A DNA stretch of 43,189 bases. Origin: a virus. Made by a program: the position numbers and the translations under genes. Positions 1 through 43,189 of this stretch are shown in pieces. Location: positions 1-43,189 of IMG/VR virus record IMGVR_UViG_3300007352_000158; one strand, written 5' to 3'. The notes beneath the pieces are model-generated. The model had not been told where the DNA came from. It was given only the letters and a program-made list of their open reading frames with translations, and searched no databases. Numbering within the stretch: the first letter of the stretch is position 1; every line of letters starts with the position of its first letter.

Positions 1-27
1 ACCAATTCCTTTTAAAGTAAGTGACAT
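1..27 (-). CDS. Start of a further late gene (cut by window edge)
   Basis: Only the first nine codons are inside the window, reading MSLTLKGIG. The ATG shares a base with the TAA stop of the gene at 27-704 (TAATG), the same coupling used elsewhere in this operon, so it is probably the next gene of the neck/tail series. Nothing can be said about its function. Confidence 0.6.
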
Positions 28-704
28 TATATTATCCTCTCTATTAATATTTCTGCTGCTCTTTGAGCTACATTTGGTTGTCCTATTGCAAATTCAATGA
101 AATTTTCTCCACCAGACTTACTTATTATGCTTGGAAGTACGTATCCACCTCCACCACCAAGAGACTCAAGCGACTTCATTATCGCCCTGCCGCTTCTAGA
201 TACTTTTACATTAAATCCTGGTGAACCTTCAAAAACAATTTGATACGCGGCTTGTCCTATATCTATAGTAGGATCAATAAGCATCCATGCAAGAACAGGA
301 ATGGTGGCATTGGATGGCTTAGAAATATATTGCGCTCCAGGAAGAGATAGATAGCTTTCCCAATCTGTTTTAACCGCTTTTATGGTCAAAGATCCGCCAT
401 TCGGCTTAATTATAGATCCTAATGATACAGAATTTATTATTATATTTACCATGCCATCTACTAATTCGTTAGCTGATGAATCAGATAATCCAAAATGTGC
501 TGGAAGATCAACACTCCCCTTGCCCCTTAAAGATCTAACAACATCTGTTTTTTCAAAAACACCAGCTATATAATCTCCTATATCTTCGAATATCTTTTGT
601 GCATTTATTGCCAATCTATTATCTAGCGATTTAATCATTCTAGAAGACACACCTTTTCTTAGTTGTTCATCGAATCCTGTGGCTGGTTTTATTTTGATTA
701 TCAT
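27..704 (-). CDS. Hypothetical neck/tail-completion candidate, 225 aa
   Basis: I do not recognise this protein by motif. It is 225 residues, soluble, with no signal peptide or membrane segment, a Gly run near residue 185 and an amphipathic N-terminal half. It starts at the stop of the giant appendage gene and is followed by another coupled ORF. Its position after the capsid, neck and appendage genes is where head-tail joining and tail completion proteins usually lie, so a neck or tail-terminator role is inferred from context only. Confidence 0.6.
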   Translation of the reverse strand: MIIKIKPATGFDEQLRKGVSSRMIKSLDNRLAINAQKIFEDIGDYIAGVFEKTDVVRSLRGKGSVDLPAHFGLSDSSANELVDGMVNIIINSVSLGSIIKPNGGSLTIKAVKTDWESYLSLPGAQYISKPSNATIPVLAWMLIDPTIDIGQAAYQIVFEGSPGFNVKVSRSGRAIMKSLESLGGGGGYVLPSIISKSGGENFIEFAIGQPNVAQRAAEILIERII

Positions 705-3700
705 TATGAATCCAGTAATTTCCAGAAAGTAATAATATATCGGCTCTGTCTTAATCCAACAATTATTGGACCCTTTATTAATTTAACTTTTAATTTAATT
801 ACATCTTGTATATCATAATTTGTTATTGCCGCCCTAGCTCTTACCATATCATCCCCGTCTGTTAAAAACCCCTTGAGTCTTACTATACTCGCAGGATCGT
901 CTATAGATATTCCATAATTCTCTGCATCTTTAGGATTCCATTGTATCAAACATTTTATACACTTATAAACTGGTTGTTCCAAAAAACCGATTCCCTTACA
1001 ATATGGACATTTTTGGCCCTTGGTAAAAGGTATTGGTCCACCGGACTTATAAATGCCTTTAGATTTGCCAGAAATAATATCGAATTCACAGTTTGTACAT
1101 GGCTGAATTATTGGATTAAATTCAAGTAATACATTTTTCCCTAATTGATTTATTAATGAATCTATTCTAGATTGATAGATTTCGATTAAATCATTACTTA
1201 TTTGGATTGGTAGTGTTGGATCTAAAGCGGGACAAGCTTGGTTATCTGGTTGTCGTAATCCACGAATGAATAAGTTGATATTATCAATTATTTCATCATT
1301 TTGTTTAACAAATAGATCTATAGAACTATTTATAGATGCTATGCCATATATAAATAAGTCTATATTGTTAGTTATTAAAATTGTGCCAGACAAGAAAAGG
1401 TCTACATCGTTTATTACGGTGTCTAGACCCGATATAAACAAGTCTATGTTGCTTACGAAGAGTACACTCAATGGTATACCACTTATGAATAGATCTATTT
1501 TATTGTTATTATTATCTTTTCCTCTTATATATAAATCTATAGAATTTGAATGTTGTGCAGAACCGTTAATAAATAAATCTATAGAATTTAATTCTGTATT
1601 TTTGCCGTGCGTGAATAAATCACAATCATCAAAATTATTATCTTTGCCGAATATTGTTAAACTTAAATCATCATTAAATGATTGGCTACCAACTATTACA
1701 AAATCTATATTATTAAAATTGGAATCTATACCATAAATGAATAAGTCTATTCCACTAGAAAATGTATTCATAGAAGATATGAATAGTGTAATATTATTAG
1801 TTATTAGACCTATTCCGGAAACAAACAAGTCTATATTATTATTAAATCCTTGACTACCATTTGTATAAAAATCACATCCACTATTTTCTGTGTCATACCC
1901 ATGTGCAAATAGGTCTAATGAATTAAAACTACTATCAATTCCATAAGTAAATAAATCTATATTTGTAGCGATTATTTCATGACCATTTATAAATAAATCT
2001 AAATCTTGTGAATTTAATTCATGCCCATTTATAAATAGATTCGTACTATTATTAAATAAAATATATCCGCGTATAAATAAATCTATATTATCAGTTATTG
2101 ATTCATCACCATTTAAAAATAGTGTTATGGCATCTAACGGCAAAATCATTATGGATAATGCAAAGCCACTAATATTTATTTGTTGAAAATTATTAATGGT
2201 TCCGCTAACGAATATTCCATTATTATCATTTGCTATAAAAATTTTATCAGTATATGGCTCTACAGATAGTTGATTTGTAGTAGATATTGGAGGAAATCCA
2301 GAACCAACGATTCCTAAATCGTTACCATTAGTATCAATTTTTCTAATTGTATTAGATTGTGTAGTATAATAATATATAGTAGAATCAATTACATTGACAT
2401 CTAATCGGCTTATAGTATTACCGCTAGATAGAGAAAATATGGATTGAACGTTTGATCCATCCAAGTTAGATTTAAATATATGATTTCCGGATGCAAAGGG
2501 TGAAAAATATAAACTTGTTGTATTTAAATAATCTATTCCTAATGCAATTATGTTTCCGGTAACAATTGATTCTACAGAACTTCCATCATAATTAAACCTT
2601 CGTATTCCACTAACAGATGAGACATATATTTTATTATTAACAATATCAACATCTAAAGAATTTGCCGTTCCATTATTTATTATTTGTTTATTATTTCCGT
2701 TAAGATCGGATTTTGTTATTATAGAATCAGTATTCCAGAACAAAATATTTTCATATTGATCCGCACATATTTGTAAAATATTTTCCGAACTAACTAATGA
2801 TACCTGATTACTACCATCTTCATTAGATCTCCTTAAGATTCCCGGTGGAGATATACTATGGGATGTTCCTGTATATAATTTATTATTTTCTGTGGTATCA
2901 TGACCGAAAACAAAAAGTTCTATATTATTATTAAATGAATCGAAACCATGTATGAAAAAATCGCAAATATCATTTAGATTATCTTTTCCGTAAATAAAAA
3001 GATTTATATTATCAGTTGTTGTTTCATTACCAGTTATAAATAAATCTATTTCATTTGTTATGGTTACGGCAGTAGCACCACCTTCGATGAATAAATCTAT
3101 ATTATTTACAATAGAGTCATTACCAAAAATAAATATTTCTATATTATTAGAATCTTCTGCATGTCCAAAAATAACAAGATCGACATTATCATTTATTACT
3201 TCAAATCCATAGATAAAAAGTTTTCTATAATATCTTTCATCAACACTAACGGAAAGCACCTGATCATTTTCACAGACTAACTCATCGCATACAGTTATAT
3301 CTACCGGCAATTGCTCTATATTAGTTCCATCTAGATTTACTTTATATAAACCTCTTGTTGGTAAAATAGTTTCTGTCCAATATAATTTTCCTCTTGTTTC
3401 ATCTATATCTATATCGTATGGACTTTTATATCCACTGGGAATAAATATCTGTCTATCGCTTCCATCTAAGTTAGATATATACATTGTTGGTTCATCAGGA
3501 TAAGACTCGCTAACAATACCCCAATAAACCTTTCTATTTACAGAATCAATTGCTATACCGCCATGAAATCTAGATATTCCAGAACTTATTATCTCTATAT
3601 TAGATCCATCAAGATTAGATTTTCTAATAGACCAAGTTATTCCAGAACCAGAAATAAGTGGACTTTTATTTGCTGTCCAGTATAATTTATTTTCTACAAG

Positions 3701-5446
3701 ATCAATATCTACATCCTGTGGTATCAATCCGCTTTCTGCTATAATTAATTGTTGATTACTACCATCTAGATTTGCCCTACTTATTTCGCCATAACCACCA
3801 GACACCTCATTGCTGACATCTATCCAATACATTAATCCGCTTGCATCTAATACTCTAAATCCTCTAACATAATCTATATTTGGACTTGATATTATATCAT
3901 TATAATTAAGAGTATCCAAATCAACAGATTTCATTATAGCATCATTAGAGAGATCGTCTGTAAAATAAAGTTTATTATTAATAGAATCTATATCTATGGC
4001 TTGTGCGTATCCGCTTATAATAGGAGAACCAGAAAATACTACATGTTCATAACTACCGTTTGGATCGGTTCTTCTTACTTCATTAGAAAAAAAAGTAGAA
4101 AAATAGATATCAACTGTACTAGCTATTAAATTCTCGTGTCCTACTATAGACAAATTAAGATTATCTGTTTCAGTGCCAATACCATTAATATAAAAATTAA
4201 TGCCACTAGATGATATCGGATTACTTATAAGTAAATTAATCCATCTTTTATTTCCTACATTTGAAGAAAAGTTTTTACTGTAACCATCATAATATACAGA
4301 TTGTAATGTAGATGTTATACCAACTGTAAGTGCTTCATCAGATCTTCTTAAAAATGTAGTATTACCAAAAGTTCTGCTATCTTCATTGCTGGTAGCGGCA
4401 CCAGTTTGAGATCTTAAATTATGATTCATCTGAAATGACGATGGTGTTACCATACCACTTCCAAAGGTAGCTATTCCAATTGATCCGGCATTAAAATCGG
4501 TAATTTGTGTGTCATATGTACCACACATTGTTTGTAATTCTGCTATAAATTGTGGACCAAATCCAATACCACTAATTGTTTGAATACCAGTAGCAAAAGT
4601 CGGTGTACTAATAAATCCAAGATCGTGTTTAACATTTCCATTATATTTAAGGGCCAAAAAGCCCATTATCATTCCTGCGCCACTAATTCTTGTTGTAGCA
4701 GTAAATCCTGAAGAATTAAAATCGCCAAGTTCTACCGCACCGAAGTCTCCTGCAAAATCACGAGCAAAATAAGTTTGTGATACCAATGCTCTTACGGATG
4801 TATCGGCCAAATTATCTAAATTACAATAATTTACTGATCCCTGTTTTACAGTTCCATTATCATTGTCGCAAAACCCAAAACTAAGACAGGCATTACCCCT
4901 TGTCGTTAAATCAAATCCAAATGTTCCACCACCACCAATACCTATCACTTGATCTGGTTCAAAACCTATTCCACTTACAACAATACCAGAATTTAATACA
5001 TCAGGAGTTGTAAACGTTCCTATATATGTATTTAATTCACTTACATCACCAGCGAATAATACTGTAGTTAATGTAAAATCATCACTCGGTGCAGTTAACC
5101 ACTCTATTGTTACCCCGTCCTCAACCCATTCAACAAATGCTGCTCTACAATCCTCGGTTCCATCGGTAGGATTAAGCATAATCATACATAGATCGTCACT
5201 AGACATCCTATGTGTATCTGACGTTCCAACATTATCTTCGCAGTTTATTGCATAAACTAATTGATTTGAACCTGAACCATTAGTAAATCCTATATTGAAT
5301 GCGACACTTGGGGTTATAGTGCTTCCACTTGGACATCTATTCATTATAAACATTGCGGCTTTTGGGCTACCTATGTTTGGAATAGTTATAGTTTGTTGTG
5401 TCGCAGAAATTGGTATTCCCGTTCTTATTGAAGCGACTTTTATCAT
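704..5446 (-). CDS. Giant virion appendage protein: DLFI-type repeats, YWTD-like propellers, C-terminal neck-like zinc domain (1580 aa)
   Basis: This is the largest gene in the window. Approximate domain order: N-terminal beta-rich Gly/Ser-rich region (1-415); a short stretch of x-I-D-L-F-I-x-G repeats (418-450); YWTD/LDL-receptor-type propeller repeats with NLDGSN and NKLYWT signatures (455-735); about seven 14-residue repeats (745-852); a second, weaker propeller-like region (858-1100); about 21 more 14-residue repeats (1105-1395); and a C-terminal domain (1400-1580) with CTNC, CPYC and CIKC cysteine pairs. The C-terminal domain closely matches the separate 196-aa protein at 5765-6355. YWTD propellers are protein- or glycan-interaction modules in known families. 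A fibre or whisker anchored at the neck is my inference. No catalytic motif is visible. Confidence 0.8.
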   Translation of the reverse strand: MIKVASIRTGIPISATQQTITIPNIGSPKAAMFIMNRCPSGSTITPSVAFNIGFTNGSGSNQLVYAINCEDNVGTSDTHRMSSDDLCMIMLNPTDGTEDCRAAFVEWVEDGVTIEWLTAPSDDFTLTTVLFAGDVSELNTYIGTFTTPDVLNSGIVVSGIGFEPDQVIGIGGGGTFGFDLTTRGNACLSFGFCDNDNGTVKQGSVNYCNLDNLADTSVRALVSQTYFARDFAGDFGAVELGDFNSSGFTATTRISGAGMIMGFLALKYNGNVKHDLGFISTPTFATGIQTISGIGFGPQFIAELQTMCGTYDTQITDFNAGSIGIATFGSGMVTPSSFQMNHNLRSQTGAATSNEDSRTFGNTTFLRRSDEALTVGITSTLQSVYYDGYSKNFSSNVGNKRWINLLISNPISSSGINFYINGIGTETDNLNLSIVGHENLIASTVDIYFSTFFSNEVRRTDPNGSYEHVVFSGSPIISGYAQAIDIDSINNKLYFTDDLSNDAIMKSVDLDTLNYNDIISSPNIDYVRGFRVLDASGLMYWIDVSNEVSGGYGEISRANLDGSNQQLIIAESGLIPQDVDIDLVENKLYWTANKSPLISGSGITWSIRKSNLDGSNIEIISSGISRFHGGIAIDSVNRKVYWGIVSESYPDEPTMYISNLDGSDRQIFIPSGYKSPYDIDIDETRGKLYWTETILPTRGLYKVNLDGTNIEQLPVDITVCDELVCENDQVLSVSVDERYYRKLFIYGFEVINDNVDLVIFGHAEDSNNIEIFIFGNDSIVNNIDLFIEGGATAVTITNEIDLFITGNETTTDNINLFIYGKDNLNDICDFFIHGFDSFNNNIELFVFGHDTTENNKLYTGTSHSISPPGILRRSNEDGSNQVSLVSSENILQICADQYENILFWNTDSIITKSDLNGNNKQIINNGTANSLDVDIVNNKIYVSSVSGIRRFNYDGSSVESIVTGNIIALGIDYLNTTSLYFSPFASGNHIFKSNLDGSNVQSIFSLSSGNTISRLDVNVIDSTIYYYTTQSNTIRKIDTNGNDLGIVGSGFPPISTTNQLSVEPYTDKIFIANDNNGIFVSGTINNFQQINISGFALSIMILPLDAITLFLNGDESITDNIDLFIRGYILFNNSTNLFINGHELNSQDLDLFINGHEIIATNIDLFTYGIDSSFNSLDLFAHGYDTENSGCDFYTNGSQGFNNNIDLFVSGIGLITNNITLFISSMNTFSSGIDLFIYGIDSNFNNIDFVIVGSQSFNDDLSLTIFGKDNNFDDCDLFTHGKNTELNSIDLFINGSAQHSNSIDLYIRGKDNNNNKIDLFISGIPLSVLFVSNIDLFISGLDTVINDVDLFLSGTILITNNIDLFIYGIASINSSIDLFVKQNDEIIDNINLFIRGLRQPDNQACPALDPTLPIQISNDLIEIYQSRIDSLINQLGKNVLLEFNPIIQPCTNCEFDIISGKSKGIYKSGGPIPFTKGQKCPYCKGIGFLEQPVYKCIKCLIQWNPKDAENYGISIDDPASIVRLKGFLTDGDDMVRARAAITNYDIQDVIKLKVKLIKGPIIVGLRQSRYIITFWKLLDS

Positions 5447-5447
5447 A

Positions 5448-5765
5448 TTATGTTACTTTTCCTGAACCAGAAATACCAACATTTAAATTATATGTTTGTT
5501 CGTCTATAAAACCATCTTGAAACATTATATTCAAGGATTCCATTTTACCATAAATTGCCAATTTTTCATTTTCAGAAAGAAGAGAAAAACTAGCAATCAT
5601 ATTATCAAAATCTATACTAGAATCTACAGAAAGATTTAATTTTGTTCTGGCATCTTCTATTGTCATTAAATTATTAACAACCATATATATAATAGAAGAA
5701 AGTGTATGAGCAGACATTTTAGTTCCAGTGTTTAAATTTAGTTTAAGGTCGTTTGTTATAGACAT
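5448..5765 (-). CDS. Hypothetical small structural-operon protein, 105 aa
   Basis: I do not recognise this protein. The ATG at 5765 is preferred over one 15 bases upstream, because GGGAG lies seven bases before it and it overlaps the previous stop as TAATG. The protein is helical in its first 85 residues with a Gly/Ser tail. It lies between the neck-like zinc protein and the giant appendage gene, so it may be a small neck or chaperone protein; that is context only. Confidence 0.65.
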   Translation of the reverse strand: MSITNDLKLNLNTGTKMSAHTLSSIIYMVVNNLMTIEDARTKLNLSVDSSIDFDNMIASFSLLSENEKLAIYGKMESLNIMFQDGFIDEQTYNLNVGISGSGKVT

Positions 5766-6355
5766 TAAATTAACTCCCAATAACTTATCATATATCTATC
5801 CTCCCTCAAGCCAACCGGCGTAGGACCGCGTATGAGTCTAACTCTCTGATTAAAAATATTTTGTATATCATAATCAACAATTGCGGTTTTTGCTCTTATA
5901 AAATCGTCTATATCGGTTAAAAATCCTTTGAGTCTTACTATATTATAATTTTTATTTACAGATATTCCAAAATTCTTGAGTTCTTTTGGTCTCCATTTTA
6001 TTAAACATTTTATACATTTTGTTGTTTTAATTTCTAAAAATCCCAAACCCTTACAGTACGGACATTTAGAACCTCTCGTAAACGGAATAGATCCCCCCAT
6101 CTTATATATTCCATTTGATCTATTCTTAATTATATCAAATTCACAATTTGTACATGGTTCTTTTATTGGATCGAATTCCAAAAGAACATTTTTGCCCAAC
6201 TGATTTATCAAAGAATCTATTCTCCCTTGATAAATTTCTATTAACTCTTGACTGATTTGAATTGTAGCTAACGGATCGAGTGCTGGACAAGAAAGTGTCT
6301 GTGGCGTCTGAATGCCGTTAATTGAAAAATCAATATTATCGTTAAATATGGCCAC
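5765..6355 (-). CDS. Neck-like zinc-binding protein, paralogue of the giant protein's C-terminus (196 aa)
   Basis: The protein has a helical segment (ELIEIYQGRIDSLINQL), then CTNC, CPYC and CIKC pairs suggesting a DnaJ-type zinc knuckle, then a beta-rich end. From residue 22 on, well over half the residues are identical by eye to the C-terminal 180 residues of the 1580-aa protein. Its first 15 residues also retain one copy of the repeat (NDNIDFSINGIQ), so repeat and domain were duplicated together. It follows the connector-like gene at 6358-6903. A head-tail connector role is inferred from position; I cannot name the family. Confidence 0.75.
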   Translation of the reverse strand: MAIFNDNIDFSINGIQTPQTLSCPALDPLATIQISQELIEIYQGRIDSLINQLGKNVLLEFDPIKEPCTNCEFDIIKNRSNGIYKMGGSIPFTRGSKCPYCKGLGFLEIKTTKCIKCLIKWRPKELKNFGISVNKNYNIVRLKGFLTDIDDFIRAKTAIVDYDIQNIFNQRVRLIRGPTPVGLREDRYMISYWELI

Positions 6356-6357
6356 AT

Positions 6358-6903
6358 TTAAAACCTTCTATTGTAGCGACAAGTATCTAAATACGATACA
6401 ACATTTTCATAAAACCAAGATACGGTATCTATTGGCGAATCATTTGGACCCCTATATGGACTAAGAACAGCACCTCCTATGTTAGCACTATTAGATGATT
6501 GCAACTGCCATAAAAGAGCGGCATAAGCAGCACATGGGCCATATTGAAGTATATCTCTGTATCCTCTAAATCCTACACTTGTGTCTATAGCCGAATCGCC
6601 ATCTCTGACTTTAATGCCTTGTCCAAGAGCAACTTGAAATTGTGCTTGATTTAAAATACATGCAGCTTTTAACGGTAAAAGCGCTTGCGTAATTACATCA
6701 TTGATTGCAACAGGATCTGGTGTTATTGTAATATTTTCTATATCAAAAATATAATCATTTGGTAAATCAATTTCATTTTGTGCTATAATGCCTGCCGTTA
6801 TTAAAATTCTTTGTAAGTAAAGATCAGTATTCTTCTGTGGAGAATTAATATCTCCTATCAAAACCCTCAGCATTAAAACAAGATCAACATTCCAAGTAGC
6901 CAT
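6358..6903 (-). CDS. Putative head-tail connector/adaptor, 181 aa
   Basis: A mainly helical soluble protein starting MATWNVDLVLMLRVL. Its length and position (after capsid, before neck-type proteins) resemble the gp6/gp15-like adaptor proteins of HK97-type phages, but I see no diagnostic motif. The first half has Asp/Asn-rich turns typical of binding surfaces. A TTTCTCC box on the plus strand gives a GGAGAAA ribosome site for its ATG. Confident as a gene, tentative as a connector. Confidence 0.65.
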   Translation of the reverse strand: MATWNVDLVLMLRVLIGDINSPQKNTDLYLQRILITAGIIAQNEIDLPNDYIFDIENITITPDPVAINDVITQALLPLKAACILNQAQFQVALGQGIKVRDGDSAIDTSVGFRGYRDILQYGPCAAYAALLWQLQSSNSANIGGAVLSPYRGPNDSPIDTVSWFYENVVSYLDTCRYNRRF

Positions 6904-6911
6904 GTTTCTCC

Positions 6912-7247
6912 TTAAATTCTAAGAATATAACTATCTTTATTATTAATACTTGGCATAAATCCGTCTACGCCTTCTATTGATTTCAGCAAAAAATCGCCCT
7001 CAACAGTATCTCCCAAATCCGATGACATTCGCCAGTGATATTGAACCATACTTGCAGAAAGATATGGTATATTACTTGTTGACCAAGTATAATCACCAGT
7101 AGAATCAACCTCATTGCATCCACTCGTAGTTATATTAGTTTGCAAAACGCCGCTAACCCACAACTCAATATTTACTGTCCTGCCAGTGTCAAATTCTCCT
7201 ATTATTGATACCGGATTTTCTAAAGAATATTCATATTCTATTAACAT
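6912..7247 (-). CDS. Ig-like beta-sandwich virion protein, 111 aa
   Basis: A small beta-rich protein whose centre (STGDYTWSTSNIPYLSAS) matches the C-terminal domain of the 544-aa protein at 8516-10150 (TGRWAWSTSNLPSLQE). It is therefore a free-standing paralogue of that domain. Both end in a short tail rich in Ser/Asn and Arg. GGAGAAAAT precedes the ATG. It probably decorates the virion or attaches to an appendage; the exact role is unknown. Confidence 0.7.
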   Translation of the reverse strand: MLIEYEYSLENPVSIIGEFDTGRTVNIELWVSGVLQTNITTSGCNEVDSTGDYTWSTSNIPYLSASMVQYHWRMSSDLGDTVEGDFLLKSIEGVDGFMPSINNKDSYILRI

Positions 7248-7256
7248 ATTTTCTCC

Positions 7257-8513
7257 TTATACAAAGTTGATCCAAGAAGATAATCTTAAATCAAATCCGG
7301 CACCTATTTGCGAACCACCGGCAACAGGAGTATAATCTAAAATTCCCGAATTTGCAAATAATGGTTCGCCAGAAATTGAACCTACAACATCAGTAAAATT
7401 AACTCTTGGAGTAACACAATTATAAACTAAGTTATTGTAACCATTTCCAAATATACCATTATCGTTTTGTGCTACTATACCGCTTATACAATTTATAACA
7501 GTATTGTTAATCAATACCGCTTGTCTAACCTGTGCATCATCTGATATGCGAATGCCAGTTTGAGTTATACCAGAACCGTCAACTAAACAATTAAACATCA
7601 TTAGACTCTTGTGATTAGTATCGTCATTTTGTCTAAATCCACCAAGTAAATCGCCTTTAGACAAACAATTAAAATAATGATTTCCTCCACCGCCATAAAA
7701 TCCTACGCCACTATTAGCAAGAGAAATACAATTTCCAAAGAAAGACATTTCTGTAGCTTCAAATCCATTTCCAGCATTATCATGAGAATAACAATCTATT
7801 ACAGTAGAATAATTGGGAACACCAAATGCTAATGTTCCTCCACAATGATCTACTTCGCAATGAACGAACATTGAAGGAAATGACGCAAAAGCAGTTCTAA
7901 ATCCTTGTCCAGTATATCTTGTTATTCTTATATTCTCATAAACCCAATAATTACTATTATTAACTAATACAATAGCATTGCTTTTTGTGTTGTTTGAATC
8001 CAATGTAGCGATACCGCTATCACCGGGAGTTGTTGAATATCCTATTAATCTAGGAAATGCATTTGCTAAATCGCCATTTGCAAGTATTGCACCATTTGCA
8101 GCAGCATTAACCATATCTATAGATTCGTCAAATGTTCCTTTACAGTAAAGCACATCTCCGGCACTTGCAGAGAATATTAATTTACTTAAAGTAGCAAATG
8201 CACCACCTATAGCCCAAGTAACACCAGAAGTTATGGAATTTGGTGCAGGAGAAACATTAACGGTGTCAAGACCGTCATCAACGGCAGTAATCTCAAATAT
8301 ATCACTACCATTTTTACCATCTGTTCTTGCATTAAGTCGTATAGTATCACCGATTACAACGGTTGATAAATCTGGCGTATCGACGCTCAAATCCACTGTA
8401 GCTCCTACAATAGTAGAAGCACCGGTGCCACTTGCTTTAGGAGTGGAAGAGGTTGTAGATCCACTATTAGTATTATCACCAACACCGCTTATAGCATACA
8501 TAGTTACAGACAT
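7257..8513 (-). CDS. Right-handed beta-helix virion protein, 418 aa
   Basis: Residues about 130-400 show the ladder of short V/I/N-rich rungs seen in parallel beta-helix (pectate-lyase-like) proteins, for example NYWVYENIRI, STVIDCYSHDNAGNGF and HYFNCLSKGDLLGG. The N-terminal 100 residues are Ser/Thr/Gly-rich and may form an attachment domain. Phage proteins of this fold are commonly tailspikes or capsid-surface fibres that bind or cleave glycans. No catalytic residues can be assigned by eye. GGAGAG lies seven bases upstream of the ATG. Confidence 0.75.
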   Translation of the reverse strand: MSVTMYAISGVGDNTNSGSTTSSTPKASGTGASTIVGATVDLSVDTPDLSTVVIGDTIRLNARTDGKNGSDIFEITAVDDGLDTVNVSPAPNSITSGVTWAIGGAFATLSKLIFSASAGDVLYCKGTFDESIDMVNAAANGAILANGDLANAFPRLIGYSTTPGDSGIATLDSNNTKSNAIVLVNNSNYWVYENIRITRYTGQGFRTAFASFPSMFVHCEVDHCGGTLAFGVPNYSTVIDCYSHDNAGNGFEATEMSFFGNCISLANSGVGFYGGGGNHYFNCLSKGDLLGGFRQNDDTNHKSLMMFNCLVDGSGITQTGIRISDDAQVRQAVLINNTVINCISGIVAQNDNGIFGNGYNNLVYNCVTPRVNFTDVVGSISGEPLFANSGILDYTPVAGGSQIGAGFDLRLSSWINFV

Positions 8514-8515
8514 TT

Positions 8516-10150
8516 CTACACTCTCCTAATATGACTATTATCTCTTGGTATTTTGCCGCTATTTATATTAACACTATTTTTAATAATAAATTTACCTTTA
8601 AATGTTTCTAAGTTGTCACCGGTCATTACAAAAATAAACTGATTCACTGTTTCTTGCAATGATGGTAAATTACTTGTTGACCACGCCCATCTTCCAGTAT
8701 CACCTATTTGATAGCATTCATCACTGATTAACGAAACCAAAGTATTTACACCACTTATAATATTATATATTTGAATACTTACTGTATTTGGATCTGTTAT
8801 AAATCTTCCTATTATTTGTGGACTATAATCCGATCTAGCAAATACTATATCTAAATTAAAACCAAAATCATCATCACCCAATTCAGACACCGGAAGACCA
8901 GAAACTGTTCCTTTAATAAATAGATTGGCATCATTATTTATAGTTTCTGGAACCATTAGGAATAATGTTAATTCATCTGTTAATAAACTATTACCGATTG
9001 TAAACAAATCTACACCGCTAGTAGAAACTATATGTCCATTCATAAAAGATACAATTGAATTATCAATAAATTCAGGAACTTTTAAGAAGGCGTTTAATGT
9101 ATCTGTTATAAAACTCGGATAAGGCAATACAAGGTTTATTTGATCGTTTAACGATTCATTTCCATGTATAAATAAATTCGTAAATATGATTTCTGGAGAT
9201 GTATATAAATCTAGTTGCTGCGGTCTAGAAGCTAATCCAGAAATTATGGTTGATTGATTGCTACCATCCAAATTTGATTTTTGTATTGTATCGGGAGTAA
9301 TTTCTACCCAATATATTTTATCGTTGTCTACATCAATGTCTAAACCAACGGGTGTTCCAATAGTATCAACCAATGTTTCTAACGAAGTTCCATCAAGATT
9401 ACATCTTCTTATTTTCTTTCCATCAGATTCTGCGAAATATATTTTATTATTTGTTAAATCTAAATCTATTCCTTCCGGATTATTTATACCACTAACAATA
9501 ACTTCTACATTAGAACCGTCTAAATTAGCTCTTTTAACCGAATCATTTGGATTAGTTGATTCTGTCCAATACACTTTATCATTGACATTATCTACAAATA
9601 CATCTTCTGGACCAGATAAACCAGAGGCAAAAATCTCTATATTAGATCCATTTGTATCACATCTTTTAATATTTCCAAGTGTAAAATCAACCCAATAAAT
9701 TTTATTGTTTATTATATCAACAAAAATGCCTTGTGGATCTGTAAGTCCAGAAGTAACAAGATCTATAACATTAGTTCCGTCGAGATTAGATCTTTGAATT
9801 TTATCTGTTCCGCGATCAATCCAATAAAGATAATTGTTATCTTGGTCTACATAAATACCCTGTGATATAGACAATCCGCTAACAATAATAGTTCTATCAG
9901 TACCATCTATTTTAATTCTTTCTATAACAGTAGAAAAAACATCTGTCCAATAGATATATTGTCCGGACAAAATAGTATTTTTATTAAAGGATATATGTCC
10001 ACCAACAAAAGTTTCTATGTTATCATTAATTAAGTCAAAACCATGTACAAATAAATTGCCAGATGTATTAATTCCAGAAGCTAATTGACTTTCTGATTGA
10101 AATGGGCCGATATCCATCTGGCCTAATTGAAATGGACCAATATCTATCAT
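8516..10150 (-). CDS. YWTD-type beta-propeller plus DLFI-repeat appendage protein, 544 aa
   Basis: After a duplicated N-terminal motif (DIGPFQLGQMDIGPFQ) and one or two DLFI-type units, about six YWTD repeats form one likely propeller (55-317): each carries NLDGSN-like and NNKIYWV-like strands spaced about 43 residues apart. Residues 320-413 hold more divergent LFI-type repeats. Residues 423-540 form a beta-sandwich domain shared with the 111-aa protein at 6912-7247. This is probably a virion adhesin, sharing modules with the 1580-aa protein downstream. YWTD repeats are best known from extracellular eukaryotic receptors; here the flanking phage genes show they belong to the phage. Confidence 0.8.
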   Translation of the reverse strand: MIDIGPFQLGQMDIGPFQSESQLASGINTSGNLFVHGFDLINDNIETFVGGHISFNKNTILSGQYIYWTDVFSTVIERIKIDGTDRTIIVSGLSISQGIYVDQDNNYLYWIDRGTDKIQRSNLDGTNVIDLVTSGLTDPQGIFVDIINNKIYWVDFTLGNIKRCDTNGSNIEIFASGLSGPEDVFVDNVNDKVYWTESTNPNDSVKRANLDGSNVEVIVSGINNPEGIDLDLTNNKIYFAESDGKKIRRCNLDGTSLETLVDTIGTPVGLDIDVDNDKIYWVEITPDTIQKSNLDGSNQSTIISGLASRPQQLDLYTSPEIIFTNLFIHGNESLNDQINLVLPYPSFITDTLNAFLKVPEFIDNSIVSFMNGHIVSTSGVDLFTIGNSLLTDELTLFLMVPETINNDANLFIKGTVSGLPVSELGDDDFGFNLDIVFARSDYSPQIIGRFITDPNTVSIQIYNIISGVNTLVSLISDECYQIGDTGRWAWSTSNLPSLQETVNQFIFVMTGDNLETFKGKFIIKNSVNINSGKIPRDNSHIRRV

Positions 10151-10153
10151 AAT

Positions 10154-10534
10154 TTAACTCTCAATAAGTTTTATTTTGTCTATAAATCTTTTATTGCAAA
10201 AATATTTTTTAAATTCATCATCAGAATATTTTATGTTTTTAGCAAGACAAGAAGATCTTGTTGGGAATCCCAATGAGTTGAATCTTTTTGATACTGTCGT
10301 TGGATTTATTCTCATCAATGTTCCTATTTGAGAAAATGATAGGCCCAAATTATAAAGTTTAATAAGAATTTTATCAGGTACAATCTTATTGGCTTCTGAT
10401 TTATCTCTTAGTTCAATATTGTTTTCAAGTAATATTTTATAAATTGTACTTTCGCTTCTTCCATCTAAAATTGAAATATCTCTTATGCTTTTCCTATGTT
10501 TTAAATATAAATTTAGTATTTTGCTATCGCGCAT
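10154..10534 (-). CDS. Double helix-turn-helix protein, homing-element related (126 aa)
   Basis: The protein holds two helix-turn-helix units of the resolvase/homeodomain-like kind (about 5-47 and 50-95). The element STIYKILLENNIE closely resembles GTLYKILEENNIV in the six-HTH endonuclease next door, but there is no HNH domain. It is probably a detached DNA-binding half of a homing endonuclease, or a small regulator. The ATG at 10534 is chosen over an upstream TTG. It interrupts the structural operon between the capsid and appendage genes. Confidence 0.6.
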   Translation of the reverse strand: MRDSKILNLYLKHRKSIRDISILDGRSESTIYKILLENNIELRDKSEANKIVPDKILIKLYNLGLSFSQIGTLMRINPTTVSKRFNSLGFPTRSSCLAKNIKYSDDEFKKYFCNKRFIDKIKLIES

Positions 10535-10558
10535 AAAAATACCGTTCAATTACATTGT

Positions 10559-10621
10559 TTATACACATAAGTCAAAAGAAATTGGATTTTTAGCAAGACA
10601 TGTAAGTTTAGTGGGATTGGG
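10559..10621 (-). pseudogene. Remnant of an HTH protein C-terminus
   Basis: One frame reads NPTKLTCLAKNPISFD before a stop. It parallels FPTRSSCLAKNIKYSD in the neighbouring HTH protein, and the DNA (TTTTTAGCAAGACA on the plus strand) is repeated near 10,236. The frame is closed just upstream, so this is a decayed fragment left by duplication or insertion of homing-type sequence. Confidence 0.4.
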
Positions 10622-10625
10622 TTAA

Positions 10626-11876
10626 TTAATTGATTTTTAAAATATTCCTTATGGTAGTTTCGCTAACTTCGTATATTTTAGCTATTTCTTCGATAGTTAC
10701 GCCTGCGGCATTTAATTTTATTACTCTTTCGGCTTGTTTTGTGGCATCACTTCTTTGGTCACGCCTTCTTTTCCCTGGCACTATATTATTTTCCTCTAAT
10801 ATTTTATATAAAGTTCCATTACTAATACTATATTTTTTGCATATATTCCTTGTAGTTTCATTATTGACATAGGCTTCTAATACTTCTTTACTTATTTCTT
10901 CTGTTATAGATCCTCTTTGTTCATTATAGTATCCGACATCCCTCAATTGTATTCCTAAAGATAATAATCTTGATCTGGCAAATCCTTTTGATTTACCAAA
11001 ATGATTAGATATTTTTTCACACGACCACCCCTGATTATGTAGAGCAATTATTTCTTCATCTTTTACACCCTTTTTCGTATGCAATCTTTTATGAACAGAC
11101 TCACAAATAGTTAATCCATTATTTATCTCCCAGAACGGTTCATAATTTTGTGCTAACTCAAATAGTTTATCAGAATTTTCTATTGGTCTTAAATTAGGAT
11201 ATAGCCTTAAAAATTCTTCGAATATTTCAGAAAATGTTTTAGGGAAGTGATGAACCTGCAAATCTCTAGTTTCTCCGGTTATTTTGCATTTATATTCATC
11301 TCTTTCTAAACAAGCCTTTTTCCAAAATTCAGATTTTTCGCAATTACGAATTCTTGTATGTAATGGAGTTATTCCACCTTTAAAAGATGGATTTCTTTCT
11401 CCTATAGATTTTTCTAATATTATTCCGTTATTTCTAAGTATATTAGCTATTGTAGTTTTATGAACATTGTATAATTTTGCTATCTTTCCGCAATTTTGTG
11501 TTTTATCATTAATGTATAAATCGCAAATTTTTTCATGTTCCGATAATGGAATTTGACGATTTACAGCTTCTTTTCTTGTCCTGATTTGTATACCGTTATC
11601 TTTTAATCTGCAAAAAATAGACGAATTACTCATTCCATATTTTTTAGCAATTTGTGTCGTGGATAATTTTAATACTTCATAGTCATATTTTATTTGTTCA
11701 ATTTCTACCTTTTTGTGCCAATATCCACTATTCTTAATTTTTATATTATTATTTCTTAAATAAGTTGTAATAGTTTTAATTGTGCAATTAAATATTTTAG
11801 ATAATTCTGTAGCCGATTTATTTTCATTCACATAAAGATCTATGATCCTTTTAACATCTTCCGAATCAAATTTCAT
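10626..11876 (-). CDS. HNH homing endonuclease with six helix-turn-helix units, 416 aa
   Basis: Three HTH units (about 1-50, 55-100, 103-150) precede an HNH nuclease core (about 175-265) with VHHFPKTF and a C-x3-H-x3-H ending (CESVHKRLHTKK). Three more HTH units follow to the C-terminus. The ATG at 11876 has GGAG six bases upstream; an upstream TTG lacks support. It lies after the capsid terminator with its own TATAAT box, as expected of a mobile intronless endonuclease. The many HTH units suggest recognition of a long target, an inference from architecture. Confidence 0.85.
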   Translation of the reverse strand: MKFDSEDVKRIIDLYVNENKSATELSKIFNCTIKTITTYLRNNNIKIKNSGYWHKKVEIEQIKYDYEVLKLSTTQIAKKYGMSNSSIFCRLKDNGIQIRTRKEAVNRQIPLSEHEKICDLYINDKTQNCGKIAKLYNVHKTTIANILRNNGIILEKSIGERNPSFKGGITPLHTRIRNCEKSEFWKKACLERDEYKCKITGETRDLQVHHFPKTFSEIFEEFLRLYPNLRPIENSDKLFELAQNYEPFWEINNGLTICESVHKRLHTKKGVKDEEIIALHNQGWSCEKISNHFGKSKGFARSRLLSLGIQLRDVGYYNEQRGSITEEISKEVLEAYVNNETTRNICKKYSISNGTLYKILEENNIVPGKRRRDQRSDATKQAERVIKLNAAGVTIEEIAKIYEVSETTIRNILKIN

Positions 11877-11909
11877 GTATTTCTCCAAAAAACATTTTTC
11901 CTATATGGT

Positions 11910-11915
11910 ATTATA
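11910..11915 (-). promoter_or_regulatory. TATAAT -10 box upstream of the HNH gene
   Basis: The minus strand reads TTGCTATAATACC 34 bases before the HNH ATG. No good -35 box is visible at the normal spacing, so this is a weak candidate. It lies downstream of the capsid terminator, where an independent promoter would be needed. Confidence 0.35.
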
Positions 11916-11961
11916 GCAACTAATTGAATAAATTTTCGTAATGTTTTACTTTTTTTATAAG

Positions 11962-11990
11962 AAAAATGGGGGAAAAATATCCCCCAAATT
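11962..11990 (-). terminator. Rho-independent terminator after the capsid gene
   Basis: On the minus strand, GGGGGA and TCCCCC form a stem with an AU-rich loop, followed by ATTTTTC. It lies 21-50 bases past the capsid stop and would end or attenuate the heavily translated head-gene transcript before the HNH insert. Confidence 0.8.
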
Positions 11991-12010
11991 TCATTAAAAG
12001 TAAAAGGTTC

Positions 12011-13042
12011 CTATAATGAGCCCAATATAACCCTCCGTGGGTCGAGCACCGCGAACCCATGTTCCTGCCATCCATAGAACCCTTGTTTCTGTCTGCGATG
12101 CAGAGCAGGATCTTCTGTAATAGTTAGTGGTTCACGTACTGGCATAACGAATGAATCATTTGTGCTCAAATCAAGGCCCACAACAATTTCTTCGTCGCTT
12201 GTTCCCATACTCACACCCAATGTCTCGAAGAATGTCTGATATTCTTGACCTACACCAAGTTCGAATAGAGGATGTAATTGAACACCATAAAGTGATGCTA
12301 GAGGACCACCGCTATCTGATGCTACAAATATTTCTCGCCGAGTGAAATCATCTACGTCATCTATATCCCAATTTCTGATATCTTCTAATGCTTCTAGACT
12401 GATATAGAGATCTGTTAGACGACCACGATTAGGAGTGGCACTATTACCACCAGCCAATCTAGCCATAGATGTTTTCATTAGACTTACTAATCTCTTTGTA
12501 AACTGACCAACAGCAGCAGCACTATCAAAAACCATAGGTGCGCCACCAGCAAAGTCGGTTCTACCAGCGGCAGCGGTTATGAGTGCATGCCAACCATCGG
12601 TATTAATTTTACGAACAAATCCGTTATTCATTACTTCCATAGCACGAGCAACAACATTCCATCTTGCATCACGACTATATTTTAGAGGCCAATCTATTGA
12701 ATTGGCGATAGTAAATGTTTGAACAGTAATACTATCGGACGAAACTGTTCTTTGTGGAATGGCACCTTCACTTGGAACCTGATAGGCAGTATATTGCCCA
12801 TCCTGATGTTGCTGATATAAATCTAGAGAATATTCAGCAGTAGCGCCTGGCTGCAATTGTTCTACAGAGAAAATTCCATTAAGAATATCTCCATTTAACA
12901 AACCTTCACGAAGAGGTTCTTGCAGAGCAGCAGCCAATGATCTCATAGCTTTTTCAGAAACACTTCGATCATTAGATCCAGTGTCTCTCAAGAGATCTAT
13001 CATCTCTTGTGTAGGTTTTTGTATTTTATTCTTTGACTTCAT
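12011..13042 (-). CDS. Major capsid protein, HK97-fold type, 343 aa
   Basis: The size, the position after the protease-scaffold and decoration genes, and the sequence pattern fit an HK97-type major capsid protein: a helical N-terminal arm of about 60 residues, a central spine-helix region (KINTDGWHALITAAAGRT), and a C-terminal beta-rich P-domain/A-domain portion ending YGWQEHGFAVLDPRRVILGSL. Its SD is GAAGGGGGTG seven bases from the ATG, the same as for the decoration protein and nested scaffold. The base composition is less AT-rich than its neighbours, as is common for very highly expressed genes. A terminator follows. Confidence 0.85.
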   Translation of the reverse strand: MKSKNKIQKPTQEMIDLLRDTGSNDRSVSEKAMRSLAAALQEPLREGLLNGDILNGIFSVEQLQPGATAEYSLDLYQQHQDGQYTAYQVPSEGAIPQRTVSSDSITVQTFTIANSIDWPLKYSRDARWNVVARAMEVMNNGFVRKINTDGWHALITAAAGRTDFAGGAPMVFDSAAAVGQFTKRLVSLMKTSMARLAGGNSATPNRGRLTDLYISLEALEDIRNWDIDDVDDFTRREIFVASDSGGPLASLYGVQLHPLFELGVGQEYQTFFETLGVSMGTSDEEIVVGLDLSTNDSFVMPVREPLTITEDPALHRRQKQGFYGWQEHGFAVLDPRRVILGSL

Positions 13043-13061
13043 TCTGTTTCACCCCCTTCTA

Positions 13062-13538
13062 TTAAATATCAACATAAACTTTAGCGAAACCATCAGCATC
13101 AAGCGTGGTTTCAAATCTTCCGATAACAGAAGAACCAGTACCCGATGTAGCTGCAATTAGCCCACTTGGGCCAACATAAGCAGGTCCACCAACAGATATA
13201 CTGATTCCACTAACAAACATATCAGTAACAAGCCACCCTTTACGGAGCAATGTTACCTTTTCACCCGGACGAACTTCCATATTTGCAAAGTTCTTGAAAT
13301 CTCGCGTTGCACTCATTGGAGGATTAACATCTTGTAGCAAAATGCCTTTTGGTACAGCGCCAGAAGCACTATCAGCATATTGAACAACGTTAGTAATATC
13401 GTCCAATGCTACTCCAGAACCCTGCGTCTCTACACAAGCAATTCCACCTTTTTCTTGTGTATTTTGAGCAGCTACTTCTGACCAATATTGCGAAATATCG
13501 GTAACTTCTGCGTAATCACGATCTGGTCTTAGAGCCAT
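13062..13538 (-). CDS. Putative head decoration/stabilisation protein, 158 aa
   Basis: A compact beta-rich protein immediately before the capsid gene, preceded by the strong GAAGGGGGTG SD. Small beta-barrel proteins in this slot in other phages (lambda gpD-like or cement proteins) stabilise the expanded shell. The Gly/Ser-rich segment (about 110-140) fits surface loops. I assign the role from position, expression signal and composition, not from a diagnostic motif. Confidence 0.7.
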   Translation of the reverse strand: MALRPDRDYAEVTDISQYWSEVAAQNTQEKGGIACVETQGSGVALDDITNVVQYADSASGAVPKGILLQDVNPPMSATRDFKNFANMEVRPGEKVTLLRKGWLVTDMFVSGISISVGGPAYVGPSGLIAATSGTGSSVIGRFETTLDADGFAKVYVDI

Positions 13539-13540
13539 TA

Positions 13541-14140
13541 CTATTCACCCCCTTCTTCTTTATTTATACCAAGTAAACATCTGGCAGTAGCTTGAGCTAT
13601 TTCTGCCGATTTATCTTCTACGTCATCATTCCCGCCCTGAAAAACTGGTTCTTCATTTGTTTCTACTTTTACAGAAGCAGTTACTTCTTCTTCTTTTTTA
13701 GTTTCTTTCTTTTCTGTATTAATACTTGCATATTTTAGAACAGCATTGAATGTGTCATCAGACATTTCGGCAACTTCTTTTATTTCTGCTTCCGAAAGAT
13801 CTTTAACTTTAGAAAGTTTTTCTATTCTTTCTTTAGTTACATTAGCCTTAGTAATTTTAGCCAACTCATCATTGACTTTATTAAAGTTAGCAGTAACTTC
13901 TTCTAATTTCTTGGTTAATTCATCTTTTTCAGATTCTAAACCCTTTATATCTTCGGCAGCAGTAGATAATTGAGAAAGAAATTTCTTTATCTCTGCATCA
14001 TATTCTTTTACTTTAGTTTCAAACATATTGGTTTGTGCCTTAGATGCTTCAAGATCTTTGGCAAGACTTTCTATCTGCTTATCTTTATTTGCAGAATTAG
14101 CTAAAGCCTCATCTAATTGCTTTTTAGTTGCTTCATCCAT
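13541..14140 (-). CDS. Nested in-frame capsid scaffold, 199 aa
   Basis: Inside the protease-scaffold gene, an in-frame ATG at 14140 (MDEATKKQLDEALANS) has GAAGGGGGTG eight bases upstream. The same SD sequence precedes the decoration and capsid genes. The product would be the coiled-coil scaffold without the protease, as lambda Nu3 is made from within C. This gives excess scaffold relative to protease. The call rests on the SD and on the domain boundary falling exactly at this Met. Confidence 0.75.
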   Translation of the reverse strand: MDEATKKQLDEALANSANKDKQIESLAKDLEASKAQTNMFETKVKEYDAEIKKFLSQLSTAAEDIKGLESEKDELTKKLEEVTANFNKVNDELAKITKANVTKERIEKLSKVKDLSEAEIKEVAEMSDDTFNAVLKYASINTEKKETKKEEEVTASVKVETNEEPVFQGGNDDVEDKSAEIAQATARCLLGINKEEGGE

Positions 14141-14911
14141 TTTTTTTGCACCCCCTTCTAAGTTAGCAGCAATTTTTATAACGGATTCTGGATTAGCAGG
14201 ATTCTTAACCAATCCTTGTCCACCAAATACAATATTCTTTAAAATCCTTCCCACCTTAAATCCTTTGAATTCACCAGTCCCTCCATAAGCTTTTAAATGT
14301 TTTGTTAAAAATGCAGTTTCTTCTTTTCTTTCTATTACAGTAGTTTTACCAGAAGAAGAATCCACTATTCCATAAGCTAAATCATCAAACCAACATTCCA
14401 TAGAAACAAATAATTCGCCTTTATTAGCCTTTTCTATAATATTAGTTATCTTATCTTTAAGTTGAGGTAATGATTTATATAAAACACCAGCAACTTCTAT
14501 ATCAAATTCATCAGGAATAATATCTGATTCGCTAAGTATTATTTCTTTACCACCCTTATCAACAGCCCTGCTTTCTATTATATGACCCAATATTTCCGTA
14601 TCATTATGTTCATTGTTTATTGGTTTGTGTTTAGGAGTATATCTTGCCTTCCATAATTCTATTGGAATAAATATATCATCGTTCAAATTCCATCCGGCAC
14701 TAACAAGAATTGATGATATGAAAGCTAAATCTTGTTGATCTTGTCCTATTAAATCTTTAACATAATTAATATTTTCTGCTAAAGATAATTCCCTTAAAAG
14801 ATCTTCAAAAGAATTTTTATTAGAAATTGTAAATTTACACTGAATATTAGCAAAACTTTTATTTAAAATATCTAATAAACCATCACTTTGTTCTGCTTTA
14901 TATATCTTCAT
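13541..14911 (-). CDS. Prohead protease-scaffold fusion, 456 aa
   Basis: The first about 250 residues look like a phage prohead protease domain: EHNDTEILGH holds candidate catalytic His residues, LFVSMECW a candidate Ser, and the region ends VKNPANPES. From about residue 258 there is a long charged coiled coil (to about 390) and an acidic tail, the signature of a scaffold. The ATG at 14911 is preferred to an upstream GTG, which lies inside a TGTGTATAAA element. The fused arrangement recalls lambda C/Nu3, in which the scaffold is also made from an internal start. Confidence 0.8.
   Translation of the reverse strand: MKIYKAEQSDGLLDILNKSFANIQCKFTISNKNSFEDLLRELSLAENINYVKDLIGQDQQDLAFISSILVSAGWNLNDDIFIPIELWKARYTPKHKPINNEHNDTEILGHIIESRAVDKGGKEIILSESDIIPDEFDIEVAGVLYKSLPQLKDKITNIIEKANKGELFVSMECWFDDLAYGIVDSSSGKTTVIERKEETAFLTKHLKAYGGTGEFKGFKVGRILKNIVFGGQGLVKNPANPESVIKIAANLEGGAKKMDEATKKQLDEALANSANKDKQIESLAKDLEASKAQTNMFETKVKEYDAEIKKFLSQLSTAAEDIKGLESEKDELTKKLEEVTANFNKVNDELAKITKANVTKERIEKLSKVKDLSEAEIKEVAEMSDDTFNAVLKYASINTEKKETKKEEEVTASVKVETNEEPVFQGGNDDVEDKSAEIAQATARCLLGINKEEGGE
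14149..14158 (-). promoter_or_regulatory. Internal Shine-Dalgarno site for the nested scaffold
   Basis: GAAGGGGGTG on the minus strand inside a coding region, with eight bases to the internal ATG. Identical decamers occur at 13546-13555 (decoration protein) and 13050-13059 (capsid). This is far stronger than most ribosome sites in the operon and decides the internal start. Confidence 0.75.
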
Positions 14912-14917
14912 GTAATT

Positions 14918-14927
14918 TTTATACACA
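14918..14927 (-). promoter_or_regulatory. TGTGTATAAA element before the protease-scaffold gene
   Basis: The minus strand reads TGTGTATAAA just upstream of the ATG at 14911. Closely related elements occur before several other genes on both strands. It may be a phage-specific -10 element used with the sigma-like factor encoded at 22065-22625. The short distance to the ATG would give an almost leaderless mRNA. Confidence 0.35.
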
Positions 14928-14954
14928 AATTAAATTTAAATAAATACTTTTCAA

Positions 14955-15275
14955 TTATGGCTTTTTAGTTAAAAAATTAGCAACGTCTTTCATTAATTCT
15001 TTTGTTTTATCTATTATTCTACAGGCAAGACCATTTTTCTGTACCGAATATTCATGCATATCTTCATTTTCTTCTCTAGGAAGAATATATTCTACCATCT
15101 GTTTCATACCATTTTTGTCATTTGTAACTGTCATATAGCCAAATGACAGGTAATCATTACCATTATAATCCTTGTTCTTATTAAAATATAATGAGTCTGA
15201 TGGTACAAGTACGCCATCAATTGTTAGTGTACATACTCTTTTTTCTATATCTAAAGAAATAACCGCGATTGCCAT
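14955..15275 (-). CDS. Hypothetical protein, 106 aa
   Basis: I do not recognise this family. The first half is beta-rich (VISLDIEKRVCTLTIDGV) and the end is a basic amphipathic helix (TKELMKDVANFLTKK). It lies between the DUF6582-like protein and the protease-scaffold, so it is probably head-associated. A cytosolic assembly or virion role is inferred from location. Confidence 0.6.
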   Translation of the reverse strand: MAIAVISLDIEKRVCTLTIDGVLVPSDSLYFNKNKDYNGNDYLSFGYMTVTNDKNGMKQMVEYILPREENEDMHEYSVQKNGLACRIIDKTKELMKDVANFLTKKP

Positions 15276-15278
15276 AAA

Positions 15279-15827
15279 TTACCCTTTCATAATTTTATTT
15301 ATGTGGTCCTGCGCATCCTTCATTCGATTATAACATTTTACTTTCTTACCATTTGACATAACACAATAAGGCATTTCTGCATCACCATTTTTAACTACTT
15401 TTATAGCAGCTTCCGATTTATTATCAAATGGAATTTCAAATTCATTACAAAGATCTTGAATTTCTTTTAATTCCGCATTAGTTTTACTTGTTTTTAAAAG
15501 AGTTTTGGCATGACGCCGAAGATGTGTTGTCGCTCTTGACACATAGCCGGATTTTGCTTCTTTTATTGGTTTAACTTGACTGGCACGAGCGAGTGCATTC
15601 CTAAGATGTGGAATATCAACACTTGAATTATCATTGGGATCTGTTACATTTTTGTTATGATGTGGTAAATGCCTGAATTTTTGTAATGTTTTCCCAGAAT
15701 CATCTTTTTCAGCACCCCTTTCAACAATAAAAGCTGCATCCGGAAAAGACGAATCACCAAATGCTCCAATTGAATACTTGCTTTTGGCTTCTTCTATAAT
15801 TTTTATATATTTATCACTTAAAGACAC
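15279..15827 (-). CDS. DUF6582-like head-region protein, 182 aa
   Basis: The middle carries FIVERGAEKDDSGKTLQKFR, HLPHHNK and IPHLRNALARASQVK, a pattern I know from phage proteins near the portal and protease genes (DUF6582-like). Residues 95-115 (TTHLRRHAKTLLKTSK) are basic. The function in known phages is unassigned; the constant location suggests a structural or maturation role. It is followed four bases later by the 106-aa gene. Confidence 0.65.
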   Translation of the reverse strand: MSLSDKYIKIIEEAKSKYSIGAFGDSSFPDAAFIVERGAEKDDSGKTLQKFRHLPHHNKNVTDPNDNSSVDIPHLRNALARASQVKPIKEAKSGYVSRATTHLRRHAKTLLKTSKTNAELKEIQDLCNEFEIPFDNKSEAAIKVVKNGDAEMPYCVMSNGKKVKCYNRMKDAQDHINKIMKG

Positions 15828-15828
15828 A

Positions 15829-17901
15829 TTAATCTCCGTGCATTATTGCCCATGCAGAACTAGCAAGCGATTTATACACCGCTATTGACATTTCTTTATT
15901 ATTAGTTATTTTATATTCATTAATAAGATCTTTTAATATCCTATTGAAATCGTTTATATTAGATGAACACGAATTTGATACTATATTTTTTATTCGTTCC
16001 ATTGTTATTTTATCATCAATTTTAACTCCTGATAGTATTAAATGCTTTATATTTTGGAGTTCCTCTTTTTGTTTTTTAGTTAAAGATCTTATGTTTTTAA
16101 TATTATTTTTAGATAAAAATATTGGATCTATTATGCAATCTATTTCTGACAGAAATTCTTCTCCAACAGATTTAAGTACAGACAATGATTTTGGCGTTCT
16201 TGTATCCCTTGGTTTTGTGTCTTTATTACCAGGTGGTCTACCGGGACCATTTATACCTTCTTTTCTAGGTTGATCGCCAGCTAAATTATCACCAACGAGT
16301 GATCCTTCTTGTTTAAGTTTTTCTAATTCTAACTGTGTGTCTTTTTGAAATTGCATTGTACTTAACGGTCTATAATATGGATTTGCTTTTTCTAGAATAT
16401 TTGGTTCTTTATTTCGTATACTTTGTTCGATTCTTAAATTCTCTAATTCTAATGTAAAATCATTGCCAAAAGTTTTATGAACAGTTTCCACAGATATTAA
16501 ACCTCTATCAAGTAATTGTATCATCAATTGTTTTTCTGCGGCTTCATCTCTAAGAGACATGCTTTCAAATGTTATAATTGGTGTTTTTTTAAAACCCATA
16601 GCTTTAGATAAAATATTTAGTTCGAGTTGAATCCAATTTATACATTTTTCTCTTACATATTCTAATCTTTCTACTAATGTTTTTAGTTGTATAAAGCCGG
16701 TTTGCGCATTTCTTGTTCCCAAATCAGTTCCGCCAACTAAAGAATCTGGTATACCAAGCCCTTTAATTATATCGGCATTAACACTCTTATATTTATCAGA
16801 ACCAAGTATCTTATCTGTTGGAGGATATTCAACTTGAAGATCAATCATATCATCCCATACTATATCTTTGCTTCCACCCCCAACGTTATGCTGAAGTATA
16901 GTAAGTAATTTATTGACTGCCGCTGGAGTAGGAAGAATTTTACTATCAGATTTTCCAAGTTTCCATAAACGAATAGTATTTATTACTCCATCCAAAGCGG
17001 ATTTATCTGCCTGTTTCATTTTGTCTTTTAGTAAAAGATCTTCTATAACCCCATATAAAAATGGTGTACCCCAATCTTCCCAGTCATCCTTTTCGTAATA
17101 ATCTATATACATTTTTGATTGATCAAGGGCTATTATTTTAGAATTGTTTTTAGCAGCAGCAATAACTTCTGATGGTAAATTAGAAATGAATTTTCTTTCC
17201 GCATCAGTCTTTGGGTTATTTATTGATTGTGCCAACTCGGTAGTTATTCTCATCCCAAGCGCTGAACTACCAAAGAATCTGCCTACTGGACCACCTATTT
17301 TTTCAACAATAACAGGAGATATAAAAGTATAACCCCAAGGAATCTCGTTTTTTAGAATTTTAGTTTTATCTTTTAATATCTTATCTGGTTTTTCACTTAC
17401 TTTCTTTTCATCAACATTATCTATTGTGAAATCATAAAATGCCCTACTCATTTCTTTAACAACTGGTTTTGTAATATAGGCAGTTTTTCTTCTTATTATA
17501 ACATTAGCGTCACGAAGCATTAATTTCATAAAATCATGAGCACGACCCTGAAGATTAACTCTTTTTGCCCATTCTTTATAGAATTTTTCTTGACTTTTTA
17601 TTGGTGATCTTATGTCCATTCCTTCAGAAGCAAAATCTGCCATAAGATCAATAATGTTTCTTATAAATCCATTTTTCTTATAAATACTTTGACATAATTG
17701 TATTATATCCTGATGTTTTGTGGGTATTCTATCTTCCGGCCTATGAAAATCTGTATCAAATCTGTTGAATCCACTCATCAATCTTGGATCAGACGATGAG
17801 GCTATGGATTTATTATTCATTAAAACATTATTATCTGGAATAGAGTATTTTTTTAAATTTTGGTCTGTAGCTTTAATATACATTTTATTTTCTTCATTCA
17901 T
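15829..17901 (-). CDS. Portal protein, 690 aa
   Basis: Its position directly after the large terminase, and its length, fit a portal. The central region has the helical stem pattern and a crown-side helix (LVERLEYVREKCINWIQLELNIL), and the motif ITFESMSLRDEAAEKQLMIQ resembles the wing/clip portion of SPP1/HK97-type portals. After about residue 520, a Pro/Lys linker (GRPPGNKDTKPRDTRTPK) leads to an extra about 110-residue helical C-terminal domain of unknown use. The portal forms the dodecameric DNA channel at one vertex. A second ATG at 17883 is a possible alternative start. Confidence 0.85.
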   Translation of the reverse strand: MNEENKMYIKATDQNLKKYSIPDNNVLMNNKSIASSSDPRLMSGFNRFDTDFHRPEDRIPTKHQDIIQLCQSIYKKNGFIRNIIDLMADFASEGMDIRSPIKSQEKFYKEWAKRVNLQGRAHDFMKLMLRDANVIIRRKTAYITKPVVKEMSRAFYDFTIDNVDEKKVSEKPDKILKDKTKILKNEIPWGYTFISPVIVEKIGGPVGRFFGSSALGMRITTELAQSINNPKTDAERKFISNLPSEVIAAAKNNSKIIALDQSKMYIDYYEKDDWEDWGTPFLYGVIEDLLLKDKMKQADKSALDGVINTIRLWKLGKSDSKILPTPAAVNKLLTILQHNVGGGSKDIVWDDMIDLQVEYPPTDKILGSDKYKSVNADIIKGLGIPDSLVGGTDLGTRNAQTGFIQLKTLVERLEYVREKCINWIQLELNILSKAMGFKKTPIITFESMSLRDEAAEKQLMIQLLDRGLISVETVHKTFGNDFTLELENLRIEQSIRNKEPNILEKANPYYRPLSTMQFQKDTQLELEKLKQEGSLVGDNLAGDQPRKEGINGPGRPPGNKDTKPRDTRTPKSLSVLKSVGEEFLSEIDCIIDPIFLSKNNIKNIRSLTKKQKEELQNIKHLILSGVKIDDKITMERIKNIVSNSCSSNINDFNRILKDLINEYKITNNKEMSIAVYKSLASSAWAIMHGD

Positions 17902-17927
17902 ATAGTAATCGCATTATAATCCAACTG

Positions 17928-17937
17928 TTTATACACA
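17928..17937 (-). promoter_or_regulatory. TGTGTATAAA element before the portal gene
   Basis: The minus strand reads TGTGTATAAAC in the short gap between terminase and portal, 27 bases before the ATG. This is the best-spaced copy of the element shared with several other gene starts, so it is a candidate late-type -10 promoter. Confidence 0.4.
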
Positions 17938-17940
17938 ATA

Positions 17941-20055
17941 TTAAATTATGTCACCATTTTGTAATGCATTCTTTGTTTTAGTTGAACGCATCCATTCTTC
18001 GGCATTAGTGAAACCCGCTATACCCGGACCATGATATAGTGCCATATTTGGATCGAGATTTTTTACTTTCTTAAAATTACCGGCAACATTATTATAATCA
18101 ATGCCGCTTTCAGGAGTAACATCTACTGAATATATATATTTGTGTGCCAACAATAAACTCGTATATCTATCTTTTCTTAATCTTCCTTTTTTATATCTGC
18201 CTTCTACTATAGCTGAAGTTACACTTGTAGGAGTATCAAATCTTTCTTTGCCTGTAGTGGTTTCGGTTCTTTGTATTGTACATAATTCATTTTTAAGTTC
18301 TTCTATGTTATAGACACATTCTTCATAAGTATCACTATTAATATCTAACGATTTTTCTGCAATAAGTGCGGCTTGCATTATAACAGTATCGAATGCTGGA
18401 AATAAAAGCCTTTGTGTTTCTAAACTTTTATGAAGAATGCCATTAGCATAAGCGTTAAATTCATTAGATTGTTGAACTAGACTCAATATATGCGGACCAT
18501 CAGATTCGCCATCAAATTCTTTTATATTTTCTGGATCTACAACTTCATATATAGGAAACTCTCCCTTTTCCCCATCTAATCCTTTTTTAGTTCTTAACAT
18601 TTCAGAAATAGGATAGCCCCCACCTTGACTATCCATCTCTATCCTAATAGGATTAAACAAATTGACTAATACTCTTATTTTTGCACAGCAATAGGCATAA
18701 TAATCATGTTCTTTAGTAAATCCTTGTTTTTTACATTTATTAAATTCATCTTTATTAGTTGACCAACAATAAACTACTCTATAATGATTTTTCCACCCTT
18801 CTAAAATTGTTATAGCCAATCTATCCCTTTCTGCACCGGGATCTATCCCTATTACATATCTTCTACCTTTAATACCCCTCATCATTGGAGTAAAAGAAAC
18901 TTCTCCGTCTGGTGTAACGATATAACTAGAAGGTTTAATTGTGCATGATTCTATTAATGATCTTGGAAAATATCCATCCGAATCCTTTATGAATATTGCA
19001 TTGTATTCCATATCATATATATTTTTGGGTAAAGTAGCTTTTGCATGTGCCAATTGCCTTTTATCTAACAATCCATCTGGTAAATAATTGCTAGGTAATC
19101 TTATTAATGCATAATCATTTGGATCAAAATTATCTGGAATATTATTTTTACCACCAAATATTTCTGCTATTTTATCCATATCTCCCTTGCTCGATATAAT
19201 GTCTTTCCACATATCAAATTTTTTAGCAAAGTGATTAAATTGATAATAAGCTGTTCCAGAATATATAATCTGATTACCTTTTGGTTTTTTAACAAAATCA
19301 CCTTTTAAATTATTAGGAATACCAAGTTCTTCTATTTTCTTTTCTATAGCAAGTCTTCTTGCTTCATCTACAGGAGTTTTTGTTGTGGCCGTAAAACCTC
19401 TTACAACTACATCAAAAATATCTTCTGGGATTGATGCAAATTCATCTGCAATAATGCACGTTGCTCTAAATCCTCTTATTTTTGACCCATCACCCATTGG
19501 AAGAGCCTGTATAATTGATGGACCAATCTTAAAATAACACAAATCAACATTTTGTCTTGGTCCAGCATTCTTCCCGCCGCCAACTATACTTCTCAATACA
19601 GGAGCGGAATTCCATATATTTTCTATATAAGCAAAAACTAATTTAGCCTGTCTTAAACCCGCACCAACAATAACTATCTTAGCACCGGGGTCTAAAAGAG
19701 CCTTTAAAACAGCGTAGACGGCTAACGTAAAACTTTTACTTCCTCCACGAGATGCTATAAATAAAGGAAAAGGAGTTTTCCATAAAGTTTGCAAAACCGC
19801 TATCTGTATTGGAAATAAATCTAAGCCAAGAACAACTTTTGCAGTCCACCCTATATAGTCTATGTCCAGCATTTTATCTACTATAAATTGGTCAACTTTT
19901 TTCTTTGATATTTTTAGATCAGTAAATATATGTTTCGTTACTTTTGGCACCTTTTTCCTGTATGGAAACAAATAACCATAATAACCTTCGTCGGTGTTAA
20001 GAATATCGTGAAGTGCCAAAGACGATTCTTTATTTTTTAATTTTGCAATACCCAT
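17941..20055 (-). CDS. terL: Terminase large subunit, 704 aa
   Basis: The DNA-packaging motor ATPase and headful or site-specific nuclease. A Walker A-like SRGGSKS (102-108) and Walker B IIADE (201-205, with Glu after Asp) mark the ATPase half. VIGIDPGAERDRLAI (401-415) and IEMDSQGG (near 475-482) are RNase H-like nuclease motifs with acidic metal ligands. The length is greater than the usual 450-600 because of insertions between the two domains. The ATG overlaps the upstream ERCC4-type nuclease gene by 19 bases. It acts with the portal downstream and the small-subunit candidate upstream. Confidence 0.93.
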   Translation of the reverse strand: MGIAKLKNKESSLALHDILNTDEGYYGYLFPYRKKVPKVTKHIFTDLKISKKKVDQFIVDKMLDIDYIGWTAKVVLGLDLFPIQIAVLQTLWKTPFPLFIASRGGSKSFTLAVYAVLKALLDPGAKIVIVGAGLRQAKLVFAYIENIWNSAPVLRSIVGGGKNAGPRQNVDLCYFKIGPSIIQALPMGDGSKIRGFRATCIIADEFASIPEDIFDVVVRGFTATTKTPVDEARRLAIEKKIEELGIPNNLKGDFVKKPKGNQIIYSGTAYYQFNHFAKKFDMWKDIISSKGDMDKIAEIFGGKNNIPDNFDPNDYALIRLPSNYLPDGLLDKRQLAHAKATLPKNIYDMEYNAIFIKDSDGYFPRSLIESCTIKPSSYIVTPDGEVSFTPMMRGIKGRRYVIGIDPGAERDRLAITILEGWKNHYRVVYCWSTNKDEFNKCKKQGFTKEHDYYAYCCAKIRVLVNLFNPIRIEMDSQGGGYPISEMLRTKKGLDGEKGEFPIYEVVDPENIKEFDGESDGPHILSLVQQSNEFNAYANGILHKSLETQRLLFPAFDTVIMQAALIAEKSLDINSDTYEECVYNIEELKNELCTIQRTETTTGKERFDTPTSVTSAIVEGRYKKGRLRKDRYTSLLLAHKYIYSVDVTPESGIDYNNVAGNFKKVKNLDPNMALYHGPGIAGFTNAEEWMRSTKTKNALQNGDII

Positions 20056-20540
20056 CTATCTTTTTCTATCTTGAGTATATTTTGAAACAAAAGTTGAGCA
20101 TATGCCATACCGCATGAACCAACTGGTATTATATGTACTCCATATTTTATAGATAATGAGGCTAACCATGAGATTAGGGCTTTTCCCGGAACACTTCTGG
20201 TAAATTGACACGGAGATAGATCTAAATGATCTTTTGTTAAAATTGATTCAATAAGAATGTATCTATACTTTATATTAGACATTCTTTCCATTTCTTCTTC
20301 GAATGTAGCCCTATTACTGTAATTAACCCACAATTCTCCGTAATCGTCTTTTCTTTCTATGCAGATTAAATCTTCATAACCAACAACACTATAATCGCCC
20401 GTATCCAATTTTTGAACTATAGTCCCATTACATCTCGGAGGCTTCTTGGTATCCAATTGCTTTTCAAAAATCCAGCCAAAACCATCCTTCTCTCTACTGT
20501 CTCTGATCACACTATATGATGGCAATATTAATCTAGACAT
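20037..20540 (-). CDS. ERCC4-type nuclease, 167 aa
   Basis: The N-terminal domain shows the XPF/ERCC4 pattern: RDSREKDGFGW (13-23), GDYSV (48-52) and IERKDD (61-66), with acidic and Lys residues in the metal-dependent active-site order. The canonical third Asp of ERKxxxD is replaced. Family members cut branched or flap DNA. It sits between terminase subunit genes, suggesting that it trims recombination or replication branches before packaging, as endonuclease VII does in T4; that link is inferred. Confidence 0.8.
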   Translation of the reverse strand: MSRLILPSYSVIRDSREKDGFGWIFEKQLDTKKPPRCNGTIVQKLDTGDYSVVGYEDLICIERKDDYGELWVNYSNRATFEEEMERMSNIKYRYILIESILTKDHLDLSPCQFTRSVPGKALISWLASLSIKYGVHIIPVGSCGMAYAQLLFQNILKIEKDRWVLQN

Positions 20541-21174
20541 TATTTGACTCTTCTTTTAATCTTTTACCTTGCTGCGAATTCATTAAAATAGATTGTTCTA
20601 TTGATAAACCCTTATTAAGCCTGTGTCTTAATGTATTCGGACAAATATTATAAACTTCTGCTAATTCTGCAAAACACCAATCTTTATTTTGAAAATGAAT
20701 TAATCTATTATTACTTTTGTTCCTATTGTTATTTTTTCGAGTCGCCCATCTACAATTTTCTTTATGGTATCCTAAGTCATTTTCAATTCTATCTATTTCA
20801 TGCTTGTTCGTTGGCGGTTCTCCCATGTCTTCAAGAAAATTTTCGAACTTAAGCCATCGGTCACAAACAGAAACACCGCGACCACCATAATACTTGTAAT
20901 TACAATTATTTTTATTATTACACCGTTGAACAATGTCGTGCCAAACATTATATATTTTTGATCTGCTATAACCATGCCTAGTTAATTTTTGTAATTTAAG
21001 ACAACCACAACTTTTTGTGTGATTATTTTTTAAAGTATAACCCAGGACCATTAATTCTTTACCACAATCACATTTACATAAATATATTGATTGTCTATTT
21101 TTATTTTTGCCTTCAAATCTCATTACAGTTAATCTATTAAATTTTTGTCCTACTAAATTACTCAGTTTGCTCAT
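20533..21174 (-). CDS. HNH endonuclease with N-terminal zinc ribbon, 213 aa
   Basis: The start is the internal ATG (MSKLSNLVGQKFNRL), as the longer frame runs far into the previous gene. A zinc ribbon (CKCDCGKE and CGC) is followed by YNVWHDIVQRCNN, YYGGRGVSVCDRWLKFENF, HEIDRIENDLGYHKENCRW and an HTH-like end. This is a common free-standing phage HNH homing endonuclease family. It is inserted between the small-terminase candidate and the ERCC4-type nuclease gene. A paralogue lies at 28184-28786. Confidence 0.85.
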   Translation of the reverse strand: MSKLSNLVGQKFNRLTVMRFEGKNKNRQSIYLCKCDCGKELMVLGYTLKNNHTKSCGCLKLQKLTRHGYSRSKIYNVWHDIVQRCNNKNNCNYKYYGGRGVSVCDRWLKFENFLEDMGEPPTNKHEIDRIENDLGYHKENCRWATRKNNNRNKSNNRLIHFQNKDWCFAELAEVYNICPNTLRHRLNKGLSIEQSILMNSQQGKRLKEESNNV

Positions 21175-22075
21175 CTTCGTCCTCTTTTTCGTCCAGGAAT
21201 GTTTCACTATCCATTAATAGGGGCTCCTTTGATCCGTCTGCCAATTCTACCTTTTCTCTAAACACCCTTTTAATATCTTCTGACGCAAGTTTTGTTAGTA
21301 CCGCATATTTGCCCTGTTTATCTCTTTCTGCTTCTGACGATTGCAATGCCGCTACTAAACTAAAAAAAGATTCTTTTCCACCTCTTAATTCTTCTATTCT
21401 ATCTTTTCTGGTTGCAGCAAGATTTTGATATATCTTTTGTCTTTCTGCTACCAATTTATCGTATCTTTCGCTAGCCTTATTTAAACTGGTTCTGGCCTGA
21501 TCTATTTTTTGAAAACTTGACGCTCTTTGCATTTTTGCTTCTTGAGATTCATCTGGTTTAACTGGATTATCAATGAACCACTTTGTGAGTTCGGTAACAT
21601 CTTCTTGTAAAGTTTTCATAAAATCTAATTGTCTATTAATAAGAATGCGATGTTTCAAAAAATCATCTATTTGAAAAAATTCACTAAATACTATGTCCTC
21701 GAATTGACAACAAAGATTTCCATATTCTTCTAGGTATCCAGATATTTCTTCTTGTGTAAATTGATTTTTAAGAGTTTTAAATAAATGACTTTTTTTAAAT
21801 TGATCTCTAAACCATTGTGCTTTTTCTACCTCATCAAATCCCGGTGGAGGTACAGACAATGTTGGGTTGGTGCTATTTTTAATTCCTTTATTTATTTGTT
21901 TATCAGAAGTAAATTTTTGTCTACATCTCCTTATTGTCTCTATACTCCATTTATATCCAAATTCTTGTTCTAATCTATCCCTTATTTTTTCAGATGTAGA
22001 TCCTTGATCTGACATTTCTATCAATATCTTAACAGCATCTGGATTTTTAGGAAGTTGTTTGCTTTTAACTGACAT
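21158..22075 (-). CDS. Terminase small subunit candidate, 305 aa
   Basis: An N-terminal HTH-like domain (about 10-55, GSTSEKIRDRLEQEFGYKWSI) is followed by a Pro-rich linker and a long helical, charged region (about 90-265), then an acidic tail. DNA-binding head plus coiled-coil oligomerisation region is the terminase small-subunit plan, and the gene is upstream of terL in the same operon. It is longer than most (100-200 aa). Assignment is by architecture and context. Confidence 0.7.
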   Translation of the reverse strand: MSVKSKQLPKNPDAVKILIEMSDQGSTSEKIRDRLEQEFGYKWSIETIRRCRQKFTSDKQINKGIKNSTNPTLSVPPPGFDEVEKAQWFRDQFKKSHLFKTLKNQFTQEEISGYLEEYGNLCCQFEDIVFSEFFQIDDFLKHRILINRQLDFMKTLQEDVTELTKWFIDNPVKPDESQEAKMQRASSFQKIDQARTSLNKASERYDKLVAERQKIYQNLAATRKDRIEELRGGKESFFSLVAALQSSEAERDKQGKYAVLTKLASEDIKRVFREKVELADGSKEPLLMDSETFLDEKEDEDEQTE

Positions 22076-22625
22076 TGTATTCGTCTATTATTTCAAGCAA
22101 TTTTTCTCTTAATGGAGTAAGTATTCTTTTTTTTAATCTTTCTCCATTCATAAGCAATTCAAAATTTTTAATCATATCTTTTGGTAATTTATTAATAATA
22201 AATTCTTTTAATTCTATAGTTATGCATACATCTAATGGATCTTTTTGATTAAGTGAATTATATGTTGATTTAGATGAATTAGATATGTCATTATGTCCAA
22301 TAGGAATTGCATTTATTATGTTTATTCTATTCCATGTTCTTTTGGATAAATCTGGATCTTTCTCTGGTCTAAAATATTTATCTCTTTTTAAATTAGTTAT
22401 TCTATGCGAAAGATGTTTGCTTAAAAAATTCTCCAATTTTCCACATTTTGGATCATATCTTTCTAGTGCATCTAAACATAAAAGCCATATTTCTTGAAAT
22501 ATATCTTCTGATTCAAAATATGCAAAAGTATGTTTATTCTTTCTTTGCTTGGCTAATTTATTTATTATTGGAGTCGCCAGATCTATCAGTTCCTGCGATA
22601 CCTTCGTTGTTTTTCGCATTTGCAA
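22065..22625 (-). CDS. Phage sigma-like factor (region 2 only), 186 aa
   Basis: Residues about 35-90 match sigma70 region 2: YFESEDIFQEIWLLCLDALERYDP, then GKLENFLSKHLSHRITNLKRDKYFRP. There is no recognisable region 4, as in T4 gp55-type late sigma factors. GAGG lies six bases before a TTG at 22625, so TTG is preferred over the ATG six bases later. It stands at the head of the late operon, suitable for switching RNA polymerase to late promoters; the TGTGTATAAA elements may be its targets. That pairing is inference. Confidence 0.75.
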   Translation of the reverse strand: MQMRKTTKVSQELIDLATPIINKLAKQRKNKHTFAYFESEDIFQEIWLLCLDALERYDPKCGKLENFLSKHLSHRITNLKRDKYFRPEKDPDLSKRTWNRINIINAIPIGHNDISNSSKSTYNSLNQKDPLDVCITIELKEFIINKLPKDMIKNFELLMNGERLKKRILTPLREKLLEIIDEYNVS

Positions 22626-22737
22626 TTATTTCCTCAATAGCATCTTCCCGTTCTGGATCTTTCATAACGAAATCTTTCATAGCCTTAGCACAAAGTCTAG
22701 CAGTTTCTTTAATTTTTAACCCAAATTTAATATTCAT
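22558..22737 (-). CDS. Small hypothetical protein, first gene of the late operon (59 aa)
   Basis: An ATG at 22737 opens a frame reading MNIKFGLKIKETARLCAKAMK, with an acidic middle. It overlaps the start of the sigma-like gene by 68 bases in another frame. There is no convincing SD, and a TGTGTATAAA-related element lies only nine bases upstream. It is possibly real and translated leaderless, but the overlap keeps this tentative. Confidence 0.45.
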   Translation of the reverse strand: MNIKFGLKIKETARLCAKAMKDFVMKDPEREDAIEEIIANAKNNEGIAGTDRSGDSNNK

Positions 22738-22745
22738 AATAAAGC

Positions 22746-22755
22746 TTTATACACT
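22746..22755 (-). promoter_or_regulatory. AGTGTATAAA element at the head of the late operon
   Basis: The minus strand reads AGTGTATAAAGC in the divergent gap between the late operon and the plus-strand cluster. It resembles the copies before the portal and protease-scaffold genes. A candidate late promoter. Confidence 0.4.
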
Positions 22756-22825
22756 AAGTCCCATAACTTATTATAGCTGACAAATGTATTTATTTTCTTA
22801 AAAAGAAAAAAAATATAAAAATAGT

Positions 22826-22831
22826 TATAAT
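22826..22831 (+). promoter_or_regulatory. TATAAT box at the head of the plus-strand cluster
   Basis: TATAAT lies five bases before the ATG of the first plus-strand gene. With normal -10 spacing, transcription would start at or near the ATG. No good -35 is visible, so either a leaderless mRNA or chance occurrence in AT-rich DNA. Confidence 0.3.
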
Positions 22832-22836
22832 ATTGT

Positions 22837-23169
22837 ATGGCTGGAAAATTAGAAATAGTAAAGAATTCACTTCCATATTATCAGCCGTATTCAATAATTT
22901 TTATAGATTACAGTACAAATGAAAAATTTGTAATGGGAGATTATAAAACTAAGAAAAAAGCAGAATTAGCTTTCATATTTTTTGAATCAAAGTATTCTGA
23001 ATGCGTACACCCACATGGTATGGAATATTTAAAAAGTATAAGTAAAAGAAAACTAACAGATAAAAATAAAAAACCGATAAATGAACTAGAAAAAAGAATT
23101 TTAAATCCCGATGGAGATAGCCACGAAATTAAAAGTAAAAATTTAAAAAGGAAAATTATACTTGATTAA
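22837..23169 (+). CDS. Hypothetical basic protein, 110 aa
   Basis: I do not recognise this protein. It is Lys-rich, soluble, with a beta-rich N-terminus (YSIIFIDYSTNEKFVMGDY) and a basic helical C-terminus. It is the first gene of the plus-strand cluster and overlaps the methyltransferase start by eight bases. Confidence 0.65.
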   Translation: MAGKLEIVKNSLPYYQPYSIIFIDYSTNEKFVMGDYKTKKKAELAFIFFESKYSECVHPHGMEYLKSISKRKLTDKNKKPINELEKRILNPDGDSHEIKSKNLKRKIILD

Positions 23170-23854
23170 TCTAATATGCAGTAAATTCGAAGAATATATC
23201 ACGTATCAAAGATTTGATTTAATATTTCTTGATCCACCCGATAACGAAGGAAGGAAATACGAAAATTATAATGATAACTTAAAAGATGGTGCATATATAA
23301 CATTACTAAAACACTGGATATTAAAATCATGTACTATGTGTGATGGTCCGGTTTTTGTAAGTTTCGCCGCTAAATGGACTCCAATTATTGAAAATTTAAT
23401 ATTAGAAGAAGAAGTAAATTTAATACAAAGACTTTATTGGAGATATACTTTCGGTCAAGCAAATAAAACAAGATACACTCCTTCTATTAGACCAATATAT
23501 TGGTTACATAAAGATACAATTTATCCTGAAAATATTAAAATACCATCTGCTAGACAAGAAAAGTACGGTGACAAAAGGGCTGCTAGTGGTGGTAAAATGC
23601 CGGATAATGTGTGGGATTTTTCTAGAATATGTGGAACCTTTAAAGAAAAAAGAAAATTTCATTGCACCCAACATCCGGAGGCACTTATGGAACGTATAAT
23701 ACTAGGGCATTCTAAAGAGGGTGCGTCTGTTCTAGACCCATTCATCGGGTCTGGCACAACAGCTATAGTATGCAAAAGATTGAACAGAAATTGTACTGGA
23801 ATAGATTGTAGTCAATATTATATAGATAAAATAGAGGAAATAATAAATGGATAA
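23162..23854 (+). CDS. DNA methyltransferase, N4/N6 type, 230 aa
   Basis: The motif order is beta-class: LIFLDPPD (catalytic motif IV) comes early at 20-27 and VLDPFIGSGTTA (SAM-binding motif I) late near 195. DPPD is unusual, as family members normally have an aromatic residue after the two Pro. The start is a TTG, set by AAGGA nine bases upstream; no ATG exists before the catalytic motif. It probably methylates phage DNA against host restriction. No cognate nuclease is adjacent. Confidence 0.85.
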   Translation: MINLICSKFEEYITYQRFDLIFLDPPDNEGRKYENYNDNLKDGAYITLLKHWILKSCTMCDGPVFVSFAAKWTPIIENLILEEEVNLIQRLYWRYTFGQANKTRYTPSIRPIYWLHKDTIYPENIKIPSARQEKYGDKRAASGGKMPDNVWDFSRICGTFKEKRKFHCTQHPEALMERIILGHSKEGASVLDPFIGSGTTAIVCKRLNRNCTGIDCSQYYIDKIEEIING

Positions 23855-24209
23855 TTTTAAAGAGATTCAACTATTGCTTGATTGTTGGATTGAAATAATA
23901 AAGACATGTGCTAAAGATAGTATCAAAAATGCTTCTAAGATGAAAGACGGATTAGATGGAAGGGTAGTATTTGATAATGGAAAAAGAGTAATATTTGATT
24001 ATCCATCAGAAAAAAGACAGAAAGAAATTCAACTTAAACTATATTATTTAAGACCGGATTTGACAGAATTAATATCAAGCGAACCAGCAATAACAGACGA
24101 AGAATGGAATGTTAAAGACTATATAGAATTATGTCATAACCATTATATGATCGTTGTAGAAAAATTAAGAAAGATTATAAATGCAGAATTGCGTAACATG
24201 TCTAAATAA
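23847..24209 (+). CDS. Hypothetical protein, 120 aa
   Basis: I do not recognise this protein. It is mainly helical, with a beta-hairpin-like centre (GRVVFDNGKRVIFDYPS). It overlaps the methyltransferase end by eight bases and the zinc-finger gene by 29 bases, so it is part of a tightly coupled operon. Cytosolic; function unknown. Confidence 0.65.
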   Translation: MDNFKEIQLLLDCWIEIIKTCAKDSIKNASKMKDGLDGRVVFDNGKRVIFDYPSEKRQKEIQLKLYYLRPDLTELISSEPAITDEEWNVKDYIELCHNHYMIVVEKLRKIINAELRNMSK

Positions 24210-24402
24210 CAAAGATGACAATTGCGGAAAAGTAATTTGTGGAAATATGTTTATATGTGAAGATTGTATTTATAAAATATTAACTATATACATATATACA
24301 AACAATTTCAAATGGATTTGCCCTATGTGCGATTCTAATAAAAACAAAAAATGTGAATGGTGCGATCTATCTCTTTTCTTGAAAGAAATTAAATGTTTAT
24401 AG
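24181..24402 (+). CDS. RING-like/multi-cysteine zinc-binding protein, 73 aa
   Basis: Cysteine pairs CVTC, CGKVIC, CEDC, CPMC and CEWC in 73 residues suggest two zinc sites arranged as in RING or treble-clef fingers. The middle (YKILTIYIYTNNFKWICPMC) is typical of the hydrophobic core before the second finger pair. It may be a protein- or nucleic-acid-binding adaptor. It overlaps both neighbours. Confidence 0.65.
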   Translation: MQNCVTCLNNKDDNCGKVICGNMFICEDCIYKILTIYIYTNNFKWICPMCDSNKNKKCEWCDLSLFLKEIKCL

Positions 24403-25406
24403 AAAAAGAACGATCATATGTGTTTAGATCAATTGATATAGATAATTTAGCAAAAGTATTTCCGTCATACTCTAGTAATGAAATGACTACTACTTATATA
24501 AACGATTATTATTTAAATAAAAATCTGAGATTAAGACATTTAGAAAATAATTATCTTTTAGAAAATAAATCAGATAACAAAAAAGAAGAAGGCAGAGAGG
24601 AAACTTCTACAAAAATAGATTGGCCTTCTTTTAATCTTCTAAGAAATAAAACTAAACTTATTGTAAATAAAAAAAGACGTATACTTCATAAAGAGAATAA
24701 CAAATTTATTGTAACTGTAGATATTGTTTCGCATCCAATCAATATATTAATTGTTGAAGTCGAATCTTTAGATGGTATTACACTTCCATCACTTGAAGAT
24801 TTTTTTACAGGCAGGAAATTTGCAACCTGCCCATTATCCGCGTGGGATTATTTCAAAAGAAAGATAGCAATTTGTGGTGCTCCATCTAGCGGAAAAACAA
24901 GTACAGCACAATGGCTAACAAATAAAATAAATACGGAATTTCATGGTATAGCATTTTGTCCGATAGAATATGCTACATCATTCATACAGAAATACGATAA
25001 GTATCCAAATATACATGATCAATATATGATATGGGAATCTCAAAATTCAAGAGAAAGAGATGCGTTAGATAAATGCAATATGGTTATATCAGATTCTCCA
25101 ACATTTCTATCCTATGTATACGGCTTATTAACATCTAAAGATATAGATATAAATGACAAAAATATATTATTGAGCAAGCTTTATAAAAGAAGCTTAGAGG
25201 GACTGTATGAATATGAACAAATATTCTTTTTAAATCTTGTACGATATAAAGAAAATGGTATAAGATATAATACAGAAGATGAAGCAATTAAAATACATGA
25301 TTTAATTAGAGAATTTTTAGAAAATCACGGAATAAAATTTGGCGATTATACCTATAATAATAAAGAACAGATGTTATCTGATATACTATATTTAAATGAG
25401 ATTTAA
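24393..25406 (+). CDS. CYTH-like domain fused to NadR/Ttd14-type P-loop ATPase, 337 aa
   Basis: Residues 1-130 look like a CYTH (triphosphate tunnel) domain: IEKERSYVF at the start, then LRLRHLENNYLLENK, TKLIVNKKRRI and HPINILIVEVES. The usual E-x-E-x-K is EKERS here, so the Lys is missing. Residues 155-337 carry P-loop GAPSSGKTSTAQ, EYATSFIQKYDKYPNIHDQY and DKCNMVISDSPTFLSYVYG, the pattern of the NadR/Ttd14 AAA family. TTD14-type proteins contain the same two domains in the opposite order. NAD-precursor or polyphosphate-linked nucleotide chemistry is possible; the substrate is unknown. Confidence 0.75.
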   Translation: MFIEKERSYVFRSIDIDNLAKVFPSYSSNEMTTTYINDYYLNKNLRLRHLENNYLLENKSDNKKEEGREETSTKIDWPSFNLLRNKTKLIVNKKRRILHKENNKFIVTVDIVSHPINILIVEVESLDGITLPSLEDFFTGRKFATCPLSAWDYFKRKIAICGAPSSGKTSTAQWLTNKINTEFHGIAFCPIEYATSFIQKYDKYPNIHDQYMIWESQNSRERDALDKCNMVISDSPTFLSYVYGLLTSKDIDINDKNILLSKLYKRSLEGLYEYEQIFFLNLVRYKENGIRYNTEDEAIKIHDLIREFLENHGIKFGDYTYNNKEQMLSDILYLNEI

Positions 25407-25408
25407 AT

Positions 25409-26026
25409 ATGTCGCGTTATTCAAAGGATGATTTAGATAGATATTTTGATTATGGCGTATTCGTCCCAAAAAGAATGGTCTATATGGGTTCACTATTCGA
25501 AGAAGAAGACGGTAGTGAATCTGGTACAGATTTTTCTATGGCAGAAAAAATAATAAAAAGCATAACATATCTTAATTCTATATCAGAAAAGCCAATAACT
25601 ATAATAATGAATAATATAGGTGGAGAGTGGTCGCATGGAATGGCCATATTCGACACTATAAAATCATCAAAATGTTATATAACTATAGTGGCTGTTGGTA
25701 ATTGTTCAAGTATGGCGTCTATAATAATACAGGCAGCAGATTTAAGAGTTATATCACAAAATTGCGAATTTGTTATACACGACGGATCAACGAATCTTTC
25801 TGGTCATGCTAAAAATGTCGAAGTGTGGGCAAAAAGATCTGAAATGGACAGATTGACAATGTATAACATCTATAGAGAAAAAATGAAAATAAAAAATCCA
25901 AAAATAACTACTTCTCAAATAGAGAAGCTTTGTACTATAGATAAAATATATACGGCAGAAGAAGTTGTTAAAATAGGTTTGGCAGATGAAGTTTTAGATG
26001 ACATTATGAAATATATAAAGGAATAA
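25409..26026 (+). CDS. ClpP-like serine protease, 205 aa
   Basis: A ClpP fold is evident: NNIGGEWSHGMAIFD (68-82, oxyanion glycines), GNCSSMAS with nucleophile Ser101, FVIHDGS with His124, and TIDKIYTAEEVVKIGLADEV with Asp178. All three catalytic residues are present. The N-terminus lacks the usual axial-loop sequence. Phage ClpP-like enzymes occur as prohead proteases or as free peptidases; here it sits away from the head genes, in a cluster with MazG and a macro domain, so a host-targeting or maturation role is open. Confidence 0.85.
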   Translation: MSRYSKDDLDRYFDYGVFVPKRMVYMGSLFEEEDGSESGTDFSMAEKIIKSITYLNSISEKPITIIMNNIGGEWSHGMAIFDTIKSSKCYITIVAVGNCSSMASIIIQAADLRVISQNCEFVIHDGSTNLSGHAKNVEVWAKRSEMDRLTMYNIYREKMKIKNPKITTSQIEKLCTIDKIYTAEEVVKIGLADEVLDDIMKYIKE

Positions 26027-26029
26027 ATA

Positions 26030-26575
26030 ATGAATATTAAGGAGTATCAAAAAGCAGCAAGAAGTACGGCAGTATATCCTAATATTGGTGAAAATTTAAC
26101 ATATCCAACTCTAGGATTGATTGGAGAATTTGGAGAACTTTCAGAAAAACTTAAAAAAGCAATAAGGGATGATAATTATGAGATTACAGAAACAAAAAGA
26201 AATGATATTATAAAAGAAGCTGGAGATATTTTTTGGTATATAAGTGCAATATGTAGTGAATTAAAAATAGAATTACAATACAATAATTTTGATAGTCTTA
26301 AATTCATTATAGATAATTACGGAATATATGATTCTATATTACTTTTAAATAATTCTATAAATGATGTAGTTTCACATTGTAAAGAAATAATACATGGTGA
26401 CGACATACATTCGAGAGGTTTCATCAATCACGATATTTACGGATTAATAGAAGAACTTAAAAGATTTCTCAATAAAATGAATATAAATATGGAACAAGTT
26501 CTAGATACTAATATAGCAAAACTTCTAGATAGAAAAAATAGAAATGTTCTTGGCGGTTCTGGAGATAATCGGTAA
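26030..26575 (+). CDS. MazG-like nucleotide pyrophosphohydrolase, 181 aa
   Basis: GEFGELSEKLKK (32-43) and KEAGDIFWYI (62-71) are the metal-binding helices of the all-alpha NTP pyrophosphatase fold, and the end LLDRKNRNVLGGSGDNR is typical of phage MazG-like proteins. Residues about 85-150 are an insertion relative to short MazG proteins. Substrates in known members include dNTPs and (p)ppGpp. The stop overlaps the next ATG (TAATG). Confidence 0.88.
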   Translation: MNIKEYQKAARSTAVYPNIGENLTYPTLGLIGEFGELSEKLKKAIRDDNYEITETKRNDIIKEAGDIFWYISAICSELKIELQYNNFDSLKFIIDNYGIYDSILLLNNSINDVVSHCKEIIHGDDIHSRGFINHDIYGLIEELKRFLNKMNINMEQVLDTNIAKLLDRKNRNVLGGSGDNR

Positions 26576-27018
26576 TGATTAGATTTGTAGACGGGAATCT
26601 ATTCGATAACAAATATGATATTATAGTGAATACTATAAATTGTGCGGGAGTGATGGGAAAGGGCGTAGCCTTAGAATTCAAAAAACGTTATCCAAAGATG
26701 TTCAGGGAATATAGAAAAGTATGTCTAAAGAACGAAATTAGGCCCGGAGACATATGGGTATGGAAGCGTGACGATGAATGGGTTGTGAACTTTGCCACAA
26801 AAGATCATTGGAGATTCCCGTCTAAATACTCTTACATAGACGATGGTTTGGAAAAGCTTAGAACGTACTTGTCGGGGTTCGGCAATATATCGGTCGGCAT
26901 TCCGCCATTAGGTTGTGGAAATGGTGGACTAGACTGGAACAGGGTTAAATATACTATTGTAGAAAAATTAAAGTATCTCGAATGCGATATTACTTTGTTT
27001 AATCCAAATAGTGTATAA
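26575..27018 (+). CDS. DarG-like macro domain (ADP-ribose hydrolase), 147 aa
   Basis: A single macro domain resembling the N-terminal domain of the DarG antitoxin: GNLFDNKYDIIVNTIN (7-22), AGVMGKGVALEF, NFATKDHWRFPSKYSYIDDGL and IPPLGCGNGGLDW. Asn22 and Lys76 align with the Asn and Lys implicated in removal of ADP-ribose from thymidine in DNA by DarG. No DarT-like toxin is adjacent and the DarG C-terminal domain is absent. A free macro domain in a phage could reverse host DarT or other ADP-ribosylation defences; this is inferred. Confidence 0.85.
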   Translation: MIRFVDGNLFDNKYDIIVNTINCAGVMGKGVALEFKKRYPKMFREYRKVCLKNEIRPGDIWVWKRDDEWVVNFATKDHWRFPSKYSYIDDGLEKLRTYLSGFGNISVGIPPLGCGNGGLDWNRVKYTIVEKLKYLECDITLFNPNSV

Positions 27019-27020
27019 AC
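27011..27020 (+). promoter_or_regulatory. GTGTATAAAC element overlapping the macro-domain stop
   Basis: A plus-strand copy of the TGTGTATAAA-type element, including the TAA stop of the macro gene, with an ATG at 27027. A second plus-strand copy (GTGTATAAA) lies at 27604-27612. These share sequence with the elements before the late minus-strand genes. Confidence 0.3.
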
Positions 27021-27026
27021 TATTGA

Positions 27027-27296
27027 ATGAAAATGAAAGAAAAATTTCCAGAAATAATTAATACATTCGTGAATTATCTTTGGGTTAATATACCAAAAGA
27101 ATGGATCGTTCAATGCAAGTATGAAAAATATTTTTTGTTTATAAATGTATTGGCCGACGATCCATTAGGCAAAAAACCGTTCGCTGTAAGAAGAAGATAT
27201 TCGTCTGATATAATTAAAAAGTTTGAAGATAATATTGTTGAATTGGCAGAAAAATCAGCAGAAGAAATAATAAAATCTATGAAGAAAAAAATATGA
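27027..27296 (+). CDS. Hypothetical protein, 89 aa
   Basis: I do not recognise this protein. It has two short beta strands in the first half (WIVQCKYEKYFLFINVLA) and a Lys/Glu-rich amphipathic helix at the C-terminus (ELAEKSAEEIIKSMKKK). Its stop overlaps the next ATG by four bases. Cytosolic. Confidence 0.6.
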   Translation: MKMKEKFPEIINTFVNYLWVNIPKEWIVQCKYEKYFLFINVLADDPLGKKPFAVRRRYSSDIIKKFEDNIVELAEKSAEEIIKSMKKKI

Positions 27297-27622
27297 ATAA
27301 ACAACTTATTAGATTATTATTAACAAAATGGACAATGTTAATAAATGATTCTGCAACTCAGTTGATATATCATAAACAATGTGAAATCGCAAAAAAAAGA
27401 AGGGTACAACCACCAGAAAAACCTATATCAACTTTATTTGATTCAATAAAATGTATATCTATAATAAGAAATAAAATAGAAGAGAATTGTCAAGAGCTTC
27501 GTGGTAAATTAAATCCTTATGACGATAGTATTCAGTTAGATTTTGAAAGTCTATTTGAAATATATTCTGAATATAATTTATTACAAATAAATAAAATAAA
27601 AAAGTGTATAAATCTAATGTGA
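27293..27622 (+). CDS. Hypothetical helical protein, 109 aa
   Basis: Mostly helical, with basic (EIAKKRRVQPPEKP) and acidic segments and no membrane helix. Coupled to the gene before it (ATGA) and overlapping the following frame. I do not recognise a family. Confidence 0.6.
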   Translation: MNKQLIRLLLTKWTMLINDSATQLIYHKQCEIAKKRRVQPPEKPISTLFDSIKCISIIRNKIEENCQELRGKLNPYDDSIQLDFESLFEIYSEYNLLQINKIKKCINLM

Positions 27623-28201
27623 TAAAATCATTTTATAACTTATGGTCTAAATTTTTAACATTTATTGGCGATATTAAATTTTACGGAATAAAACATCCAC
27701 TATTCTTTATTATAAACATACCAAACGATAAAATAAAAGGAGAACATTACAGGGCAATTTCTAAAGTAATAAAGCCGGGTGACGTTCTACTTTCAAGATC
27801 GGATCATTATTTAAGTACATATTTAATACCCGGATACTGGACTCACGCTGGCTTTTTTTTTTGGTGGAGATCAAGAACGAGTTATACATGCCACTAGTGA
27901 TGGCGTTATAATAGAAGATGTTATAAATTTTTTGAGAACAGACAACATAATCATATTGAGACCAGATCAAAAATATATACAAAAAGCATTAGCTTTAGCA
28001 AAAACATTCATTAATCAAGAATATGATTTTGTATTTAATTTTAATGATTCGAACAGAATGAGTTGTACAGAATTAATATATTGTTGTTATAACAAAATTA
28101 TAATACCAATTAAAAGAAGGGGTAAATATATTGTATTAGCCGACGATATAGCAAATTCAAAAGAATTTAAAACTATTTGGGACTCAAGGATTAATGGTTA
28201 A
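27604..28201 (+). CDS. NlpC/P60-like (YiiX-type) papain-fold protein, split by a homopolymer frameshift
   Basis: Two frames join into one plausible protein. The first contains KPGDVLLSRSDH and YWTHAGFFF; the second, after the break, contains RPDQ, YDFVFNF and SCTELIYCC. Together these are the His and Cys motifs of permuted NlpC/P60 (YiiX/YaeF-like) peptidases or amidases. The break is at ten T residues (27853-27862). With nine T the frame reads FFFGGDQERVIHATSDG and runs to 28201. As written, the first frame ends at 27897. A sequencing error, a real mutation or programmed slippage could explain it. The start is uncertain (GTG at 27604 or 27619, no SD). A lysis or cell-wall role is possible. 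Confidence 0.65.
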
Positions 28202-28786
28202 TGCATCTTTATTTGACCAGCCTCTTTTTATTCTATCTCTTATTGTTTCTTGCTTTATGCCAGTTTCTTCTTCCCATTCAGATAGACATTCAGTTTTATC
28301 ATTTAATTCTAATAAATGATTATTTCTTCTGTTTCTATTATTTTGTTTAGATGTTGACCATCTACAATTTTCTTTGTAATATCCTAAATCATTATTTATT
28401 CTATCTATTTGATGCTTACTTGTTGGTAGGGAACCCATATCCTTAAGGAAATTTTCAAATTTCATCCATCTTTCACAAACTACAATTCCCCTCCCCCCGT
28501 AATTTTTATAATTAATAACTCTTGGATTTATACATCTTTGAATCATATTTTTCCATATTCTATATATTTTAGTGCCACAAAAACCGTGTTTTGTAGAAAT
28601 TTCCTTTTTATAACAACCGCAGCTTTTAATCCTGCCAGATTTAAGATGTTTTCCAGAAACTATTTTTTCTCCACCGCATTCACATCGACAAAACCACATA
28701 GATCTTCCATCATTTCCGTTATTGGCACGAGATATTACAATATATCTTCCGAATTTTTTTCCTATAATATCTACGATCTTTTTCAT
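28184..28786 (-). CDS. HNH endonuclease with zinc ribbon, 200 aa
   Basis: The protein has the same layout as the HNH protein at 20533-21174: zinc ribbon (CRCECGG and CGCYK), YRIWKNMIQRCIN, YGGRGIVVCERWMKFENF, HQIDRINNDLGYYKENCRW and a C-terminal HTH-like part. It is inserted at the point where the plus cluster and the minus operon converge, overlapping the NlpC/P60-like gene end by 18 bases. A selfish homing element of the same family. Confidence 0.85.
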   Translation of the reverse strand: MKKIVDIIGKKFGRYIVISRANNGNDGRSMWFCRCECGGEKIVSGKHLKSGRIKSCGCYKKEISTKHGFCGTKIYRIWKNMIQRCINPRVINYKNYGGRGIVVCERWMKFENFLKDMGSLPTSKHQIDRINNDLGYYKENCRWSTSKQNNRNRRNNHLLELNDKTECLSEWEEETGIKQETIRDRIKRGWSNKDALTINP

Positions 28787-28814
28787 AAAATAGTTCTTGT
28801 ATTATAAACTATTA

Positions 28815-29297
28815 TTAATTCAAGAAAGAACGGTATCTAGAATCATTCCTATACCTATCTTTTGTATAACAATATGGTCTAGTATCTCTTGTGTAAAATC
28901 TTTTTAAACCAATAACACCATCGGCGTCTATAACTTGAAAAACTTTTTTACCACATACATGAGCAACATTTACCTCTACATTAACTCCTATTGACGACCG
29001 CCATTTATTTCCGGGAAGAATCGCTATCATATCGCATTTGTTAATTATGGCATTAATGTCATCTTTCATACATTTCTGTGGGGACTTTTCTACATTATTA
29101 AATTCTGCCGGATTCCACACAGAATATCCTAGTTCTCTTAGTTTTTTCGCGTAATGCATAAATGCAGGATAATTATGTTCTGGCATACCAGACATTGAGC
29201 CAGCCAGATATATGTCATACTTTCTTTCTAAAAAGGGAAATATAGTTACAAAAACCAACCTCATATCTTCACAAAATACTTTAAACAAGTTCACCAT
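28815..29297 (-). CDS. DUF4406/nucleoside deoxyribosyltransferase-like protein, 160 aa
   Basis: YLAGSMSGMPEHNYPAFMHYAKKLRELGYSVWNPAEF, then DDINAIINKCDMIAILPGNKWRSS and E-V-N-V-A-H form the DUF4406 pattern, a relative of nucleoside 2-deoxyribosyltransferases (given here in pieces; residues about 30-120). The active-site acid and the Gly-x-x-x-S-x-G nucleotide loop are present by eye. It probably acts on nucleotides. The C-terminal 35 residues are rich in Arg/Tyr. The start is uncertain; an ATG at 29264 also fits, as the first 11 residues lie over the ATPase end. Confidence 0.75.
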   Translation of the reverse strand: MVNLFKVFCEDMRLVFVTIFPFLERKYDIYLAGSMSGMPEHNYPAFMHYAKKLRELGYSVWNPAEFNNVEKSPQKCMKDDINAIINKCDMIAILPGNKWRSSIGVNVEVNVAHVCGKKVFQVIDADGVIGLKRFYTRDTRPYCYTKDRYRNDSRYRSFLN

Positions 29298-30501
29298 CCT
29301 CTATCACAATAGAACATTCTTTGCCCTGTGAAACTCTCTCTATTAAAATTTGTGCCTTTGCTTCCTCTGCCATTTCAGATATTATCTTAAGATTACTGGG
29401 ATCTAACAAAGAGCCCTCCCTAATAAATAACAACTTAAGACTAGGATTTAATGCAAGCCCCATCCCAACCGATATCCTAATCTGTCTTGCCGTAGAACAC
29501 TGACTAAATGGTAAGCCTTCAAAAATTAGAATAGTTTCGTCACCAACTTCTTCAAAAGATAATCCTTCTACTGGAAATTTAGCATTAGATAAAAGTTCTT
29601 TTTTGGTTTCGTTTATAGTTAGTAATTTTTCTGATAATAATTGAGATTTTTCTCTAAGTTTTTCTAATTCTTTTTCTAATGCTTTTTTCTTTTGATTTTC
29701 TCTTATTTTTTTGTTTGTATCCTCTATTGAAGACAGTTTATTCTTTATAATATTTATATCGCAAATGTCAAAAGATTCTAGTTTTTCATTATCTGACTTT
29801 AATTCTTTTCGCAGATTAGACTTTTCTTCTTCGAGGGATTTTATTAAAACTTCTATTTCTTTGATCCTAATCGTCTTTTTAGTAATGCCTTTTTCTAGTT
29901 CATCAATTTTTTGATTCTGCTCCAACGCATCAGTTAACTCCTTGGATAGATCGGATACAGACACCTCTTTGTCTTGCAGATCTTTGGTGAATGTTATGGC
30001 GTCAAATTGTGCCTTTAGTTCTTTCCCCTTCCTATTTACTTCTGTTCTTTCATCGAAAAACTTTTTATAGTCTTTATTTAAAGAATCAAAATCTAAACCA
30101 GTAATCTTTTTTAATGTTTCTATTTGTTTCTTTGAATCCATTTTAGAAAACGCTAATGGATCAAAAGATAAGTTTCCAATAAGTTTGTCTAAAAGAGCCT
30201 GTGGACTAGGAAACGTTGCACCATCTTTATTTTTTACTACAAGATTTGTTCCATTTTTAGTGAATGTTCGAGTAACTATTATATCGTCTAATTCTAAAAC
30301 TATTCTTGCTTTATCTTGACCATTACGAATAGGTTTCGGTGGAATTTTCTTTGAACCGCACATAGCGTATTCTATACAATCTAGAATAGTAGACTTACCC
30401 TGCTCGTTGTCGCCGCCTATTACTAATACAGCTTCGTCAAATTTAATAGAAATAGCTTTAAGGCATTTTACATTTTCTGCTTCAAGACTAATTATTCTCA
30501 T
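29281..30501 (-). CDS. SbcC/RecF-like SMC-type ATPase, 406 aa
   Basis: Walker A lies at GGDNEQGKSTIL (29-40), after an N-terminal beta strand typical of RecF/SbcC heads. A coiled coil runs over about 140-310. The C-terminal head has FSQCSTARQIRISVGMGLALNP as a degenerate signature motif and LLFIREGSLLD in the Walker B position. Similar truncated SbcC-like proteins are common in phages and are linked to recombination or DNA repair. No SbcD-like nuclease is next to it. The coupled gene at 30498-30791 overlaps its start. Confidence 0.85.
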   Translation of the reverse strand: MRIISLEAENVKCLKAISIKFDEAVLVIGGDNEQGKSTILDCIEYAMCGSKKIPPKPIRNGQDKARIVLELDDIIVTRTFTKNGTNLVVKNKDGATFPSPQALLDKLIGNLSFDPLAFSKMDSKKQIETLKKITGLDFDSLNKDYKKFFDERTEVNRKGKELKAQFDAITFTKDLQDKEVSVSDLSKELTDALEQNQKIDELEKGITKKTIRIKEIEVLIKSLEEEKSNLRKELKSDNEKLESFDICDINIIKNKLSSIEDTNKKIRENQKKKALEKELEKLREKSQLLSEKLLTINETKKELLSNAKFPVEGLSFEEVGDETILIFEGLPFSQCSTARQIRISVGMGLALNPSLKLLFIREGSLLDPSNLKIISEMAEEAKAQILIERVSQGKECSIVIEDGELV

Positions 30502-30791
30502 ATTACATCACCATTTTCAATAATCTTAGAATCCTCATACGGTCCAACCATCCTTCTATATATTTCTTGCTTGCAACACTCTAATGCGCCAATAATAGCA
30601 TTAAATCTTGCATATCGTCTTTCTGCACCAACAAATTTTGGATTAGTCAACATATCTACAATTCTAAATATAGTATAATTTAATTCACCACAAAGAATAT
30701 CGTTAGAAGTAATCTTATCAATAAATTTTGCAGCTAATTGATCTATTTGTTCGTCCAAATATTTTCTACTATCTATCTTTATATATGGCAT
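30498..30791 (-). CDS. DUF6899-like conserved small protein, 97 aa
   Basis: MPYIKIDSRKYLDEQ at the start, GELNYTIFRIV in the middle and RRYARFNAIIGALECCKQE, then YRRMVGPYEDSKI, are the pattern of a small conserved family seen in phages and bacteria (DUF6899-like). It is helical and soluble with no assigned function. It overlaps the ATPase gene by four bases. Confidence 0.75.
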   Translation of the reverse strand: MPYIKIDSRKYLDEQIDQLAAKFIDKITSNDILCGELNYTIFRIVDMLTNPKFVGAERRYARFNAIIGALECCKQEIYRRMVGPYEDSKIIENGDVI

Positions 30792-31060
30792 TAAACTTTC
30801 TCCATTATAAATGTCTTTAATATGAAATTACATAATTCAAATATCTTATCATGATCTAAAATTTCATTACACAAATTCTGTAAATAATAAAGTACAGCAA
30901 AATATTTACCCTCATTGATTAAATATTCTAATTCAGATTGTTGAATACAACTTAACATTTTGCCATTAATAGAATAAATAAAAGGTTCTTTTTTTTCTTG
31001 CTCGACAGAAAAGTACAGGTGTTTCTGCCCCGGTTTGCTGATATTAAATTTGAGTTTCAT
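30791..31060 (-). CDS. Hypothetical protein, 89 aa
   Basis: The start is set at the ATG at 31060 (MKLKFNISKPGQK), preceded by GGAAAATAGT; the longer frame runs into the previous gene. The first half has beta strands and the second half is helical (LEYLINEGKYFAVLYYLQNL). I do not recognise a family. Confidence 0.6.
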   Translation of the reverse strand: MKLKFNISKPGQKHLYFSVEQEKKEPFIYSINGKMLSCIQQSELEYLINEGKYFAVLYYLQNLCNEILDHDKIFELCNFILKTFIMEKV

Positions 31061-31320
31061 ACTATTTTCCAATCCCAAGAAAAAACTACTGAACCATATA
31101 TTATATGATGATGGATACTTAATTTTCTGAAATCTATTATTATTTTTGCCATAATTCTATTATAAACACTAGATCTCATAAATATTGGTTGTTTAACAGC
31201 ATGATGTGTTTTTCCGCTTTTAATGCATTTACAAATTTTTCTAAATATTTTGTGTTTTAATTTTAAATATTTTCTATCCACTTTATTTTGAAGAACAGTA
31301 AAAGAACTATTTAGGTCCAT
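31057..31320 (-). CDS. Hypothetical basic protein, 87 aa
   Basis: An AAAGGA site seven bases upstream selects the ATG at 31320 (MDLNSSFTVLQNK). The protein is Lys/His-rich, with a basic helix KYLKLKHKIFRKICKCIKSGK that suggests nucleic-acid binding. No family is recognised. Confidence 0.6.
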   Translation of the reverse strand: MDLNSSFTVLQNKVDRKYLKLKHKIFRKICKCIKSGKTHHAVKQPIFMRSSVYNRIMAKIIIDFRKLSIHHHIIYGSVVFSWDWKIV

Positions 31321-31750
31321 ATCTAGTTCCTTTATATTCATCTCTATATTTTTGATAAGCATCAAATCCTCCTCTATTGCACCAATTCATAAAACGTTTA
31401 TAATGCCAATCTACCATTCTTATAACTTCTGACGTTACACTAGATGGATCTTCCATGTATGGTCTATTGCATGGACCATCGCAACCAACCAAAATATTTA
31501 AAGCCTTTCTTTCAATATTTCTAAGTTCTAGTGTGTCTTGCATGTCTTTTATCTGTTGTGCTTGATTTTCTATTTTTAATTCTAAACCCCTGATATGCTC
31601 GGCTCTATTTTTAGTTTTATTTCTAAAACATATTTTTAAAATTGTTTCAGCATATCTAGCTCTACTTTTCCAATAAAGCATTTTACATCTATCGCTTTTA
31701 TCTTTACGCCACGATTCTATCCATCTTAGACATGGTTCCAATTTATGCAT
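31307..31750 (-). CDS. Hypothetical coiled-coil protein, 147 aa
   Basis: The start is taken at the ATG at 31750 (MHKLEPCLRW); upstream ATGs overlap the previous gene more deeply. A coiled coil (about 55-90, ELKIENQAQQIKDMQDTLE) is followed by a short Cys/Asp segment (VGCDGPCNRPYMEDP) resembling small phage proteins with an HxxxD-like aromatic tail (DWHYKRFMNWCNRGG). Function unknown. Confidence 0.6.
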   Translation of the reverse strand: MHKLEPCLRWIESWRKDKSDRCKMLYWKSRARYAETILKICFRNKTKNRAEHIRGLELKIENQAQQIKDMQDTLELRNIERKALNILVGCDGPCNRPYMEDPSSVTSEVIRMVDWHYKRFMNWCNRGGFDAYQKYRDEYKGTRYGPK

Positions 31751-31997
31751 TATGACCATCCATTTGATGTTCATTTGTTCTTTGTTTGCTATTCTGTGAT
31801 TCTAGTCTCATAGCATGATCAATAGCTTGTCTAACCGTATCGTGAACCTTTTCAGACCTAGGACCACCACTAGATTCATGAAGTCTCCAGCCACGACCAG
31901 TTGAAGACTGTCTGAATAGACATTTTCCAGTATATACCGCTTTAGCATTTTGTCTTTCAAGAAATTCTATTCTATCACTATCTGTTATATAATTCAT
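31743..31997 (-). CDS. Conserved small hypothetical protein, 84 aa
   Basis: It starts MNYITDSDRIEFLERQ and has a Trp/Gly-rich middle (GRGWRLHESSGGP) and a helical end (VRQAIDHAMRLES). The pattern resembles small phage proteins with an Asp-rich N-terminus and a DNA/RNA-facing beta hairpin. No named family is recognised. Start/stop overlaps tie it to both neighbours. Confidence 0.6.
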   Translation of the reverse strand: MNYITDSDRIEFLERQNAKAVYTGKCLFRQSSTGRGWRLHESSGGPRSEKVHDTVRQAIDHAMRLESQNSKQRTNEHQMDGHNA

Positions 31998-32293
31998 ATT
32001 TCATCCTTTACAAATCCATCCATAGAAATACCCTTTATACCATCATACGGAGCCATAACCTTCTTTTCTGGTCTAGCTTGGCTACCTTGACTATACAATC
32101 TTTGTGCTTCTTCCAGTCTATACTTTGTATTCTCAACTATCTTTTTTATAAACAACGGATCTTCTTTATTATTTAACGCCATAGACAAACAAGATATATT
32201 ATGCAATATATCATTGAATGATAGCCAAAAATTATCTCTTGGCACGTAGGTTAAATTAAAAAGAAATTCTGGTTGATGACTTCTATCTTGCAT
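31994..32293 (-). CDS. Hypothetical protein, 99 aa
   Basis: A helical protein (LSFNDILHNISCLSMALNN and VENTKYRLEEAQRLYSQ) with a Gly/Asp tail. It overlaps the stop of the 54-aa gene upstream by 11 bases and the next gene by four bases. Function unknown. Confidence 0.6.
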   Translation of the reverse strand: MQDRSHQPEFLFNLTYVPRDNFWLSFNDILHNISCLSMALNNKEDPLFIKKIVENTKYRLEEAQRLYSQGSQARPEKKVMAPYDGIKGISMDGFVKDEI

Positions 32294-32447
32294 CTAATTC
32301 TACCTTCTTAAGTATCTCTTCAGCTTGATCACAATATCTTTTAAGTAATGACTGATTATTAAACCCGTTTTCAATACAAATCTTTGAAGCGGCTACGAGT
32401 TGATCTAATGCTCCACGCAATAAATCGCATTTAGTTTGTGTTTCCAT
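32283..32447 (-). CDS. Small helical hypothetical protein, 54 aa
   Basis: A complete short frame that an ORF length cut-off would miss: METQTKCDLLRGALDQL, then AASKICIENGF, ending KKVELDAR. It fills the only gap between its neighbours, starts just after the previous stop and overlaps the next gene, as expected in this packed operon. Confidence 0.6.
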   Translation of the reverse strand: METQTKCDLLRGALDQLVAASKICIENGFNNQSLLKRYCDQAEEILKKVELDAR

Positions 32448-32448
32448 A

Positions 32449-32667
32449 TTATTTTCCGTTAACCTGCATACTTACAGAATTTTGAGTAGATGGTTGTAGG
32501 CCAGAAATCTCAAACCATTCTGGGCGACCCTTTTGTGGGCGACCCTTGCCAAAACTAATACGAACCTTATCGCCGGATTCATTGACTTCTTTTACTACCC
32601 CTACTTTACCTTGAAGAATTTCGCATTCTGGACAACTAACGACCGATACCGAATCGCCTTTAACCAT
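32449..32667 (-). CDS. SH3/KOW-like small protein, 72 aa
   Basis: KGDSVSVVSCPECEILQGKV, then GVVKEVNESGDKVRISFG (residues 3-40), reads like a KOW/SH3-type barrel, and CPEC may bind metal. AAAGGAAAAG precedes the ATG. KOW-type modules often bind RNA or RNA polymerase; no partner can be named. A similar size and pattern is seen in the 46-aa protein at 42661-42801. Confidence 0.6.
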   Translation of the reverse strand: MVKGDSVSVVSCPECEILQGKVGVVKEVNESGDKVRISFGKGRPQKGRPEWFEISGLQPSTQNSVSMQVNGK

Positions 32668-32692
32668 TTTCTTTTCCTTTTAAAAACAAAAG

Positions 32693-32767
32693 TTAATTAA
32701 ACAATCCAAAAAAATAAGATAATACGATAATCGACTGCAATACAAAATTAATTAAAATATCTACCAT
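32693..32767 (-). CDS. Candidate single-helix membrane microprotein, 24 aa
   Basis: An ATG overlapping the previous stop opens MVDILINFVLQSIIVLSYFF followed by GLFN. It is almost wholly hydrophobic and could be one membrane helix. The ribosome site is weak and the peptide is short, so this could be chance, but it occupies a whole gap in a packed operon. Confidence 0.35.
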   Translation of the reverse strand: MVDILINFVLQSIIVLSYFFGLFN

Positions 32768-32994
32768 CCTTTAATCTTCTTTATTTCTTTTACTATACTT
32801 ACAACAGTATCACAAACTATGGCTTTCTTAGATTCACTAACACCATAACCTACTCTTATTCCACTTTTTGAAATTGGAACATTAGCCCTGCATACAAAAT
32901 CTAATTCTTGACAAGTTGCCAATAATTCTTCCAGCAAATCATTACACGATTGTACATTTGCTTCTTTATAAATTGGTGCTTTTAGTTTAGCCAT
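32761..32994 (-). CDS. Hypothetical protein, 77 aa
   Basis: A small mixed alpha/beta protein (LLEELLATCQELDFVCRA, then GIRVGYGVSESKKAIVCD). The ATG follows the stop of the 26-aa membrane peptide by one base. No family is recognised. Confidence 0.6.
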   Translation of the reverse strand: MAKLKAPIYKEANVQSCNDLLEELLATCQELDFVCRANVPISKSGIRVGYGVSESKKAIVCDTVVSIVKEIKKIKGW

Positions 32995-32995
32995 C

Positions 32996-33076
32996 TTATT
33001 CCTTATAAATTATAGCTATCAAGATTAAAATTATTAAACAAATAACACATAAAATTGTTAAAGCCGCATTTATCAT
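32996..33076 (-). CDS. Single-helix membrane microprotein, 26 aa
   Basis: An ATGA overlap with the previous stop opens MINAALTILCVICLIILILI ending AIIYKE. It is a clear single transmembrane helix with a charged end, too short for an ordinary ORF scan. Packing between genes and start coupling support translation. The function is unknown; small phage membrane peptides can act as holin-like, superinfection-exclusion or toxin-like factors. Confidence 0.5.
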   Translation of the reverse strand: MINAALTILCVICLIILILIAIIYKE

Positions 33077-33429
33077 TCTGGTAACACTAGTCTCATATTT
33101 GGTTTAACCAAATTAGATTCTTGATAAACGCTTTCATAAATTTTTGTCCAAGCTTCACTATCTACATCTATTACGCCGAACGATACTATTTTGTTCGCGC
33201 AAATATATTCTTTCTTATCGTCGCAGCCCATAAACATAGGATTGATTTTTTTCGGCTCTACAGCAATCAACCCCTGTTTGTTATTTTGATTATGAGGAAT
33301 CAAAACAATTGTTCTTTCAATTTTCAACGGATGATTCTCGTGCATTTCTGATATAAGACCGTCAACATCAAGATTAATCTCATAGAAACATGTTGAACCA
33401 TCTGTTAAAGTTATTCTATACCAATTCAT
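33073..33429 (-). CDS. Hypothetical protein, 118 aa
   Basis: It starts MNWYRITLTDGSTCFYEINL, a beta-rich pattern, and the rest alternates strands and short helices (GLIAVEPKKINPMFMGC). The ATG overlaps a TAATG just after the 36-aa membrane gene; AGGAGAAAA gives a good ribosome site. Unknown family. Confidence 0.65.
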   Translation of the reverse strand: MNWYRITLTDGSTCFYEINLDVDGLISEMHENHPLKIERTIVLIPHNQNNKQGLIAVEPKKINPMFMGCDDKKEYICANKIVSFGVIDVDSEAWTKIYESVYQESNLVKPNMRLVLPE

Positions 33430-33431
33430 TA

Positions 33432-33542
33432 TTATTTTCTCCTAAAGAAGCTTGCTATAAAATATCCGAAATATATTAAAAGTGCAGCCACAAAAGCAAT
33501 AAACATTTGAATCTTTTTAAATACCAAACCTATAAAATCCAT
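33432..33542 (-). CDS. Single-helix membrane microprotein, 36 aa
   Basis: AGGAGAATAAT gives an excellent ribosome site. The product MDFIGLVFKKIQ then MFIAFVAALLIYFGYFIASF ends with RRK. One transmembrane helix with a basic cytoplasmic tail is expected. It is the best supported of the tiny membrane proteins in this operon. Confidence 0.65.
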   Translation of the reverse strand: MDFIGLVFKKIQMFIAFVAALLIYFGYFIASFFRRK

Positions 33543-33543
33543 A

Positions 33544-33963
33544 TTATTCTCCTAAAACGCTTTCTAAATTTTTCAATTCTTTTGCATAAACCGGACCATC
33601 ATATTTTATACCATGAACAGATAAGTATTCCCAAACAGATTTGTATTCTTCGCTTTCATTTATTTCATTAAGTTTTTTGCACAATTTTCTTGCAGAATTT
33701 TCTATAGAAATTTCTCTATTCATTTTCTCTTCAGATTGTAATTCTGTTATACATATATTATTGTCTTGTGTCACCAAAACATCATTATTAAGTATAAAAA
33801 TAACTCCTTGTGCTAAATCTAAAATACGGCATTTATCATTATCGTATGGTCCACCATGAATCTCTACTTTCATGTATAATCTATTGTTACTCCAAAAGCA
33901 TTCGCCTCTTTTTAGATCTTGAATCATTATATCATTATGTTTATGTGGAACTAATATTTTCAT
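33544..33963 (-). CDS. Hypothetical protein, 139 aa
   Basis: A beta-rich first half (GECFWSNNRLYMKVEIHGG, VIFILNNDVLVTQDN) and a helical second half (ENSARKLCKKLNEINESEEY). AGGAGATT precedes the ATG. I do not recognise a family. Confidence 0.65.
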   Translation of the reverse strand: MKILVPHKHNDIMIQDLKRGECFWSNNRLYMKVEIHGGPYDNDKCRILDLAQGVIFILNNDVLVTQDNNICITELQSEEKMNREISIENSARKLCKKLNEINESEEYKSVWEYLSVHGIKYDGPVYAKELKNLESVLGE

Positions 33964-34129
33964 AAAAATCTCCTGCTTTAATGGTCATGTCATTTATTTC
34001 CTGTTTAAGACGTTCTTTTATTGTATCGTCAAATATTTTAATAATAGCCTGTTTTAAATAATCTTTATTACTAAAGAAATTATAAAAATCTTCTCTTAAC
34101 TCTAAATTAACTTGTATATCTAATAACAT
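33941..34129 (-). CDS. Hypothetical helical protein, about 62 aa
   Basis: The ATG at 34129 (MLLDIQVNLELREDFYNFF) is favoured because the longer frame to 34189 would overlap the zinc-ribbon gene by over 80 bases, although no strong SD marks either. Helical, with a C-terminal acidic tail. Unknown. Confidence 0.5.
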   Translation of the reverse strand: MLLDIQVNLELREDFYNFFSNKDYLKQAIIKIFDDTIKERLKQEINDMTIKAGDFYENISST

Positions 34130-34328
34130 AATTGCCGCATGAAAAATAAAATTTTGTATACGTATGATCTTGATTATCTTTGTGATCACCTGTTAATATT
34201 ATTTCACAATTAATATCTGGATGAACCTTGCATTTTATATCTTTATATCTATTGTAACAATCTAGACAGGGTTTAGATCCGTTCAGTAAAATTACTTCTC
34301 CAGTATCTTTGCAATATTTACAAATCAT
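34107..34328 (-). CDS. Zinc-ribbon protein, 73 aa
   Basis: CKYC and CLDC pairs in the first 27 residues form a likely zinc ribbon, followed by two more Cys (IKC, INC) and a beta-rich end. Coupled to the gene upstream as TAATG. Possibly nucleic-acid binding. Confidence 0.65.
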   Translation of the reverse strand: MICKYCKDTGEVILLNGSKPCLDCYNRYKDIKCKVHPDINCEIILTGDHKDNQDHTYTKFYFSCGNYVIRYTS

Positions 34329-34501
34329 TATATCAAAAATTCCATAATAGCCTTATCCGTCCATCCCTTATAAGGTTCCCACATTTCTTCATAAACCATA
34401 CGGTTCCAATATTTGCGACATTCATCACAATGATTATAAAAATCACAAAGTGGATGGTTATCGTCAAATATTTGATCTAATCTTAAATTGTCATTTTCCA
34501 T
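34328..34501 (-). CDS. Small Cys/Trp-rich protein, 57 aa
   Basis: A short frame missed by a length cut-off: MENDNLRLDQIFDDNHPLCD, then a CDEC pair with nearby His, then YWNRMVYEEMWEPYKGW. It has C-x5-C-x2-C and His residues that could bind zinc. It fits exactly between genes with TAATG at its end. Confidence 0.6.
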   Translation of the reverse strand: MENDNLRLDQIFDDNHPLCDFYNHCDECRKYWNRMVYEEMWEPYKGWTDKAIMEFLI

Positions 34502-34521
34502 AATATATCATGCCAGACAGA

Positions 34522-34728
34522 TTAACTGGTTTTAAACCTAACAAAATCGTATCCACTTTCGTCGCCATAAGGTGGTACATTTAAAAGTTCCGCTAGTTTA
34601 GCTTGTGCCTCATTATGTTTATCTATATTTTGACAACATGAACAACCTTCTGACGAAATATAATCAGCCAAGGCTTGTCTAACAGCAATTTTAAATTTAT
34701 TCAATTCTATATTCTTTCTATTTTCCAT
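34522..34728 (-). CDS. Conserved small phage protein with a CSCC motif, 68 aa
   Basis: The start is taken at MENRKNIELNKF. VRQALADYISSEGCSCCQN with a downstream H-N-E-A, then LAELLNVPPYGDESGYDF, is a pattern I have seen in small phage proteins of unknown function. The Cys cluster may bind metal. Confidence 0.6.
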   Translation of the reverse strand: MENRKNIELNKFKIAVRQALADYISSEGCSCCQNIDKHNEAQAKLAELLNVPPYGDESGYDFVRFKTS

Positions 34729-35116
34729 CGAAAAACTCGTCCGAAAATTCATCTGCTATAATATCGGCGTCAATATAATCCAAATGTTGTAGATTACATT
34801 CTTCATCTTCTATTTTTGAACAATCTTTGGTTTTAAAGTAGTTTGTAAGATATTTTTTAAGTTTAATATGTAGATCATCACGAGAGAAGAATCCTATTGC
34901 AGCAGATTGGAAATATTTATCTCCATAAAATTTAAGTTCTTTAGTTTCATTGTGAAAATCATAATCGGGATTTTCTTTGCCTATTTTCTGTATGTCAATT
35001 CCACAAGGCGCGGAACATCCTTTACATCCGGGATATTTTTGGATTATATAAAAAATTCCCTTTGGTCCCGGTAGTTTCCAGAATTCACCGCAAGATGAAC
35101 AACCGCATTCACACAT
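34718..35116 (-). CDS. Cys-rich hypothetical protein, 132 aa
   Basis: The N-terminal 40 residues hold eight Cys (MCECGCSSCGEFW, GCKGCSAPC), probably one or two zinc sites, followed by a helical, acidic region. It overlaps both neighbours. Unknown family. Confidence 0.65.
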   Translation of the reverse strand: MCECGCSSCGEFWKLPGPKGIFYIIQKYPGCKGCSAPCGIDIQKIGKENPDYDFHNETKELKFYGDKYFQSAAIGFFSRDDLHIKLKKYLTNYFKTKDCSKIEDEECNLQHLDYIDADIIADEFSDEFFDGK

Positions 35117-35543
35117 TAATAACCTCCAAACAGTTTATTATATTATAATTTTTCATATACTTTTTTATATCTTTAATAGGTTCGTCTATTAATGGATCTA
35201 ATATTACTTTATTATTTCTATCATATACAACACCATGAAAATTACTGTATATAGACAATTCTCTTGGACATAACGATAATATGCATGAATGCTTTATTTT
35301 TTTAAATGATTCAAATTTTATTTGTTCACTTTTTATATTAAATTTATCTTTTAGTATTTGGGGTAAATATCCTACATGTAATCCCAATTCTCCTTCGCCA
35401 CAATTTTTTCCAGAGATTTCTTTAATAGCATTTAATATTTTATAATATTCACATCCGGTTATCATAGATAAACATGCTACAGAACATTCGTATCTATTTC
35501 TTTGTTTTACAAGTTTAATTTTTTTCTTTAAAAATTTAAACAT
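35109..35543 (-). CDS. C39-like papain-fold peptidase, 144 aa
   Basis: The N-terminus has QRNRYECSVACLSMITG (14-30), matching the oxyanion Gln and catalytic Cys of C39 bacteriocin-processing-like domains. His103 in NFHGVVYD and Asp116 in VILDPLID complete the triad order. No transporter or toxin gene is adjacent. C39-like domains in phages may cleave leader peptides or modify host proteins; the substrate is unknown. Confidence 0.72.
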   Translation of the reverse strand: MFKFLKKKIKLVKQRNRYECSVACLSMITGCEYYKILNAIKEISGKNCGEGELGLHVGYLPQILKDKFNIKSEQIKFESFKKIKHSCILSLCPRELSIYSNFHGVVYDRNNKVILDPLIDEPIKDIKKYMKNYNIINCLEVINV

Positions 35544-35743
35544 TAATCATCCCCGCACTCTAAACTCGAAATAATATTTCTAGCTTTAGTTATTTGGCAA
35601 GATTCCTTGTGTTGCAACCGTCCACCATCGAATTTTTGTTCATGGCAAAATACACATCTATAATGTTCTGTTAAATAAAATTCAAACAAGTCTATAATAT
35701 ATTCCAAGTCTCGCAGAGGTTTATTATCCCAACAGTGTATCAT
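35543..35743 (-). CDS. Zinc-finger-like small protein, 66 aa
   Basis: CVFC followed by GGRLQHKESC gives a C-x2-C/H-x3-C site of the single zinc-finger type. The first half is helical (LEYIIDLFEFYLTEHY). It ends on the start of the C39-like gene. Possibly regulatory. Confidence 0.6.
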   Translation of the reverse strand: MIHCWDNKPLRDLEYIIDLFEFYLTEHYRCVFCHEQKFDGGRLQHKESCQITKARNIISSLECGDD

Positions 35744-35772
35744 TATTACTCCTAATATAATTTCCAGACAAG

Positions 35773-36174
35773 CTAATTATCTATTAGTATTCCTAATTCG
35801 CACCAACCATAAAATCCTCCACCTATTTTATCTTCTTTTATTTCTATATCTTGACTAAATGGAATTTGTATTTTTTCTAAATTTACCTCTTTGTTTAAGA
35901 TACGATGAGCATCCAATATAAGATTTATTATTCTAAGTTCTAGTTTTGATTTGAGATTTTCTTCTGATTTCATATCTGTTGATGCAGATGCAAACATTTG
36001 ACATGTGATAATGCCATCTGGATTTGGTTCCTGTTCAATCAAATGTATACCCTGTAGATTTGTAAAATCATAATTGACCATAAAACATTTTTTCGCTCTT
36101 GTATAATCAAATTGGCCAATGTGTGTTGGAAGATAATCTACACACCTATTAAACGGACCTAAATTAAGTTTCAT
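35773..36174 (-). CDS. Hypothetical protein, 133 aa
   Basis: An alpha/beta protein with YDFTNLQGIHLIEQEPNPDG and a helical middle (LKSKLELRIINLILDAHRIL), ending GGGFYGWCELGILIDN. No motif is recognised. It starts immediately after the 54-aa membrane gene. Confidence 0.6.
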   Translation of the reverse strand: MKLNLGPFNRCVDYLPTHIGQFDYTRAKKCFMVNYDFTNLQGIHLIEQEPNPDGIITCQMFASASTDMKSEENLKSKLELRIINLILDAHRILNKEVNLEKIQIPFSQDIEIKEDKIGGGFYGWCELGILIDN

Positions 36175-36339
36175 TTACTTTAAACCCTTCACAAGTTTTT
36201 CTAATTCTTTACAGTTTAATTCTAATTTAATTAATTCTGCATCTATTTTTCTACTTCTTTTTGCTTGATCAAAAATAGATAAAACGCCTATTAATACAAT
36301 AAACAATATTAAAAATAAACTTTTCTTATTGTCTGTCAT
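36175..36339 (-). CDS. Membrane-anchored coiled-coil small protein, 54 aa
   Basis: MTDNKKSLFLILFIVLIGVL is one N-terminal transmembrane helix; the rest is a charged helix (RKIDAELIKLELNCKELEKL). This is the layout of a very short inner-membrane spanin-type protein, but family members are longer. With the lipoprotein-like peptide at 36352-36435 it might form a membrane pair. Tentative. Confidence 0.55.
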   Translation of the reverse strand: MTDNKKSLFLILFIVLIGVLSIFDQAKRSRKIDAELIKLELNCKELEKLVKGLK

Positions 36340-36351
36340 TAATTTATTTTC

Positions 36352-36435
36352 TTAGCCGGAACGAAAACGGGATATAATTTCGCAACCTACGGTTGCTAAA
36401 GCAAGACAGCCTAGTATTATTGTGCGTTTGAGCAT
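36352..36435 (-). CDS. Lipoprotein-like microprotein, 27 aa
   Basis: MLKRTIILGCLALATVGCEI is followed by ISRFRSG. A basic start, a hydrophobic stretch and Cys after ATVG resemble a lipoprotein signal, although the lipobox is weak (Thr at -3). Without translation data this is only a candidate. Confidence 0.4.
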   Translation of the reverse strand: MLKRTIILGCLALATVGCEIISRFRSG

Positions 36436-36440
36436 ATGAC

Positions 36441-36647
36441 TTATCTATCCAACCATTCTAATTTTGTGAGTATTTCTCCTTCTAAATAAATGGTTGCGAT
36501 TTTGATATCGCGGCGTTTTATTTCCATACCTATTTGGACCAATGTATCGTTTACGGTTGGTAATCCGGCGAGACCTATAGCTGTATCATTTTCTTCTCCC
36601 AAATAATACATCCCGCCATTTGGATCTTTATAAATTTTGAACATCAT
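36441..36647 (-). CDS. Hypothetical protein, 68 aa
   Basis: A compact beta-rich protein (MFKIYKDPNGGMYYLGEEN, then IATIYLEGEILTKLEWL). The second of two tandem ATGs (36644) may be the true start. Unknown. Confidence 0.55.
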   Translation of the reverse strand: MMFKIYKDPNGGMYYLGEENDTAIGLAGLPTVNDTLVQIGMEIKRRDIKIATIYLEGEILTKLEWLDR

Positions 36648-36663
36648 AATTTTATACTTCCTT

Positions 36664-36816
36664 TTATTTTAAATATAATTTTCTCTTAAAAATCCTTTTA
36701 CATATGGAACATCTAAAACGCCCTTTATTAGACAAATTAAATATACTTACAAGCCTAGATTCTCCATGAATTCCTATCCAACATAAAATAGATGTAATAA
36801 ATCTTTTATATTTCAT
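36664..36816 (-). CDS. Small basic zinc-knuckle protein, 50 aa
   Basis: MKYKRFITSILCWIGIHGES, then GRFRCSICKRIFKRK. CSIC plus an upstream Cys/His could bind zinc; the whole protein is basic, which suggests nucleic-acid binding. It overlaps the previous gene end by 11 bases. Missed by a length cut-off. Confidence 0.55.
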   Translation of the reverse strand: MKYKRFITSILCWIGIHGESRLVSIFNLSNKGRFRCSICKRIFKRKLYLK

Positions 36817-37006
36817 ATTTAACAATCTTATTTATACTTTTTCTTATAACTTTATAAATAGAATTCCATTTCTTTTTATATGCTGTTGTTTGTAAAATAA
36901 TTCCTATAGAATCTAACACAACGCCCATCACTACTTCTGGACCATATTTAAAGACCATCTCTTTAAGGGTGTCGTATTCGTTGGCGTTCATTTTTTTGAT
37001 TCTCAT
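36806..37006 (-). CDS. Hypothetical protein, 66 aa
   Basis: The ATG at 37006, or the one at 36991 (MNANEYDTLKEM), could start it. It is helical with a basic C-terminus. It is the first gene after the terminator at 37063-37086, and so probably the first of the minus-strand small-gene operon. Confidence 0.6.
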   Translation of the reverse strand: MRIKKMNANEYDTLKEMVFKYGPEVVMGVVLDSIGIILQTTAYKKKWNSIYKVIRKSINKIVKYEI

Positions 37007-37011
37007 ATAAT

Positions 37012-37017
37012 ATTATA
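37012..37017 (-). promoter_or_regulatory. TATAAT box at the head of the minus small-gene operon
   Basis: TATAAT on the minus strand, just after the terminator and five bases before the ATG at 37006. The -35 region is poor. If used, translation probably begins at the second ATG (36991). Position favours a promoter; sequence support is moderate. Confidence 0.4.
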
Positions 37018-37051
37018 CGCGATTTTGACCGATTTGTTCTTTAAATTCAAA

Positions 37052-37086
37052 AAAAAGACAAACCCCGCTCTTTTCGAGGAGCGGGG
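37052..37086 (-). terminator. Rho-independent terminator after the 37286-37675 unit
   Basis: CCCCGCTC and GAGCGGGG form a GC-rich 8-bp stem with an 8-base loop; on the minus strand it is followed by TTTGTCTTTTTTTT. It separates the 129-aa gene from the small-gene operon. Confidence 0.85.
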
Positions 37087-37115
37087 CTTGACAGTAAAGT
37101 TCTTATGGGTGATTG

Positions 37116-37268
37116 TTACATGAACATGCGAATGTACGCACATTTACAGTAACAACTGAACTTCTTTCTGAGATTTGCTAGAAAGATCACGATCCTTTCA
37201 AAAATTACTAATAGACTGTAAATCTTACCTAATAAACCGCTTTTGGGTCTAGATGTTGCTGTTGTCAT
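37116..37268 (-). CDS. Possible small amphipathic protein, 50 aa
   Basis: The frame starts MTTATSRPKSGLLGKIYSLL and has a hydrophobic helix (LLVIFERIVIFLANL) and a Cys/Lys tail. There is no SD, and the DNA lies between the 129-aa gene and its terminator. It may be a real membrane-associated peptide or only untranslated DNA. Otherwise nothing else is seen in 37,087-37,285. Confidence 0.3.
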   Translation of the reverse strand: MTTATSRPKSGLLGKIYSLLVIFERIVIFLANLRKKFSCYCKCAYIRMFM

Positions 37269-37285
37269 TGAAGTTCTACTATACA

Positions 37286-37675
37286 TTATGCTTCATCCGA
37301 ACAAGCAGCAGCAAACTGTTGTGTTGAACCAAGTAGTACAATTGGTAGTTCTACTTCAACGACCGATCCCGGTGTGTTCACCGTAAGATCAAGGGTTAGA
37401 ATTACACCATTTTGTTCGTTATTTAGAGCTATAATTTGATCCATAGAAAGACCTTCATATGGATTTACATCGCCCTCTTTAACGGTAGTAAATACGGCAA
37501 GCTTTGTTAGTCCGGTTAGTGATGTACCGTCAGAATCTGTCGTAGGAAGTGTAAGGGAGCATACGTACTTTTCATCTTGACCGGGCGGTTGTGTTACGCT
37601 ATTAAAAGCTGGCGAACCCGGAGCTACCTCATCTACGCTTTGTGCTGTTGCGAACGTTACTGGACCAAAACCCAT
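37286..37675 (-). CDS. Hypothetical beta-rich protein, 129 aa
   Basis: The N-terminus is Pro/Gly-rich and the rest has Ig/fibronectin-like strands (KYVCSLTLPTTDSDGTSL, VILTLDLTVNTPGSVVEVEL). AAAGGAG gives an excellent ribosome site and a TATAAT box lies upstream. The monocistronic layout with its own promoter and strong terminator suggests high, separately controlled expression. It may be a virion or host-interaction protein; no family is recognised. Confidence 0.7.
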   Translation of the reverse strand: MGFGPVTFATAQSVDEVAPGSPAFNSVTQPPGQDEKYVCSLTLPTTDSDGTSLTGLTKLAVFTTVKEGDVNPYEGLSMDQIIALNNEQNGVILTLDLTVNTPGSVVEVELPIVLLGSTQQFAAACSDEA

Positions 37676-37724
37676 AATTTTTCTCCTTTAAAAGTTGTTT
37701 ACTTAAAACAAATCCGACTATTCT

Positions 37725-37730
37725 ATTATA
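37725..37730 (-). promoter_or_regulatory. Promoter (-10 TATAAT) for the 129-aa gene
   Basis: The minus strand reads GGGTATAATAG about 50 bases before the ATG. The hexamer 17 bases upstream (TGTATA) is a poor -35. The leader would be about 40 bases with AAAGGAG near its end. Confidence 0.5.
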
Positions 37731-37840
37731 CCCATTTGTTAATTAAATATACATTAAGTACCAGATTTTTTTGGTAACATTTTATAGATCAGCAAGCACT
37801 TCATTTTTTCGTTTATAAAATACCGGCACCCCATACGTTT

Positions 37841-37857
37841 GTTCCGCAAAGCGGAAC
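37841..37857. repeat. Inverted repeat GTTCCGC-AAA-GCGGAAC
   Basis: A perfect 7-bp inverted repeat with a 3-base loop at the left edge of the motif-rich segment. There is no T-run on either side, so not a terminator. It may be an operator or an RNA hairpin. The surrounding 37,760-38,180 contains no ORF, only copies of the TTATCGGAC-type motif. Confidence 0.6.
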
Positions 37858-38078
37858 GATGCATGACGCCCAAGATCAGTATTCTTTGATTCCAACTTCG
37901 GATGCATTTTAGAGTCTTGGTGCGCGTTAACCCCCAGCGTTTTTCGGACGGTCCTATAACTAAAACATTATCGGTATAAAACCGCCATACCCTTATCGGA
38001 CTTTCAATGATCTTATAACCATATCCATTTATCGGACTAACACATTACATTAACACTTTAACTAATTATAGGACTATT

Positions 38079-38097
38079 CTTTGGCTTGACGCCAAAG
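38079..38097. repeat. Inverted repeat CTTTGGC-TTGAC-GCCAAAG
   Basis: A perfect 7-bp inverted repeat whose loop contains TTGAC, between two copies of the TTATCGGAC-type motif. No T-run follows. It could be an operator or an RNA hairpin in the non-coding stretch before the first plus-strand gene. Confidence 0.55.
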
Positions 38098-38179
38098 GCT
38101 ATCGGACCATAACTTATCAGACCATACATACGCAACCTGGCATTACTTATAGGACTAATAAAATATTTTTCTTTTTTGT

Positions 38180-38208
38180 TTGCTTTTCCATCCGACCTAT
38201 CCTATACT
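38180..38208 (+). promoter_or_regulatory. Sigma70-like promoter before the plus-strand small genes
   Basis: TTGCTT, then a 17-base spacer, then TATACT (38203-38208). The spacing is ideal and the -10 good; the -35 is partial. It would drive the membrane microproteins and the genes that follow. Confidence 0.6.
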
Positions 38209-38229
38209 TTGGGTATCAAATGGGAGATA

Positions 38230-38361
38230 ATGAAAATGGAAACGACCTTGACAATCGGTGCTTTGGTGATTATCGGGCTCGCAATCGCAATGTTTAATAA
38301 CGCATTATCGGTCGCTGGAAATAGCTATGGCCGCAAACATATCGGACGAAGCCGACGATAG
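38230..38361 (+). CDS. Single-helix membrane protein, 43 aa
   Basis: GGGAG lies just before the ATGs at 38230 and 38236, so the start is one of these and not the upstream ATG at 38176. TLTIGALVIIGLAIAMF is a transmembrane helix, followed by a basic tail (GRKHIGRSRR). The gene contains three motif copies (TTATCGGGC, TTATCGGTC, ATATCGGAC). Confidence 0.65.
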   Translation: MKMETTLTIGALVIIGLAIAMFNNALSVAGNSYGRKHIGRSRR

Positions 38362-38371
38362 GAGTTATCGG

Positions 38372-38449
38372 ATGATCGCACTTATCGGACTAAGTATCCT
38401 CATGGTGGTTATCGGAGCCGCCCAATTATGGTGGATACTATCGGACTAA
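38372..38449 (+). CDS. Membrane microprotein, 25 aa
   Basis: AGGAG seven bases upstream of the ATG opens MIALIGLSILMVVIGAAQLW then WILSD. One transmembrane helix. Three copies of the TTATCGGAC-type motif lie within 78 bases and spell L-I-G, V-I-G and L-S-D, so the motif shapes much of this peptide. Confidence 0.55.
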   Translation: MIALIGLSILMVVIGAAQLWWILSD

Positions 38450-38461
38450 AGGGGTGCTTCA

Positions 38462-38767
38462 ATGCTGGTTAAAGAGGGAGACGTTATGGGACTCTTCGGC
38501 AGTACAGACAGTTATCGGGTCTTGCAGGTTGTGTCCGATAATGAGGTGTTGGGGTTCTGTGACTTATCGGGCCATACAACGATAATCAATATATCGGACG
38601 TGTTCGTGTGTGCGTCTTATAACGATGACGGTACGATAACCAAAGTCTACCATGATGGTATGATAATTGAAGAGACACTTGACGGCGATTATCGGACGCG
38701 ATGGGACAATGACAAGTTATCGAACCTCGACGAAATGATGGTTTTATTGGACTTTCTCGGAAGGTAA
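38462..38767 (+). CDS. Hypothetical protein, 101 aa
   Basis: A beta-rich protein (YRVLQVVSDNEVLGFCDLSG, TTIINISDVFVC, GTITKVYHDGMIIEET). AAGGGG supports the first ATG and GAGGGAG supports a second at 38486. It contains about eight motif copies in different frames. No family is recognised. Confidence 0.65.
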   Translation: MLVKEGDVMGLFGSTDSYRVLQVVSDNEVLGFCDLSGHTTIINISDVFVCASYNDDGTITKVYHDGMIIEETLDGDYRTRWDNDKLSNLDEMMVLLDFLGR

Positions 38768-38830
38768 CGAGACAAAGTTATCGGGCGTTCCGGTAACTAA
38801 ACTGGGGTACGTCTTATAAGGAGGTTAGTT

Positions 38831-39151
38831 ATGGCCCTTTCTTTCCGTCAAGCTATGATGAACAAATTGAAAAAACGGTCAACATTGAAGTATGGCTTGA
38901 GCAGGTCCGGTAAAATGTGGGTTGCAACCATTATCGGACCATTCCACCATAGGTTTTATGGGACTACGGCGATGGCAATGTCCGATACAAGAGCGGTAGA
39001 GAGATTGAAAGAGACTCTTTTATCGGACGGTTGGTTGGGTGGGATCACGTTTTCGGACGCTGACGAGCAGGATTCCGATAAAATCGCGGCAAGAAAAATG
39101 CCAAATTCGGACGTTCGAGCGGCTGAGGTTATCAGACAATCCTGGGAATAG
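38831..39151 (+). CDS. Hypothetical protein, 106 aa
   Basis: AAGGAGG nine bases upstream gives a very good ribosome site. The protein has a basic helix (RQAMMNKLKKRSTLKYG), a beta-hairpin-like region (MWVATIIGPFHHRFYG) and a helical end. Motif copies are present in both orientations. Function unknown; followed by a strong terminator. Confidence 0.65.
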   Translation: MALSFRQAMMNKLKKRSTLKYGLSRSGKMWVATIIGPFHHRFYGTTAMAMSDTRAVERLKETLLSDGWLGGITFSDADEQDSDKIAARKMPNSDVRAAEVIRQSWE

Positions 39152-39161
39152 CCGATAACAA

Positions 39162-39208
39162 AAAGATTATGGGACGGAGGGAAGCGCTGCCTTCGTCCTA
39201 TAATTTTT
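39162..39208. terminator. Long-stem terminator built from inverted TTAT-GGAC motifs
   Basis: ATTATGGGACGGAGG and CCTTCGTCCTATAAT pair over about 15 bp with two G-U pairs; further A/T pairs extend it, and TTTTT follows. It lies 10 bases after the 38831-39151 stop. The stem arms are themselves a motif copy (TTATGGGAC) and its reverse complement (GTCCTATAA). Confidence 0.8.
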
Positions 39209-39254
39209 GCGCCGGCGACACATTATCGGACCAGGCACTGCCGATAACATGAAG

Positions 39255-39286
39255 AATTATCGGACTGAAAAACGTCCGATAATTTT
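39255..39286. terminator. Second motif-built hairpin, terminator-like
   Basis: AATTATCGGAC and GTCCGATAATT form a perfect 11-bp stem with an 8-base A-rich loop, followed by a short T-run. The arms are TTATCGGAC and its exact complement. It is either a second terminator or a cruciform/protein-binding palindrome. Confidence 0.65.
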
Positions 39287-39362
39287 ACACACTACAGCAC
39301 TGCGGTTATCGGACGTTGAATTATTGAGTTTATAGGACGTGAAAAAATTTTTATTATAGGGC

Positions 39363-39391
39363 TTGACAATCCTGGTTTTCTATCATAGAAT
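39363..39391 (+). promoter_or_regulatory. Sigma70-like promoter P1 (TTGACA-17-TAGAAT)
   Basis: A consensus -35 TTGACA, 17-base spacer and TAGAAT -10. First of three similar promoters in 350 bases upstream of the GC-rich gene at 39854. Confidence 0.8.
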
Positions 39392-39608
39392 ATATCAGAC
39401 AATCAAAAAAGTAGGACGACGCGGGCAGGTTCCGATAAGGCACTGCGAGCGGGCGAACCCTGCGCACTTTTTATTATTACCGGACCAAAAAGAAAATTAC
39501 TATAGGACTTTGTTTTTATAGGACAATGCCAATAATATCTTATTTTAATCACAACCAGATCTAATATTATAGGATGATACCAATAATAAAAAAAACTTGG
39601 TCAATAGG

Positions 39609-39637
39609 TTGACTTCACCTTGATACGCGCCTAGAAT
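39609..39637 (+). promoter_or_regulatory. Sigma70-like promoter P2 (TTGACT-17-TAGAAT)
   Basis: TTGACT, 17-base spacer, TAGAAT. Same spacing as P1 and P3. It lies in non-coding DNA between the terminators and the 39854 gene. Confidence 0.75.
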
Positions 39638-39679
39638 CAGTGTATCGCGGGGAAAAAAAGAAAAAAGCGAAAAAATCGC

Positions 39680-39708
39680 TTGACTTCCCGCGAAAAGCGC
39701 AGTATACT
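39680..39708 (+). promoter_or_regulatory. Sigma70-like promoter P3 (TTGACT-17-TATACT)
   Basis: TTGACT, 17-base spacer, TATACT. The nearest promoter to the 39854 gene; transcription would start near 39,715 and give a leader of about 140 bases. Confidence 0.82.
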
Positions 39709-39724
39709 TAGATAGTCAATTCAA

Positions 39725-39855
39725 GGTATCCTATCGTGCAATGCGATACCCGTAAAGGCGGAAGTTATCAGACATAACGACTTGCAAGCGCCATCCTGAT
39801 TATAGGATGGTCCTGTGGTCGGGATGGTGTAGGTTCTACTATAGGAGTCTCCTAT
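39725..39855 (+). promoter_or_regulatory. Structured 5' leader with Shine-Dalgarno/start-codon hairpin
   Basis: Four hairpins follow one another: GGTATC/GATACC (39725-39750), GTTAT/ATAAC, CCATCCT/AGGATGG (39791-39810, perfect 7 bp), and ATAGGA-GTC-TCCTAT (39841-39855), which pairs the AGGAG ribosome site with bases that include the A and T of the ATG at 39854. This could control translation of the next gene. No known riboswitch class is recognised. Confidence 0.55.
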
Positions 39856-40168
39856 GAGCACCACCACCACCCAGCCGAAGTCGGGATCGGTCAACGTCCA
39901 GGAGTTGTTCTTGCGGACAGGCCCTCGGTACAAGGCGAACAGGAAGTTCGTCGAGGCTATCCTGTCGGTCAAGAATCCTCAACAGGCGATGTTGGACGCG
40001 CAAGAGGTCATCGACAGTCTCAAGTTGCTGGCCGCGCACGGCGAGGGTTATACCCCTCCGTCGAATCTCGATTTCGGTTCCGATAACGCGGCTACCATCG
40101 CGTTGGCGGTTCTCGGACAGCGTGCATCGACCGCGAGTATTCGGTCGAAGTTTGCGAAGATCGCGTAG
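39854..40168 (+). CDS. GC-rich hypothetical protein, 104 aa
   Basis: The protein starts MSTTTTQPKSGSVNVQELFL and is mostly helical and soluble (AMLDAQEVIDSLKLLAAHGE). AGGAG precedes the ATG. Base composition and codon use are distinctly GC-rich compared with the rest of the window, and three strong promoters lie upstream, so it may be a highly expressed early protein of different origin. The motif is scarce inside this gene (one variant, TTCCGATAA). Function unknown. Frames on the opposite strand look like shadows. Confidence 0.7.
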   Translation: MSTTTTQPKSGSVNVQELFLRTGPRYKANRKFVEAILSVKNPQQAMLDAQEVIDSLKLLAAHGEGYTPPSNLDFGSDNAATIALAVLGQRASTASIRSKFAKIA

Positions 40169-40169
40169 T

Positions 40170-41239
40170 CCGATCATGGCGCTTAGTCTTATAGCGTTTT
40201 ACGGTATCGCTTGAATAACCGTTATCTCCTTATCGGTGTCAGCCGAGATGCGTCCTATATTGGATAGGTACGTATGCCTAAACCTCTGGGTTATAGGACG
40301 TGTCTCGCCTTACATCGAGAGTCCAGATAACTTCTGGAATTATAGGGCTACCATAAGCTAGTCCCTGTCGGTGTCTGGAAGGGCTCAACGTCCGAGTAGC
40401 GGGTGTCCGATTAGTTATCGGGCTGACCGCTGAAGAGAGGGTAGGTCCAATAATGCTCCTGATCCGTATGTAGGGTCTGGTTGGGCGCGGGGATCGCGCT
40501 CAGGGTCTGAGGGTCAGTCAAGGTTATCGGTCTGAAGTCCCACTTCATGCCTATCAGTACGTTAGGTTATCGACCGTCTTTGATTATGGGACGAAGTGCG
40601 CTAATACCGATTATCGGTCTTGGTTACGTCTTGGATAGCGCCTTGATAGGGAGTCAAGAATGTAATCAAGAAAAAACCTAATCGGGAAAGAGTGTAAGGA
40701 AGTCTTATAATCTGAGAGTCATAATGATGGTTGCATAATGTGGCTAAACGCCGATTCGTCGGTAGTTCCACGGTTATTATGCGACCTTATTTGTCTCTAG
40801 TCGGGCCGAAAATCGCGCGAGTGATATTCCATCTCCAATAGTCCACAATTAAACTATTGCGCCACAATTCGAGGAATGTTCTTATCGGGTCGGCTACGAT
40901 CTTATCAGTCGTAGCTTGGTCGTTATTCTTCGATAGCGGAATTGGTTATTATGGGCTGGGGATGCGGCGTCAAGGTTCAATAATCCTGGTGGTTATTGGG
41001 TCTTGAAGTGCTGGTACGATAAATGTAGCGCGGGACAGCAAAGATAGATATGGTCCGAGTTCGCACTGCGAGTCCGATAGTTTTATGGATTCGCTTTGTG
41101 TGTTTCGGCTTGCTATGCTCAAGTCATGTTTATCTTTCGGGATGCTCTGTCTTTAATGAACCTTGATATTGACACTATTCGGTCCAGCAAAAGGGATCGT
41201 TAGTGCCATAGTTCTAGAGTAGCGCCCTAAAATAGCGCT
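40170..41239. other. About 1 kb without a gene, rich in the TTATCGG-type motif
   Basis: No frame here has both convincing length and a ribosome site. It contains about fifteen motif variants and several hairpins, for example GCTACGA/TCGTAGC (40893-40915), with TTATCAG in the loop, and CCGA-TTCG-TCGG near 40,750. It could hold structured RNA, a replication or packaging region, or a control region. I see no tRNA in it. Confidence 0.6.
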
Positions 41240-41344
41240 TAACCTGTGAGGTGTGAAGTTGGGCATATCGCTTGCCTCTGTAGACAAACGAAAGTTTGTT
41301 TTTATAAGCGGCGAAGGTTCGGGTTCGACTCCCGAAATAGGTTA
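41240..41344 (+). ncRNA. tRNA-like structure with an enlarged anticodon arm
   Basis: A perfect T-arm (TCGGG-TTCGACT-CCCGA, 41319-41335) is followed by TAGGTTA, which pairs with TAACCTG at 41240-41246. GGTGT/ATATC makes a D-arm-like stem with loop GAAGTTGGGC. CGCTT (41269-41273) pairs with AAGCG (41306-41310), but encloses 32 bases instead of 7, including hairpin ACAAAC-GAAA-GTTTGT. The coaxial stack would be 13 rather than 12 bp if the T-stem is 6 bp. It may be a degenerate or interrupted tRNA, or a tRNA mimic before the 51-aa gene. Confidence 0.4.
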
Positions 41345-41360
41345 TTGAAAGGAGAGTTAT

Positions 41361-41516
41361 ATGATAGAAAGAGAAATCGAAGTGTGGGAAGTTATGAAAG
41401 ACGGTAGATATGCCCTCGACACCGTTTTCAGATCCGATGAAGAAGACAAAGCCCAAGAGCGGGCGAAGAAACTCGAAAACTCTGAAGTCTACGAAGTTAT
41501 TAGACACAGAATTTAG
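41361..41516 (+). CDS. Small charged protein, 51 aa
   Basis: AAAGGAGAG precedes the ATG; the frame reads MIEREIEVWEVMKDGRYALD to VIRHRI. It is very rich in Glu, Arg and Lys and likely a mixed beta/alpha fold. It ends nine bases before the next ATG. Missed by a length cut-off. Confidence 0.65.
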   Translation: MIEREIEVWEVMKDGRYALDTVFRSDEEDKAQERAKKLENSEVYEVIRHRI

Positions 41517-41525
41517 GAGATTGGT

Positions 41526-41966
41526 ATGGACAAAACGTATTTGACAGAAGAGGAACGTAGGAATATGCGCCTGCGCCCTTTCAATGTTCTTCAGGGGGAT
41601 GAGCGCAAGTTCGCCGTCATGAGGGGATTGTCTGTAGGAGAGTACACAATTCGCGCCGTCGGTGTGCGAAAAGCAAGAAAGACCGATCCTCTTTCAATGA
41701 AAGCTGGGGATGGCAATTTCGGATTTTCCACCAAGAGGCCTCGACGAGATGACGCAAAATTCGTCAAAACGTTAGACGGAACGGGTCTGAAAAAGGCCAG
41801 GGCAACTGCAACTCGTCCACGAAAAATGCCATGTTTACTGGCTACCAAAGCAGAAGTTCATCTGGCATCACTCGATCCTGTCGTTCGTCAAGAACGTGAA
41901 AAGTCACACGAAAAGGCGAAACGGGCAAAAAATCGAAACCGCAAATCCAAGTATGGCAGAAATTAA
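41526..41966 (+). CDS. Hypothetical highly basic protein, 146 aa
   Basis: TTAGGAGA precedes the ATG. Arg and Lys make up about a quarter of the sequence, with a basic C-terminus (EKSHEKAKRAKNRNRKSKYG) that probably binds nucleic acid. The N-terminus is LTEEERRNMRLRPFNVLQ. A tRNA gene follows six bases after the stop. No family is recognised. Confidence 0.68.
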   Translation: MDKTYLTEEERRNMRLRPFNVLQGDERKFAVMRGLSVGEYTIRAVGVRKARKTDPLSMKAGDGNFGFSTKRPRRDDAKFVKTLDGTGLKKARATATRPRKMPCLLATKAEVHLASLDPVVRQEREKSHEKAKRAKNRNRKSKYGRN

Positions 41967-41972
41967 GAGAAT

Positions 41973-42045
41973 GGGCTTGTAGCTCAGCGGTTAGAGCAGG
42001 CGACTCATAATCGCTTGGTCGGGGGTTCGAATCCCTCCAGGCCCA
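41973..42045 (+). tRNA. tRNA-Met (anticodon CAU)
   Basis: The cloverleaf is complete: acceptor GGGCTTG/CAGGCCC (one G-U), D-arm GCTC/GAGC, anticodon arm GGCGA-CTCATAA-TCGCT with CAT, T-arm with TTCGAAT loop, discriminator A. CCA is not encoded. The identity could be elongator Met or, if modified, Ile-2 (decoding AUA). It could help translate AT-rich phage genes. Confidence 0.93.
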
Positions 42046-42526
42046 GTAATCCATTATCAAGTTCCCAATGACAATTCCTACATAACAAAACCAAATTTTT
42101 GTCGTCGTTTACTATGATAATTTGTGTGTCATCTGAAAAAGATTCTATGGCCACAATATGACAAACTTCTACATGTTTGGTATAACCACAGTTAAAACAA
42201 ATCTGTGTCCTATTTTTTGTTTTTCTTTTGGCATGTTCCCGAATATACCTATAACGATTCATATCTTTCGTTCTGTCTTTATACTGTTTAATTGTTGTTT
42301 TATTTATTTCTAATTTTCTTTTTTCTCTACATATTTGACAATAATAAAAACGTGACAAAATTGGCGACTGGCACAATTTACATATACCGGATTTAATTCT
42401 TTTGGGTCTCGTGCTATTATGATACGAATTTGAGCAAGACCTAGAACAAAAATGGTTCGCGGACTTCTTCACTACAGACAGATATCTATCAACTTCTTTA
42501 TTGCACTTTGTACATTTGACTTTCAT
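42005..42526 (-). CDS. HNH endonuclease abutting tRNA-Met, about 173 aa
   Basis: Two N-terminal zinc fingers (CTKC/CSRSC and CKLC/CQIC) lead to an HNH core: ICFNCGYTKHVEVCHIVAIESF and NLVLLCRNCHWELDNG. The reading frame then runs into the antisense of the tRNA, so its last about 12 residues (LEGFEPPT) are encoded by tRNA sequence. The gene is AT-rich like the left of the window, but sits in a less AT-rich segment, a sign of insertion. A TTGTGTATAATAC element lies upstream of the ATG. Probably a homing endonuclease using the tRNA 3' end as its site. Confidence 0.82.
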   Translation of the reverse strand: MKVKCTKCNKEVDRYLSVVKKSANHFCSRSCSNSYHNSTRPKRIKSGICKLCQSPILSRFYYCQICREKRKLEINKTTIKQYKDRTKDMNRYRYIREHAKRKTKNRTQICFNCGYTKHVEVCHIVAIESFSDDTQIIIVNDDKNLVLLCRNCHWELDNGLLGLEGFEPPTKRL

Positions 42527-42590
42527 TCGAAAGTATTATACACAACTTGTTATAGAAAATTATGTTCAAATACGAGTAAACCCATTCCCC

Positions 42591-42635
42591 CATTCGGTGG
42601 GTTGCGCATACCGACCAAAAACACGCAAACCTCCC
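42591..42635 (+). repeat. Leader element copy 1
   Basis: GGTGGGTTGCGCATACCGAC then CAAAAACACGCAAACC. TTGCG pairs with CGCAA across a 17-base loop. It precedes the 46-aa gene. Copy 2 is at 42816-42860. Confidence 0.6.
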
Positions 42636-42660
42636 CATAAAACTCTTGAAAGGAGACTAT

Positions 42661-42801
42661 ATGTACATCATGCATGAAAATTATGGCCCCTACCTCAAGG
42701 GGGAAGTTCTCCGCGTCATCTCTGAGGGACCGGATTGGGTCCGCACCAACAGGGGAATCTATGTTCCCAAATTGCTTCTCGAAATTCCGGAACAGGATTA
42801 G
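42661..42801 (+). CDS. Small SH3/KOW-like protein, 46 aa
   Basis: AAAGGAGACT gives a strong ribosome site. The frame reads MYIMHENYGPYLKGEVLRVI and ends VPKLLLEIPEQD. The G-E-V-L-R-V-I and W-V-R-T-N pattern resembles a small beta barrel. Missed by a length cut-off. It lies between two copies of the leader element. Confidence 0.65.
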   Translation: MYIMHENYGPYLKGEVLRVISEGPDWVRTNRGIYVPKLLLEIPEQD

Positions 42802-42815
42802 TCGATCCTCCTTGC

Positions 42816-42860
42816 AGTGGGATGCGCATACTGTTGACTAAAATAACGCATAAACCTCAA
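42816..42860 (+). repeat. Leader element copy 2
   Basis: GTGGGATGCGCATACTG then TTGACTAAAATAACGCATAAAC. ATGCG pairs with CGCAT; compared with copy 1, a T-A pair is replaced by A-T, so pairing is kept. It precedes the 61-aa gene. Confidence 0.6.
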
Positions 42861-42876
42861 AAATAAGGAGTCAAAA

Positions 42877-43062
42877 ATGCTTCCATATCCTCCATACGAC
42901 GATGATATAGAATACCCCCACGACGATTCCGAACCTTGGCAGTGTTCTTTATACAAAGGGGATTTCCAATTCTCCAAATATCCCAACTTTGCTTTTGCTG
43001 AAAAGTCAATGGAATATTTTTGTTCTGAATGTGCCGACTTTCTACGTCGTGCTGGCTTTTGA
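42877..43062 (+). CDS. Hypothetical acidic protein, 61 aa
   Basis: TAAGGAG seven bases upstream gives a good ribosome site. The N-terminus is acidic with repeated Pro/Asp/Tyr (MLPYPPYDDDIEYPHDD) and there are three Cys (WQCSLYKG, FCSECADF), possibly metal binding. Function unknown. Confidence 0.65.
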   Translation: MLPYPPYDDDIEYPHDDSEPWQCSLYKGDFQFSKYPNFAFAEKSMEYFCSECADFLRRAGF

Positions 43063-43074
43063 AAGGAAAATTCT

Positions 43075-43189
43075 ATGTTCTTTATAGTCAAACTTTTCGT
43101 ATTGCTGTCTGGAATTGCCAGAATCGCAAATTCGTGGCATGGTCTTCAACGAGATCCGTGTGTAGATATTAATACCGTTTTCCAGTTCA
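43075..43189 (+). CDS. Partial gene at right edge: membrane or secreted protein
   Basis: GAAAGGAAA precedes the ATG at 43075. The visible part reads MFFIVKLFVLLSGIARIANS then WHGLQRDPCVD: a hydrophobic N-terminus like a signal anchor. The frame is open to the window end. Confidence 0.55.
   Translation, partial: MFFIVKLFVLLSGIARIANSWHGLQRDPCVDINTVFQF

Follow-up and report, generated by a model that had tools for sequence, protein, structure and literature searches.

Why should one short word be packed by the dozen into a single stretch of a phage genome, and what might read it there? The question is raised by a 43,189-nucleotide piece of viral DNA (IMG/VR record IMGVR_UViG_3300007352_000158), analysed whole and called the window below. 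The dozens of TTATNGGAC copies that it carries point to an undescribed array of putative protein binding sites.

The 9-mer is concentrated in one field of the window

A first-pass annotation had listed nine plus-strand and two minus-strand copies of the exact 9-mer TTATCGGAC inside 1.3 kb, and our recount placed them at the same positions (Table 1). Its further estimates, at least 22 copies with C, A or G at position 5 and some 50-65 with one-base variants, also stood: TTAT[CAG]GGAC occurs 22 times between 37951 and 40592 (2.6 kb), and 55 sites within one mismatch of TTATCGGAC lie in 37941-41080, or 65 when position 5 is left free. The whole window holds 63 one-mismatch sites against 8.1 expected (maximum 13), the other 8 lying in its remaining part. 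Counting TTATNGGAC, we found 26 copies in the window, 24 of them inside 37951-40592; dinucleotide shuffles expect 1.6, and 0 of 100 shuffles reached 26. Position 5 is indeed degenerate, but its limitation to three letters did not hold, as it is essentially free (C 62, A 19, G 14, T 5%).

The extent of the field had to be redrawn. From a proposed 37930-41100, only the left part up to 39840 is the dense field proper, with about 22-40 one-mismatch sites per kb. In the ORF that follows (39839-40168) only 6 per kb remain, and the right part (40.17-41.27 kb) corresponds to the gene of a large structured RNA, with 13 one-mismatch sites per kb distributed equally on both strands. The spacing is irregular, as had been claimed, yet it is not random: hardly any two sites on the same strand lie less than 14 bp apart, and the classes 14-19, 23-27 and 33-36 are favoured. 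With irregular spacing and unrelated flanks, the regularity of an iteron array or a CRISPR is absent, and the earlier exclusion of both holds in the window's phage family. The sense strand dominates in the window, with a TTATNGGAC strand ratio of 20:6.

Table 1. Features of the field and its surroundings (window coordinates)
Feature	Position	Strand	Remark
Exact TTATCGGAC	37993, 38029, 38382, 38689, 38931, 39020, 39223, 39257, 39306	+	
Exact TTATCGGAC	38533, 39274	-	
TTATNGGAC field proper	37930..39840	+	many one-base variants; conserved in relative L007
Exact field-proper TTATNGGAC sites, part 1	37993, 38029, 38066, 38147, 38382, 38484, 38689, 38744, 38931	+	
Exact field-proper TTATNGGAC sites, part 2	38956, 39020, 39167, 39223, 39257, 39306, 39330, 39516	+	
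Exact field-proper TTATNGGAC sites	37951, 38533, 39195, 39274	-	
Divergence region, leftward gene 37286-37675 (-) vs rightward genes	37700..38229	.	field's left edge
Small ORF, 43 aa, one hydrophobic stretch	38230..38361	+	inside field
ORF, 101 aa	38462..38767	+	inside field; exact sites: three sense, one antisense
ORF, 106 aa	38831..39151	+	found in 13 field-bearing contigs
Inverted site pair, hairpin (ATTATCGGAC-TGAAAAAC-GTCCGATAAT)	39256..39283	+	sequence
Sigma70-type promoter match TTGACA-17-TAGAAT	39363..39391	+	
Sigma70-type promoter match TTGACT-17-TAGAAT	39609..39637	+	
Sigma70-type promoter match TTGACT-17-TATACT	39680..39708	+	precedes 39854 gene and structured RNA
'FGSDNAAT' protein gene, 104 aa, helical, no known family	39854..40168	+	
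Large structured non-coding RNA, 1.1 kb	40169..41270	+	no Rfam match
tRNA-like element	41238..41343	+	adjoins structured RNA; sequence

Selection maintains the sites within the phage family

The window's own phage family (group A) has genomes of 160-181 kb. Each near-full-length genome carries one field, with about 20-28 exact sites against 0.1-0.2 expected, and outside the field the site count is at chance level. The sites are equally dense in coding and non-coding DNA, unlike classical operators. In 23 field ORFs we counted 71 exact sites versus 9.8 ± 3.1 in codon-preserving shuffles, a sevenfold excess that involves all three reading frames. Across group A the eight core positions are 96% conserved and position 5 about 75%; selection acts on the core and leaves position 5 free. 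The relative L007 has an additional gene that is likewise full of sites, so it is the density, not the position, that is conserved. Both checks proposed by the first-pass annotation spoke for the field: the shuffles did not reproduce the counts, and the field is retained in L007 and in the remaining family.

Group A sites run along the direction of transcription (sense:antisense 55:5 in L092). A short, asymmetric, strand-biased word recalls DNA uptake sequences and Chi, and the phage might carry such a strand-oriented cellular signal. Inverted pairs of uptake sequences form hairpins at gene ends, and here an inverted site pair forms a hairpin downstream of the 106-aa ORF, retained in L007. Uptake and Chi signals are not local, however, whereas this field is, the remaining group A genome being at chance level, and no clear genome-wide excess was seen among 548 bacterial genomes. 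We consider this explanation very improbable.

The same word recurs in unrelated phages

We scanned IMG/VR with a triple-site pattern and obtained 107 stretches. This raw count alone is not evidence, as the reversed motif gave at least 120 rows; the latter were, however, in-frame coding repeats and included no irregular fields. At least eight independent copies were present in 41 of 106 motif loci versus none of the reversed-motif loci. At least four phage lineages, whose terminases are unrelated, contain irregular fields of this word, at a GC content of 0.33-0.65. A field comprises 20-60 sites within 2-5 kb of DNA, genes and gaps included, and the TTATNGGAC core is close to invariant between lineages. 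Short arrays that place 14-20 sites in 0.4-0.8 kb of non-coding DNA also occur. Because phages of at least four unrelated terminase lineages have the motif in common, a packaging or terminal signal is unlikely and was rejected. Among cultured relatives, Yuavirus YuA and Sphaerotilus SN1 had no field in the 50 kb examined, and Microcystis MaeS had two scattered sites only (50 kb examined).

The dominance of the plus orientation, claimed from the window, holds for its family but not for several other lineages. Orientation is mixed or antisense in L112, L061, L055 and others; it does not follow transcription in L061, L112, L055 and L025, and in L112 the sites are antisense to the genes. Mixed orientation and antisense sites in unrelated phages make us favour the DNA level over the RNA level. 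They weigh against the idea that early transcripts are recognised through UUAUNGGAC by a small RNA or an RNA-binding protein, which would suit the strong sense bias of group A (window 20:6, L092 55:5), alike in coding and non-coding DNA, and the large structured RNA adjoining the field. One-mismatch matches in the E. coli rrn operon fall outside mature rRNA, and no useful rRNA complementarity was found. CsrA sites have an ANGGA core, which the TTATNGGAC core lacks. A CsrA/RsmA sponge RNA (ANGGA in hairpin loops, sense only) was rejected, given the TNGGA core and the antisense sites of L112. On balance, an RNA-level signal appears improbable.

A more than 100-fold local excess of one word, repeated in phages that range from 33 to 65% GC and whose packaging genes are unrelated, implies that phages of many hosts are read by a common recogniser. 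Its identification would bring to light a host factor of wide distribution that phages exploit, or else a phage control system that is mobile. It would also supply a simple signature by which early or origin regions could be spotted in the sequences of uncultured phages.

Who provides the recogniser?

Performing an all-against-all BLAST and a profile search, we found no DNA-binding protein common to the field-bearing phages. The genes that they do share are generic: a dGTPase-like N-terminal protein, an ERCC4 nuclease, AAA ATPases, radical SAM and HNH proteins and a 62-aa protein. The AlphaFold model of the 106-aa ORF product is alpha-beta-beta-beta-alpha, and its matches are weak and only nucleic-acid-binding-like. 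The recurrence itself speaks against a lineage-specific repressor, for which a lineage-specific motif would be expected.

As the same 9-mer is present in unrelated phages and no common phage-encoded binder was found, the recogniser may be cellular and widespread. The phage could titrate or concentrate a conserved host DNA-binding protein on its early region, and the conservation of density rather than position fits such a sponge or recruiter. No protein is known to have this target, however, and titration leaves the strand bias of group A unexplained. In 548 Pseudomonadota and Planctomycetota genomes there was no clear genome-wide TTATCGGAC excess beyond a Markov model, and the clusters in GTDB bacteria, among the matches listed, proved to be tandem repeats with between one and five independent flanks. 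The genome-wide excess in three Planctomycetota (G557, G556, G432) beat the reversed control but was at most twofold above the Markov expectation, and we dropped it. Literature matches to the word were by chance or to primers only, among those listed. We regard a sponge or recruiter as unlikely. Tentatively, and with somewhat more credence, we propose that a single DNA-binding protein, conserved widely and probably of cellular origin, recognises the TTATNGGAC field; many unrelated tailed phages would recruit or titrate it at an early or origin hub, keeping up the site density even in coding sequence.

The field starts where transcription diverges

In the window, in G008, G009 and G010, and in the unrelated G019, the field starts at the point of transcription divergence. 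It covers early-type small genes; in group A the 'FGSDNAAT' gene marks its downstream end, and the site density falls at the ORF downstream of the three promoter matches.

An origin or partition hub could sit at such a place. In that case the sites would load a centromere-type protein or an initiator of replication, and the early genes would only happen to share the location. One array would nucleate a large nucleoprotein complex, as other viral maintenance arrays do. There is a single main field per genome, several lineages tolerate both orientations, and the short non-coding arrays mentioned above would suit an origin. The suggested GC-skew check did find the cumulative skew minimum at the field edge in G008 (49,883 against 50,043), G010, G009, the window (38206) and the unrelated G019, with the maximum about half a genome off in near-complete genomes. 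But the skew tracks the gene strand; in the window it is positive over the plus-strand genes at 22.8-28.2 kb. The minimum thus shows where transcription diverges and need not be an origin, and we dropped it as proof.

The sites resemble DnaA boxes (TTATNCACA) and iteron origins in being 9-mers whose 5' half is TTAT-C/N and in clustering where transcription diverges. They differ in the 3' half (GGAC, not CACA) and in the irregular spacing. A DnaA-type initiator was rejected, as 0 of 34 records had PF08299 (Bac_DnaA_C, DnaA domain IV) while the controls were detected, and group A fields contain no TTATNCACA boxes. A one-sided, strand-biased array of 3-5 kb would also be unusual for an origin, a reading that we find doubtful.

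A proposed protein array controlling the early hub

We favour, with less than even confidence, a reading in which the field offers one putative protein an array of sites on double-stranded DNA, through which it would control the early hub. Among the options offered by the first-pass annotation, such a DNA-level array of protein sites is favoured, whether its role be operator- or stoperator-like, linked to an origin or that of a sponge; packaging is unlikely, DnaA boxes are unsupported and an RNA signal is disfavoured in this family. One sequence-specific putative protein would recognise the asymmetric TTAT-N-GGAC sites at a hub where leftward and rightward transcription diverge and small genes lie behind host-type promoters. 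Binding of a protein, at the DNA level and cooperatively, is what we infer. Many sites at favoured spacings would be occupied jointly, so that the protein would coat 2-5 kb of the early region and govern its use. We conjecture that transcriptional control is the purpose of the array. The most likely role would be a transcription block or silencing in the manner of stoperators: the early genes would be shut off or held back, and the strongly promoted small gene and the structured RNA downstream would stay free. Several observations count against this reading: the failure to find a DNA-binding protein common to the field-bearing phages, a site density equal within and between genes, a group A spacing periodicity closer to 9 than to 10.5 bp and the missing orientation bias in several lineages. 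A regular-expression scan, whose pattern was too strict, found no motif-built terminators. The FliA/sigma28 -10 element (GCCGATAA, similar to the reverse complement GTCCGATAA) was rejected, the flank profile having no TAAA at the right distance.

The closest described likeness is to the stoperators of cluster A mycobacteriophages (L5, TipsytheTRex; PMC9283540, PMC6550527), which are asymmetric sites in 20-30 copies per genome with a variable central position, cover early-transcribed genes and stand mostly in one orientation to transcription, as in group A. An asymmetric site in at least 20 copies per genome is found here too. Stoperators are, however, 13-14 bp long and lie scattered through the genome, for the most part in short gaps between genes; they differ between phage groups together with the repressor, and their binding is non-cooperative (PMC9283540, PMC6550527). 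Genome-wide intergenic spread is absent here, with one field and chance level outside it in group A. Instead, 20-60 sites of 9 bp form one 2-5 kb field that is equally dense in genes, and the same word occurs in unrelated phages, with mixed orientation in several lineages and no repressor found.

A large structured RNA adjoins the field

The adjoining new large RNA gene, like the coding sequence bent to hold sites, is of interest in itself. The RNA contains few TTATNGG copies, on both strands and partly within helices. Rfam covariance models, including GOLLD and ROOL, gave no match in the window and six relatives even at permissive E-values. As a very large structured phage RNA near tRNA genes it resembles GOLLD and ROOL (PMC12286853), from which it differs in the missing Rfam match and in its conserved place behind a specific protein gene. 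The adjoining tRNA-like element has pairing ends (AACCTGT/ATAGGTT) and a T-arm-like stem, and ARAGORN makes no call on it.

Site counts and selection in the window

We recounted the sites of the 9-mer TTAT-N-GGAC (position 5 free, the other eight forming the core) and obtained the same exact, variant and one-mismatch counts as the first-pass annotation. Exact TTATCGGAC occurs nine times in plus and twice in minus orientation, all inside 37993-39314, and TTAT[CAG]GGAC occurs 22 times across 37951-40592. The window holds 26 copies of TTATNGGAC (1.6 in dinucleotide shuffles) and 63 one-mismatch sites (8.1 expected), 55 of the latter at 37.94-41.08 kb. Their density is 22-40 per kb up to ~39.84 kb, equally in coding and non-coding DNA, 6 per kb in the ORF just beyond, and 13 per kb at 40169-41270, equal on both strands. 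The earlier annotation spans 37930-41100; the field proper stops at ~39.84 kb, where density drops. GC content is ~45% in the field region and 32.6% in the 43-kb record.

The motif is kept in the closest relative, L007, whose copy of the field is 83% identical; ~96% of the core positions are retained, compared with 73-78% at position 5 and ~86% in the flanks. Codon preservation does not account for the enrichment, since 23 field ORFs contain 71 exact sites versus 9.8 ± 3.1 in 200 codon-preserving shuffles (maximum 18). Sense sites in these ORFs use all three reading frames. An additional small gene of L007 (~8340-8560) is likewise packed with sites, so what is conserved seems, from this comparison, to be site density rather than site position. 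The field is a real element, under selection and recurrent.

Features in and around the field
Feature	Coordinates	Strand	Remarks
Terminase	17941-20055	minus	22-26% to terminases of SPbeta-like Bacillus phages and Microcystis phage MaeS; remote
Sigma70-type promoter matches	39363, 39609, 39680		upstream of FGSDNAAT gene and structured RNA
FGSDNAAT protein	39854-40168		104 aa; orphan family, seen only in group A phages, always adjoining field
Large structured non-coding RNA (candidate)	40169-41270; L007 10316-11420		about 0.7-1.1 kb; equivalents in L035, L092, L086, L107, L111, L082
tRNA-like element	41238-41343		
BrxL-like Lon/AAA protein	G008 107406-108860		orthologues in G006, G009, G010

Recurrence within the phage family

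A window-type terminase (60-87% identity) is found in 14 further field-bearing records of this family (group A), the near-full-length ones measuring 160-181 kb. Picking records by terminase alone gave a motif-independent test: G036 and G037 (166-168 kb) each have a field of ~20 sites, the contigs G034 and G035 start inside the field, G043 has a weak site cluster, and the fragments G038-G042 have no field. Of the 14 loci detected in a search with the FGSDNAAT protein, 13 lie in contigs whose field was known beforehand and one lies in G036. Four group A genomes have 25-28 sites in the field (about 0.1-0.2 expected) and 6-7 outside it (5-7 expected).

Orientation and spacing

Sites lie chiefly on the coding strand in group A (55:5 in L092); L112 has one gene with antisense sites, and orientation is mixed in L061, L055 and L112. 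Same-strand distances below 14 are nearly absent; classes around 14-19, 23-27 and 33-36 are favoured (against uniform distances, p = 0.0005 in group A and 0.017 in others). Because of the antisense and mixed orientations and this spacing, we read the sites as probably bound as double-stranded DNA, with contacts between neighbours. The step in group A is closer to 9 than to 10.5 bp, which leaves helical phasing no more than suggestive.

Fields in unrelated phages and cellular genomes

Scanning IMG/VR with a triple-site pattern matched 107 stretches. Since a reversed-motif control also gave at least 120 matches, we counted copies with independent flanks instead of raw stretches. At least 8 such copies occur in 41 of 106 motif loci and at least 20 in 17, whereas no control locus had 8 among the matches listed. 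Control matches were in-frame coding repeats, with 95% of spacings divisible by 3 versus 33% for the motif (among the matches listed). Many viral contigs (records L437 onward) carry CAGGNTATT as in-frame coding repeats spaced by multiples of 9; collagen-like repeats would look alike. Fields were sought with one word, and other words may form fields too.

Among the terminases of other field phages are a Yuavirus-like (group B, 53%), an Autographiviridae-like (L055, 34%) and a podovirus/actinophage-like one (L017, 26%). Per-lineage site profiles share one core, and group B is more exact (112 of 131 one-mismatch sites are exact, versus 323 of 756 in group A). Phages of group B and other lineages often have a non-coding field, 0.4-1.2 kb long, with sites in both orientations. 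One 8-base word reached independently in several lineages would need a common recogniser, we infer. No DNA-binding candidate common to the field phages was found, and a host-factor sponge is a serious rival explanation of the field.

In GTDB, the triple-site pattern gave at least 117 matches, none with more than 5 independent copies among the matches listed. Neither the 349 Pseudomonadota nor the 199 Planctomycetota genomes surveyed showed a clear genome-wide motif excess, the top Planctomycetota counts being within about twofold of third-order Markov expectation.

Neighbouring RNA and proteins

Behind the conserved small gene and near tRNAs lies what may be a new large phage RNA, in a setting comparable with that of GOLLD and ROOL (PMC12286853). 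Its folding z is -8.7 (40169-41168) versus -2.6 for the field. Covariation is strong: between the window and L007, 16 pairs are altered on both sides yet still paired (null mean 2.3, maximum 6), and five other group A phages show double changes in 36 of 114 predicted pairs. Rfam gave no family match. The tRNA-like element has an odd anticodon region, wholly different between the window and L007.

The FGSDNAAT protein is modelled as helical (pLDDT 86), with no PDB or Pfam match and no convincing PHROG match. For a second conserved field protein, the model is alpha-beta-beta-beta-alpha (pLDDT 70); its matches, to ribosomal folds, dsRNA-binding folds and a putative antitoxin, are not significant.

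Position and possible function of the field

An origin or partition hub is also a serious rival. Cumulative GC skew reaches its minimum at the upstream field edge in G008, G009, G010 and the window, and also in G019, which is unrelated; as GC skew tracks gene strand, this minimum marks divergence of transcription. We favour an operator/stoperator-like coat, which would lie over an early hub. Unlike the stoperators of cluster A mycobacteriophages, the sites cluster in one place and are equally dense inside genes, so the field should not be filed as stoperators.

Contig ends fall unusually often inside the field or near its RNA side (G006, G009, G010, G036, G003, the window, G034, G035 and G031), which may reflect either assembly breaks or real genome ends. 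Six records (G006, G008, G009, G010, G012, G024) encode a 62-82 aa protein with TRVS...GKTF/GKTIK motifs and no Pfam match, which recalls, as an impression only, a short histone fold. Large terminase subunits of G009, G010, G013, G030 and G031 have an intein-like insertion of ~400 aa after residue ~190-205. The BrxL-like protein is phage-encoded, with no other BREX genes noticed, and G008, G006, G009 and G010 likewise encode sigma70 region 4 and region 2 proteins.
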